The notes under the pieces are model-generated. The model was not told the origin of the DNA. It searched no databases and saw only the letters and a program-made list of their open reading frames with translations. A stretch of 42,872 nt of DNA, taken from Pseudomonadota bacterium. Lineage in GTDB: Bacteria > Desulfobacterota > Anaeroferrophillalia > Anaeroferrophillales > Tharpellaceae. Location: assembly GCA_011049115.1 (NCBI GenBank), contig DSCM01000020.1, forward strand, positions 1 through 42,872, in the 5' to 3' direction. The position numbers were made by a program, and so were the translations under genes. Position 1 is the first letter of the stretch. Every line of letters starts with the position of its first letter. Positions 1 to 42,872 of this stretch are shown one piece after another.

Positions 1-165
1 AGCGGTGTCATTAGGGAATGAGCCTCGGTTTTTGGTCACTTTACGCAGTGACATGTTCAACGATTCGATGGCATTGGTCGTGTAAATGACCTTGCGGATA
101 TCTTGAGGGTAGGCAAAGAACGGAGTGATTCGCTCCCAGTTGCGCCGCCAGGACGGGGTGGGCTT
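1..165 (-). mobile_element. IS256-family transposase, internal fragment running off the window
   Basis: The minus strand encodes a run typical of the C-terminal third of IS256/Mutator-type DDE transposases: [13 protein letters not shown], then an [15 protein letters not shown] block, then [14 protein letters not shown]. The frame continues past the window edge at position 1, so the C-terminal end is not seen. Upstream (above about 155-165) the similarity fades and the frame meets a TAA near 225, with no room for the several hundred N-terminal residues and the first two catalytic Asp. This is therefore a 5'-truncated, probably dead copy. The limits are approximate. Confidence 0.85.
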
Positions 166-260
166 GTTGCGCTTTGTGCGGCACTCGCCTCCTTTCTCGC
201 GTCGGAGCCTTTGCCGCGATCGGCTTTATGGACCATCGGGAGTATCGTAAAATGCGGGAC

Positions 261-301
261 GTAAGAAGGGCCGGTATGGGGTTGCGGGACCCACTCCCGC
301 A
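261..301 (+). repeat. Leader hairpin motif, copy 1 (upstream of the DUF900 gene)
   Basis: The segment reads GGGCCGGTATGGGGTTGCGGG and ends in a perfect stem: TGCGGGA (283-289), loop of five, TCCCGCA (295-301). The same GTTGCGGGA-N5-TCCCGCA hairpin, also preceded by a GGGCCG block, lies in front of secA at 17283-17301. It sits 86 bases before the DUF900 start codon. The rest of the gap 166-387 shows no gene. A cis-acting leader or a dispersed intergenic repeat are both possible. Confidence 0.5.
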
Positions 302-387
302 CAGGTGAGGTTGTTGTTTTCAATTGAACGACAAACTCAGTCCGGGCGCGGGCAAGCGCGGCGGAAAAGCAGAAAGGGAGGAGCATT

Positions 388-1476
388 ATGTACATCGTGA
401 CGAATCGTATTGTGGATGAAAGCAAACATTCTGAGCAGGAGGCTTTCGGCAAAATCCCCGCCGCCGGCCCCAATCAATTGCGCCTGGCTGAAGTTACCCG
501 CAAGGGGGAAGCCTGGCATGTCGATGTTTTGCCGGATCTGCTTACTTCCCCGATGGCGACCAGCGTTGGACTTGACCCCGGCAAAACCTATCCCGCCAGC
601 GCCTATGCGGCGCGCAAGCTTCTGGAGCGCTGTTCCGGCCATGGCGGGTCGGCAAAATCACCCACGGCCGGCAAGAATCTGTTGTTGTTTGTGCATGGCT
701 ACAACAACGATATGACCGCTGTGCTGAACCGGGCCGAACAGCTTGAGACGAATTATGGCGTGGAGGTGGTCTGCTTCAGCTGGCCGGCGAACGGCGGCGG
801 ACTGCACGGCCTACTGAGCTACAAGAGCGACAAACGCGATGCGCTGGCGTCCATCGGCGCCTTGGACCGGGTGCTGGAAAAAATGGAGGAATTGCTCAAG
901 GAGTTCAACAATCAGTATGTGGCCGAGCTGGAAGCCAAAGCCGAAAAAAAATTCGCCGATAATGCGGAAGCCTGGGATCGCTACTTTGCCAAAGAGGTCC
1001 ACAAGCGCTGTCCGTTCACCGTAAATCTTATGCTGCACAGTATGGGTAATTACCTGTTCAAGCATTTGCTTGAGAGCTCCACCTACAGCGCGGACCATCT
1101 GTTGTTCGATAACGTGGTGATGGTGGCCGCGGACACCAACAACAAGGATCATGCCGCCTGGGTGGACAGGATTCAGTGTCGTAACCGCGTGTATATCACG
1201 ATCAATGAAAGAGACAGCGCGCTAAAGGCCTCGCGCATGAAAATGGGCGAGAAACAGCAGGCGCGGCTCGGGCATTATCTGAGAAAACTTGATTCCAGAG
1301 TGGCCACCTATGTTGATTTCACAAATCAGCCGCATGTCGGTGATTCCCATGCTTACTTTGAAGGTTCCGCGCTCGCCAACCAGAAGGTTGAGACGTTTTT
1401 CAGGACTGTATTGAACGGCGGAATCGGGGAAAACCCGGCTCGCTTTGATTTTGCTCGAAATGTCTATCGCTTGTGA
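388..1476 (+). CDS. DUF900-type alpha/beta hydrolase
   Basis: The 362-residue protein resembles the DUF900 branch of the alpha/beta-hydrolase fold, a family of serine hydrolases of mostly unknown substrate. A beta-strand followed by the oxyanion-type HGYNND motif lies near residues 104-110. The nucleophile elbow is HSMGN with Ser at about 218. Candidate catalytic histidines are in HVGDSHAYFE near 315-321, and an acidic residue is in AADTNN near 250. No signal peptide or membrane segment is seen, so it is probably cytoplasmic. The ATG is well supported by GGGAGG about 6 bases upstream. It stands alone between an IS fragment and a truncated glycosyltransferase, so its context says little about function. 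A GC-rich hairpin follows the stop codon. Confidence 0.8.
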   Translation: MYIVTNRIVDESKHSEQEAFGKIPAAGPNQLRLAEVTRKGEAWHVDVLPDLLTSPMATSVGLDPGKTYPASAYAARKLLERCSGHGGSAKSPTAGKNLLLFVHGYNNDMTAVLNRAEQLETNYGVEVVCFSWPANGGGLHGLLSYKSDKRDALASIGALDRVLEKMEELLKEFNNQYVAELEAKAEKKFADNAEAWDRYFAKEVHKRCPFTVNLMLHSMGNYLFKHLLESSTYSADHLLFDNVVMVAADTNNKDHAAWVDRIQCRNRVYITINERDSALKASRMKMGEKQQARLGHYLRKLDSRVATYVDFTNQPHVGDSHAYFEGSALANQKVETFFRTVLNGGIGENPARFDFARNVYRL

Positions 1477-1491
1477 ACCCCAGCCGACAGG

Positions 1492-1518
1492 GCCGCGCCA
1501 TCACGGTAGAGGCGCGGC
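1492..1518 (+). terminator. Hairpin after the DUF900 gene
   Basis: GCCGCGCC (1492-1499) pairs perfectly with GGCGCGGC (1511-1518) across an 11-base loop, 15 bases after the stop codon. No T-tract follows, so this is a weak or factor-dependent terminator at best. The remaining bases up to 1585 hold nothing recognisable. Confidence 0.4.
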
Positions 1519-1585
1519 GGCGCTAAGTGGGAAAAGTTCAGGGGGCGGCTGCCGGAGGTCGGATATTCGACTGGTTGGGCCGTGG

Positions 1586-2020
1586 TCAGGTACCTGGAAA
1601 TGCGATTGAGGTTCCCGACAGCAGTCGGACCGGGCCCCGGGCCGGTCGCGGCGCCGGGGCGTGCGCGGCGGGCAGAGCGCGGAGAAAGATGTCGGTAACC
1701 TTCTCCCAGGTAAAATCCGCAGCCTGAAGCCGGCAGTCCCGGCGCTTGAGTTTGAGACAGTCGAGGGCGGCCTGGCGGAGATCGTGGCTGAGAAAACCGG
1801 TAATCCCGGGCTTGACGATAGCGGCCGGACCGGTCACCGGATAGGCGGCGATCGGCAGGCCGCAGGCCATGGCCTCGAGCATGACGACCCCGAAGGTATC
1901 GGTTTTCGAGGGAAAAACAAAAACATCGCCGCCGGCTACATGTCGGGCCAATTTCTCACCCTCTTTGAAACCGCAGAAGATTGTTCCGGGATAGTTTTTT
2001 TCAAGCCGGGCCCGATCGGG
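1586..2020 (-). pseudogene. GT4-family glycosyltransferase, C-terminal fragment (5' end lost)
   Basis: The minus strand encodes about 145 residues matching the nucleotide-sugar-binding half of family 4 (group 1) glycosyltransferases. The order is PDRARLEKNYPG, then FCGF, then GGDVFVFPSKTDTFG, then EAMACGLPIAAYP, then a terminal helix FTWEKVTDIFL. The TDTFG..EAMACG segment carries the Glu that contacts the donor in this fold. The reading frame has no start codon in a family-appropriate place. Similarity begins abruptly at the 10-bp palindrome CCCGATCGGG (2011-2020), so roughly the first 220 residues of a typical 370-residue enzyme are missing. The tail after FL is proline- and arginine-rich and looks non-conserved. 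It converges on the DUF900 gene. Confidence 0.85.
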
Positions 2021-3142
2021 GTGGCCGCCGTTATCACCATGGTTATCCTGGGCAGCGGCGCGACCCTAAAGGTCTCAAGCGATATTTCCCGACTGGGCAG
2101 TAACCTTCTATATGTGCGCATGGGCCAGTTCATGCGCGGGATGGGCGGCGCTAGCACCAGCGCCCCGGCCTTTGTCGCCGCCGATGTCACGGCCATTGAA
2201 AACAGCGTTCCCGGGCTGTTGGCGGTGGCGCCGACGGCGACGGCCACGGCGCAGGCGATTGTCGGCGGCGCCAACTGGTCGACTTCGATTACCGGGACCT
2301 CCAACGCCTTTTTCACCGCGCAGGATTGGCAGCTCAAGGAGGGGCGGGTTTTCATGGAAACTGAAATGAAAGCCGGGAAGAGCGTCTGTCTGCTGGGCCG
2401 AACGGTGCGCCAGTCTCTTTTCGGTAATGAAGCGGCGGTCGGTCGGGTGATCCGTCTGGGAAAAATTTCCTTCAAGGTGATAGGCGAGCTGCAGGCCAAG
2501 GGACAATCCACTTTCGGTAATGATCAGGATGATATCGTGGTTATTCCTTTGCGTACGCTGCAGCGCCGAATCATCGGTAATAGCGACGTGAAGTCGATCA
2601 TCGTGGCCGTCCGCGACGGCGTCGCCACGGAAACCGTCAAATATGATATCGAAAGTCTGATGCGTGAACGACGGCATATCACGGAGAGGCGGGATGACGA
2701 TTTTAATGTGCGCGACATGAAGGAAATCATTGATACCCTGACCGGAACGACGACGGTCATGACCGCGTTGCTGAGCGCCGTGGCCGGCGTCAGCCTGCTG
2801 GTGGGCGGCATCGGCATCATGAATATTATGATGGTTTCGGTGACCGAAAGAACCCGAGAAATCGGCATTCGTCTGGCTATCGGCGCCCTGGAACGGAATG
2901 TGTTGCTCCAGTTTCTGGTGGAGGCCGTGGTGCTCGCCTGTTTCGGCGGCCTGATCGGCATCGTTGTGGGTTTGGTCGCCGCCGGTCTCGGCTCCCGCCT
3001 GATCGGCGTGCCCTTTGTTTTGCGAACCGGAGTCGTGGCCGCGGCCTTTTTCTTTTCCGGAGCCGTAGGGGTGGCTTTTGGTTATTTCCCCGCCCGGAAA
3101 GCCGCGCACCTGAATCCTATTGATGCATTGCGCTATGAATAA
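2015..3142 (+). pseudogene. MacB-type ABC transporter permease, 5'-truncated
   Basis: About 375 residues match MacB/FtsX-like permeases. The sequence enters at IGVAAVITMVILGSGA, which in intact family members follows the first transmembrane helix, then gives LGSNLLYVR and a periplasmic MacB_PCD domain. Three transmembrane segments follow in the C-terminal third with the family block MNIMMVSVTERTREIGIRLA, ending ARKAAHLNPIDALRYE. The N-terminal 30-40 residues with the first transmembrane helix are absent. The open frame continues upstream of 2015, but those residues are the antisense of the adjacent glycosyltransferase fragment and are not part of the protein. No partner ATPase or membrane-fusion protein is next to it. 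Probably not expressed as a working permease. Confidence 0.85.
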
Positions 3143-3206
3143 ACCGCTTGCGGATGTTTCCGGTGCCCGCCGCAGGTCGAAAATCATAGCCGGGCGGAAA
3201 CGTTGA

Positions 3207-4526
3207 ATGGACAAGCTGTGGTCGATGGTTTGGTGTTCTCCCGCGGGAGTGGCGGCTGTATTGTCGCTGCTCTGTCTGCTGCTGTGGTTTCTGGTCTGGT
3301 GGCGGCTGGGCCGACGCCAGGATCTGGAAGCTCTTTTGGGCCGGGAGTTTCGCTTGCATCGCGAAGAAGCGGCGGCCGCGGCCAGACTTTTACGTGAAGA
3401 ACTGGCTGCCGGGCAGAGCCGGGCCGGAAAAACTGTGCTGGCTGCCGTCGGCGAGCTCGGGCGTTTGCAGGGCGAGGGTCTGGGCGCGGTGGAACAACGG
3501 GTGCGGGAGTTGGCCGCGGCCAATGAAACGCGACTAGAACGGTTGCGCGAAGCCGTGGCGCGACAGCTGCAGGGACTCCAGGAAAATAACGATAAAAAAC
3601 TCGAAGAAATGCGGCGCACGGTCGATGAGAAGCTGCAGAGCACCCTGGAAAAGCGCCTGGGCGAGTCTTTCCGACTGGTCAGTGAGCGTCTGGAGGCGGT
3701 GCAGCGTGGCTTGGGCGACATGCGTAATCTGGCGAGCGGGGTCGGCGATCTCAAACGCATGCTGACCAATGTCAAGGCCCGGGGCACCTGGGGTGAGTTT
3801 CAGTTGGGCGATATTCTCGGGCAGATTCTGACTCCGGAACAGTACGCTCGTAATGTTCAGCCCAAAGCCGGGAGCGGAGAGATCGTCGAATATGCCGTGC
3901 GTCTGCCGGGAAGCACCGCCGAGGCGGTGGTCTGGCTGCCGATTGACGCCAAGTTTCCCCAGGAGGACTATCAGCGTCTGCTCGAGGCGGCGGCGTCTGC
4001 CGATGCCGAGGCCGAGGAGAAAGCGACCGGGGCCCTGCTGCGCTCGCTGCAGGGGTCGGCCCGCGAAATCGCCTTAAAATATCTGGATCCGCCCCGGACC
4101 ACCGATTTTGCCATCATGTTTCTGCCCACCGAGGGGCTGTACGCGGAGGCTTTGCGCCGGCCCGGACTGGTGGAAGCCCTGCAGCAGCAGTTCCGTATTG
4201 TGATTGCCGGGCCGACCACCTTGGCGGCGTTGCTCAACAGCCTGCGGATGGGATTTCGCACCCTGGCCATCGAGAAGCGTTCCAGTGAGGTCTGGAAACT
4301 GCTGGCTGCGGTCAAAACTGAATTCGAGCGTTTCGGCACAACTCTGGAACGGCTCAAGAAACAACTGGATACGGCCTCGACGACGATTGATAAAACCGGG
4401 GTTCGCACTCGGGCCATGGCCCGGGTGCTGCGCGAGGTGGAAGCCTTGCCGGAGACGGAAGCGGAACGTCTGCTTGCCCTGGAAAACGAGGGCGGGGCAG
4501 CCGAGGTTGACCGTGAAGGCCTTTAG
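3207..4526 (+). CDS. rmuC: RmuC family DNA recombination limiting protein
   Basis: The 439-residue protein has the RmuC architecture: one N-terminal transmembrane helix (about residues 12-33), a long coiled coil (about 40-190), then the conserved nuclease-like RmuC domain. Diagnostic stretches are WLPIDAKFPQEDYQRLLEA, then DFAIMFLPTEGLYAEALRR, then AGPTTLAALLNSLRMGF. E. coli RmuC, about 475 residues, reduces inversions between short inverted repeats. The fold is related to restriction-type nucleases. The ATG is chosen because it directly precedes the membrane helix. The gene follows the truncated permease by 64 bases and ends TAG. Confidence 0.93.
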   Translation: MDKLWSMVWCSPAGVAAVLSLLCLLLWFLVWWRLGRRQDLEALLGREFRLHREEAAAAARLLREELAAGQSRAGKTVLAAVGELGRLQGEGLGAVEQRVRELAAANETRLERLREAVARQLQGLQENNDKKLEEMRRTVDEKLQSTLEKRLGESFRLVSERLEAVQRGLGDMRNLASGVGDLKRMLTNVKARGTWGEFQLGDILGQILTPEQYARNVQPKAGSGEIVEYAVRLPGSTAEAVVWLPIDAKFPQEDYQRLLEAAASADAEAEEKATGALLRSLQGSAREIALKYLDPPRTTDFAIMFLPTEGLYAEALRRPGLVEALQQQFRIVIAGPTTLAALLNSLRMGFRTLAIEKRSSEVWKLLAAVKTEFERFGTTLERLKKQLDTASTTIDKTGVRTRAMARVLREVEALPETEAERLLALENEGGAAEVDREGL

Positions 4527-4588
4527 CCCACAGCGGGCAAGCGGGGTTCCGGTTAGGAAAAATTAATCATTTGGGGTGGCCTTGAGGC

Positions 4589-4616
4589 TTGACATTTATG
4601 ATGATTTGATTAAAAT
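4589..4616 (+). promoter_or_regulatory. Sigma70-type promoter for the ABC operon
   Basis: A perfect -35 TTGACA (4589-4594) is followed after 16 bases by TAAAAT (4611-4616), which is 5 of 6 to consensus. It lies about 170 bases before the ATPase gene. The intervening stretch (4617-4784) shows no convincing gene. The same TTGACA-16-TAAAAT layout occurs at 42018-42045. Confidence 0.65.
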
Positions 4617-4784
4617 CGGCCCTTTCCCGAGAAGGGGCGCGGGAAAATTTGATGCAGGGTGGTGGGGTTTCCGGTGGGTGCTTTCGGGAACCTCAATTAT
4701 TTTGTCTGCTCAGGGATGGGCATTTTTGTTTTTTATTGCTTTAGCGGAGGTTAGCTGTATGAGTGGAAAAGGGAGAACGGTAAA

Positions 4785-5720
4785 GTGATTGAAATTCAGA
4801 AATTAAATAAAATCTATGGCGATTTTCAGGCCTTGAGCGACCTTGTTTTCACTATCAAGCAGGGCGAGATTTTAGGTTTGCTCGGGCCCAACGGCGCCGG
4901 TAAGACCACGACCATGCGGATTCTGACCGGTTTTCTGCAGCCGACCTCGGGCAATATCACGGTTGGTTCATACAATGTGGTGGAGCATTCTCTGCAGATT
5001 CGCGGCCTGATCGGTTATCTGCCGGAATCGGCTCCGCTCTATGGCGACATGCTGGTGTATGATTATCTGGCCTATGTGGCCGCGATGCGGGGGCTGGAAG
5101 GCTCCGCCAGGGTCACGAGAATCGGCTCTCTGATTGAACTTTGCGGTCTGAAAGAGGTGGCCCACAAGGCCGTGCACGAGCTTTCCAAGGGCTATAAACA
5201 GCGGGTTGGACTGGCGCACGCGATGATGGGCGATCCGGAGATCCTGGTTCTCGACGAGCCGACCTCCGGGCTGGATCCGAACCAGATTATCGAAATCAGA
5301 AATCTGATCAAGGAGATCGGAAAACAGAAAACCGTGGTTTTTTCAACCCATATCCTGAGTGAGGCCGAAGCCACTTGTGACCGGGTCGTGATCATCAATC
5401 GCGGGCAGATTGTCGCCGACGGCGCGACCGCCAGTCTGGTGCATCAGTTCGGGGGCGGGGACGTAGTCGAAATCGTGCTTGAAAATGTGACCGCTGACGG
5501 AGTGCGTGAAAAGCTCGGTCGGGTTGCCGGGGTGGCTCGGGTCGAGGAATCGACGGATGAGGCCGGGCAGCTGAAGTTTACGGTGTTAAGCCAGGAGGCT
5601 CAGGATATTCGTGCCGCTCTTTATCAGGTGATTCGCGAGCAGGGCTGGAATCTGCTTGATTTTCATCGCCGGACCGAGACTCTGGAGAATATCTTTGCGC
5701 AACTGACAAGGGGAAATTGA
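4785..5720 (+). CDS. ABC transporter ATP-binding protein, GldA-like
   Basis: The 311-residue cytoplasmic ATPase has Walker A GPNGAGKTT near residue 37, signature LSKGYKQR near 133, Walker B ILVLDEP near 156 with the D-loop SGLD, and the H-switch in FSTHI near 190. A C-terminal regulatory extension of about 90 residues follows, as in drug/lipid-exporter-type ABC-2 ATPases. The order ATPase, ABC-2 permease, GldG-like auxiliary protein, DUF4340 protein matches gldA-gldF-gldG clusters. In Bacteroidetes these serve gliding; in non-gliding Proteobacteria the substrate is unknown. GTG start, within a coding frame overlapping nothing upstream. The stop codon TGA lies 3 bases before the permease ATG. 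Confidence 0.93.
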   Translation: MIEIQKLNKIYGDFQALSDLVFTIKQGEILGLLGPNGAGKTTTMRILTGFLQPTSGNITVGSYNVVEHSLQIRGLIGYLPESAPLYGDMLVYDYLAYVAAMRGLEGSARVTRIGSLIELCGLKEVAHKAVHELSKGYKQRVGLAHAMMGDPEILVLDEPTSGLDPNQIIEIRNLIKEIGKQKTVVFSTHILSEAEATCDRVVIINRGQIVADGATASLVHQFGGGDVVEIVLENVTADGVREKLGRVAGVARVEESTDEAGQLKFTVLSQEAQDIRAALYQVIREQGWNLLDFHRRTETLENIFAQLTRGN

Positions 5721-5722
5721 TC

Positions 5723-6427
5723 ATGAACCGGACCATAACCGTTTTTCAGAAAGAGCTTCAGGGTTATTTCTTCTCTCCGATCGCCTATATCGTGATTACC
5801 ACGTTCCTGCTGCTTTCGGGGTGGTTTTTCTTTTCCACGTTCTTTCTCTATAATCAGGCCGAGCTGCGCAATTTTTTCAGCCAGCTGCCGATTATTTTTG
5901 CCTTCGTGATTCCGGCCGTGACCATGCGTCTGTTTGCCGAGGAACTTAACAGCGGTTCTTTTGAGTTGCTCGCCACCCTGCCGATAACCAGGGCCGGGAT
6001 CGTTGTGGGCAAATTTCTCGCGGCCCTGGTCTTTGTCGCCCTGATGCTGCTCCCGACCCTGGCCTACGCCTTCAGCGCGGCCCTGCTTGGCGATCTCGAC
6101 TGGGGGCCGGTTTTCGGTGGTTATTTCGGGGCCCTACTGTTAGCCGGGGCCTACACCGGTATCGGCTTGTTGGCTTCTTCCCTGACCAAAAACCAGATTA
6201 TCGCGTTTATCATCGGCATGGCTTTTTGTTTCATGCTGACCATTTTTGACCGCATGTTGTTTTTTGTTCCGGAAGGGGTTCTGCCGGTTTTTGCTTATCT
6301 GGGGGCGACAACCCATTTTCAGAACATCGCCCGGGGCATCGTTGATACTCGGGACCTGATTTATTTTCTCAGTGTTATCTTTCTCTCCCTTTATGTCACG
6401 GCGTTTGTGCTGAAAGAAAGAAATTAG
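5723..6427 (+). CDS. ABC-2 type permease, GldF-like
   Basis: This 234-residue integral membrane protein has about six hydrophobic segments, beginning IVITTFLLLSGWFFF and ending FLSVIFLSLYVTAFVL. It carries the family stretch LFAEELNSGSFELLATLPI, which follows the first extracellular loop in GldF/ABC-2 permeases and contacts the ATPase. ATG 5723 is preferred over an in-frame TTG six bases earlier, because AGGGGA lies 9-14 bases upstream of the ATG. It would pair with the ATPase encoded just upstream. The stop is TAG. A 90-base GC-rich gap with a strong hairpin separates it from the next cistron. Confidence 0.9.
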   Translation: MNRTITVFQKELQGYFFSPIAYIVITTFLLLSGWFFFSTFFLYNQAELRNFFSQLPIIFAFVIPAVTMRLFAEELNSGSFELLATLPITRAGIVVGKFLAALVFVALMLLPTLAYAFSAALLGDLDWGPVFGGYFGALLLAGAYTGIGLLASSLTKNQIIAFIIGMAFCFMLTIFDRMLFFVPEGVLPVFAYLGATTHFQNIARGIVDTRDLIYFLSVIFLSLYVTAFVLKERN

Positions 6428-6480
6428 CGCCCCGGCCGACCGTCTGCCCGGTTTGAAAGCCGAAGCCCCGGCCGGCCAGG

Positions 6481-6517
6481 AGCCCTTGCCCGCGGGTTTT
6501 ACCCGCGTTAGGAGCTT
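6481..6517 (+). repeat. Leader hairpin motif, copy 2 (before the GldG-like gene)
   Basis: CGCGGGT (6491-6497), loop TTT, ACCCGCG (6501-6507) form a perfect stem. It is followed by TTAGGAGCTT, which holds the ribosome binding site of the next gene. The layout TTGC-stem-TTAGG.GCTT closely parallels the segment before secA (17283-17310). Being next to the Shine-Dalgarno sequence, the hairpin could influence translation between the permease and GldG-like cistrons. Confidence 0.45.
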
Positions 6518-8746
6518 ATGATCGTGAAAAAAAATCCACAGTTTCCTCAAAACGGCCCTTTGGGCCGCTATGGTAAGGTTTTGCTGTATGTTCTGGTGGT
6601 GGTTCTGATCAATCTGGTTGGGGTTAATCTCTTTACCCGCTTTGATCTGACCGCCAACCGGGTTTACTCCCTGTCTCCGGTAAGCCGCGAAGTGGTGGCC
6701 ACCCTTTCCGAGCCTCTGACCTTCAAGGTTTTTTTCAGTGCCAATCTACCGGCTCCCTATAACGGGGTGGAACGCTATGTCCATGATCTGTTGCAGGAAT
6801 ATGCCCTGGCCGGAAACCAGTATTTCAACTATCAGTTCTATAACCCCGGCGGCGACGACGAGTCCGCTCTGATCAATCAGGAGCAGGCGCGTAGTTACGG
6901 CATCCAGCCGGTGCAGATTCGCGCGATTGAGCAGGATGAGGTTAAGTTTCAGAAAGCCTACATGGGCCTGGTCATGATTCATGGCGATCTGGTCGAGACC
7001 CTGCCCGCGATCACTTCGACCGAAGGACTGGAATACCGGTTGACCACCGCGATCAAGCGTATGAACAACAAGATCAGCCGTCTGCTGGCCTTGCCGGAAA
7101 AGGTTAAAATCGAGTTGTTTCTCTCGTCTTCGCTGCAGGCGGTAGGTCCTTATCTGAATCTTAATGGTCTGGAAGACGTGCCTCGGAGGGTGGCGGAGCT
7201 GGTCGGCCGTCTCAATGGGCGGCTCTACGAGCGACTTGATTATGAATTCCTTGATCCTTCAAGCTCAACGGCCGCGGCCACCGCCGCCGTTGACAAGCAG
7301 ATTATGGAACTCAAGTGGAAAGAGTTTCGGAACCGTCAGGGGCAGATCATTCCTGAAGATCATGGTTACGCCGGGCTGCGAATCTCCCTGTCCGGCGAAA
7401 GCCGGAGTCTGCCTCTGATTTCAGCGGTCAAGGTTCCGATTTTCGGTACCCAGTACATGATGGCTTCGGTTGAGGAACTCGAGGAAATACTCAATGTCGC
7501 GGTCGAGGATGTGATCGGGATCAATGAAAAGATCGGCTACCTGAGCAGTCACGGCACCCTTCCCCTGGAAGCGATGGCCATGCCGGGGCAGCCGCGTTCG
7601 GAAGCGGCCTCGCATTTTAACGTCCTACTCAGCCGCGAGTATGCCCCGGAGTCGGTGAGCCTGGAAAAAATGAGTTCGCTGGCCGGAATCCGAACCTTGA
7701 TTATCGCCCGGCCGACGGAAAAATTTTCTGATTATGAACTGTACCTGCTGGATCAGTTTCTTTTGCGGGGCAATAAACTGGCGGTCTTCTATGATCCCTT
7801 CGATGAGCTGAAGCCCTCTCAGCAGCAGATGATGATGGGACAGGGCCCAAGCTATGTGCCGGTGCAGACCGGTCTGGAAAAACTGTTGGCGCACCATGGC
7901 GTAAAGATCGAGCCGGCCTATGTGCTTGATCAGGAATGCTTCAAGCAGCAGCTGCCACAGAACCAGGGCGGCGGAGAACAGCCCATCTATTTTGCCCCGT
8001 TGATTCAGAGCCGTCATATCAATAAGGACTATCCTTTTATTAGTAACATCAAGGGCCTGGTGATGCTCAAGGCGGCGCCTCTGGAGCTTGACGCAGACGC
8101 CCTGAAGGCCCGTGGCCTCACGGCGACTCGACTTTTTTCCTCATCGGATAAATCCTGGCTCATGCGGGGGCGGGTCGATCTCAATCCGATGTTCATGCAG
8201 CCCCCGGCTGAAGCCGACGCCTTTGCTTCCCACACCCTGGCCGCTTTACTGGAGGGCTCCTTCGGCAGTTATTTCAGCGGGCAGCCGCTACCGGAGAAAC
8301 CGGCTGAGAAGATCGCTGAAACTCAGGATGAAGCTGAGAACCAGGACGACAGTGCGGCGGCTAAAGCACCGTCGCAGAATCCGCTGCTGACCGAAGGGCT
8401 TTTGGAAAGCCATGGCGAACGGCTGGAAACGGGTCGGCCCGGCGCCCTGCTCGTGGTCGGCTCCGCCGATATTCTGCGGGATAATATTGTTGATGAGGCG
8501 GGTTCCACTCCTAATGCCCAGTTGCTGATGAATATGATCGATTACCTTAATGGGCGCGAGGAGCAGGCGGTGATGCGCAGCAAAACCCAGAGCTTTAATC
8601 CTCTGGTCAAAATTTCTCCGGAAAATCGTGCCCTGATCAAGGGGGCCAATCTCATTGGCCTGCCTCTGCTGGTGGTTCTGGCCGGCATCATGGCCTGGCT
8701 TAAACGCGGGGCCCGCCGCCGTAAACTGAAACAGAGGTTCAGTTAA
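6518..8746 (+). CDS. GldG-like ABC transporter auxiliary protein
   Basis: The 742-residue protein fits the GldG/ABC_transp_aux family. An N-terminal transmembrane helix lies near residues 22-42 (VLLYVLVVVLINLVGVNLF). A large extracytoplasmic region includes RFDLTANRVYSLSP, the family hallmark after the first helix, and a GIRTLIIARPTEKFSDYELY stretch. A C-terminal transmembrane helix, IGLPLLVVLAGIMAWL, is followed by a basic tail. A charged, low-complexity spacer lies near residues 590-625. The likely role is an extracytoplasmic partner of the ABC-2 permease, but its substrate is unknown. The ATG has TAGGAG 5-10 bases upstream. It shares an operon with the ATPase and permease upstream and probably the DUF4340 gene downstream. 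Confidence 0.88.
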   Translation: MIVKKNPQFPQNGPLGRYGKVLLYVLVVVLINLVGVNLFTRFDLTANRVYSLSPVSREVVATLSEPLTFKVFFSANLPAPYNGVERYVHDLLQEYALAGNQYFNYQFYNPGGDDESALINQEQARSYGIQPVQIRAIEQDEVKFQKAYMGLVMIHGDLVETLPAITSTEGLEYRLTTAIKRMNNKISRLLALPEKVKIELFLSSSLQAVGPYLNLNGLEDVPRRVAELVGRLNGRLYERLDYEFLDPSSSTAAATAAVDKQIMELKWKEFRNRQGQIIPEDHGYAGLRISLSGESRSLPLISAVKVPIFGTQYMMASVEELEEILNVAVEDVIGINEKIGYLSSHGTLPLEAMAMPGQPRSEAASHFNVLLSREYAPESVSLEKMSSLAGIRTLIIARPTEKFSDYELYLLDQFLLRGNKLAVFYDPFDELKPSQQQMMMGQGPSYVPVQTGLEKLLAHHGVKIEPAYVLDQECFKQQLPQNQGGGEQPIYFAPLIQSRHINKDYPFISNIKGLVMLKAAPLELDADALKARGLTATRLFSSSDKSWLMRGRVDLNPMFMQPPAEADAFASHTLAALLEGSFGSYFSGQPLPEKPAEKIAETQDEAENQDDSAAAKAPSQNPLLTEGLLESHGERLETGRPGALLVVGSADILRDNIVDEAGSTPNAQLLMNMIDYLNGREEQAVMRSKTQSFNPLVKISPENRALIKGANLIGLPLLVVLAGIMAWLKRGARRRKLKQRFS

Positions 8747-8842
8747 GGGAAACAATCTGAGGCGCGGGGGTTGTTCTCCGCCTCGGTACTTCATTCAGGG
8801 ATCATTTTCGTGTTGAAAAAAACAGGAAATGATCTGATGAAA

Positions 8843-8915
8843 CTTATTTGCAACCCTCGGGAGTCGTCAGGTACGGGTCGAAAGCTTCGCTTTCGGGTTG
8901 CGGGGGCAGCCTCCG
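8843..8915 (+). repeat. Leader hairpin motif, copy 3 (before the DUF4340 gene)
   Basis: The segment begins CTTATTTGCAACC (8843-8855), has AGGTACGGGTCG (8869-8880), then the stem CGAAAGC-ttc-GCTTTCG (8879-8895), then GGGTTGCGGGG and a second stem CGGGGG-CAG-CCTCCG (8901-8915). The order and the conserved blocks CTTATTTGYAACC, AGGTACGGGYCG and GGGTTGCGGG are shared with the secA leader at 17226-17301, while the stem sequences differ. That pattern resembles covariation in a folded RNA. It lies 41 bases before the start codon at 8957. The rest of 8747-8956 holds only a short imperfect hairpin (GAGGCG with CGCCTC) after the preceding gene. Confidence 0.5.
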
Positions 8916-8956
8916 TATGAGATAACTTTAACTCTGAGCAAATCAAGGTGAAAACC

Positions 8957-10003
8957 ATGAAAAAAGAATTTTTGCTTTTGCTGGCGGTGATTGTCGGGCT
9001 TGGCGCACTGCTTTTTTATCAGAAAAAGGGCAAAACCAATTATCAGTTGCCTCAGCTGTCGGCTTTCAGCGAGGTCGCGGACCGCTTGCTTCTGGAAAAG
9101 GGTAAGGAACGGATTGAGCTGCGCCGGGAGGATGAAATCTGGTTGATCGGCGCGGAAAAGTATCGGGCCGACGGCACCCGGGTTGCCTCGATGCTTGATA
9201 AACTGAAAGAGCTGCAACCGGTGGCCCTGATCTCTGAAAAAGGCAACTACCAGCTGTATGAACTTGATCCGGAAAAAAGAATAAGCGTGGCCCTGTATGC
9301 CGGGGATAAACTTCTGCGGCGGCTGGAGATCGGCAAGAGTAGTGCGTCGTTGCGCCAGAGCTATATACGGTTAGGTGAAGACCCCAGGGTTTATCAGGTG
9401 TTGGGCAACCTGCAAAGTAATTTTTTTACCACGCTTGATGACCTTCGGGATAAACAGGTGCTGAGCATCACCCCGGAACAACGGGAAAGCCTGAATGAAA
9501 TTGTTCTGGAAAGATTTGCGGACGGAAAGTTTGAAAGTTTGAAAATGATTCGCCTGCCGCTGGAAAACCAGCCTGTGGACGAGGGCCGGACCGAGTCGGA
9601 AACCCCGGCTGAGACCGGGGCCGCAGACCCGGCCGGCGGGCTTTCCACCGCCTCCGCCCCGGTACCGGGAAGCCCGGAGTTAAGCGGTTGGCAGCTGCCC
9701 GATGGCAGCCCGGTGACGGCCTCGGCGGTGGCGGAATTGCTTGATGGCCTGGCGGGGCTCAAATGTGAAAGCTTTCTGGCTGAACGCTCCGGTGCCGAAT
9801 TCAGCCGGCCTTGTTATGAATTCATCCTGCGCGGCGCGCAGGATGAATTCAGACTCGCTCTGTTGGCGTCGGAGGATGGCGGATATCCCGCCGTTTCTTC
9901 GGCCGTGGCGGAGCCGTTTCGCCTGTCTTCCTGGAAAGGGGAGCGCCTGATCAGGGATTTTGCCGTTTATACCGGGCCGCGGCCGCAATCGTCCGGCCGT
10001 TGA
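8957..10003 (+). CDS. DUF4340 domain protein, partner of the Gld-like transporter
   Basis: The 348-residue protein starts with a signal-anchor helix (MKKEFLLLLAVIVGLGALLF) and continues as a presumed periplasmic DUF4340 protein. Repeated beta-rich units carry the family style WLIGAEKYRADGTRVASML and VYQVLGNLQSNFFTTLDDLRDKQVL. A proline/alanine-rich linker near residues 205-235 separates two halves. DUF4340 genes usually follow gldG-like genes, as here. The molecular function is unknown. ATG 8957 is preferred over the GTG nine bases earlier because AAGGTG lies just ahead. The stop TGA is followed by a strong hairpin, which probably ends the operon. Confidence 0.82.
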   Translation: MKKEFLLLLAVIVGLGALLFYQKKGKTNYQLPQLSAFSEVADRLLLEKGKERIELRREDEIWLIGAEKYRADGTRVASMLDKLKELQPVALISEKGNYQLYELDPEKRISVALYAGDKLLRRLEIGKSSASLRQSYIRLGEDPRVYQVLGNLQSNFFTTLDDLRDKQVLSITPEQRESLNEIVLERFADGKFESLKMIRLPLENQPVDEGRTESETPAETGAADPAGGLSTASAPVPGSPELSGWQLPDGSPVTASAVAELLDGLAGLKCESFLAERSGAEFSRPCYEFILRGAQDEFRLALLASEDGGYPAVSSAVAEPFRLSSWKGERLIRDFAVYTGPRPQSSGR

Positions 10004-10034
10004 CGGGGCCTGGGCTTTTGTCGGTTCAGAAGGG

Positions 10035-10056
10035 GCGCCCGCAGTTCTGCGGGCGC
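10035..10056 (+). terminator. Strong hairpin after the DUF4340 gene
   Basis: GCGCCCGCAG (10035-10044) and CTGCGGGCGC (10047-10056) form a perfect 10-bp GC-rich stem followed by TTGATTGT. This is consistent with an intrinsic terminator, although the T-run is broken. It separates the Gld-like operon from the next gene. Confidence 0.65.
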
Positions 10057-10097
10057 TTGATTGTCGGTTGGTCAATCTTGCCGCGGCCCGAATTTGA

Positions 10098-11447
10098 GTG
10101 ATCTTGTTGCGAAATAATCCCTGGTTAATCTGGCGGGCCCGACTGGCCGGCGCAGAGTTGCCTCGATTCTGGGCTCTGGGAGCTTGGGGCGGGGTGGTTT
10201 TTCTTCTGCTTCTAGGCCTGGGGTTGTACCGGATGGGACTGCCCCTGAAAAAAGTTCCCTTGTTGCTGGCTGAAGATTTCAGCTCTCCGCTTGAACCGGC
10301 GGTCTGGCAGCAGGCGGTCACCGCAACCGAACTGGCCCAGCTGGTTCCAGACCGTTATTTCTCGGCTTCCGAATGCAAAACCACCCTGCCCGCGATTTCA
10401 GCCGCGGGTCTGCCCCTGACGGTTTACACTAGTATTGATCCTGAATTGCAGAAATTATTGCAGCTCTTGCTGCACCGCTACAAGCCTCAGATCGGCGCCG
10501 GGGTACTGCTTGATCTGGAAAGCGGAGCGATCAGCGCCATGGCCGAATATCGGCATGCGGACGAGGCCGGGCGGATTGTTGATGCCGATGTGGGTCCACT
10601 TTGTCTGACTCCGATTTTCCCGGCGGCTTCACTGTTTAAAATCGTCACTGCTTACGGGGTCATGGAAAAATCCGGCGTGGCCGGTAACGCCCGTTATCCG
10701 GTGATCGGCCGCTATCATACCCTTTACAAATATCAGCTGGGTCTGGCCACTTCCCGCTATCGTTTCCGTGAGCAGCACCTCTCTCTGGAAGAGGCCTTTG
10801 CCCGGAGCGTCAATCCGATTTTCGGGCGTTTCGGGGTTGATCTTTTCGATGCCGAAGAACTGCTTGAACTGGGCCGTAAATTTGCCTTTAACCGCCCGCT
10901 TGAGTTCGATCTGGAGCTTCCGGCCAGCAAACTGGCGGTCACCTCGAATCCCTACCGCCGGGCCGAAGCCGCCAGTGGTTTTATCAAAAGCACGACAATT
11001 TCGCCTCTGCATGCCGCCCTGCTGGTGGGGATGCCGGTTGCCGAGGGGCGACTGTTGCGTCCTTATCTGGTCGAACGGGTGGTTGCCGCCGACGGCGGCG
11101 AAATGTTTTATCGCCAGGAGGAAAGGCCGCAGGTTTGTCTGGAGGATCAAAAGGCCTGCGTCGAGCTTGTCGGGATGATGCGGGCCACGGTCAAATACGG
11201 TACCGCCAGCAAATCCTTTCAGCACCTGAAACGGAAAAAGGTTTACGCTGACTGGGATATCGGGGGTAAAACCGGCAGTCTGGACATGCCCGACAGCGGA
11301 CGCCGCTGTGAATGGTTCGCCGGTTTCGGTAAGGATCCGCGCCACGGTCGGTCCGTAGCCGCGGCGGTGGTGCTCGTCCATGGTGAATTGCGCACCATCA
11401 GCTCGGCTTTCATCGCGGCGGAGATGCTGGCGGCCGCCCTGCAATGA
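10098..11447 (+). CDS. Penicillin-binding transpeptidase domain protein
   Basis: The 449-residue protein has a short cytoplasmic N-terminus, one transmembrane helix (about 31-48) and a periplasmic transpeptidase domain. The active-site triad is visible: SLFK with the acylated Ser near 177, SVN near 237 and KTGS near 391. There is no glycosyltransferase domain and no PASTA repeat. It is therefore a monofunctional class B-like or divergent D,D-transpeptidase acting on peptidoglycan, shorter than PBP2 or PBP3. The best start I see is GTG 10098, but no clear ribosome site precedes it and a TTG six bases on is possible. The stop TGA is followed by a bidirectional terminator. Confidence 0.85.
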   Translation: MILLRNNPWLIWRARLAGAELPRFWALGAWGGVVFLLLLGLGLYRMGLPLKKVPLLLAEDFSSPLEPAVWQQAVTATELAQLVPDRYFSASECKTTLPAISAAGLPLTVYTSIDPELQKLLQLLLHRYKPQIGAGVLLDLESGAISAMAEYRHADEAGRIVDADVGPLCLTPIFPAASLFKIVTAYGVMEKSGVAGNARYPVIGRYHTLYKYQLGLATSRYRFREQHLSLEEAFARSVNPIFGRFGVDLFDAEELLELGRKFAFNRPLEFDLELPASKLAVTSNPYRRAEAASGFIKSTTISPLHAALLVGMPVAEGRLLRPYLVERVVAADGGEMFYRQEERPQVCLEDQKACVELVGMMRATVKYGTASKSFQHLKRKKVYADWDIGGKTGSLDMPDSGRRCEWFAGFGKDPRHGRSVAAAVVLVHGELRTISSAFIAAEMLAAALQ

Positions 11448-11453
11448 AAAAAA

Positions 11454-11471
11454 GCCGGAGCTAACTCCGGC
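11454..11471. terminator. Bidirectional terminator between convergent genes
   Basis: GCCGGAG (11454-11460), loop CTAA, CTCCGGC (11465-11471) form a perfect stem. It is preceded by an A7 run on the plus strand, which serves as a T-run for transcripts of the minus-strand acetyltransferase gene. It fills the 26-base gap between two convergent stop codons. Confidence 0.8.
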
Positions 11472-11473
11472 CC

Positions 11474-11929
11474 TTAAACCTGCAGAGTTTTAATCATGGC
11501 GATTTCGTCACAGTCGGGAAATTTGACGCAGCTCAGGCAATCGCGCCAGACCTTGTGAGGCAGGAGGTTTTTGTCGGTCACCTGATAGCCCTGACGGGCG
11601 AAGAAGTTTTCCTGGTAGGTCAGCGTGAAAACCCTTTGCAGGCCCAGACGCCGGGCCTCGGCCTCGCAGGCGCTGACCAGCCGGCTGCCGATCCCCTGCT
11701 TCGTTGCGGGCGGCAGGACCGCCAGGGAGCGGATCTCTCCGAGATCGTCCCAACAGACATGCAGCGAGCTGACCCCAAGAATGCCGTTTTCGGAATCGTC
11801 GACCACAAAATCGCGGAGATTGTCGTAGAGGTCGTTGAGGGAACGGGGCAGCAGCAGCCCTTGTTTGGCATAGTGATCAAGGGCTTTCTGAATGATTTTG
11901 ACATCTTTGATCAGGGCTGGTCGAATCAT
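11474..11929 (-). CDS. GNAT N-acetyltransferase, short ArgA-like (N-acetylglutamate synthase type)
   Basis: The 151-residue protein has one GNAT fold with the acetyl-CoA loop in KQGIGSRL near residues 78-85 and the preceding strand EIRSLAVLP. The C-terminus KVWRDCLSCVKFPDCDEIAM has three cysteines. It resembles the short, kinase-less ArgA-type N-acetylglutamate synthases of Desulfobacterota and actinobacteria, which start arginine synthesis by acetylating glutamate. That assignment rests on family memory, and substrate specificity is not proven here. It overlaps the recN stop by four bases (ATGA), so translation is probably coupled. argJ lies 8 kb away on the other strand. Confidence 0.8.
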   Translation of the reverse strand: MIRPALIKDVKIIQKALDHYAKQGLLLPRSLNDLYDNLRDFVVDDSENGILGVSSLHVCWDDLGEIRSLAVLPPATKQGIGSRLVSACEAEARRLGLQRVFTLTYQENFFARQGYQVTDKNLLPHKVWRDCLSCVKFPDCDEIAMIKTLQV

Positions 11930-13629
11930 TTCCGTCCTCCCTTGCCGGCTTCTGCCCGCAGAGCCCGGGCGTGGTCGAGGGCTTCCCGAGTGATCTTGCC
12001 GCTGCTGCCCATGCGGGCCAGCTCTTCAATGACGGCGGTTTCCGATGCCAGACTGATTTCGTTGAGCATGATGGTGGTTTTCTCCTCCTCGGGGCAGCTT
12101 TGTTTATTGATTACATAATGCTGGTCGGCGTGGGCAGCGACCTGGGGCAGGTGCGTGATGGTAATGACCTGGCAGTTGCGCGCGATGGCGGCGATCTTGC
12201 GTCCGACCGCGCCGGCCGCGGCGCCGCCGAGACCGGTATCGATTTCATCGAAAATCATGGTGGGCAATTCAGCGCGGGCGGCCGCGGCCGTGCGCAGGGC
12301 CAGCAGCAGGCGGGAGAGCTCCCCGCCGGAGGCGATCTCTCCGAGCGGTGCCGGAGCGCTGCCGGGATTGGCGGAAAAAAGAAAATTGACCTGGTCGGCG
12401 CCCGTGGCGCTACAGGTAGTTTTTTCCAGGCTGATTTGAAATCGTGCCTGGGCCAGATTGAGATCGCGCAGATGGCCGCTCACGGTTTCTTCAAGCAGTT
12501 TCGCTTGCGCACTTCGAGTCTGGCTTAAAGCCTCGGCCGCCGCCTCCATTTTCCCCTGCTTGGCGGCCAGCTCCCGCTGCCGGCGCCCGCTTTCCTGGTC
12601 GCGCTGTTCCCAGCGGCTAAGTTTTTCGGTAAGTTCCTTTTCCAACGCCAATAGACCCTGAATGTCGGTGGCGAATTTTCTTTTCAGACGTTCGAGCTGA
12701 GCCAGACGGGTTTCGGTTTTTTCTATGGTTTCTTCGTCAATCTCCAGACCGGCAAGATATTTCTGTTGGTCCCGGTTGATTTCCTGCAGGCGATCAATGA
12801 TGTCGGTAAGCAGTTCCCGGGTGACCGGAGCCTGCTCATCCCGGCGGGAAAGTTCATCGCTGATTTCCTGCAGCCGGTAGCAACGGTCCAGGATCGAGCC
12901 CTGACCACTGTAGCAGAGCTGATCGGCTTCCCGGGCCAGTTCCTGCAGCCGGCCGATCTGCTGGTACTGGCGGCGTCGGTGCAACAATTCGGTCTCTTCT
13001 TCGGGATCAAGCTGGGATGCATTGAGTTCCGTCAGCTGATGGCTCAGATAATCCATCTGCCGGGCGGCTTCCTGGAGTTCCTGTTGCCATTGGGTAAAAG
13101 CCTGCCGCTGCCGGCGAAAATCCTCAAAAAGAAGCTTGTATTCCCGGCGTTGGCTGGTCAGGCCGCCGAAACTGTCGAGTAATTTCAGGGGTTGGCTTGC
13201 GGCCCGTAGTTCATGCTGTTGATGCTGGTCGACAAATTCCAGCAGCCGGCCGGCCAGGTCGGACGCCGTGGCGCCGGTGGTCGGTTGATCGTTAAGGTAG
13301 ATGCGGTTGGTAAGCCCGCCGTCGCGCCGGCGCCCGATCTGCCGGCGCAAAATGATTTCCTCCGGCTGCTCGCCCAGACCGCTGGCTGCCAGACGTTGAT
13401 GGAAGGCCGGGTTTTGAGGCGCGGAAAAAATCGCGCTGATCGTGACCGGCCGCTCTTCGGCCAGGAAAATATCAGATTCCGAAAGGCCTTCGAGCAAGGT
13501 TCTCAGGGCTCCGATGATGATCGACTTGCCGGCTCCGGTCTCGCCGGTCAAAACCGTCAGTCCAGGGCCGAATTCACATTCGATATGATCAATCAGTTTG
13601 TAGTTGCTGATACTCAGTTGTTTTAGCAT
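11926..13629 (-). CDS. recN: DNA repair protein RecN
   Basis: The 567-residue protein is full length for RecN, an SMC-like ATPase that acts early in double-strand-break repair. The N-terminal half-domain has Walker A GETGAGKS near residue 30. A long coiled coil spans about 150-380. The C-terminal half-domain has the ABC signature ASGGELSRLLLAL near 440, Walker B MIFDEIDTG near 470, and a switch histidine in ITITHLPQVAAHAD. It lies 30 bases downstream of nadK and overlaps the acetyltransferase gene. The nadK-recN order is common in bacteria. Confidence 0.96.
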   Translation of the reverse strand: MLKQLSISNYKLIDHIECEFGPGLTVLTGETGAGKSIIIGALRTLLEGLSESDIFLAEERPVTISAIFSAPQNPAFHQRLAASGLGEQPEEIILRRQIGRRRDGGLTNRIYLNDQPTTGATASDLAGRLLEFVDQHQQHELRAASQPLKLLDSFGGLTSQRREYKLLFEDFRRQRQAFTQWQQELQEAARQMDYLSHQLTELNASQLDPEEETELLHRRRQYQQIGRLQELAREADQLCYSGQGSILDRCYRLQEISDELSRRDEQAPVTRELLTDIIDRLQEINRDQQKYLAGLEIDEETIEKTETRLAQLERLKRKFATDIQGLLALEKELTEKLSRWEQRDQESGRRQRELAAKQGKMEAAAEALSQTRSAQAKLLEETVSGHLRDLNLAQARFQISLEKTTCSATGADQVNFLFSANPGSAPAPLGEIASGGELSRLLLALRTAAAARAELPTMIFDEIDTGLGGAAAGAVGRKIAAIARNCQVITITHLPQVAAHADQHYVINKQSCPEEEKTTIMLNEISLASETAVIEELARMGSSGKITREALDHARALRAEAGKGGRK

Positions 13630-13659
13630 GGCGTGTAGGGATGATTTTGAATGTTTATT

Positions 13660-14532
13660 TCAGGTTTCCAGATTCTGATAGCGTTCTCCCCATTTGAGCT
13701 TGTTACGCAGGACCTCGAAATAGGTTTTGCTGGGGGAGGTGACCAGCTTGATGTTATGCTCGGCCCGGGTGATGGTGATGCGGTCCAGAGACCGCAGGGG
13801 AAATCCGGTTTGTCCATCCAGGGTGACAAAGACATCGTCACTGTCGATTGAGGTCAGAGTGGTTTCGATGGTGACATTCGGGGCGACAATGAGAGGCCGA
13901 TTCGAAAGGGTATGGGGACAGATCGGGGCGATCGTGATGCAGTCGAGGGTCGGATAGACAATGGGACCGCCGGCGGACAGGGAATAGCCGGTCGAACCGG
14001 TCGGGGTTGAGAAAATCAGGCCGTCGGCTTTGAAATTGTTGACCAGGTTGCCGTCGATGACGGTTTCAAGGTCAATAATCCGAGCCATGGCTCCCTTGTT
14101 GATGACCACGTCATTGAGAACGTTGTGAGTGGATGGCGGCAGACTCCGACGATGGAGGACCACCTTCAGAATCATGCGGGTGCTGAGGTTGAAATTGCCG
14201 TTCAGAACCTCCTGCATCACCGGAAAGAGCTCGTCCAGGGTGATCGCGGTCAGGAAGCCGAGCCCACCCAGGTTCACGCCCAGCAGCGGCAGGTCGCGAC
14301 GTGAAATGTGTCGGGCGATGCTGAGCAGGGTGCCGTCGCCGCCGAGAACGACAATCAGGTCGGCGTTCCCGGTGATCGAGTTTTTGTCGGCCTTTGCCAG
14401 GTACAGCTCCGCCGCCAGTTCCTCTTCGCAGAGAACTGCAACTTTTCGCTCGCGCAGCCAGAGTCCCAGTTTGACCCCGATTTCCAGGGCCCGGGCGCTT
14501 CTGCGCTTGGTGACAATCCCGATTTTTCGCAT
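13660..14532 (-). CDS. nadK: NAD kinase
   Basis: This 290-residue cytoplasmic enzyme phosphorylates NAD to NADP using ATP or polyphosphate. The key motifs are VVLGGDGTLLSIAR (GGDGT near residue 67), LGFLTAI near 92-98, and the second NAD-binding loop TPTGSTGYSLSAGGP near 175-190. The length is normal for the family. The ATG starts MRKIGIVTKRRSARA, which fits family N-termini. It is the second gene of the minus-strand operon, 56 bases after the FapA-like gene. Confidence 0.96.
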   Translation of the reverse strand: MRKIGIVTKRRSARALEIGVKLGLWLRERKVAVLCEEELAAELYLAKADKNSITGNADLIVVLGGDGTLLSIARHISRRDLPLLGVNLGGLGFLTAITLDELFPVMQEVLNGNFNLSTRMILKVVLHRRSLPPSTHNVLNDVVINKGAMARIIDLETVIDGNLVNNFKADGLIFSTPTGSTGYSLSAGGPIVYPTLDCITIAPICPHTLSNRPLIVAPNVTIETTLTSIDSDDVFVTLDGQTGFPLRSLDRITITRAEHNIKLVTSPSKTYFEVLRNKLKWGERYQNLET

Positions 14533-14588
14533 GCCTGCTTCATAGCACAGGCCGAAAAGCGAGTAAAGCGGAAAGGCTGAACCTGAGG

Positions 14589-15983
14589 CTAGCGGAGATA
14601 TTCAAAGGTGATGACCTTTTCCCGGTTGTCGAAAAAAAACTCAAGCGGTCCGTTGTTTTCCCGTTTGACTTCGTAAAGCTCCTGGCCGATCTTGATGACG
14701 GTTCCCGGGTAGACGCGTTTTCTGATCGTGACCCTGGATTGGAGACCGAGTTCGATCATCTTCTCAAGTTCATGCTTTTTATGTTTCAGGCGGCTGATAT
14801 CGTTTTCCAGGGTTGCGTACTGCTGAAAAAGCTTTTCGGCCTGGGCGCGGCTGGCCTCCGGTACCAGGGAAATATCCTTTTTTATGAGCGCCTGCAGCCC
14901 CATTTGATCAATGATGGCGAATGACCGACTAGTCAGAGGTTCCATGAATTCCTCGATCTTTTTTATTCTGCCTTTGAGTTCCTTGTTGCCGCCGACCTCA
15001 ATGCGGACGTTGCTGCCTTGGTCGCTGCCGAGTTCTGTGCAGGTGACCCCGTTAAAAGCCGTGATCCAGCAGTCGCCGGTAATCATTTCCCCGCAGGTCA
15101 CGTTCTTGGCGGCGACTATCCGGCTGTTGATAATGTGTTTGTTGACGTTGAGGTTGCCGCCGGTCTGCAGATGACTGACCCCGGAAATAAAATCGCAGGC
15201 CAGATCGCCGGCCACCGCGATTTTCTGATGGTCGGCGCCGATGATGCCGCCTCGGACGAGCAGGTTACTTCGGGTGCGGACCGAGCCGCTGAGGGTGTTG
15301 CCGATGGTTACATCCGAGTTGGAGATAACATGGAATCCGGCCAGCAGATTGCCGCCGATTCTGATCGGGCCTGCGAATTCGATGTGGCCGGTTTCGAGAT
15401 CGACATCGCCGTCCACGGTAAGGCTGTTTTCGATGCTCAGGACTTTGTTGTTGAGGAGCGGGCGGCCGCAGGTTTCGGCCTTGAAGAGTAGTCGATGTTC
15501 CTCGCTTTCCAGCCCAACCCCGGTGCCGGCGCTGTATTTGATCAGGGGTTGCAGGGGGGCGCAGGCGACAATGGTGCCGTCGACCAGGCGTCCGGGTGCG
15601 CCCTCACGGCCGAGAGTGACGATGAGCAGAGGGTCGCCGATATCGAAGTATCTGATGGTTCCCTTCTTTTTGTAGTCGATCTTGTCGTTACCTCGCAGTT
15701 GACCGATATTCTTGCCACTGGAAAAATGAAACTGATATTGGTGTTGAATGGTTTCTCTGACCGGTATTTCCATGGCGATGATGGTTGAGGCAGGTTGTTC
15801 CGGATTCTGATTGAAACGCACGATGATGTCTTGAAGATTTTTCTTGCTGATTCCCGAGACGATGTTGTTTAATTTAAGGGCTCCGGCCAGTTGCCCGGCG
15901 CTGACTTTCGGTTCTCCCTCCTGGTCGGGGAGGATGGTCAGCCGGGCTTCGGTTTTTGTGGCATTAACCTCGATCTTGATCAT
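14589..15983 (-). CDS. FapA / DUF342 family protein
   Basis: The protein (464 residues from the preferred start) matches the FapA (flagellar assembly protein A, DUF342) family. An N-terminal mixed alpha/beta region is followed by a central right-handed beta-helix of short repeats, such as VDGDVDLETGHIEFAG, IRIGGNLLAGFHV and SVRTRSNLLVRGGIIG. A C-terminal coiled coil (near 355-420) and a small terminal domain follow. Members have been linked to polar flagellum placement, but the biochemical role is not settled. ATG 15983 is preferred over an upstream in-frame codon at 16043, because AAGGA lies about 9 bases before it and the family begins MIKIEV-like. Stop TAG. It is divergent from the M23 peptidase gene. 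Confidence 0.85.
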   Translation of the reverse strand: MIKIEVNATKTEARLTILPDQEGEPKVSAGQLAGALKLNNIVSGISKKNLQDIIVRFNQNPEQPASTIIAMEIPVRETIQHQYQFHFSSGKNIGQLRGNDKIDYKKKGTIRYFDIGDPLLIVTLGREGAPGRLVDGTIVACAPLQPLIKYSAGTGVGLESEEHRLLFKAETCGRPLLNNKVLSIENSLTVDGDVDLETGHIEFAGPIRIGGNLLAGFHVISNSDVTIGNTLSGSVRTRSNLLVRGGIIGADHQKIAVAGDLACDFISGVSHLQTGGNLNVNKHIINSRIVAAKNVTCGEMITGDCWITAFNGVTCTELGSDQGSNVRIEVGGNKELKGRIKKIEEFMEPLTSRSFAIIDQMGLQALIKKDISLVPEASRAQAEKLFQQYATLENDISRLKHKKHELEKMIELGLQSRVTIRKRVYPGTVIKIGQELYEVKRENNGPLEFFFDNREKVITFEYLR

Positions 15984-16057
15984 GATCGTGTTCCTTGTTC
16001 TGTCGTAGGTATACCGGGCTCTAAGCTTTATCGGTCCGGGCACCGGAAGCTAAAATA

Positions 16058-16086
16058 TTGACATCTGGGCTGGATTTTGCTATTAA
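16058..16086 (+). promoter_or_regulatory. Sigma70-type promoter for the M23 peptidase gene
   Basis: TTGACA (16058-16063), 17-base spacer, TATTAA (16081-16086; 4 of 6 to the -10 consensus). A start of transcription near 16093 would fall after the upstream possible start at 16077, so it supports ATG 16158 as the true start of the peptidase. Confidence 0.6.
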
Positions 16087-16157
16087 TGGCCGTTATTCTG
16101 CAAAAGATTTCTCTGCGCCTTTTTCGGCCGCGGTCAAGATGGAGATATGTCGTTTCG

Positions 16158-17084
16158 ATGAACCGAGAAGATCAATATACGCTGGTTGTTTTTCGCAGTG
16201 GCAAGGGTGTGCACCGCAAGCTGACGCTTCCGGTCAGGCAAATTAAAAGGTTTTTCTGGCTGGCGATGCCGCTGGTCAGCGCGGTTTTTATCGGGGCCCT
16301 GGTGGCGATCGCCCTGTATCTTGTCAATCTGCACAATATCAATGATTACGCTCGTTTGGCAAGTAAAAATCGAGAGCTTGAAAAACAGGTTGTTTTTTTC
16401 TCCCAGCGCGTGGCCGATCTCAACGACAAAGTTCTGCATCTGCGCCAGAGTAATGCTAAAATCAAGGTTCTGGCCAATCTCGCGGTGGTGCCGGAAAGCC
16501 TTGATCTTCGCGGCGTCGGCGGCCCCGATCCGCTGGCCAGCGCGCTGACGGTTTCCAGCCTCGACGAGGAACGCAAGGCGCAGCTTGCCGCGATGCATCG
16601 CGAACTGCAGCGGCTGGAGCTGGAAATTGCGGCGGAGGAGAATGCCCTCGGTTGTCTCAATAACCATTTAAGCGAACAACAGTCGCTGCTTAATTTTACC
16701 CCGTCAATCTGGCCGGTACGCGGCTGGATCAGCTCTCCGTTCGGTTATCGTTCCTCTCCCTTTACCCAGCGGCGGGAACTGCATAAAGGGGTTGATATCG
16801 TCAACCGGGTCGGCACGCCAGTGGTCGCGACCGCTGATGGACGGGTGGTTTTTGCCGGTCATCAGAGCGGTTACGGCAAGCTGGTCACAATTGATCATGG
16901 TCTTGGTAAAATCACCAGGTATGGACATCTCTCGCAGATCGGCGTGAAGAACGGAGATGCCGTGGTGCGTGGTCAGGAACTAGGTAAATTGGGCAATACC
17001 GGGCGCAGTACCGGTCCTCACCTTCACTATGAGGTGGTTGTGGACGGTAAGGCGGTGAATCCGGTTGAATTTCTTCTGGATTAG
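16158..17084 (+). CDS. M23 family metallopeptidase (LytM-like), membrane-anchored
   Basis: The 308-residue protein has a short basic N-terminus, one transmembrane helix (about residues 35-60), a periplasmic coiled coil (about 65-185) and a C-terminal M23 domain. Zinc ligands and catalytic residues are seen in HKGVDI (about 209-214), then the GYGKLVTIDHG and TRYGHL strands, and HLHYEV (about 288-293). The catalytic set is complete, so it is probably an active peptidoglycan endopeptidase and not a degenerate activator. Family N-termini begin MN..YTLVV-like, as from ATG 16158. A longer frame begins at 16077, but the promoter argues against it. Stop is a double TAG. Gene order M23-secA-argJ is familiar in Desulfobacterota. 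Confidence 0.9.
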   Translation: MNREDQYTLVVFRSGKGVHRKLTLPVRQIKRFFWLAMPLVSAVFIGALVAIALYLVNLHNINDYARLASKNRELEKQVVFFSQRVADLNDKVLHLRQSNAKIKVLANLAVVPESLDLRGVGGPDPLASALTVSSLDEERKAQLAAMHRELQRLELEIAAEENALGCLNNHLSEQQSLLNFTPSIWPVRGWISSPFGYRSSPFTQRRELHKGVDIVNRVGTPVVATADGRVVFAGHQSGYGKLVTIDHGLGKITRYGHLSQIGVKNGDAVVRGQELGKLGNTGRSTGPHLHYEVVVDGKAVNPVEFLLD

Positions 17085-17225
17085 TAGCTTGCAGGTTATT
17101 TTCTGGTTTTTTTAACGTTTTTCAGATAACAAACACAAGAAAATGTTAAGTGCTTCACGGGTTATCCCCGAAGGGGATGTCCTGATGAAGAAACTTATCC
17201 AGCTCTGCTGGGTCTGGTAAGAGTA

Positions 17226-17301
17226 CTTATTTGTAACCAAAGGAAATACCTTTAGGTACGGGCCGTGAAGGTCCCTTTGGGTTGCGGGATTTATTCCCGC
17301 A
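17226..17301 (+). repeat. Leader hairpin motif, copy 4 (upstream of secA)
   Basis: Blocks CTTATTTGTAACC (17226-17238), AAAGG-aaata-CCTTT (17239-17253), AGGTACGGGCCG (17254-17265) and GGGTTGCGGG precede the perfect stem TGCGGGA-ttta(t)-TCCCGCA (17283-17301). The order matches the copy before the DUF4340 gene with different stem sequences. It sits in a 331-base gap (17085-17415). That gap also holds a small stem ATCCCC-gaa-GGGGAT near 17164-17178. I see no gene and no strong promoter there. Confidence 0.55.
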
Positions 17302-17415
17302 TTAGGGCTTGACCTGAGAGACGCGCCTGGTTTTCGGGCCGCGTACAGTTGTCCTCGTGAAGCGTCGTCAGGCGTCTTTTCGCGGGGATTTTTTTTGAAA
17401 GGTAAGTGATTTAAG

Positions 17416-20073
17416 ATGAATATTCTGAAAAAGATCTTTGGCAGCAAGAATGATCGGGAAATCAAGGGTATGCAGCCCTTGCTGCATTTGGTAAATCGCG
17501 AGGAAGCCGGCCTGAAAACCCTTTCCGATAGCCGGCTGCAGGGCAAAACCGGTGAATTCAAAGAGCGCCTGACGCGGGGAGAGGAACTTCTTGATCTGCT
17601 GCCCGAGGCTTTTGCTGTGGTGCGGGAAGCCGCTTTACGAACCTTGGGGATGCGTCATTTTGACGCGCAGATCATGGGCGGTATCGTGCTCCACAAAGGT
17701 AAGATTGCCGAGATGAAAACCGGCGAAGGCAAGACCTTGGCCGCGACGCTGCCGGTGTATCTGAACGCCCTGTCCGGAAAAGGGGTGCATGTGGTCACGG
17801 TCAACGACTATCTCGCCCGGCGGGACGCCGCCTGGATGGGAAAGGTTTATGCGTTTCTCGGGCTTTCGGTCGGAGTTATTCTGCATGAGCTCGATGACCG
17901 CGAGCGCCAGCAGGCTTATGCCGCGGACATCACTTACGGGACCAATAACGAGTTCGGTTTTGATTATCTGCGTGATAATATGAAATTTTCTCTGGAGGAT
18001 TACGTCCAGCGCCCGCTGCACTATGCGATTGTCGACGAGGTTGACAGTATTCTCATCGATGAAGCCCGGACGCCGCTGATCATTTCCGGGCCGACCGACG
18101 ACAGCACCGATAAATACTATGTTATCGACAAGGCCATGCGCAAGCTGGTGCAGAGCAACCGGGAGCAGGAACAGATATCCGACTACGATGTTGATGAAAA
18201 AAGCCGTTCCGTGACCCTGACCGAGGCCGGCGTCGCCCGGGTCGAGGCTTTGCTCAAGGTCGGCAATCTTTTTGAGCCGGGCCAAATTGAAACCCTGCAC
18301 CATGTCAATCAGGCCTTGAAAGCGCATGTCCTGTTCAAACGCGATGTCGACTATGTGGTCAAGGATGATAAGGTGGTGATCGTCGATGAGTTCACTGGTC
18401 GTCTGATGGATGGGCGGCGCTACAGTGACGGTCTGCATCAGGCCCTGGAAGCCAAGGAAGGGGTCAAGATTGAGCGGGAGAACCAGACCCTGGCCTCGGT
18501 TACATTTCAGAATTATTTTCGCATGTATGAAAAACTGGCCGGTATGACCGGCACCGCCGATACCGAGGCGGTGGAGTTCTCCCAGACCTACGGTCTCGGA
18601 GTGGTCGTGGTTCCGACCAATCGGCCGATGATCAGGAAAGATAACCCCGATGTGATTTTCAAGACCTCCAAAGAAAAATATAATGCCGTGGTCGAGGAAA
18701 TCGTCGCTTGTCACAAGACCGGTCAGCCGGTTCTGGTCGGGACGATTTCCATCGAGGATTCGGAGTATCTGGGCACCGTTCTGCGCCGGCGCGGCATCAA
18801 GCATGAGGTGCTTAACGCTAAATTCCATGAAAAAGAAGCGGAAATAATCTCCCAGGCCGGGCGCTATGGAGCGGTGACCATTGCCACCAACATGGCCGGG
18901 CGCGGCACCGATATCGTGCTGGGGGGGAATCCGGAAATGATGGCGAAGGCCAAGCTGCGGGAGGAAATGACCCCGGAGGAACGGGAGCAAGTGCTTTCCG
19001 CTTACCGAAGCCAGTGTGAAACCGAGCGTCAGACTGTACTCGCGGCCGGCGGTCTGCATATTCTGGGCACGGAACGGCATGAATCGCGGCGGATCGATAA
19101 TCAGCTCAGAGGGCGTTCCGGGCGTCAGGGCGATCCCGGCTCTTCTCGTTTCTATCTCAGTCTGGATGACGACCTGATGCGGATTTTCGGGTCCGAGCGG
19201 ATTGCCAAGGTGATGGATACGCTGGGTATCGAGGAAGGCGAGCCGATTGAACACGCGATGATCTCCAAAGCCATCGAAAACGCGCAGCGGCGGGTTGAAG
19301 GGCATAACTTTGATATCCGCAAGCAGCTTCTCGAATATGACGATGTCATGAACAAGCAGCGCGAGACCATCTATTCACTGCGCCGCGAGATTCTGGGTAA
19401 TGATGATCTGCGGTCCCTGGTTCTCGAATATATCGAGGATGTCGTCACGGAAATGTTGCATGCAGCGACCAGTGGCTCCCGGAATGCGGGAGAGTGGGAC
19501 TTCAATTCGCTCTCGTTGGGGCTGTTGCGTTCCTTTGCCCTGTCGGTGGATCTTGGCCCGGAGTCGGAACTGGCCGGGATTCAGGATGAAGAGCGTCTGC
19601 GGGAACGTCTGCAGGAACTGGTGCGGGTAAATTATGCCGCCCGGGAAGCCCATATGGGGCCGGAAACCATGCGCCAGCTGGAAAAAATCATTCTGCTGCA
19701 TACCCTGGATAACCTCTGGAAGGATCATCTTTACGCGATCGATCAGCTCAAAGAAGGCATCGGTCTGCGTGGTTACGGTCAGAAGGATCCGCTGCGTGAA
19801 TATCAGCGCGAGGGTTTCGAGATGTTCTCGAATATGATCGAACGAATCAAGGAGGATGTGGTCGGCCAGCTCTTTCATATTCAGGTAACTCGCGAAGAAG
19901 AGGTGGAAGAACTGGATCAACAGGCCCGCCATGAACAGGAAATGGTGCTCTCGCATGGCGGGCGCACCGAAGATGGTAAACGCAAGCCGGTGGTCAGCGG
20001 AAGCAAGGTCGGGCGCAATGATCCCTGTCCCTGTGGTAGCGGGAAAAAATATAAAAAATGTTGCGGCCAGTAA
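17416..20073 (+). CDS. secA: Preprotein translocase ATPase SecA
   Basis: The 885-residue motor drives unfolded proteins through SecYEG. Motor domain 1 has Walker A MKTGEGKT near residues 100-107 and Walker B in [14 protein letters not shown] near 207. The preprotein cross-linking domain follows, then motor domain 2 with [16 protein letters not shown] near 494. The helical scaffold carries ERIAKVMD and YDDVMNKQR. The C-terminal SEC-C zinc motif is [13 protein letters not shown], with all four metal ligands. Length and order are normal. The start ATG has AAAGG about 15 bases upstream and the N-terminus [13 protein letters not shown] is typical. Confidence 0.98.
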
Positions 20074-20129
20074 GCCCCTCCGTTTATCTTTCAGGTGAAT
20101 CTGTTTCCGGCAGGCAGTGGGGTCTGTTT

Positions 20130-20177
20130 GCCCGGCAAGCTGCGCGTACGCAGCGGTCGCGGTCGGATTTGCCGGGC
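20130..20177 (+). promoter_or_regulatory. Branched hairpin between secA and argJ
   Basis: GCCCGGCAA (20130-20138) pairs perfectly with TTGCCGGGC (20169-20177). It encloses a second perfect stem GCTGCG-cgta-CGCAGC (20139-20154) and a 14-base single-stranded segment GGTCGCGGTCGGAT. It lies 57 bases after the secA stop and 50 bases before the argJ start. It may be a terminator/attenuator or a leader RNA. No run of T follows, which weakens a simple terminator reading. Confidence 0.45.
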
Positions 20178-20226
20178 TCGGCCAAGGATCAGTCTTGTCT
20201 GTAACTTCTGGAGATAATTAATTGTC

Positions 20227-21438
20227 ATGGAAAAAAAGATGCAAATCTGTCTGGGGTTTAAATTCGCCGGAATTCATTGCGGTCTGAAAAAGGCCGAGGA
20301 TGCTCTTGATCTGGCCCTGATTCTAAGCCAGACGCCGGCGACTGCGGCCGCAACCTTTACCACCAATCGTTTTCCGGCGGCACCGGTGATTTATGGTCGT
20401 CGCCAGCTGGCGGCCGGGGAGAGTCTGCGGGCGGTGCTGATCAACAGCGGCAATGCCAACGCCTGTACCGGTTCTCAGGGTGAGATCGATGTCCTGAGCG
20501 TGGCTGAATTTCTGGGCGCGGCTTTAAATATCAAGGCGGCCGAGGTTTTTATCTCTTCAACCGGAGTCATCGGCGAACCCTTGCCGGTAACCAAGATTCT
20601 CAAAGGGATTGAAAAGCTGGTTGACGGCGTTAAGATTCCTGGCGATCCGGTGATAACCTTCGAACGGGCCGTGCGGGCGATCATGACCACCGACCGGTTT
20701 CCGAAAATGGTCGCCTGTCAGCTTGAAACCAGTCAGGGACGGGTGACGATTAACGGTTTCGCCAAGGGAGCCGGGATGATTCATCCGAATATGGCGACCA
20801 TGCTGGCGTACCTGCTGACCGATGCCAAAATTGAAAAGAATACCTGGCAGGCGTTGCTGAGCCGGGTCGTGGAGCATAGCTTTAACCGGATCAGTGTCGA
20901 CGGGGATATGAGTACCAACGACACGGTCCTGGCGCTGGCCAATGGGGCCTCGGGTAGTTTCCTGACGACGGCCGCCGATCTGGAATTGCTGGAAAACGCG
21001 CTTTTGCAGATGACGCAAGAACTGGCTTATATGATGGTCAAGGATGGCGAAGGGGCCACCAAGGTGGTCAAGGTTATGGTTACCGGGGCGCCTTCGCCGA
21101 CGGCGGCGGAAAAAATCTGCCGCGCAGTGGCTAATTCGTCCCTTGTGAAAACCGCTTTTTTCGGTCAGGATGCCAACTGGGGACGGATTATCGCCGCGGT
21201 GGGTTACGCCGGGGTCGATCTGCGGCCTGAACTGGTTAATATCGATTTCGATCAGGTGCGGGTTGTCAGCGGCGGGGTTCGCGATCGGGATTATCGTGAG
21301 GAAATGGGGGCTGCGGTCCTGCGTTTGCCGGAGTTTTCGGTGAAAATTGACCTGCAGTCAGGTGAAGATGAGTTCCTGCTGCTGACTTCGGACCTGACCC
21401 ATGATTATATCTCGATCAATGCTGATTACCGGAGTTAG
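20227..21438 (+). CDS. argJ: Arginine biosynthesis bifunctional protein ArgJ (glutamate N-acetyltransferase)
   Basis: The 403-residue enzyme transfers acetyl from N-acetylornithine to glutamate in the cyclic arginine pathway, and in bifunctional forms also uses acetyl-CoA. The autocleavage site is KGAGMIHPNMATMLAY (near residues 181-196), where the precursor splits before the Thr that becomes the nucleophile. Other signatures are INSGNANACTG near 78 and DGDMSTNDTVL near 227. Length is normal. The ATG at 20227 is 12 bases after a GGAG; an in-frame ATG four codons later is possible. Stop TAG. Confidence 0.96.
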   Translation: MEKKMQICLGFKFAGIHCGLKKAEDALDLALILSQTPATAAATFTTNRFPAAPVIYGRRQLAAGESLRAVLINSGNANACTGSQGEIDVLSVAEFLGAALNIKAAEVFISSTGVIGEPLPVTKILKGIEKLVDGVKIPGDPVITFERAVRAIMTTDRFPKMVACQLETSQGRVTINGFAKGAGMIHPNMATMLAYLLTDAKIEKNTWQALLSRVVEHSFNRISVDGDMSTNDTVLALANGASGSFLTTAADLELLENALLQMTQELAYMMVKDGEGATKVVKVMVTGAPSPTAAEKICRAVANSSLVKTAFFGQDANWGRIIAAVGYAGVDLRPELVNIDFDQVRVVSGGVRDRDYREEMGAAVLRLPEFSVKIDLQSGEDEFLLLTSDLTHDYISINADYRS

Positions 21439-21516
21439 GTGGTGACCTCGGTGTGGGTTGCGGCGGCGTTTCGGCGTGACGACAAAAAATACCGGTGCGG
21501 TGAAAAAATAAATAAC

Positions 21517-21545
21517 TTTCTGGGGGTATATTTTCGCGGTATACT
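21517..21545 (+). promoter_or_regulatory. Possible promoter for the acyl-CoA synthetase gene
   Basis: A weak -35 TTTCTG (21517-21522) lies 17 bases before a good -10 TATACT (21540-21545), about 110 bases upstream of the start codon, in an AT-rich part of the 218-base gap after argJ. Nothing else is recognised in that gap. Confidence 0.4.
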
Positions 21546-21656
21546 TTTTGCTTAGTACAGGTTCATTTGATCTGGTGGATTTTTGAGCAAACAGCGGTTT
21601 TGAGGGGGCTTTCGGCCGCAAAAAAATCGGAAATTTAACCTGAGGAGTAAGAAGAG

Positions 21657-23237
21657 ATGAATTATGCCAATTACGCCTGTCTGCATGCCCGGCATCTGCC
21701 GGAAAAGATCTGTCTGATTGAGCGGACGCCGGCGACCGGGGCTCGTCGCACCCTGACCTGGAAAGAATTCAATCAGGCGATTAACCGGGTTGCCAATTAC
21801 CTGAAGCATGAACTCGGGGTGAGGCAGGGTGACTATGTCATGCACCTGCAGAACAACAGCCTGGAATGGTTAGTCAGTTACTATGCCGTTATCAAACTCG
21901 GAGCGGTGGTGGTGCCGCTTAACTTTCGATTTGTCGGGGCCGATATCAAGTTTGCGGCCGAAGTCTCCAATCCCGTGGTTTTTATTCTGGGTTCGGAATT
22001 CCTGTCTGTGGTTGAACCAGTTCGGGAAGCTTTGGGTACGATCAGACATTACATCTGTGTCGGTGATAAAATCGGCGCCGGCATGATTGATTTTAAGCTC
22101 CCGGCCGCTTATGCCGATACGTCCGAAGCCCTGGTCGAGGTGGCAGCGGATGCCGCTCTGGCCATGATGTTTACCTCCGGGACCACGGGCAAGCCAAAGC
22201 CGGTTCTGCATACCCATTTTTCTCTGAACAGCACGGCCATCGGCAACGGCATGAGTTATTTTGTCGAGAAAAATGATAATTATCTCTTCTTTCTGCCGCT
22301 TTATCACAGCGGTACGATGTTTCTCTGGGCTCCTTTCTATGCCACCGGCGCAACCGGCACTATTCTCCGCGATCTGCGCGACCCCAAATGGATTATTGAG
22401 GCTCTGGCCGAGGAAAAAGCCACCGATGTGCTTTTCGTCGTGCCGATCGCGGTGGCGATTCTTAATGCTATTGATAAAGGTGATATCAGGTTGGATGACT
22501 ATGATCTTTCCGCCTGGCGTTATATGGAAATCGGGGCGCAGCCGGTGCCTTTCGAAGTTATGAAGCGGCTGGTCGAGGTTCTTCCCTGCGGCGTTTCCAA
22601 TATCTACGGGATTACCGAAGGCGGCGGCGGCGGTACCTTTAACCTCTATCCGGACGAGGTCCTGGCGCGGCCCGGTTCGATCGGCAAGCCGACCTTCGGG
22701 GTTGAGGCCCGGTTGGTTGATTTTGCCGGCAATGAGGTCGGGCCGGAAGAAGTCGGCGAACTTATCTTCAGGACTCCGCGCATGATGAAGGGGTATTTCG
22801 CCAATCCCGAAATGACGCAGGAAACCCTTAAGGACGGCTGGCTTTATACCGGGGACCTGCTGAAGACCGACGCCGATGGTTATTTTTATATTGTCGATCG
22901 CAAGAAGGACATGATCACCAGCGGCGGGGAAAATATCTTTCCGGTCGAGATTGAGGATGCCCTGATGGAACATCCGGATATTGATGATGTGGCTTGTATC
23001 GGGGCGCCGGACGATCGTCTGGTGGAAATCGTCATGGCGATTGTTCAGCTCAAGGAAGGACGGACCATGACTGAGGATGATCTTCTCAACTTCGCCAAAA
23101 CCAGGCTGGCAACCTATAAATTGCCGCGGGTGATCAAATTCGATCAGGTGATGCGCAATCCGACCGGAAAACTGATGAAACCTCAGATGCGGGAGCGTTA
23201 TACCGGTCGTAAGGAGGCCTTCAAAAGTCTGGTCTAG
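21657..23237 (+). CDS. AMP-forming acyl-CoA synthetase (class I adenylate-forming enzyme)
   Basis: The 526-residue enzyme has the full ANL-family motif set. The P-loop is MFTSGTTGKPKPVLHTH near residue 170, the A5-type motif is YGITEGGGGG near 320, and A7 is YTGDLLK near 397. The hinge A8 is DRKKDMITSGGENIFPVEIE near 417, and a C-terminal A10 lysine lies in NPTGKLMKP near 509. It adenylates a carboxylic acid and transfers it to CoA. The acid cannot be read from sequence; fatty or aromatic acids are possible. A well-placed GAGGAG precedes the ATG. It seems monocistronic, ended by a long hairpin shared with the convergent cytochrome gene. Confidence 0.9.
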   Translation: MNYANYACLHARHLPEKICLIERTPATGARRTLTWKEFNQAINRVANYLKHELGVRQGDYVMHLQNNSLEWLVSYYAVIKLGAVVVPLNFRFVGADIKFAAEVSNPVVFILGSEFLSVVEPVREALGTIRHYICVGDKIGAGMIDFKLPAAYADTSEALVEVAADAALAMMFTSGTTGKPKPVLHTHFSLNSTAIGNGMSYFVEKNDNYLFFLPLYHSGTMFLWAPFYATGATGTILRDLRDPKWIIEALAEEKATDVLFVVPIAVAILNAIDKGDIRLDDYDLSAWRYMEIGAQPVPFEVMKRLVEVLPCGVSNIYGITEGGGGGTFNLYPDEVLARPGSIGKPTFGVEARLVDFAGNEVGPEEVGELIFRTPRMMKGYFANPEMTQETLKDGWLYTGDLLKTDADGYFYIVDRKKDMITSGGENIFPVEIEDALMEHPDIDDVACIGAPDDRLVEIVMAIVQLKEGRTMTEDDLLNFAKTRLATYKLPRVIKFDQVMRNPTGKLMKPQMRERYTGRKEAFKSLV

Positions 23238-23315
23238 ACAGATCCTTTGCGGGTCCACGGACTGGCGGGATTGTTGTTGCCGGTGTGCGGGATAAGTTTT
23301 TTGTCCGGTTTGAAA

Positions 23316-23358
23316 AAACCAGGAAAGCCCGGTTGTTTTTCCCGGGCTTTCCTGGTTT
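23316..23358. terminator. Long bidirectional terminator
   Basis: AAACCAGGAAAGCCCGG (23316-23332) pairs over 17 bp without mismatch with 23342-23358 across a 9-base loop. With A-rich and T-rich flanks it can end transcription from both sides: the acyl-CoA synthetase gene (+) and the selenocysteine cytochrome gene (-), whose stop codon is 25 bases away. Confidence 0.85.
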
Positions 23359-23382
23359 CAGGCGCTGCAAACGGTCCGAAAC

Positions 23383-24711
23383 TCAATGAATGACGAGGTT
23401 GATGTCGTCGTCAAAGGAGAATTCCGGGTCGGTGTTGGGCGTGTGGCAGATGGTACAGGTTCGCAGTTCGATCTTTTCGCCATACGGCAGAGCCGGATTT
23501 TGCCGGTGGGCCTCGGCCGGGCCGTGGCACTCCTCGCACTGAACATTGAAAAGATGTGGGGTGGCGGCCGGTGAAATGAAGCCTTCCTTGTCATGGTCGC
23601 GGCTGCCGGTGACATGACAGGGAAGACAGTCAGGGCAGAAATCCTTGCATTTTTTCTGCAGGCTGGCGTAGGCCTGGGCATGGCGGGAACGGCTCCAGGC
23701 GGCGACTATCTCGGAATGGCAGGGTTCACAGCTCAGGTTGCCGATATAAGGCACCTTGATTGTCGCCTGATTCTCGTGGCTCGCTTGAAGCTGTTCCTTC
23801 TCGATGTAATGCTGACGAAGCCAGACCTCGTAGTCGGCAACCAGATTGGCGACTTTCTGGTCGGCGGCGAAATCTTCCCTGTTGACCTTAATGATCTGGT
23901 GGCTTGCCGGTTTTCGGGCGGCGAAGTCCCAGTCCAGGCAGCCGATGGTTTTGCCATGGTTGTTATTTTTGAGCAGCCAGCAGTCGTTAATCTTTTCGGC
24001 CTCTGCGAAGGTGCCGCGTTGCGTGCCGAGAATGGCGAGGTCGAGTCCGGAATGTTCGCGCAGCAGATGGCGGGCTTTACTGTCGGAAAAATGCAGTACG
24101 GCCAGCGCGAGGTCATGAGGGATTTTTAGGATTTTTCCCAGGCTGGGAATCGGATCTGTAACGAAGAGGCCATGGACGGCCTTCTTTTCGAGGTCCGGAT
24201 CAACCAGGGCGGTAATCAGGATCTTGCGCCCGTCAATCTCCAGGAGCCTGTGGGTTTCAATTCCCGGAACCGGCGCTCCTCCGAGGTTGGCGCAGACAAT
24301 GGCGCCTCCGGGCACGCTTTCCTTGAGGGAAAGGATAAGTTGGCGGCCGTAGATCAGTTCCTGGTTGCCGGGAGCAAAGATCTCGGCCCCCATCATCTCA
24401 TAACCTTGAAGCGCGGTCTTCAGAATGCGGCGGTTGACCTCGAAGTCATTTTTCGAGTTGCCCTGGGTCAGATTGCCGCAGTTGATGAGTAAAGCCGGCC
24501 CGGCTTCCCGGCGAAGCTGGTCAACCACCGTTTTTTGCCGGGCCAGACCGCCCGCCTGTTTTTTGTGTCAGCCGCAGAGTTTGACATAGCCGGAAAGTGA
24601 TCCTATATAGATCAGGCGGAGACTGCTGGTTTCAGCCGGGCATCCGGAGGGAATCAACCAGCTGCAGGCAACGGCAATTAAGAGCGTGAGGAAGAATCCT
24701 TTTTTTCTCAT
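23383..24711 (-). CDS. Selenocysteine-containing UshA-like tetrahaem cytochrome c
   Basis: Read from ATG 24711 with one in-frame TGA (24570-24568, codon 48) taken as selenocysteine, the product is 442 residues. A Sec signal peptide (basic start, hydrophobic core FFLTLLIAVA) is followed by YIGSLSGYVKLCG-U and GGLARQ. Related proteins carry a PCGC..GGLAR motif there, so U replaces the second Cys. A metallophosphatase-like UshA-type domain follows (about 55-300), but its sites look altered: INCGNLTQ and GNQEL where GD and GNHE are usual. Four haem sites close the protein: CEPCH (328), CLPCH (362), CEECH (392), CTICH (419). Periplasmic; redox role unknown. An annotation that stops at TGA would begin at 24528 and lose the signal peptide, leaving haem attachment impossible. 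AAGGTAGG precedes the ATG. Confidence 0.85.
24537..24570 (-). promoter_or_regulatory. Selenocysteine UGA codon and bacterial SECIS hairpin
   Basis: On the minus strand the TGA (24570-24568) is followed after 18 bases by the loop GGTCTG (24549-24544). The loop is held by GGCGGGC (24556-24550) and GCCCGGC (24543-24537), a 7-position stem with one G-G mismatch. The E. coli fdhF SECIS, as I recall it, also has GGUCUG in its loop 18 bases after its UGA. A guanine at the start of the loop is the feature SelB needs. Confidence 0.82.
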
Positions 24712-25151
24712 AGCCTACCTTCAAAGGTTGCAACGCCCGGGGCGTTTTCCCGCAAACCCGGGTTTATGAAATAGCTATGGTTTCCCGGCTGAAAGCGCGA
24801 TAAAATCGTTGATTTTGTAATGCATTGAAGGACAATTTTCAAGATAAATTATTCCGGGTTGGTTTCGGGGTGTCACCTGTATCAACCTCTGCGGTGCTTT
24901 GCCGGCGGAAAACCCCGGCAACGGGCCGAGATTTTCCGTTGTCATCAAAAAAAAGCCCCTTGCGTGATATTTGCAGAGGTGATTTTTGGGGAAATACTGC
25001 TTGCTGGGGGCGCTCAATGGCATTGTGCCTCAGCCCGTTCAACCAGAAAAATGCAGAACATTATGTTGTTTCTTTATTTGCTTCTTGCAGCTGGATGTTG
25101 TGACAGAAAATCGAAACAAATACTTTTTGCGAGTCCATCACCTGAAATCTC
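24712..25151. other. 440-base intergenic region, no gene supported
   Basis: This gap separates the divergent cytochrome gene and the broken small gene. Several open frames of 60-98 codons exist on both strands, but they overlap each other, lack ribosome sites and resemble no family I know. Base composition is more AT-rich than the flanks. The cytochrome promoter should lie here, but I see no clear -35/-10 pair. Confidence 0.5.
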
Positions 25152-25614
25152 ATGAAAACGTCGCCTGAATTTCTATCTTTAAAGAATTTCCGCCTGAATT
25201 CCGTTGCCAGTTTTGCCGGGAAGCTAAGTCAGAAGGCGCAAGCGGAAGAGAGGCTTAAGCAAGTTGTGGCGAGACTGAAGGCCTTGGAGGCCGAAAAACA
25301 ATGGCAGATCAAGAACGGAACCTGGGCCCACAGCTTCGATGATCTTCCCCGTACCAAGAAGGCCGGCCACCCCGGAACCCTTAGAGCAAGCCTCCAAGGA
25401 TGGAAAAGAGTTGGGGAAAAGCTGAGAAACAGCCAGATGACTATGGACTAGGTGCGTCAGGCCACCCAGGCCGCCTACGGCCGCTACCAGAACAACGAAA
25501 AACTGAAAAAGGCGTTCAGGGAAGGCTTCAGTGAAGGCTCCCGGTAACGTTCAACAGTTGATGGGTGATTTCATCGAATCCATTCCGGCGGAAATCGAAG
25601 AAGGTGCCGAATGA
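25152..25614 (+). pseudogene. Small unrecognised gene, broken by an amber codon and a frameshift
   Basis: From ATG 25152 the frame gives 99 residues rich in Lys, Arg and Gln with helical character (EERLKQVVARLKALEAEKQ) and then TAG at 25449-25451. The same frame continues with protein-like sequence (VRQATQAAYGRYQNNEKLKK) to a TAA at 25545. The next frame then continues with QQLMGDFIESIPAEIEEGAE and ends in TGA overlapping the helicase ATG (ATGA, 25611-25614). Taken together this reads as one gene of about 150 residues, translationally coupled to the helicase, with two disabling changes. No function is recognised and no ribosome site is clear. Confidence 0.5.
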
Positions 25615-28391
25615 CCCTTGAAAACAAATTGAATATTACCGATCAGATGGAACTGGCCCAGGCCGAAGAAAGAATCAGCAAGCAAAAAGCCCGGCAGATG
25701 TTTGAGCTGACGATAAATCGCAGCGGTTGTCTTGATAGTCGAGAAACGGTTCAGGAAGAACCATACGCAACGGAACTTGCAGCTAAATTAGGGCAGGGGG
25801 TAAAAGAGGATGGAATCTGCGGGGCGCTGTTGGCGCTTGCGGCCTTTGCTAAAACCCAGGGATTGCCTCCGGCAATGCTGTTCTGGCGTGATTTCGCCGC
25901 GGAAATCCTGAATCGCATCTGCCATACGCCGGAGAACGCTGCATTTATTGATGAGATTGAACCGTTAACTAAAACCCAGGCCGCCGTCTACAGATTGTCA
26001 CTGCCGCCGATGACCGGAGCGGAATATGTAACTGAAGCCACTTTTATCGACATCTGGAACGGCTTCAGCGCTTATCTGGGTCAAGCGGTTGCCAAAGCCG
26101 GTTCGCTGGCGGTTTTTCTTGAAAGCCGGGCCCCGCGCTGGCGGCAGGTCGGCCGGGTCTGTTTTCATCTGGCGGAAAACAAGGGTGATGGTGAGTATCC
26201 ATTCGCCTTTCTGGCGACCTACGCCTCCGGCCTTGGCAAGGCCGATAAACTGCGTTTTCTGCCGATCAGCCAGGCCCTGACTGAATATGCCGGTACGAAA
26301 AACAAAAAAGCCCTGTTGCATTTGCTGGTGCTGGTCAGCAATGCCGCCAAACAAAGCGAGCTGATCAAAGACTTGCTCGAATCCGGTGAGATTTACCACC
26401 CCTATCCGCTTACCGACGGCGAAGCCTATACTTTTTTGCAAGAAATTCCCCTGTATGAAGAAAGCGGCCTGCTGGTTTGCATGCCGGACTGGTGGCGCAA
26501 ACGTCCCAGAGTTCAGGCCCGGGTCAACCTCGGCGCTAAGGTACCGGGGCGTTTTACCGCGGACACCATGCTTGATTTTAATGTCAACGCCGCCATCGGT
26601 GACGAAGAGCTTTCCGCGGAGGAGCTGAAAGCCCTGCTGGCGGCGGGCAGCGGCCTGCGTTTTGTCAAAGGCCAATGGGTTGAGGTGGACGCGGCAAAAC
26701 TCAACCAGGTATTGACGCACTGGCAGCAGGTCCAGGCGCAGGCGGGGGATGGAATTTCCCTGGTCGAGGGCCTGCGGCTGTTGGCCGGGGCCGCGCTCAA
26801 TATGAAAGGCGGTAAAGAAAACGAAACCGTTCATGAGTGGTCTTTTATCGCGCTGGCCGCAGGCTTCAAGGAACTCATCGAAACCCTGCGGGCGCCGGCT
26901 AACGCCCGGGCGGTTTCTCCCGGGAAACTGCTGCAAGCCACCCTGCGCCCCTATCAACAACAGGGGCTTGCCTGGCTTAACTTTCTGGCGGAAGTCGGCC
27001 TGGGGGCCTGCCTGGCCGACGACATGGGGCTGGGTAAAACTATTCAGGTCATTGCTTTACTGCTCATCCGGCAAAAGCAGAAAAAATCCTCAACCCAGCC
27101 TGCGCTGTTGGTGGTTCCCGACTCGCTGTTAGGCAACTGGCAAAGTGAAATCGAACGCTTTGCGCCCAGTCTGCAATGTCTTTACCTGCATCGTGCCATG
27201 ATGGACGACAAAAGTTTTGCCTCCATGCCGGATGATCAACAGGCGAAATTTAAGGATGCAGACGTCGTTTTGACCACTTACGCCATGTTTTCGCGGCAGC
27301 CGTATCTCAGCGACTATCAATGGAATCTGGCCGTCATTGATGAAGCCCAGGCGATCAAAAATCCCGGCAGTAAACAGACCATCAACATCAAGAAAATCAA
27401 AGCCCGCGCCCGGATCGCTCTGACCGGAACCCCGGTTGAAAACCGGCTCGGAGACTTGTGGAGTCTGTTTGATTTTATCAATCCGGGTCTGCTTGGCAGC
27501 GCCAAAGTCTTTCAGCATTTTGTCAACAACCTGGAAACCCGTCGGCGCGATCAATACAAACCCTTACGCGCCTTGACCGCTCCCTACATCCTGCGGCGGC
27601 TCAAAACCGACAAGTCGATAATCTCCGATCTGCCGGACAAAACCGAAGTTACCGCGTATTGCCGGCTGACGAAAAAACAGGCGGTACTTTACGAGCAAAA
27701 CGTTAAAGACCTGGCTGCGGCGCTGGCTCAGGAAGCTGAGGGGCTGCAGCGCAAGGGCATGGTGCTTTCCTCCCTGATGCGCTTTAAACAGATCTGCAAC
27801 CACCCTTCCCAGCTGCTCGGCGACGGTCTCTTTACCCCTGGAGACAGCGGTAAATTCGAGCGCTTAAAGGAGATCTGCGAGGAGATCGCCGCACGTCAGG
27901 ACAAGGTTTTGATTTTCAGCTAGTACCGCGAAATGACCGAACCGCTCAATGATTTTCTCAGTTCGGTCTTTGCCTGTGAGGGACTGGTGCTGCACGGCGC
28001 TACCACAATCAAAAAGCGTCGGCAGATGGTGAACGCTTTTCAGGATGAACACGGCCCGCCCTTTTTTGTGATTTCGCTTAAAGCCGGCGGTACCGGCCTG
28101 AACCTGACCGCGGCCAGTCACGTCATTCATTTCGACCGCTGGTGGAACCCCGCGGTTGAAAACCAGGCCACCGACCGGGCGTTTCGGATCGGACAAAATA
28201 AGAATGTGCTGGTGCATAAATTTGTCTGTCCCGGCACCCTGGAAGAGAAAATCGACGAACTTATCAGGGAGAAAGATCGGCTGGCCGTCGATGTCCTTGA
28301 TGGCTCGGGGGCGGAAACCTCGTTCACGGAAATAAGCAGTGAGGAAATCATGAAAATGGTAACGCTGGATATCAACAAGGCAATGGCGTAA
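25611..28391 (+). pseudogene. SNF2-family helicase, interrupted by one in-frame TAG
   Basis: The 927-codon frame encodes an SNF2-type DEAD/DEAH ATPase. An N-terminal region of about 430 residues of the kind found in bacterial SNF2 proteins is followed by the SNF2 motor: LRPYQQQGLAWL, then ADDMGLGKT near 470, DEAQ near 577, and LTGTPVENRLGDLWSLFDF near 605. The C-terminal helicase lobe holds SLKAGGTGLNLTAA and ATDRAFRIGQ. Codon 771 (27921-27923) is TAG, in KVLIFS-*-YREMTEP where relatives have a Gln (CAG to TAG is one change). The second lobe is intact beyond it. A truncated product would lack motifs IV-VI and probably be inactive. It is coupled to the small gene upstream and lies 11 bases before the SWIM gene. 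Sequencing error or read-through are alternatives. Confidence 0.88.
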
Positions 28392-28402
28392 GGAATTTTA
28401 CT

Positions 28403-29488
28403 ATGTCGCGCTATGGCGGATGGGCTCCCTATGTTCCGGTGGCGGTAAGAAGAGCAAACGCAATCAAAAAGATGGCGGCCAAACGTAAAAAGGGCCTGGT
28501 CGTTGAAGGGATAGAGGCATGCAAAGGCAGGAAAATCGCCGGAACTTTCTGGGGTTCGAGCTGGTGTGAACATCTCGAGGCCTTCCGTGACTTTGCCAAT
28601 CGCCTGCCCCGCGGTAAAACCTGTTTGCGTAACGGCTCCGTAGTTCATCTGGGCATCAGTAAAGGCGAGGTCGAGGCTTATGTCGCGGGCAGCGGCCTCC
28701 ATAAGGTTGAAATTAAAATCTCAACCCTGCCCAAATACAAATGGGCTGCCATCAAACGCAAATGCACCGGCCGGATTTCTTCGCTGGTAGAACTCCTGCA
28801 GGGACGTTTTTCCGATGAGGTAATGGCGGTGGTTACCAACCCTGGCCACGGCCTGTTTCCGCTTAAAGGTGAGATCTCCTTTGTCTGTAGTTGCCCTGAC
28901 TCGGCCGGTATCTGCAAACATGTGGCGGCAGTTTTCTATGGTATCGGTAAACGGCTTGATGCCCGGCCGGAGCTGCTTTTTAAATTGCGCGGTGTCGATT
29001 CCGGAGAGCTGGTCGATGCCGAGGCTCTGGCGTCGGCAACCAGCGGGGCGGTGGTCGAGGCCACGTCATCACGCCGTGGTGCCAGCCGCCGGCGGCTGGA
29101 TAATAGCTCACTGGGCGATATTTTCGGGGTTGAGATTGACGAAACAGCGGCTAAGCCTGAGAATCTGACCGGAAAAACCACTAGAAAAACCACCAGAGCA
29201 GCCGCCAACAAACCAGTAGAAAAACCGGCAGAAAAATCGGCCCCTGCAGTTGGTAAAACCCGGCCGCCAGACCCGGCCGGACACCTGACCAGTAATCGTC
29301 TTGCCGCAGGCCGTCGGCAAATGAAGCTCAGCGTTGCGGCCTTTGCCGAAAAAGTCGGAGTGACCGCGGCCACCGTTTACAATTGGGAAAGAAAACCCGG
29401 CCAATTGACCATCCGGGATGGGAAAACCGAGAAAAGGTTAATCTCTCTGTTAAAAAACGTGGCCTGGCCGGCGGTGACTCCAGCATGA
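28403..29488 (+). CDS. SWIM zinc-finger protein with C-terminal helix-turn-helix
   Basis: The 361-residue protein has an N-terminal module (GTFWGSSWCEHLEAF, near 48-62) usual in SNF2-linked SWIM proteins. The SWIM zinc finger, CSCPDSAGICKH near 162-173, has all four ligands (C-x-C-xn-C-x-H). A basic, Lys/Thr/Ala/Pro-rich linker (about 225-300) leads to a C-terminal segment RLAAGRRQMKLSVAAFAEKV then GVTAATVYNWERKPGQ that looks like an XRE-type HTH. SWIM proteins commonly sit next to SNF2 helicases and are thought to bind DNA or protein, but no pathway is established. ATG 28403 follows AAGGA. The TGA overlaps the ATG of the next (broken) gene by four bases. Confidence 0.85.
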   Translation: MSRYGGWAPYVPVAVRRANAIKKMAAKRKKGLVVEGIEACKGRKIAGTFWGSSWCEHLEAFRDFANRLPRGKTCLRNGSVVHLGISKGEVEAYVAGSGLHKVEIKISTLPKYKWAAIKRKCTGRISSLVELLQGRFSDEVMAVVTNPGHGLFPLKGEISFVCSCPDSAGICKHVAAVFYGIGKRLDARPELLFKLRGVDSGELVDAEALASATSGAVVEATSSRRGASRRRLDNSSLGDIFGVEIDETAAKPENLTGKTTRKTTRAAANKPVEKPAEKSAPAVGKTRPPDPAGHLTSNRLAAGRRQMKLSVAAFAEKVGVTAATVYNWERKPGQLTIRDGKTEKRLISLLKNVAWPAVTPA

Positions 29489-29642
29489 TTGGAGCCATGG
29501 CCGGTGATATTATCGGATCGGTTTATGAGCGGCGACCGGTCAAGAGCAAGGATCTTCCGTTGATGTTTCATGTCAGGGTTCGGTGCCGGAGGCGATCATC
29601 GCTTTTTTTGATTCTCAGTCGTATGACCTGCCTTCCCGGAAA
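29485..29642 (+). pseudogene. ADP-ribosylglycohydrolase remnant with internal deletion
   Basis: The first 26 or so codons, starting at ATG 29485 inside the SWIM stop codon, read MIGAMAGDIIGSVYERRPVK then SKDLPL. This is the N-terminus of the DraG-like ADP-ribosylglycohydrolase family. Directly after position about 29560, in another frame, comes DVSCQGSVPEAIIAFFDSQ, a block that lies near residue 200 in these enzymes of roughly 260 residues. The metal-binding middle (FTDDT) and the last motif (GGDSD) are both missing. So about 170 codons were deleted inside, and the 3' end was lost at the insertion element. The ATGA overlap with the SWIM gene suggests the intact gene belonged to the SNF2-SWIM operon. 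Confidence 0.8.
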
Positions 29643-29644
29643 TT

Positions 29645-29720
29645 ATAACGATGAAAATGAGATAAACAACTAAAATTTAAGAGAATAAACGCAATTTTCC
29701 CTTGCAATATTCATCGTTAT
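29645..29720. repeat. Inverted repeat at the left side of the IS1634-type element
   Basis: ATAACGATGAA (29645-29655) and TTCATCGTTAT (29710-29720) are perfect 11-bp inverted copies 54 bases apart. A GTTATAAC palindrome follows at 29731-29738. They lie just upstream of the transposase ribosome site and may be transposase-binding or promoter-overlapping sites. Confidence 0.6.
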
Positions 29721-29758
29721 ACTTTGTATTGTTATAACGAGAAAAGGAGGAATTGCAA

Positions 29759-30385
29759 ATGGTTGCCATTGTGTATCAGATAAATCAAAAAACTGGCGTT
29801 ACATATGCGTATGAATCGATTTCTTGCTGGGACAAAGTCAAGCAGCAGTCCCGGGCCAAGCGCAAATGTCTTGGTAGGGTAGATCCCGAGACAAAAGAGA
29901 TCATTCCCACCCTCAAACGAAAGGCTCCGATTTCTGAAAAAACCAGAAGAAGGCCGGTTTTTATTGCAAAGGCAGCCCGAAGCTTTTACGGGGCCACTTA
30001 CCTGTTCGATCGTCTCGGGGAAGATATGGGGGTTGTCAATGATCTACAAAGCTGCTTTCCAGACAGCCGCCGCCAGATCCTGTCCCCGGCCTACTACCTG
30101 ATCATGGAGGATAAAAACTCTCTGCGTCGCTTTCCCCGCAGGGCTACCGCCCTTCGCCATCCTCATGGCGAAGTCATATTCTCCCAGAGAAGCAGTGAAT
30201 TATTTGTCCGCCATCTCTGAAGATGCCGGACAAAAGTTCTTCCACCTTCAAGGCCAACGCCGGGTGGAAAAGGAATATCCGGCCTATGACACTACCTCCG
30301 TATCCAGTTATTCAAGATGCCTGAGACAGGTCTGCTACGGCAGAAACAAGGACCATGATCCACTGCCGCAAATCAACCTGGCCCC
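29759..30385 (+). pseudogene. IS1634-family transposase, frameshifted and truncated
   Basis: ATG 29759 has a strong AGGAGG six to nine bases upstream and begins MVAIVYQINQKTGVTYAYE, then RAKRKCLGRVDPETKEIIPT, the N-terminal signature of IS1634-type transposases. The first frame runs through SPAYYLIMED and SQRSSELF and stops at 30220. The protein continues in another frame as AISEDAGQKFFHLQGQRRVE then YDTTSVSSYS and DPLPQINLA, so a frameshift lies near 30200. Similarity ends near 30385, before most of the DDE catalytic domain. The copy is dead. Confidence 0.85.
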
Positions 30386-30459
30386 CTACAATAGCTCGGG
30401 AATTCAGGAGATTAGCTGCCTGATCCGACTCAGAAAGTTGAGCAAGGAATATTATTATC

Positions 30460-33327
30460 ATGTTAGATGGTAAAGATGAAATCGTAATCAGGGGGGCGCG
30501 AGAGCATAACCTCAAGAATATTTCCCTGACTCTGCCCAAGCACCGCCTCGTGGTGATTACCGGAGTCAGCGGCTCAGGGAAATCATCCCTGGCTTTTGAC
30601 ACGATTTACGCCGAGGGCCAGCGGCGTTACGTTGAATCCCTGTCGTCCTATGCCCGGCAGTTTCTGCAGCTCATGGAAAAACCTGATGTCGATGAAATCA
30701 CAGGCCTTTCCCCGGCAATTTCGATCGAGCAGAAGAGGGTTTCCCATAACCCCCGGTCAACCGTCGGGACGGTCACGGAAATTTATGATTATCTGCGTCT
30801 GCTCTACGCTCGGGTCGGGGAAATCTATTGTCCCGGTTGCGGCCGGCCGATTAGCTCGCAGTCGGTCGACCAGATCGCCGATCTGATTGAAAACCTGCCC
30901 GTCGGGACCAAACTGTTGATCATGGCTCCCATGGTGCGGCGGCGCAAGGGAGAATTTAAGAAACTTTTCGTCGAGCTTCAGAGTCAGGGTTTTTTGCGGA
31001 TTGAGGTTGATGGTGAGGTCTATCGCCTGGATTCCCCCCCGGAACTGGATCTCAAACGTTTTCATGATATCTCGCTGGTGATTGATCGCCTGGTGGTCGA
31101 TTCCGAAAACCGCGCCCGTCTGGTTGATTCGCTGGAACTAGCCATGGATAAGGCTGAAGATCTGGTGGCGGTGCAGGTGGTTGACGGCCGGCGTCTGCTT
31201 TTTTCCCGGCGTCTGGCTTGCGCGGAATGCGGTATCAGCTTCGCCGAGCTTTCTCCGCGCCTGTTTTCCTTTAATAATCCGCATGGGGCTTGTCCGGCCT
31301 GCGGAGGTCTCGGTCGCGATCTGACTTTTGATGCCGACCTGATTGTTCCCAACCCCGCTTTGAGTCTGGCGGCCGGAGCGATAGCTCCCTGGCGGCGTTC
31401 GCTTTCGTTTTATGTAAGCGAGGTGCTGGAACCGCTGGCCAAACATTATGATTTTTCACTGTCCCGGCCCTTTGCCGAGCTTCCGGAGAAGATCAAAGAG
31501 ATTCTGCTGCATGGTTCCGGCCAGGAAAAGATTCCCGGTTTGCTTGTCGAAGGGCGCTATCACCAGTCGTCTCGACGGTGTTACGAGGGCGTGGTGCCGA
31601 GTCTGAAGAGGCGTTACGAAAAGGCCGATGGTGAAAATGACGGTGAACTTCTGCGCTATCTTTCGGCCAAGCCCTGTCCGCTTTGTCACGGCAGTCGTCT
31701 GCGTTCCGAAAGTCTTCAGGTCAAGCTCGGAGGGCTTGATATCTATGAACTGACCTGTCTATCCTTGCCTCGGGCGCAGGATTTTTTACAGAAACTGGAG
31801 CTTTCTCCGGCGCGTCGGGCCATCGCCCGGCGGATTCTGGCGGAACTTTTCTCCCGGCTTAAGTTTCTGCTCGATGTCGGTCTCGACTATCTTACCCTGG
31901 AGCGGAGCAGTGCTTCCCTTTCCGGTGGCGAGTCGCAGCGGATTCGTCTGGCCAGTCAGATCGGTTCGGGTCTGACCGGGGTTCTCTATGTTCTGGATGA
32001 ACCCAGTATCGGTCTGCATCAGCGTGATAACCGGCGCTTGCTCGAAGCCCTGTTGCGGCTGCGGGATCTGGGCAATTCCGTGGTCGTAGTGGAGCATGAT
32101 CAGGAAACCATCCTGGCGGCCGACCAGGTGATCGACATGGGGCCAGGAGCCGGGCGTCTGGGAGGGGAAGTGGTGGCTCAGGGTAGCCCCGGGGAAATTC
32201 TGGCCGGGGATTCTCTGACCGGACTTTATCTTTCCGGACGGCGCAACATCGAGATTCCGGTGCGGCGCCGGCCCGATTCGAAACGGCAAATCGTTATCAG
32301 GGGGGCTCGGCGGCATAATCTGCAGGAAATCGACGTGGCTTTTCCTCTGGGACTGCTGCTCTGTGTGACCGGAGTTTCCGGTTCCGGCAAAAGCAGTCTA
32401 GTTAATGAGACCCTGTTTCCCGCTTTACATAATCATCTTTATGACGAGCGTTTCCCCGGGGGCGCCTATCACAGTATTGAAGGGCTCGAGTTGTTGGATA
32501 AGGTGATTAATATCGATCAAAGTCCGATTGGCCGGACACCTCGTTCCAATCCGGCGACCTATACCGGAGTTTTTACCCCGATTCGGGAGCTTTTTTCGGG
32601 ACTGCCCACGGCGCGAGCCCGAGGTTATAAACCGGGCCGCTTCAGTTTCAATGTCAAGGGTGGACGGTGCGAGGTGTGCAAGGGGGATGGCTCGACCCGG
32701 GTCGAAATGCACTTTCTGCCGGATATCTTTGTTAAATGCGACGCTTGTGGTGGTCGGCGTTTCAGCCGGGAGGTCCTGGAGGTTCGTTATAAAGGAGCGA
32801 ATATTTCCGAGGTGCTGGCGATGACGGTTAATCAGGCGGCTGAATTTTTTGCCGCGGTGCCCAAGGTGGAACACAAACTTCAGGTGCTGCGGGATGTCGG
32901 GCTCGGTTATATCACCCTGGGGCAGGCGGCGGTGACCCTTTCGGGGGGCGAGGCGCAGCGGGTGAAACTGGCCAAGGAACTCTCGCGAAGATCTACCGGG
33001 AGAACCCTGTATCTGCTGGATGAACCCACGACCGGACTTCATTTTGACGATGTCCGGCAGCTGCTCACGGTTCTGCGGCGCCTGGTGGATGAAGGTAATT
33101 CGGTCCTGGTTATCGAGCATAACCTTGATGTGATCAAGGCCGCCGACTATCTGATTGATCTCGGTCCGGACGGCGGCAGCGGCGGCGGGAGGTTGGTCGC
33201 CTGCGGTCCGCCTGAGGAGGTGGCCCGAGTCGAGGCTTCGGCCACCGGCCGTTGCCTGCGGGAAATCCTTCCGCTCAATGTCTCTTCCGGGTCAGCAGAT
33301 ACGCCAGGTTGTCAAGTTCACTCGTAA
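30460..33327 (+). CDS. uvrA: Excinuclease ABC subunit UvrA
   Basis: The 955-residue damage sensor of nucleotide excision repair has two ABC modules. Module one has Walker [11 protein letters not shown] near residues 31-40, first zinc-binding set CAECG...CPACGG (about 249-277) and signature [16 protein letters not shown] near 488. Module two has a second Walker A near 633, zinc finger CEVCKGDG...CDACGG (about 735-761) and signature [16 protein letters not shown] near 827. All metal ligands are present. ATG 30460 has AAGGAA 10-15 bases before it. Its upstream region derives from the IS remnant, so its native promoter may have been replaced. The last 17 or so codons run over the 3' end of rex on the other strand. 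Confidence 0.97.
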
Positions 33328-33916
33328 TCGAAACGTTGCGCAGGACAATTTTCTCCGGAACTTTGACCTTGATCGGAGCGAAATTGAGAAGGCCCTTGAT
33401 GCCGCCGGCGACCAGCTGGTCGGCAACGGCCTGGGCGCTTTCGGCCGGGGTCGTGATGATGCCGATGGTAATTTTTTCCCGGCTGACGGTTTTCTCGATG
33501 TCTATAGTCGGCAGAATGGTGACCCCTTCCACGATTTCACTGCCGATCTTGTTGAGGTCGCTGTCGAAAGCCGCGATGATACGAAAGCCGTGTTTGCGAA
33601 AAAACGCAAAATTGAGCAGGGCCTGGCCCAATTTCCCGACTCCGACAACTGTGCTGGGCCAGTTGTGATTGAGACCCAGAATATCCTTGATTTCATCTTC
33701 CAGTTTCTTGGTGTCGTAACCGACGCCGCGCACGCCGAACTCACCAAAATAGGACAGATCCTTGCGGATCTGGGCCGGGCTGACCTGGCAGGATTCACCC
33801 AGCATTTCTGAAGAAATCACGGGGTTGTTTTCCGCCCCGAGTCTTTCCAGACAGTTGATATAGGTGGAGAGGCGCTTAATCGTGGCCTCCGGAATCTTGT
33901 TTTCCTTGGTCTTCAT
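33275..33916 (-). CDS. rex: Redox-sensing transcriptional repressor Rex
   Basis: The 213-residue repressor senses the NADH/NAD ratio. An N-terminal winged helix (about 1-80: [19 protein letters not shown], then [17 protein letters not shown] for the recognition region) is followed by a Rossmann domain with [10 protein letters not shown] near 91 and a C-terminal swapped helix. Length is normal. Rex proteins usually control anaerobic energy genes. It is convergent with uvrA and their coding ends overlap by 53 bp. A palindrome lies about 65 bases upstream of the start codon and could be an operator. No ribosome site is strong. Confidence 0.95.
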
Positions 33917-33978
33917 GCTCTCGCCCTTTGTTATCGTTTCCGTTCCATAAAATCACGTCGTTGAACAGATCATTTTAA

Positions 33979-33993
33979 CTGTATATTTTACAG
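33979..33993. promoter_or_regulatory. Palindrome in the rex promoter region
   Basis: CTGTA-tattt-TACAG is a perfect 5-bp inverted repeat with a 5-base spacer in an AT-rich stretch 63-77 bases upstream of rex. It differs from the usual Rex operator (TTGTGA/TCACAA-like), so autoregulation is only a guess. On the minus strand it overlaps a possible -10 element (TTAAAAT). Confidence 0.35.
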
Positions 33994-34069
33994 CCGTGTG
34001 GGGGTTATCACATTGTCGTTGTATCTTCAAGTTCTATTTTAAGGATCAGCCTTGTCCGCAAGATATTTT

Positions 34070-34098
34070 TTGACAACTTTGTTTTTTTCCACTAGATA
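34070..34098 (+). promoter_or_regulatory. Possible promoter for the proB operon
   Basis: A perfect -35 TTGACA (34070-34075) and a 17-base spacer lead to TAGATA (34093-34098), only 3 of 6 to the -10 consensus. It lies about 245 bases upstream of proB, ahead of the hairpin region 34121-34160. Confidence 0.45.
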
Positions 34099-34120
34099 AC
34101 CGGGGCCGGGTTCTGATTTT

Positions 34121-34160
34121 AATTGCGGGCCCCGGCCCCGCAATTTCGAGGCGGCCTCGC
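34121..34160 (+). repeat. Leader hairpin motif, copy 5 (upstream of proB)
   Basis: AATTGCGGG (34121-34129), 7-base loop, CCCGCAATT (34137-34145) form a perfect 9-bp stem. A second compact stem built on GGCGGCCTCGCCGCC follows. The TTGCGGG..CCCGCAA core matches the leader copies before DUF900 and secA, but the other conserved blocks are absent, so membership is less certain. The remainder of the 365-base gap 33917-34281 holds promoter-like sites only. Confidence 0.4.
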
Positions 34161-34341
34161 CGCCCGCAAAGCCGAGCTCGCGTCAGGCCGTTTTCTGGTT
34201 CTTCAAAATAAGGATGATCTGTTCGGGACGAAGATAATTGGTTGGGGATGAAACGGCGCGGCGTCGGGGCCGAGTGGTTTTTTGAAGCCGGATAACCAGA
34301 TTATTGAAAATACTTTTGAGGCATTGTCGGCGCTGTTTTTT

Positions 34342-35469
34342 ATGGAAACCACCCGTCATCAGAATCTTTGCAACGTCAAACTTGTCGTCGTTAAACTCGG
34401 CAGCGCCGTTCTGACCGAGAAGGGGCGCTTGAACGACCCTTTTTTTATCCGTTTCGCCGAAGAAATTGCGGTTCTGCGGAAGCGGGGCTACCGGTTTGTC
34501 GTGGTTACCTCGGGGGCGGTTGCGGCCGGCCTCGAAGCCCTTGGTTTCAGCGTGCCCCCGACGAAGATTCCAGAAAAACAGGCCTGCGCCGCCATCGGCC
34601 AGTTGCGCTTGATGCGCCGGTACGAGAAGGCGTTTGCAGATCATGAGATCGTCGTCGCTCAGATACTTTTGACCGCAGATGACATTCGTAACCGCCGGCG
34701 CTATCTTAATGCCAGAAATACCTTGAAAACCCTGCTTGAAGCCCAGGTTTTGCCTTTGGTCAACGAGAACGACACGGTGGTCGTGCGCGAAATAAAATTC
34801 GGGGACAACGACAACCTGGCCGCACTTCTGACTTCGCTGGCCGAGGTTGATTTACTCCTGTTGCTGACCGATCTTGACGGGGTTTATAATTGTGATCCCA
34901 AGACTGATGGTAACGCCTGTCTGGTCTCCCGCATCGACGAGGTTGATGAAGAGGTCACGGGTTTTGTCGGAGCTTCAAAAAGCGCGGTTGGGACCGGAGG
35001 CATGATGAGTAAACTGGAAGCGGCCCGCAAGGCCGCGGCGTACGGCATCCCGACCGTGATCGCCAATGGCCGTCGGCCCGGGGTTATGGCCCGGATTTTG
35101 GCGGGAGACGATGAAGGCACGTTGTTTCTGCCGCGGGTCAATCGTCTCAGTTGTCGTCAGCACTGGCTTGCCTTCGCGGTTGAGCCCCGAGGGCGGCTGA
35201 TTCTGGACCGGGGCGCGGTCCGGGCCTTGCTGGAACAGGGGACGAGCCTGCTGCCTTCCGGGATTAAGCTGGTCGAGGGTGATTTCGGGGTCGGGGATCC
35301 GGTTTCCTGTCTCGATCCTGAGGCTAAGGAAATCGCCCGCGGGCTCGTGACCTACAGCGCGGTCGATATTCGCAAGATCGCCGGCCGCCACTCACGCGAA
35401 ATTTTTGCCTGTCTTGGTTATGACGCCGGCTCCGAAGTTATTCATCGTGATAACCTGGCGCTCTTGTAA
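34342..35469 (+). CDS. proB: Glutamate 5-kinase
   Basis: The enzyme (375 residues from the preferred start) phosphorylates glutamate in the first step of proline synthesis. The amino-acid-kinase domain shows VVVKLGSAVLT near residues 15-25, VVTSGAVAAG near 55, NENDTV near 140, and the GTGGMMSKLEAA loop near 215. A C-terminal PUA domain follows (about 275-370). ATG 34342 is chosen because it gives the usual family length and N-terminus; a TTG at 34282 would add 20 non-conserved residues. Neither has a good ribosome site. It heads a run proB-proA-nadD-rsfS-rlmH with an 84-base gap before proA. Confidence 0.95.
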   Translation: METTRHQNLCNVKLVVVKLGSAVLTEKGRLNDPFFIRFAEEIAVLRKRGYRFVVVTSGAVAAGLEALGFSVPPTKIPEKQACAAIGQLRLMRRYEKAFADHEIVVAQILLTADDIRNRRRYLNARNTLKTLLEAQVLPLVNENDTVVVREIKFGDNDNLAALLTSLAEVDLLLLLTDLDGVYNCDPKTDGNACLVSRIDEVDEEVTGFVGASKSAVGTGGMMSKLEAARKAAAYGIPTVIANGRRPGVMARILAGDDEGTLFLPRVNRLSCRQHWLAFAVEPRGRLILDRGAVRALLEQGTSLLPSGIKLVEGDFGVGDPVSCLDPEAKEIARGLVTYSAVDIRKIAGRHSREIFACLGYDAGSEVIHRDNLALL

Positions 35470-35553
35470 TCTTTTAAAAAAAGTTAACTCCGGCAAGGTT
35501 GTGATGAACTTTTCGGATGGTTGTTCGGAAAGGTCCGGAAGGTAAGGTGAAAG

Positions 35554-36813
35554 ATGATGGATTTAGCTCAGGCAATTAAACAGCTGGCCCGGCAGACCAA
35601 GGCCGCTGCGCGGGTGCTGGCCTCCGCCTCGACGGTGGAAAAAGACAAGGCCCTGCGGGCTATGGCCCGCGCCCTGCGCGCACAAAAGGCCTTTCTTCAG
35701 GAGCAAAATCAGCTTGATCTGGAAGGCGCCCGGGCCCATGGGTTGAGCCCGGCGATGCTTGATCGTCTGACCTTGAGTGACCCGGTGATTGAAGGTATGG
35801 CGGTCGGACTGGAGGAGGTCGCGGCTTTTCCCGATCCGGTGGGTGAGATCGTTCGCATGTGGCGGCGGCCCAATCAACTGCTCGTCGGGAAAATGAGGAT
35901 TCCGTTGGGGGTGGTCGGCATGATTTATGAGTCTCGCCCCAATGTCACGGCGGATGCCACCGGACTCTGTCTTAAGTCCGGTAACGGCGTTATCCTGCGA
36001 GGAGGCTCAGAAGCCTTCAATTCCAACCTGGCGGTGCTCAGGGTTCTGCACGAAGCCTTGCGCGGTACCGCGATTCCGCCGGAAGCGATTCAGGTTGTCC
36101 CGTTTGTTGAACGGCAGGCCATCAATCATCTTCTGGAATGCGAGGAGGAGATTGATTTGATCATTCCCCGGGGAGGTGAGGGGCTGATTCGTTTTGTCGT
36201 CGAACATTCCCGGATTCCGGTGATTAAGCATTACAAAGGCGTTTGCCATATTTATGTCGATGCCGGCGCCGATCTGGAAATGGCCCGAAAAATCGTGGTC
36301 AATGCCAAGGTGCAGCGGCCCGGGGTCTGTAATGCCGCGGAAACTATTCTGGTACACAAGGAGGTTGCGGCCGCTTTTCTGCCGCTGATGGTCGCCGATC
36401 TCAAAGCCGAGCAGGTTGAGATTAGGGGCTGTCCGAAAACCCTGGCCCTGGTTTCCGATCTGGTTCCGGCCGAGGAGGCCGACTGGGGCGCCGAATATCT
36501 TGCTCTTGTGGTGGCCGTGCGGGTGGTCGATGATTTTGAGGAGGCGCTTGCCCATATCGCCGTATACGCTTCCGATCATACGGAAACCATCATTACTTCA
36601 GACTATCAGCGTTCCCAGGAGTTCTTGCGCCGGGTTAATTCCTCGGTGGTCATGATTAACGCCTCGACGCGGTTTTCCGATGGCGGCCAGATGGGCCTGG
36701 GCGCTGAAATAGGTATCAGCACCACCCGACTGCACGCCTACGGGCCGATGGGGCTTGAGGGCTTGACGACTACTAAATATATCATTTATGGCAGCGGTCA
36801 AATCAGAGAATAA
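35554..36813 (+). CDS. proA: Gamma-glutamyl phosphate reductase
   Basis: The 419-residue NADPH-dependent enzyme makes glutamate 5-semialdehyde from ProB's product. Family landmarks are GVVGMIYESRPNVTADA near residues 118-134, LRGGSEAFNSN near 150, and the catalytic Cys in QRPGVCNAAETIL near 255. The C-terminal block is RFSDGGQMGLGAEIGISTTR. Length is standard. Two ATGs in tandem open the frame, and AAGGTGA sits just before, serving either. The end overlaps nadD by 26 bases. Confidence 0.97.
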   Translation: MMDLAQAIKQLARQTKAAARVLASASTVEKDKALRAMARALRAQKAFLQEQNQLDLEGARAHGLSPAMLDRLTLSDPVIEGMAVGLEEVAAFPDPVGEIVRMWRRPNQLLVGKMRIPLGVVGMIYESRPNVTADATGLCLKSGNGVILRGGSEAFNSNLAVLRVLHEALRGTAIPPEAIQVVPFVERQAINHLLECEEEIDLIIPRGGEGLIRFVVEHSRIPVIKHYKGVCHIYVDAGADLEMARKIVVNAKVQRPGVCNAAETILVHKEVAAAFLPLMVADLKAEQVEIRGCPKTLALVSDLVPAEEADWGAEYLALVVAVRVVDDFEEALAHIAVYASDHTETIITSDYQRSQEFLRRVNSSVVMINASTRFSDGGQMGLGAEIGISTTRLHAYGPMGLEGLTTTKYIIYGSGQIRE

Positions 36814-37465
36814 ACGAATCGGGATCTTTGGGGGAACCTATAACCCGGTTCATCATGGTCACTTGCGGGCCGCGGAAGAGGTGCGCCAGGCCTTCGTCCT
36901 GGATAAGGTCTACCTGGTTCCTTCAGGGCGTCCGCCGCATAAAATCGATGCCGGGGTGGCTTCGGCCGAGGAACGTCTGGCCATGGTGCGGCGTGCGCGG
37001 CGCGGCAATCCTTTTCTTGCCTGCAGCGCTTTTGAATGCCGTCGTGGTGAAACTTCCTATTCGGTGGCGACAATTGAGTATTTTCAGCGCCGTTTCCCTG
37101 CGGCCGAGCTTTTTTTTATCATCGGCTGGGATGCCTGGAACGAAATCGGAACCTGGTACGCTTTTCCCGGCTTTTTCGCGCAGGCTAATTTTGTTGTTAT
37201 CTCCCGGCAGGGCCGGCAGCCCTGGCTTGAGGCCGGTCGGGACGCACTTTTTCCGTTTGCGCTGGAGAACGAATTTTGCTATGAGAAGGAGTCCACTTAT
37301 CGGCATGTCTCGGGCCGCGGGCTTTATTTCATGGAGGTTACCAGACTGGATATTTCTTCCAGTCTGGTTCGCGGCGAAGCCGCAGCCGGAAGGTCTTTGC
37401 GCTATCTGGTGCCGGCGGCGGTGGCCAGTTACATTTTAAAAAACAGGATATATTTTGATGACTGA
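36788..37465 (+). CDS. nadD: Nicotinate-nucleotide adenylyltransferase
   Basis: The 225-residue enzyme joins nicotinate mononucleotide to AMP in NAD synthesis. The nucleotidyltransferase signature GIFGGTYNPVHHGHL lies near residues 13-27 with both histidines. The C-terminal ISSSLVR motif near 188-194 completes the ATP site. Length is normal. The start overlaps proA by 26 bases, so translation is coupled. No separate Shine-Dalgarno sequence is seen. The end overlaps rsfS by 8 bases. Confidence 0.95.
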   Translation: MAAVKSENKRIGIFGGTYNPVHHGHLRAAEEVRQAFVLDKVYLVPSGRPPHKIDAGVASAEERLAMVRRARRGNPFLACSAFECRRGETSYSVATIEYFQRRFPAAELFFIIGWDAWNEIGTWYAFPGFFAQANFVVISRQGRQPWLEAGRDALFPFALENEFCYEKESTYRHVSGRGLYFMEVTRLDISSSLVRGEAAAGRSLRYLVPAAVASYILKNRIYFDD

Positions 37466-37847
37466 TGAACGGGGCGGTGCTTTTTCAGGTGGTGACGACA
37501 AAATTTCTTTGATCAGGCGTTTTTTGGAGGAGAAAAAAGCCGAAGACCTGGTGGTACTGAATTTAAAGAGGCTTTCCTCGGTAACCGATACCCTGGTGAT
37601 TGCCGGCGGCAGTTCGGACCGGCAGGTGCAGGCCATCAGTGAACATCTGGCCCAGGAAATGAAAAAACTGGGTTACCATCTTCTGGGTAACGAGGGCCTG
37701 CAGGGTGGTCGCTGGGCCTTGCTGGATTATGGTGACGTGATTGTGCATGTCTTTTACAATGAGCTGCGGCGGCATTATGATCTCGAAGGTCTCTGGCGTG
37801 ACGCCCCGGTAATTGTCGATCAACGCCGGGAGGAAGTCCGGCCTTAA
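37458..37847 (+). CDS. rsfS: Ribosomal silencing factor RsfS
   Basis: The 129-residue protein binds ribosomal protein uL14 and blocks subunit joining when nutrients are scarce. The family core is visible: KAEDLVVLNLKRLSSVTDTL, then GSSDRQVQAI, then GGRWALLDYGDVIVHVF. ATG 37458 is used; a TTG one codon before is possible. It overlaps nadD at its start and shares its stop region with the rlmH ATG (TAATG), which indicates tight coupling. Confidence 0.95.
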   Translation: MTDERGGAFSGGDDKISLIRRFLEEKKAEDLVVLNLKRLSSVTDTLVIAGGSSDRQVQAISEHLAQEMKKLGYHLLGNEGLQGGRWALLDYGDVIVHVFYNELRRHYDLEGLWRDAPVIVDQRREEVRP

Positions 37848-38320
37848 TGCGTTTGCTGCTGTTGCTGGCCGGCAAAACCAGGCATGCGGCTTATCAGCAG
37901 GAAATGGCTGAGTATCAGCGCCGTTTAAATCGCTATCTGCCCTGTGAAATCAGGGAGTTTAAAGAGGAAAAACCGGGTCGGTCTGAGACCCCGGCGGCTT
38001 ATCGCCGGCGGCAGGCGCCGCGGTTGTTGGAGGAGTTCAGAAAACCGGCCGGCTTGAAACTGTTGCTGGATGAACGCGGGCCTCGGCGCGACAGTCTTGA
38101 ATTCTCTGCTTTTCTGGAGCAGGCGCTGGCTGGCGGTCAGCAGCAGCTGGTTTTCTTTTGCGGCGGTCCTTTTGGTTATGACCCGAGTTTACGTCGGGAG
38201 GCGGATTACCTGATTTCCCTGTCTCCCTTGACCTTTCCGCATGAACTGGCTCGTCTTTTACTCTGCGAGCAGCTGTATCGGGCGCTGACGATTATCAGGA
38301 ATGAACCTTATCATTACTGA
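37847..38320 (+). CDS. rlmH: 23S rRNA pseudouridine-1915 N3-methyltransferase RlmH
   Basis: The 157-residue SPOUT methyltransferase acts on helix 69 of 23S rRNA. The SAM-binding trefoil-knot region shows FFCGGPFGYD near 102-111. The C-terminal signature SLSPLTFPHELARLLLCEQL leads into YRALTIIRNEPYHY, which matches the family ending PYH. Length is normal. Its ATG overlaps the rsfS stop by one base. Confidence 0.95.
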   Translation: MRLLLLLAGKTRHAAYQQEMAEYQRRLNRYLPCEIREFKEEKPGRSETPAAYRRRQAPRLLEEFRKPAGLKLLLDERGPRRDSLEFSAFLEQALAGGQQQLVFFCGGPFGYDPSLRREADYLISLSPLTFPHELARLLLCEQLYRALTIIRNEPYHY

Positions 38321-38386
38321 TAATTTCGCAATAAATTACCTTGACGTGCATTCAACCTCGGGCCTTTTGTTTTCAGGTGCTGTTTT

Positions 38387-39709
38387 ATGATTTACCGAAT
38401 AATTCTTTTCGGCGGTTTGCTGGTGCTTCTCGGAGCCGCGTATCTGATCTACCTGAATCCCACTGAAACCTCCATCGCCCTGACGCATGGTTTCAGCATT
38501 GACGGGACCATGCCCTTTTTTCTGCTATTGGCAATAGTTGCCGGGGCTTTCGCCAGTGGCATATTCTTTTCCCTGTTGGCGGTCCGCCGTCAGATCAGCA
38601 TTTTTTTTCTCGCCCGGCGCCTGCGGCGGATTGAAAATGCCCGTCAGGCTCTGCTTGAAGGCGTGGAAGCCGGTTTCAAGGGGGAAATCAAAAAAGCGAC
38701 GGCCAGTTTTAATCGGGCGCTCAGACTGGATGGTAAAAATATCGAGACGGTTCTGGCCCTGGCGCGTCTGTATCTGCGTGAACGCCGGCCGGAAGCGGCA
38801 CTGCGGACCCTGGATCAGGCGATTGAGTACAGTCCTGAAGATCCGCGTCTGCATTGGTACCGGATTCAGGCCCTGCAAAAACTGGATGACCCCCTGCGGG
38901 TGACCAATCATCTGTTGTTTATGAAGGCCCGTTATCCTCGCAACCGGGCGCTGATGGGCATGCTGGTTGGGCAGTTTTACGCCCGCGGCTACTGGCGGGA
39001 AGCCCTGGAAACCTGGCAGGAAATCAGCAAGGAAGAAGCCAAGGGCAGCGAGGAAAAACAAACAGCGCTTTCCGGAATCGCCAACTGCGCCTATGAACTG
39101 GCCCGGAGTCAATGGCTGGCCCGCCTTCCGGAGGAGGCCGCCGCCACGTTGAAGATTGTTTTCGAGCAGGATCGCGATCATCTCGCCGCCTACCTGCTCA
39201 AGGCGGAGATGGAGAGCAAGAAGGGCGAGGCTCTGAATGTTTTGAAGAGCGGCTTTCGCCGCAAGCCAAATGCCGTTTTTCTCCTTGAGTGTGAACGCTT
39301 GCAGCTTGAGGATGATCTCGAAAACAGTACGGAAAAAATTTTGAAGTTCTACCGCAAGGTTCTATCCCGCAATCCTGAGTACCGACCCGCACGCTGGCTC
39401 TATGCCCGTTTCTGTCTTGAACATCAGAAATACGACGAAGCCGAGGTCGCGGCCAAGAGATTGCGCGAAAGCGGTTTTACCGGCCCTCTGCTTGAAGTGC
39501 TGCTGGGCGAACTGGCCTGCCGCAGGGAACATCGTCTGCACGAGGCCGTGGATCATTTCAAAAAGGCGCTGGGCTGCGTCGAGCGCCTGCAGCCGGTTTT
39601 CGGTTGTGAGGTCTGTGGCCGTCTGTCGCCGGACTGGAAATACCGTTGTCCGCATTGCGGCACCTATAACAGTTATGACCTTTCGGAAAGGATCTGCTCC
39701 TTTGGCTGA
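38387..39709 (+). CDS. LapA-LapB fusion: membrane-anchored TPR protein with rubredoxin-type zinc domain
   Basis: The 440-residue protein joins two units that E. coli encodes separately. Residues 1-70 resemble LapA, with two transmembrane helices around an LNPTETSIALTHGF loop. The remainder resembles LapB (YciM): a chain of TPR repeats (about 95-400; examples ASFNRALRLDGKNIETVLAL and ALRTLDQAIEYSPEDP), then the metal-binding pair CEVCG...CPHCG near 408-428. LapB adjusts lipopolysaccharide output by controlling FtsH cleavage of LpxC, and the membrane anchor and rubredoxin-type domain are needed there. A similar role is inferred. It sits 66 bases after rlmH, and its stop overlaps the gpmI start. 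Confidence 0.85.
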   Translation: MIYRIILFGGLLVLLGAAYLIYLNPTETSIALTHGFSIDGTMPFFLLLAIVAGAFASGIFFSLLAVRRQISIFFLARRLRRIENARQALLEGVEAGFKGEIKKATASFNRALRLDGKNIETVLALARLYLRERRPEAALRTLDQAIEYSPEDPRLHWYRIQALQKLDDPLRVTNHLLFMKARYPRNRALMGMLVGQFYARGYWREALETWQEISKEEAKGSEEKQTALSGIANCAYELARSQWLARLPEEAAATLKIVFEQDRDHLAAYLLKAEMESKKGEALNVLKSGFRRKPNAVFLLECERLQLEDDLENSTEKILKFYRKVLSRNPEYRPARWLYARFCLEHQKYDEAEVAAKRLRESGFTGPLLEVLLGELACRREHRLHEAVDHFKKALGCVERLQPVFGCEVCGRLSPDWKYRCPHCGTYNSYDLSERICSFG

Positions 39710-41243
39710 ACAACCTGTTGCCTTGATTATTCTGGATGGTTGGGGTCTGGCCCCGGCCGGACCCGGAAATGCCATCAGTCAGGCCTCGACCCCGGTGTTT
39801 GATCGCCTGCTTAACGAATGTCCGTGGACGACGCTGGGGGCCAGCGGTCTGGATGTCGGTCTGCCGGCCGGTCAGATGGGAAATTCCGAGGTCGGCCATA
39901 CCAATATCGGAGCCGGTCGGATTGTCTATCAGGAACTGACTCGTATCGGTCTCGCGCTGGCGAATGGTTCGCTGGCCGGCAATGAGGCCTTGCAGCGTGC
40001 TTTTCTGGCGGCGGCCGCAAACGGCCGGGCTTTGCATCTGCTGGGGCTTCTGTCGACCGGCGGGGTGCACAGTCATCAGGATCATCTGGAGGCCCTGTTG
40101 CGCCTGGCGGCGGAGCGCGGCCTGCAACGGATTTATGTCCATGTTTTTCTGGATGGTCGCGACACGCCGCCGGACAGTGGGCTGAGCTATGTCAGACGCC
40201 TGGAGCTTTTTCTGGAAAAACTCGGGGTCGGGCGTATCGCCAGTGTCGGCGGGCGCTTTTATGGCATGGATCGGGACCGGCGTTGGGAGCGAGTCGAACG
40301 TCACTGGCGGACACTGGTTCTGGGTCAGGGCGAGCGTTTCCACAAGGCTTCCGCCGGGGTCGAAGCCTCATATGCCGCCGGGGTTATGGATGAATTTGTC
40401 GAGCCTTTTCCGGTGCTGGGTGCAGATTCGGAACCGGCTCTGTTGCAAACCGGAGACGGTGTGATTTTCTTCAATTTCCGGGGCGACCGGGCCCGGGAGA
40501 TCACCATGGCCCTGACCAGGGATGAGTTTGCGGATTTCGCACGGCCTGTTTATCCCCGTCTGGGAGCCTATGTCTGCCTGACCGAATATGACGCCGAATT
40601 CGGTTTGCCGGTGGTTTTTCCTCCGGTGGATCTGGTCGATGTGCTCGGGCAGGTGATCGCCGATCAAGGGCTGCGCCAGCTGCGGATCGCCGAGACCGAA
40701 AAATATGCGCATGTCACCTTTTTCTTTAACGGTGGTCGCGAAGCGCCGTTTCCCGGAGAGGAGCGCTGTCTGGTGCCATCACCGCGTGAGGTCAGAACCT
40801 ATGATCTCAAGCCGGAGATGAGCGCCATGACCATCGCCTCCGAGCTTTGCCGCCTGCTGGATAAACAGGTTTACGATCTGATCGTGCTTAATTTCGCCAA
40901 CTGCGACATGGTTGGCCATACCGGCATTATCAAAGCCGCGGTCAAAGCCTGTGAAGCGGTGGATCAGGCTCTGGGGCTGATCCTGGAAAAATTCACCAAA
41001 CTCGGTATCTCCGCCCTGATCACCGCCGATCATGGTAACGCCGAGGTCATGCTGGATGCCACGGGACGGCCGGTGACGGCTCATTCCCTGAGTCCGGTGC
41101 CGTTGATTCTGTTTGCTCCGGATGATCACGGTCGCTTGCGTTCGGGTGGGGTTCTGGCCGATATCGCTCCCACCCTGCTGCAGGTCATGGGCCTGGATAA
41201 ACCGGCCGCCATGACCGGTTCCAGTCTTCTGTCCGGAGACTGA
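39702..41243 (+). CDS. gpmI: 2,3-bisphosphoglycerate-independent phosphoglycerate mutase
   Basis: The 513-residue metalloenzyme interconverts 3- and 2-phosphoglycerate. The first strand VALIILDGWG carries a metal-binding Asp, GNSEVGHTNIGAGR near 60 holds the phosphorylated Ser, and later sites include DGRDTPP near 153, YGMDRD near 187 and TADHGNAEVM near 440. TTG 39702 is chosen as start: AAAGGA lies 10-15 bases before it and it gives the family length. A much longer open frame upstream lies within the LapB gene out of frame and is not protein. It overlaps the LapA-LapB stop by 8 bases. The stop is one base before comF. Confidence 0.95.
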   Translation: MAEQPVALIILDGWGLAPAGPGNAISQASTPVFDRLLNECPWTTLGASGLDVGLPAGQMGNSEVGHTNIGAGRIVYQELTRIGLALANGSLAGNEALQRAFLAAAANGRALHLLGLLSTGGVHSHQDHLEALLRLAAERGLQRIYVHVFLDGRDTPPDSGLSYVRRLELFLEKLGVGRIASVGGRFYGMDRDRRWERVERHWRTLVLGQGERFHKASAGVEASYAAGVMDEFVEPFPVLGADSEPALLQTGDGVIFFNFRGDRAREITMALTRDEFADFARPVYPRLGAYVCLTEYDAEFGLPVVFPPVDLVDVLGQVIADQGLRQLRIAETEKYAHVTFFFNGGREAPFPGEERCLVPSPREVRTYDLKPEMSAMTIASELCRLLDKQVYDLIVLNFANCDMVGHTGIIKAAVKACEAVDQALGLILEKFTKLGISALITADHGNAEVMLDATGRPVTAHSLSPVPLILFAPDDHGRLRSGGVLADIAPTLLQVMGLDKPAAMTGSSLLSGD

Positions 41244-41244
41244 A

Positions 41245-41961
41245 TTGTCTCTTTTCGGCGCCGGTCTGCTGGATCTTCTTTTTCCCCGGCGCTGTCTTTC
41301 TTGTTTGGTTTTTCTTGACCATCCCCTGAGCCGCCCGCGGGCCGCGCCCGCTCTGGAAAATTTTCTCTGTCCGGCCTGTCGGGAGCAGCTTCCGCCGGTT
41401 TTTGTGCCCCGAATAGAAAATTTTTCCAGCGCCCTCGATCAGGTTTTTTCTCTTTACCCTTATACCGGTCTTCTGGAGAAGCTTATTCCGGCCTGGAAAT
41501 ACCAAGGTCGGGCGGAATTCTTTCCGCTGGTTGAGATTCTTCTGGCCCGGGTTCTGGAGATTGCGTCAATCAGACAGACGAAGATTGATCTTTTCACCTC
41601 AGTTCCGCTCTCGCCCCGTTCTTTCCGCCGCCGGGGCTTCAATCAGGCCCATTTTATCGCGGCCGGAACGGCCCGACTGCTGGCCGGCGGCAGGGCCCGG
41701 CCCTTGTTACGTAAGGTCGTGGAAACTCCGCAACAGGTTTCCCTCGACCGGATTGCCCGGCGGCAAAACCTGCAAGCCGACAGTTTTCAGGTCTGCCGTC
41801 CGGCCGCGATCGCGGGCCGCCGGATTCTGCTTTGTGATGATGTCATGACCACCGGCTCGACCCTGAACGCCGCCGCGTTGGCCTTGCGGGCCGGCGGGGC
41901 GGTCTCGGTCTCGGCTCTGACCCTGGCCCGGGTGGTGTCGGACAGAAAGAAAGTGCGGTAG
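41245..41961 (+). CDS. ComF family phosphoribosyltransferase-like protein
   Basis: The 238-residue protein has the ComF layout: an N-terminal zinc site CLSC...CPAC (about 18-47), a middle linker with AWKYQGR, and a phosphoribosyltransferase domain. That domain shows RRRGFNQAHFIA near 130 and the PRPP loop ILLCDDVMTTGSTL near 195-208. ComF proteins are tied to DNA uptake and replication restart in some bacteria; the exact reaction is unknown. Start TTG 41245 follows the gpmI stop by one base, so translation is coupled. A long inverted repeat begins at the stop codon. Confidence 0.9.
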   Translation: MSLFGAGLLDLLFPRRCLSCLVFLDHPLSRPRAAPALENFLCPACREQLPPVFVPRIENFSSALDQVFSLYPYTGLLEKLIPAWKYQGRAEFFPLVEILLARVLEIASIRQTKIDLFTSVPLSPRSFRRRGFNQAHFIAAGTARLLAGGRARPLLRKVVETPQQVSLDRIARRQNLQADSFQVCRPAAIAGRRILLCDDVMTTGSTLNAAALALRAGGAVSVSALTLARVVSDRKKVR

Positions 41962-42008
41962 AAGGTTTACGCGCCGGAAACGTAACGGCTCCGTCACGGA
42001 AACCTTCT
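41960..42008 (+). terminator. Inverted repeat overlapping the comF stop codon
   Basis: AGAAGGTTT (41960-41968) pairs perfectly with AAACCTTCT (42000-42008). The 31 bases between hold a further ACGG-ct-CCGT stem. It starts inside the TAG of comF, so it could end transcription of the long proB-comF run, but there is no T-run. Confidence 0.45.
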
Positions 42009-42017
42009 GCTATACGG

Positions 42018-42045
42018 TTGACAAAGTGAGCGCTGGCGGTAAAAT
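42018..42045 (+). promoter_or_regulatory. Sigma70-type promoter for the VPLPA-CTERM gene
   Basis: A perfect -35 TTGACA (42018-42023), 16-base spacer, and TAAAAT (42040-42045) lie about 90 bases upstream of the start codon. This is the same spacing and hexamers as the promoter at 4589-4616. Confidence 0.65.
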
Positions 42046-42134
42046 CATACTTTCTTCCGATTGTGAAAGTTTGTCCCGGCGGCTATGCTGTAAATGAATG
42101 CGGGTAAAGAGAGGTCGGGTAAGAGGAGGAGGTT

Positions 42135-42824
42135 ATGTTTAAATCACTTAAAAAAACCGGTTGGCTGGTGGCCGTGGTTCTGCTGGCGGGAGCTTTTTAC
42201 GGTGCCGGTTCGGTGTTGGCCTATAATTACGACTTCACGGGTAGGGTGCTGTACGATAGCCGGAAGAACAGTAATTCCTTTGCGCCCGGTTTCAATGATT
42301 CTTTTCAAGCGGTGCTCACGGATGGAAGCCTGACGTTTACCAGCCCGACGGCGGGAACGGAGTATGGTGATTTCGGCAGCTTGGTTCAGGGTTATTTCAC
42401 CCAGGGTGGGACTGATGTTTTTTTTGCCTACAGTCAGGTTGAGGCTGCGACTTCACGGATGGGGCTGATCTGGTGGTCCGCACCCCGTAATTTCTCGATA
42501 AACAACAATTTCTTTACTTCCGTCTACGGTTTGGCCTTTTATCTGGAAGGCCCCCTGCAATACACCCCGGCCCAGTTGATTGCCATGCGGCTGCAGGAAT
42601 ATCTGGCTTCCGGTTATCTTGCGGGAATCTTCGATCAAAACTACAATCCGCATTTTACAGGCTGCAATCTGGCTTCCGGTGCCGCTTTTTTAGGCCTTCT
42701 CGAAAGCCCGTTTATTCCGGAACCGGTTGCGGCCGTACCCCTGCCGGGGGCGATTTGGTTGTTTGGCGGTGGCCTGAGCCTGTTACTGGGTTGTCGCGGA
42801 CGGAAAAGTGCAAGGAAGGGGTGA
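42135..42824 (+). CDS. VPLPA-CTERM (PEP-CTERM-like) secreted protein
   Basis: The 229-residue protein has an N-terminal signal peptide (basic start, core WLVAVVLLAGAFYG, likely cleavage after VLA near residue 29). The body is beta-rich with many aromatic and Asn/Ser/Gly residues and resembles nothing I recognise. The C-terminus is VPLPGAIWLFGGGLSLLLG then CRGRKSARKG: motif, transmembrane helix and basic tail as in VPLPA-CTERM/PEP-CTERM substrates. Such proteins are cut by an exosortase and exported to the surface in exopolysaccharide-making Gram-negatives. No exosortase is in the window. The ATG has GAGGAGG six or so bases before it, a strong ribosome site, and its own promoter. Confidence 0.85.
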   Translation: MFKSLKKTGWLVAVVLLAGAFYGAGSVLAYNYDFTGRVLYDSRKNSNSFAPGFNDSFQAVLTDGSLTFTSPTAGTEYGDFGSLVQGYFTQGGTDVFFAYSQVEAATSRMGLIWWSAPRNFSINNNFFTSVYGLAFYLEGPLQYTPAQLIAMRLQEYLASGYLAGIFDQNYNPHFTGCNLASGAAFLGLLESPFIPEPVAAVPLPGAIWLFGGGLSLLLGCRGRKSARKG

Positions 42825-42872
42825 CACGCTGATCATAAAAGAGGGCCTGTAAAGCATTTTGTGTAAACGGTC

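Follow-up and report, generated by a model that had tools for sequence, protein, structure and literature searches.

Does a TGA codon inside the frame of a predicted multihaem protein end translation, or does it specify selenocysteine (Sec), and if the latter, what might such a protein do? The question is raised by a gene in the window, as we call the whole 42,872-nt stretch of DNA analysed here. A preliminary description of the locus had placed the TGA between a signal peptide and a long cytochrome frame, and reading across it indeed yields one continuous frame, with LSGYVKLCG followed by U and then by HKKQAGGLARQ, so that the flanks are those described (Table 1). Altogether, our results are best explained by a model that we hold with good confidence: the gene would encode an exported UshA-like CxU selenoprotein in which a fold of the 5'-nucleotidase type is joined to a four-haem domain resembling cytochrome c554, the metal site of the fold is gone, and a redox mechanism is the most likely one.

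Table 1. Features of the predicted selenoprotein gene, in window coordinates.
Feature	Coordinates	Strand	Remarks
Predicted selenoprotein gene, complete	23383..24711	minus	442 residues with Sec48, translated with TGA as Sec; 16 relatives share the TGA
ATG start and terminal stop	start at 24711; stop TGA 23385-23383	minus	
Signal-peptide-like N-terminal segment, about codons 1-26	24634..24711	minus	MRKKGFFLTLLIAVACSWLIPSGCPA; hydrophobic
TGA codon 48, read as Sec in Cys46-Gly-Sec48	24568..24570	minus	TGA in 17/17 of group A, 13/13 of group B, 14/14 of group C
SECIS-type hairpin	24539..24554	minus	stem CGGGC/GCCCG, loop GGUCUG 18 nt past the TGA
UshA/5'-nucleotidase-like domain, about residues 30-310	23782..24624	minus	AlphaFold2 and Foldseek; metal site degenerate
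Cytochrome c554-like tetrahaem domain	23413..23745	minus	CxxCH at residues 328, 362, 392 and 419
Extra Cys pair C355-x3-C359 beside haem-2 motif C362LPCH366	23614..23649	minus	group A only

The first line of support for Sec comes from relatives. We searched for the gene in 99 genomes and define group A as the window gene and 16 close relatives (41-66% identity), drawn from the family to which the window belongs and the next one in its order. Each of these loci has a single TGA, at the position of codon 48, and since it is conserved across all 17 the codon is not there by chance. Scanning 84,980 genomes gave 15 group A loci, every one with the TGA; all come from metagenome-assembled genomes, with titles that read Deltaproteobacteria, Thermodesulfobacteriota, Tharpella, Anaeroferrophillacea or something less precise. 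Purifying selection acts on both sides of the TGA in group A, with dN of 0-0.11 against dS of up to 1.5 in the upstream codons 30-47. The C-G-U motif is present in all groups examined, as LCGU in most members of group A and PCGU in some. In another genome of the phylum a homologue with four haems (L105) reads PCGC, with TGC in place of the TGA, and thus forms a Sec/Cys pair with these genes; a second Cys homologue (L140) also has TGC at the Sec position. The window's genome encodes the matching machinery: tRNA-Sec (69.7 bits), SelB (364.7 bits, cut-off 242), SelA (580) and SelD (361), with the matches to selA, selB, selC and selD all above curated cut-offs and the SelD gene itself carrying an in-frame TGA. 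Both comparisons had been proposed as checks in the preliminary description, and both came out in favour of Sec.

The shared TGA, the Sec machinery, the Cys homologue and the hairpin described below together make Sec at codon 48 very likely, and from these sequence data we consider that SelB, guided by the hairpin just past the UGA, almost certainly inserts it. The opposing view takes the TGA for a genuine stop or an error of sequencing, with the gene split in two or read from a GTG at 24528. Such a frame does exist: it is open for 381 amino acids and contains all the haem motifs (CEPCH, CLPCH, CEECH and CTICH), while the export signal and C-G-U fall outside it. The preliminary description was therefore right that the signal peptide is lost without recoding, but overstated the case in saying that the haem sites would then make no sense. 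However, the same TGA with conserved flanks in 17 independent assemblies, together with the SECIS features, the full Sec machinery and the Cys homologue, makes this view extremely improbable, and we rejected an ordinary stop in a pseudogene on the same grounds.

The genome with the PCGC form (G098), whose assembly is 85% complete, has tRNA-Sec, SelA and SelD and no SelB over the cut-off. In two genomes (G032 and G069) two UshA-like TGA genes are adjacent, one of the PCAU and one of the PCGU type (L115 and L118). In the window's genome (contig C131, 21500-24000, minus strand) a 184-residue cytochrome of the c554 type, L086, has a TGA where a haem motif should have its second Cys codon (C-C-A-TGA-H); in nine relatives (L155-L163) this codon is TGC or TGT, and no GGTCTG-type loop follows the TGA. 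This TGA has two readings: it is a nonsense mutation or assembly error, or the haem-attachment motif contains selenocysteine.

A GGTCTG loop (24549-24544) exactly 18 bases after the TGA had been noted from the sequence, and we find it there, closed by CGGGC (24554-24550) pairing with GCCCG (24543-24539); loop and distance presumably match those of the E. coli fdhF SECIS. The hairpin folds with -14.3 kcal/mol, with a z-score of only -2.1. A published model of bacterial SECIS elements has a loop of 3-9 nt with an early G, a stem of at least 4 bp, a spacing of 16-37 nt and an energy of -7.5 or lower (PMC13188914). The bacterial SECIS search that the preliminary description had called for finds that the window hairpin fits this model, with loop GGUCUG, a stem of 5 bp, a spacing of 18 and -9.4 kcal/mol, as do 14 of the 17 group A members, versus a background of 5% after other codons. 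Three of the 17, and most of group C, fail a strict test for a contiguous stem; the stems of group C are shorter, and its loop and distance are the same. At Rfam gathering thresholds there was no match in the window, which is not evidence against a SECIS.

Conservation of the loop is partly forced by the protein, because it encodes the Gly-Leu of the conserved GGLAR, and we therefore examined silent positions. The Cys homologues are too few to serve as a control (only three were usable, and one of these has GGTCTG), so the comparison was made with the other Gly codons of the same genes. In 50 of 54 family genes the second Gly of GGL, the one in the loop, has the codon GGT, which makes up 24% of the other Gly codons, and GGTCTG at +18 follows only one of 7269 other codons of these genes. 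In group B, Ser (TCN) often replaces the Ala (GCC) after GGL, and in most members the silent base of the first Gly codon has changed from C to A, so that the pair is kept. Across 41 sequences 89.8% of the cells of the helix are paired, versus 78.4% when shuffled and at most 50% when slid, and its covariation score is likewise above the shuffled and slid controls. The count of pairs changed on both sides was reached by 205 of 500 shuffles and is thus uninformative alone.

UshA-like CxU proteins are not new as selenoproteins. The 2008 GOS survey (PMC2398784) gives them as COG0737 CxU, and they have been listed since (PMC2398784, PMC9312934, PMC13188914), as the preliminary description had suspected, and a 2026 review lists NF041198 and also NF049981, a CxxU family (PMC13188914). 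Among NCBIfam profiles the window protein matches NF041198 (UshA-like (seleno)protein PCGU) best, scoring 188.5 bits where the cut-off is 275; the other group A members scored reach 188.7 and 210.4 bits and those of group B 191.1 and 261. The window protein has the C-G-U (CxU) of this family, as LCGU, and the haem region of the profile (positions 359-518) aligns to its residues 279-433. NF049981 gives 25.2 bits against a cut-off of 140, and the window motif is CxU, not CxxU. Because no scored group A or B protein passes either curated cut-off, we do not file the gene in NF041198. In a maximum-likelihood tree groups A and B stand together (100/100), apart from the PCGU members and their relatives, and group A is a clade (100/99). 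By this phylogeny the window gene belongs to a sister clade of NF041198 and is of the same kind.

The four haems, by contrast, do not set the gene apart from the known UshA-like families, as the preliminary description had supposed. The scored NF041198 members carry the same four CxxCH and the profile itself spans the haem domain; the haems thus belong to the family as already known. The window's genome alone holds three UshA-like genes of this kind, on contigs C20 (the window), C25 and C115; the C115 protein, with four CxxCH, scores 370 bits and is above the NF041198 cut-off. We therefore rejected the four haems as the novelty. What is new, to judge from the alignments, is a separate clade in which metal-ligand positions are lost, Cys46 and Sec48 are invariant and an extra CxxxC stands beside haem 2. 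A bolder reading, possible though we doubt it, would make groups A and B a third family of UshA-like selenoproteins, as yet unannotated, whose phosphatase site was dismantled and gave way to a Cys-Sec redox centre that would exchange electrons directly with covalent haems, an enzyme type pairing Sec and haem that has not yet been described.

The fold of the N-terminal domain points to an ancestry among phosphatases, and its residues point elsewhere. AlphaFold2 models residues 30-310 with pLDDT of 83-97 in most blocks, and the best PDB matches are the 5'-nucleotidases 3ivd and 1ush (Foldseek E of 1e-18 to 1e-16). In UshA the ligands of the dinuclear metal site are D41, H43, D84, N116, H217 and H252 (UshA numbering). 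At positions D41, H43, D84, H117 and H252 none of the 17 group A proteins keeps the UshA residue, N116 is kept in one and H217 in 16, and five of the six aligned ligand positions are thus gone from all, or almost all, of the group. All 17 have Cys46 and Sec48, which lie in the loop after the first metal-binding motif. The first Asp is still present in 13 of 14 members of group C, nearly all of which lack the other ligands. From this pattern, the conserved centre of the N-domain appears to be Cys-Gly-Sec and not the metal site, and since the dinuclear site is gone the proteins of this clade are probably not phosphatases. A haem-less UshA-like relative has Ser-Gly-TGA (L060, G030:C11), with Ser replacing the Cys of C-G-U, which would be unsuited to a Cys-Sec pair there.

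These data bear on the idea that the protein is a hydrolase or transferase, with Sec48 as a nucleophile on a sulfur or phosphorus ester in the manner of SoxB or UshA and the haems serving another purpose. It draws on the N-domain fold and on weak profile similarity to the SoxB and UshA families. However, the metal ligands are lost in group A and partly in groups B, C and D, and we know of no member of the UshA/5'-nucleotidase fold that uses a selenol nucleophile; we regard this idea as quite improbable.

The haem domain is assigned to the cytochrome c554 family by PF13435 (47.4 bits, cut-off 20.8, residues 328-397) and matches the c554 structures 1bvb and 6i5b. Outside the four CxxCH motifs, His344 and His402 do not vary in any group, and the final residue, His442, does not vary in groups A and B. 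Cytochrome c554 has a haem with an open site, and here too the two or three conserved distal His may leave at least one of the four haems with such a site. C355 and C359, directly before the haem-2 motif, occur in every haem-bearing group A protein and in none of groups B, C and D. One group A relative of 334 residues (L017/L103, G003) is haem-less and keeps both C-G-U and the TGA; the haems are therefore not strictly needed for the function of Sec.

How might the two domains work together? We envision a scenario in which the old substrate pocket holds a selenol/selenenylsulfide pair, made up of Cys46 and Sec48, that exchanges electrons with the four covalently bound haems; the haems in turn would link the protein to the periplasmic cytochrome pool. 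The N-terminus resembles a signal peptide, with a helix at 4-18 in the AlphaFold2 model and similar hydrophobic stretches at the start of relatives, and would direct export, placing the protein in the periplasm. The reaction could be the reduction of a small substrate containing sulfur, selenium or a metal, or the reverse. We propose a redox role because of the conservation and the domain architecture, and give this exchange of electrons between the Cys-Sec pair and the haems about an even chance. Sec insertion in vivo, the redox chemistry, Sec-to-haem transfer and the periplasmic location are what we infer from sequence; the AlphaFold2 model, with pLDDT below 50 in the Sec loop and 41-65 in haem-domain blocks, is too weak for Sec-to-haem distances.

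Sec48 could instead be a ligand that, with Cys46 and nearby His, binds a metal ion or small molecule in a remodelled pocket, the haems just feeding electrons. The C-G-U loop does come after the first metal-binding motif of the fold, and in group A His49, His199 and His207 vary little or not at all. But His199 is missing in groups C and D and His49 in group D, yet C-G-U is kept, and the dinuclear ligands themselves are lost. We judge a ligand role unlikely and favor the redox pair.

Among the neighbors of the window gene we found no functional partner: it is isolated in a housekeeping neighborhood, where an acyl-CoA ligase, argJ and secA lie to one side of it and a helicase and uvrA to the other. 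Relatives have, judged by eye, a similar uvrA/acyl-CoA ligase setting. The SNF2-type helicase (NF058637-like, 25611-28391, plus strand) has an in-frame TAG of its own (27921-27923, within KVLIFS*YREM), with the rest open from 27933.

In the literature we searched, the UshA-like CxU selenoproteins, known from lists since 2008, are given no function, although a proposal in the new-selenoprotein papers of Haft and colleagues could have been missed; their name points to nucleotidases. This clade, which has lost the metal site and kept Cys-Gly-Sec and four haems, speaks for a redox reaction in the family and against phosphate hydrolysis, and this divergent variant makes the question of phosphatase or redox protein testable. 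Our scores also suggest that these genes escape the current family models. With a score under the NF041198 cut-off, such a gene would probably be annotated as starting past the UGA, at the cost of the signal peptide and the active-site motif.

Comparison with known systems helps to define what is particular to this clade. The periplasmic 5'-nucleotidases, including UshA, share the N-domain fold and continue into a C-terminal 5'-nucleotidase domain, where the window protein has its haem domain instead. The c554 family (PF13435, 1bvb) shares the sequence of the haem domain and a conserved WxxTxHA motif; in the window protein this domain is fused behind an UshA-like selenoprotein domain. NF049981, UshA-like family 2, is only weakly similar (residues 31-118, 25 bits), its profile of 262 positions matching the N-domain alone and its motif being listed as CxxU. 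The ExtKL multihaem cytochrome (seleno)proteins (NF040886) likewise pair Sec with c-type haems, but the match is to the haem part only, at 16 bits against a cut-off of 250. Closest is NF041198, which has the same UshA-like N-domain, C-G-U followed by GGLAR/K, the c554-like domain with four CxxCH and the GGTCTG loop at the same distance. The window clade branches separately from it and has LCGU in most of group A where NF041198 has PCGU; group A lacks the first metal Asp, which group C retains, and has the extra CxxxC at haem 2 and the C-terminal His.
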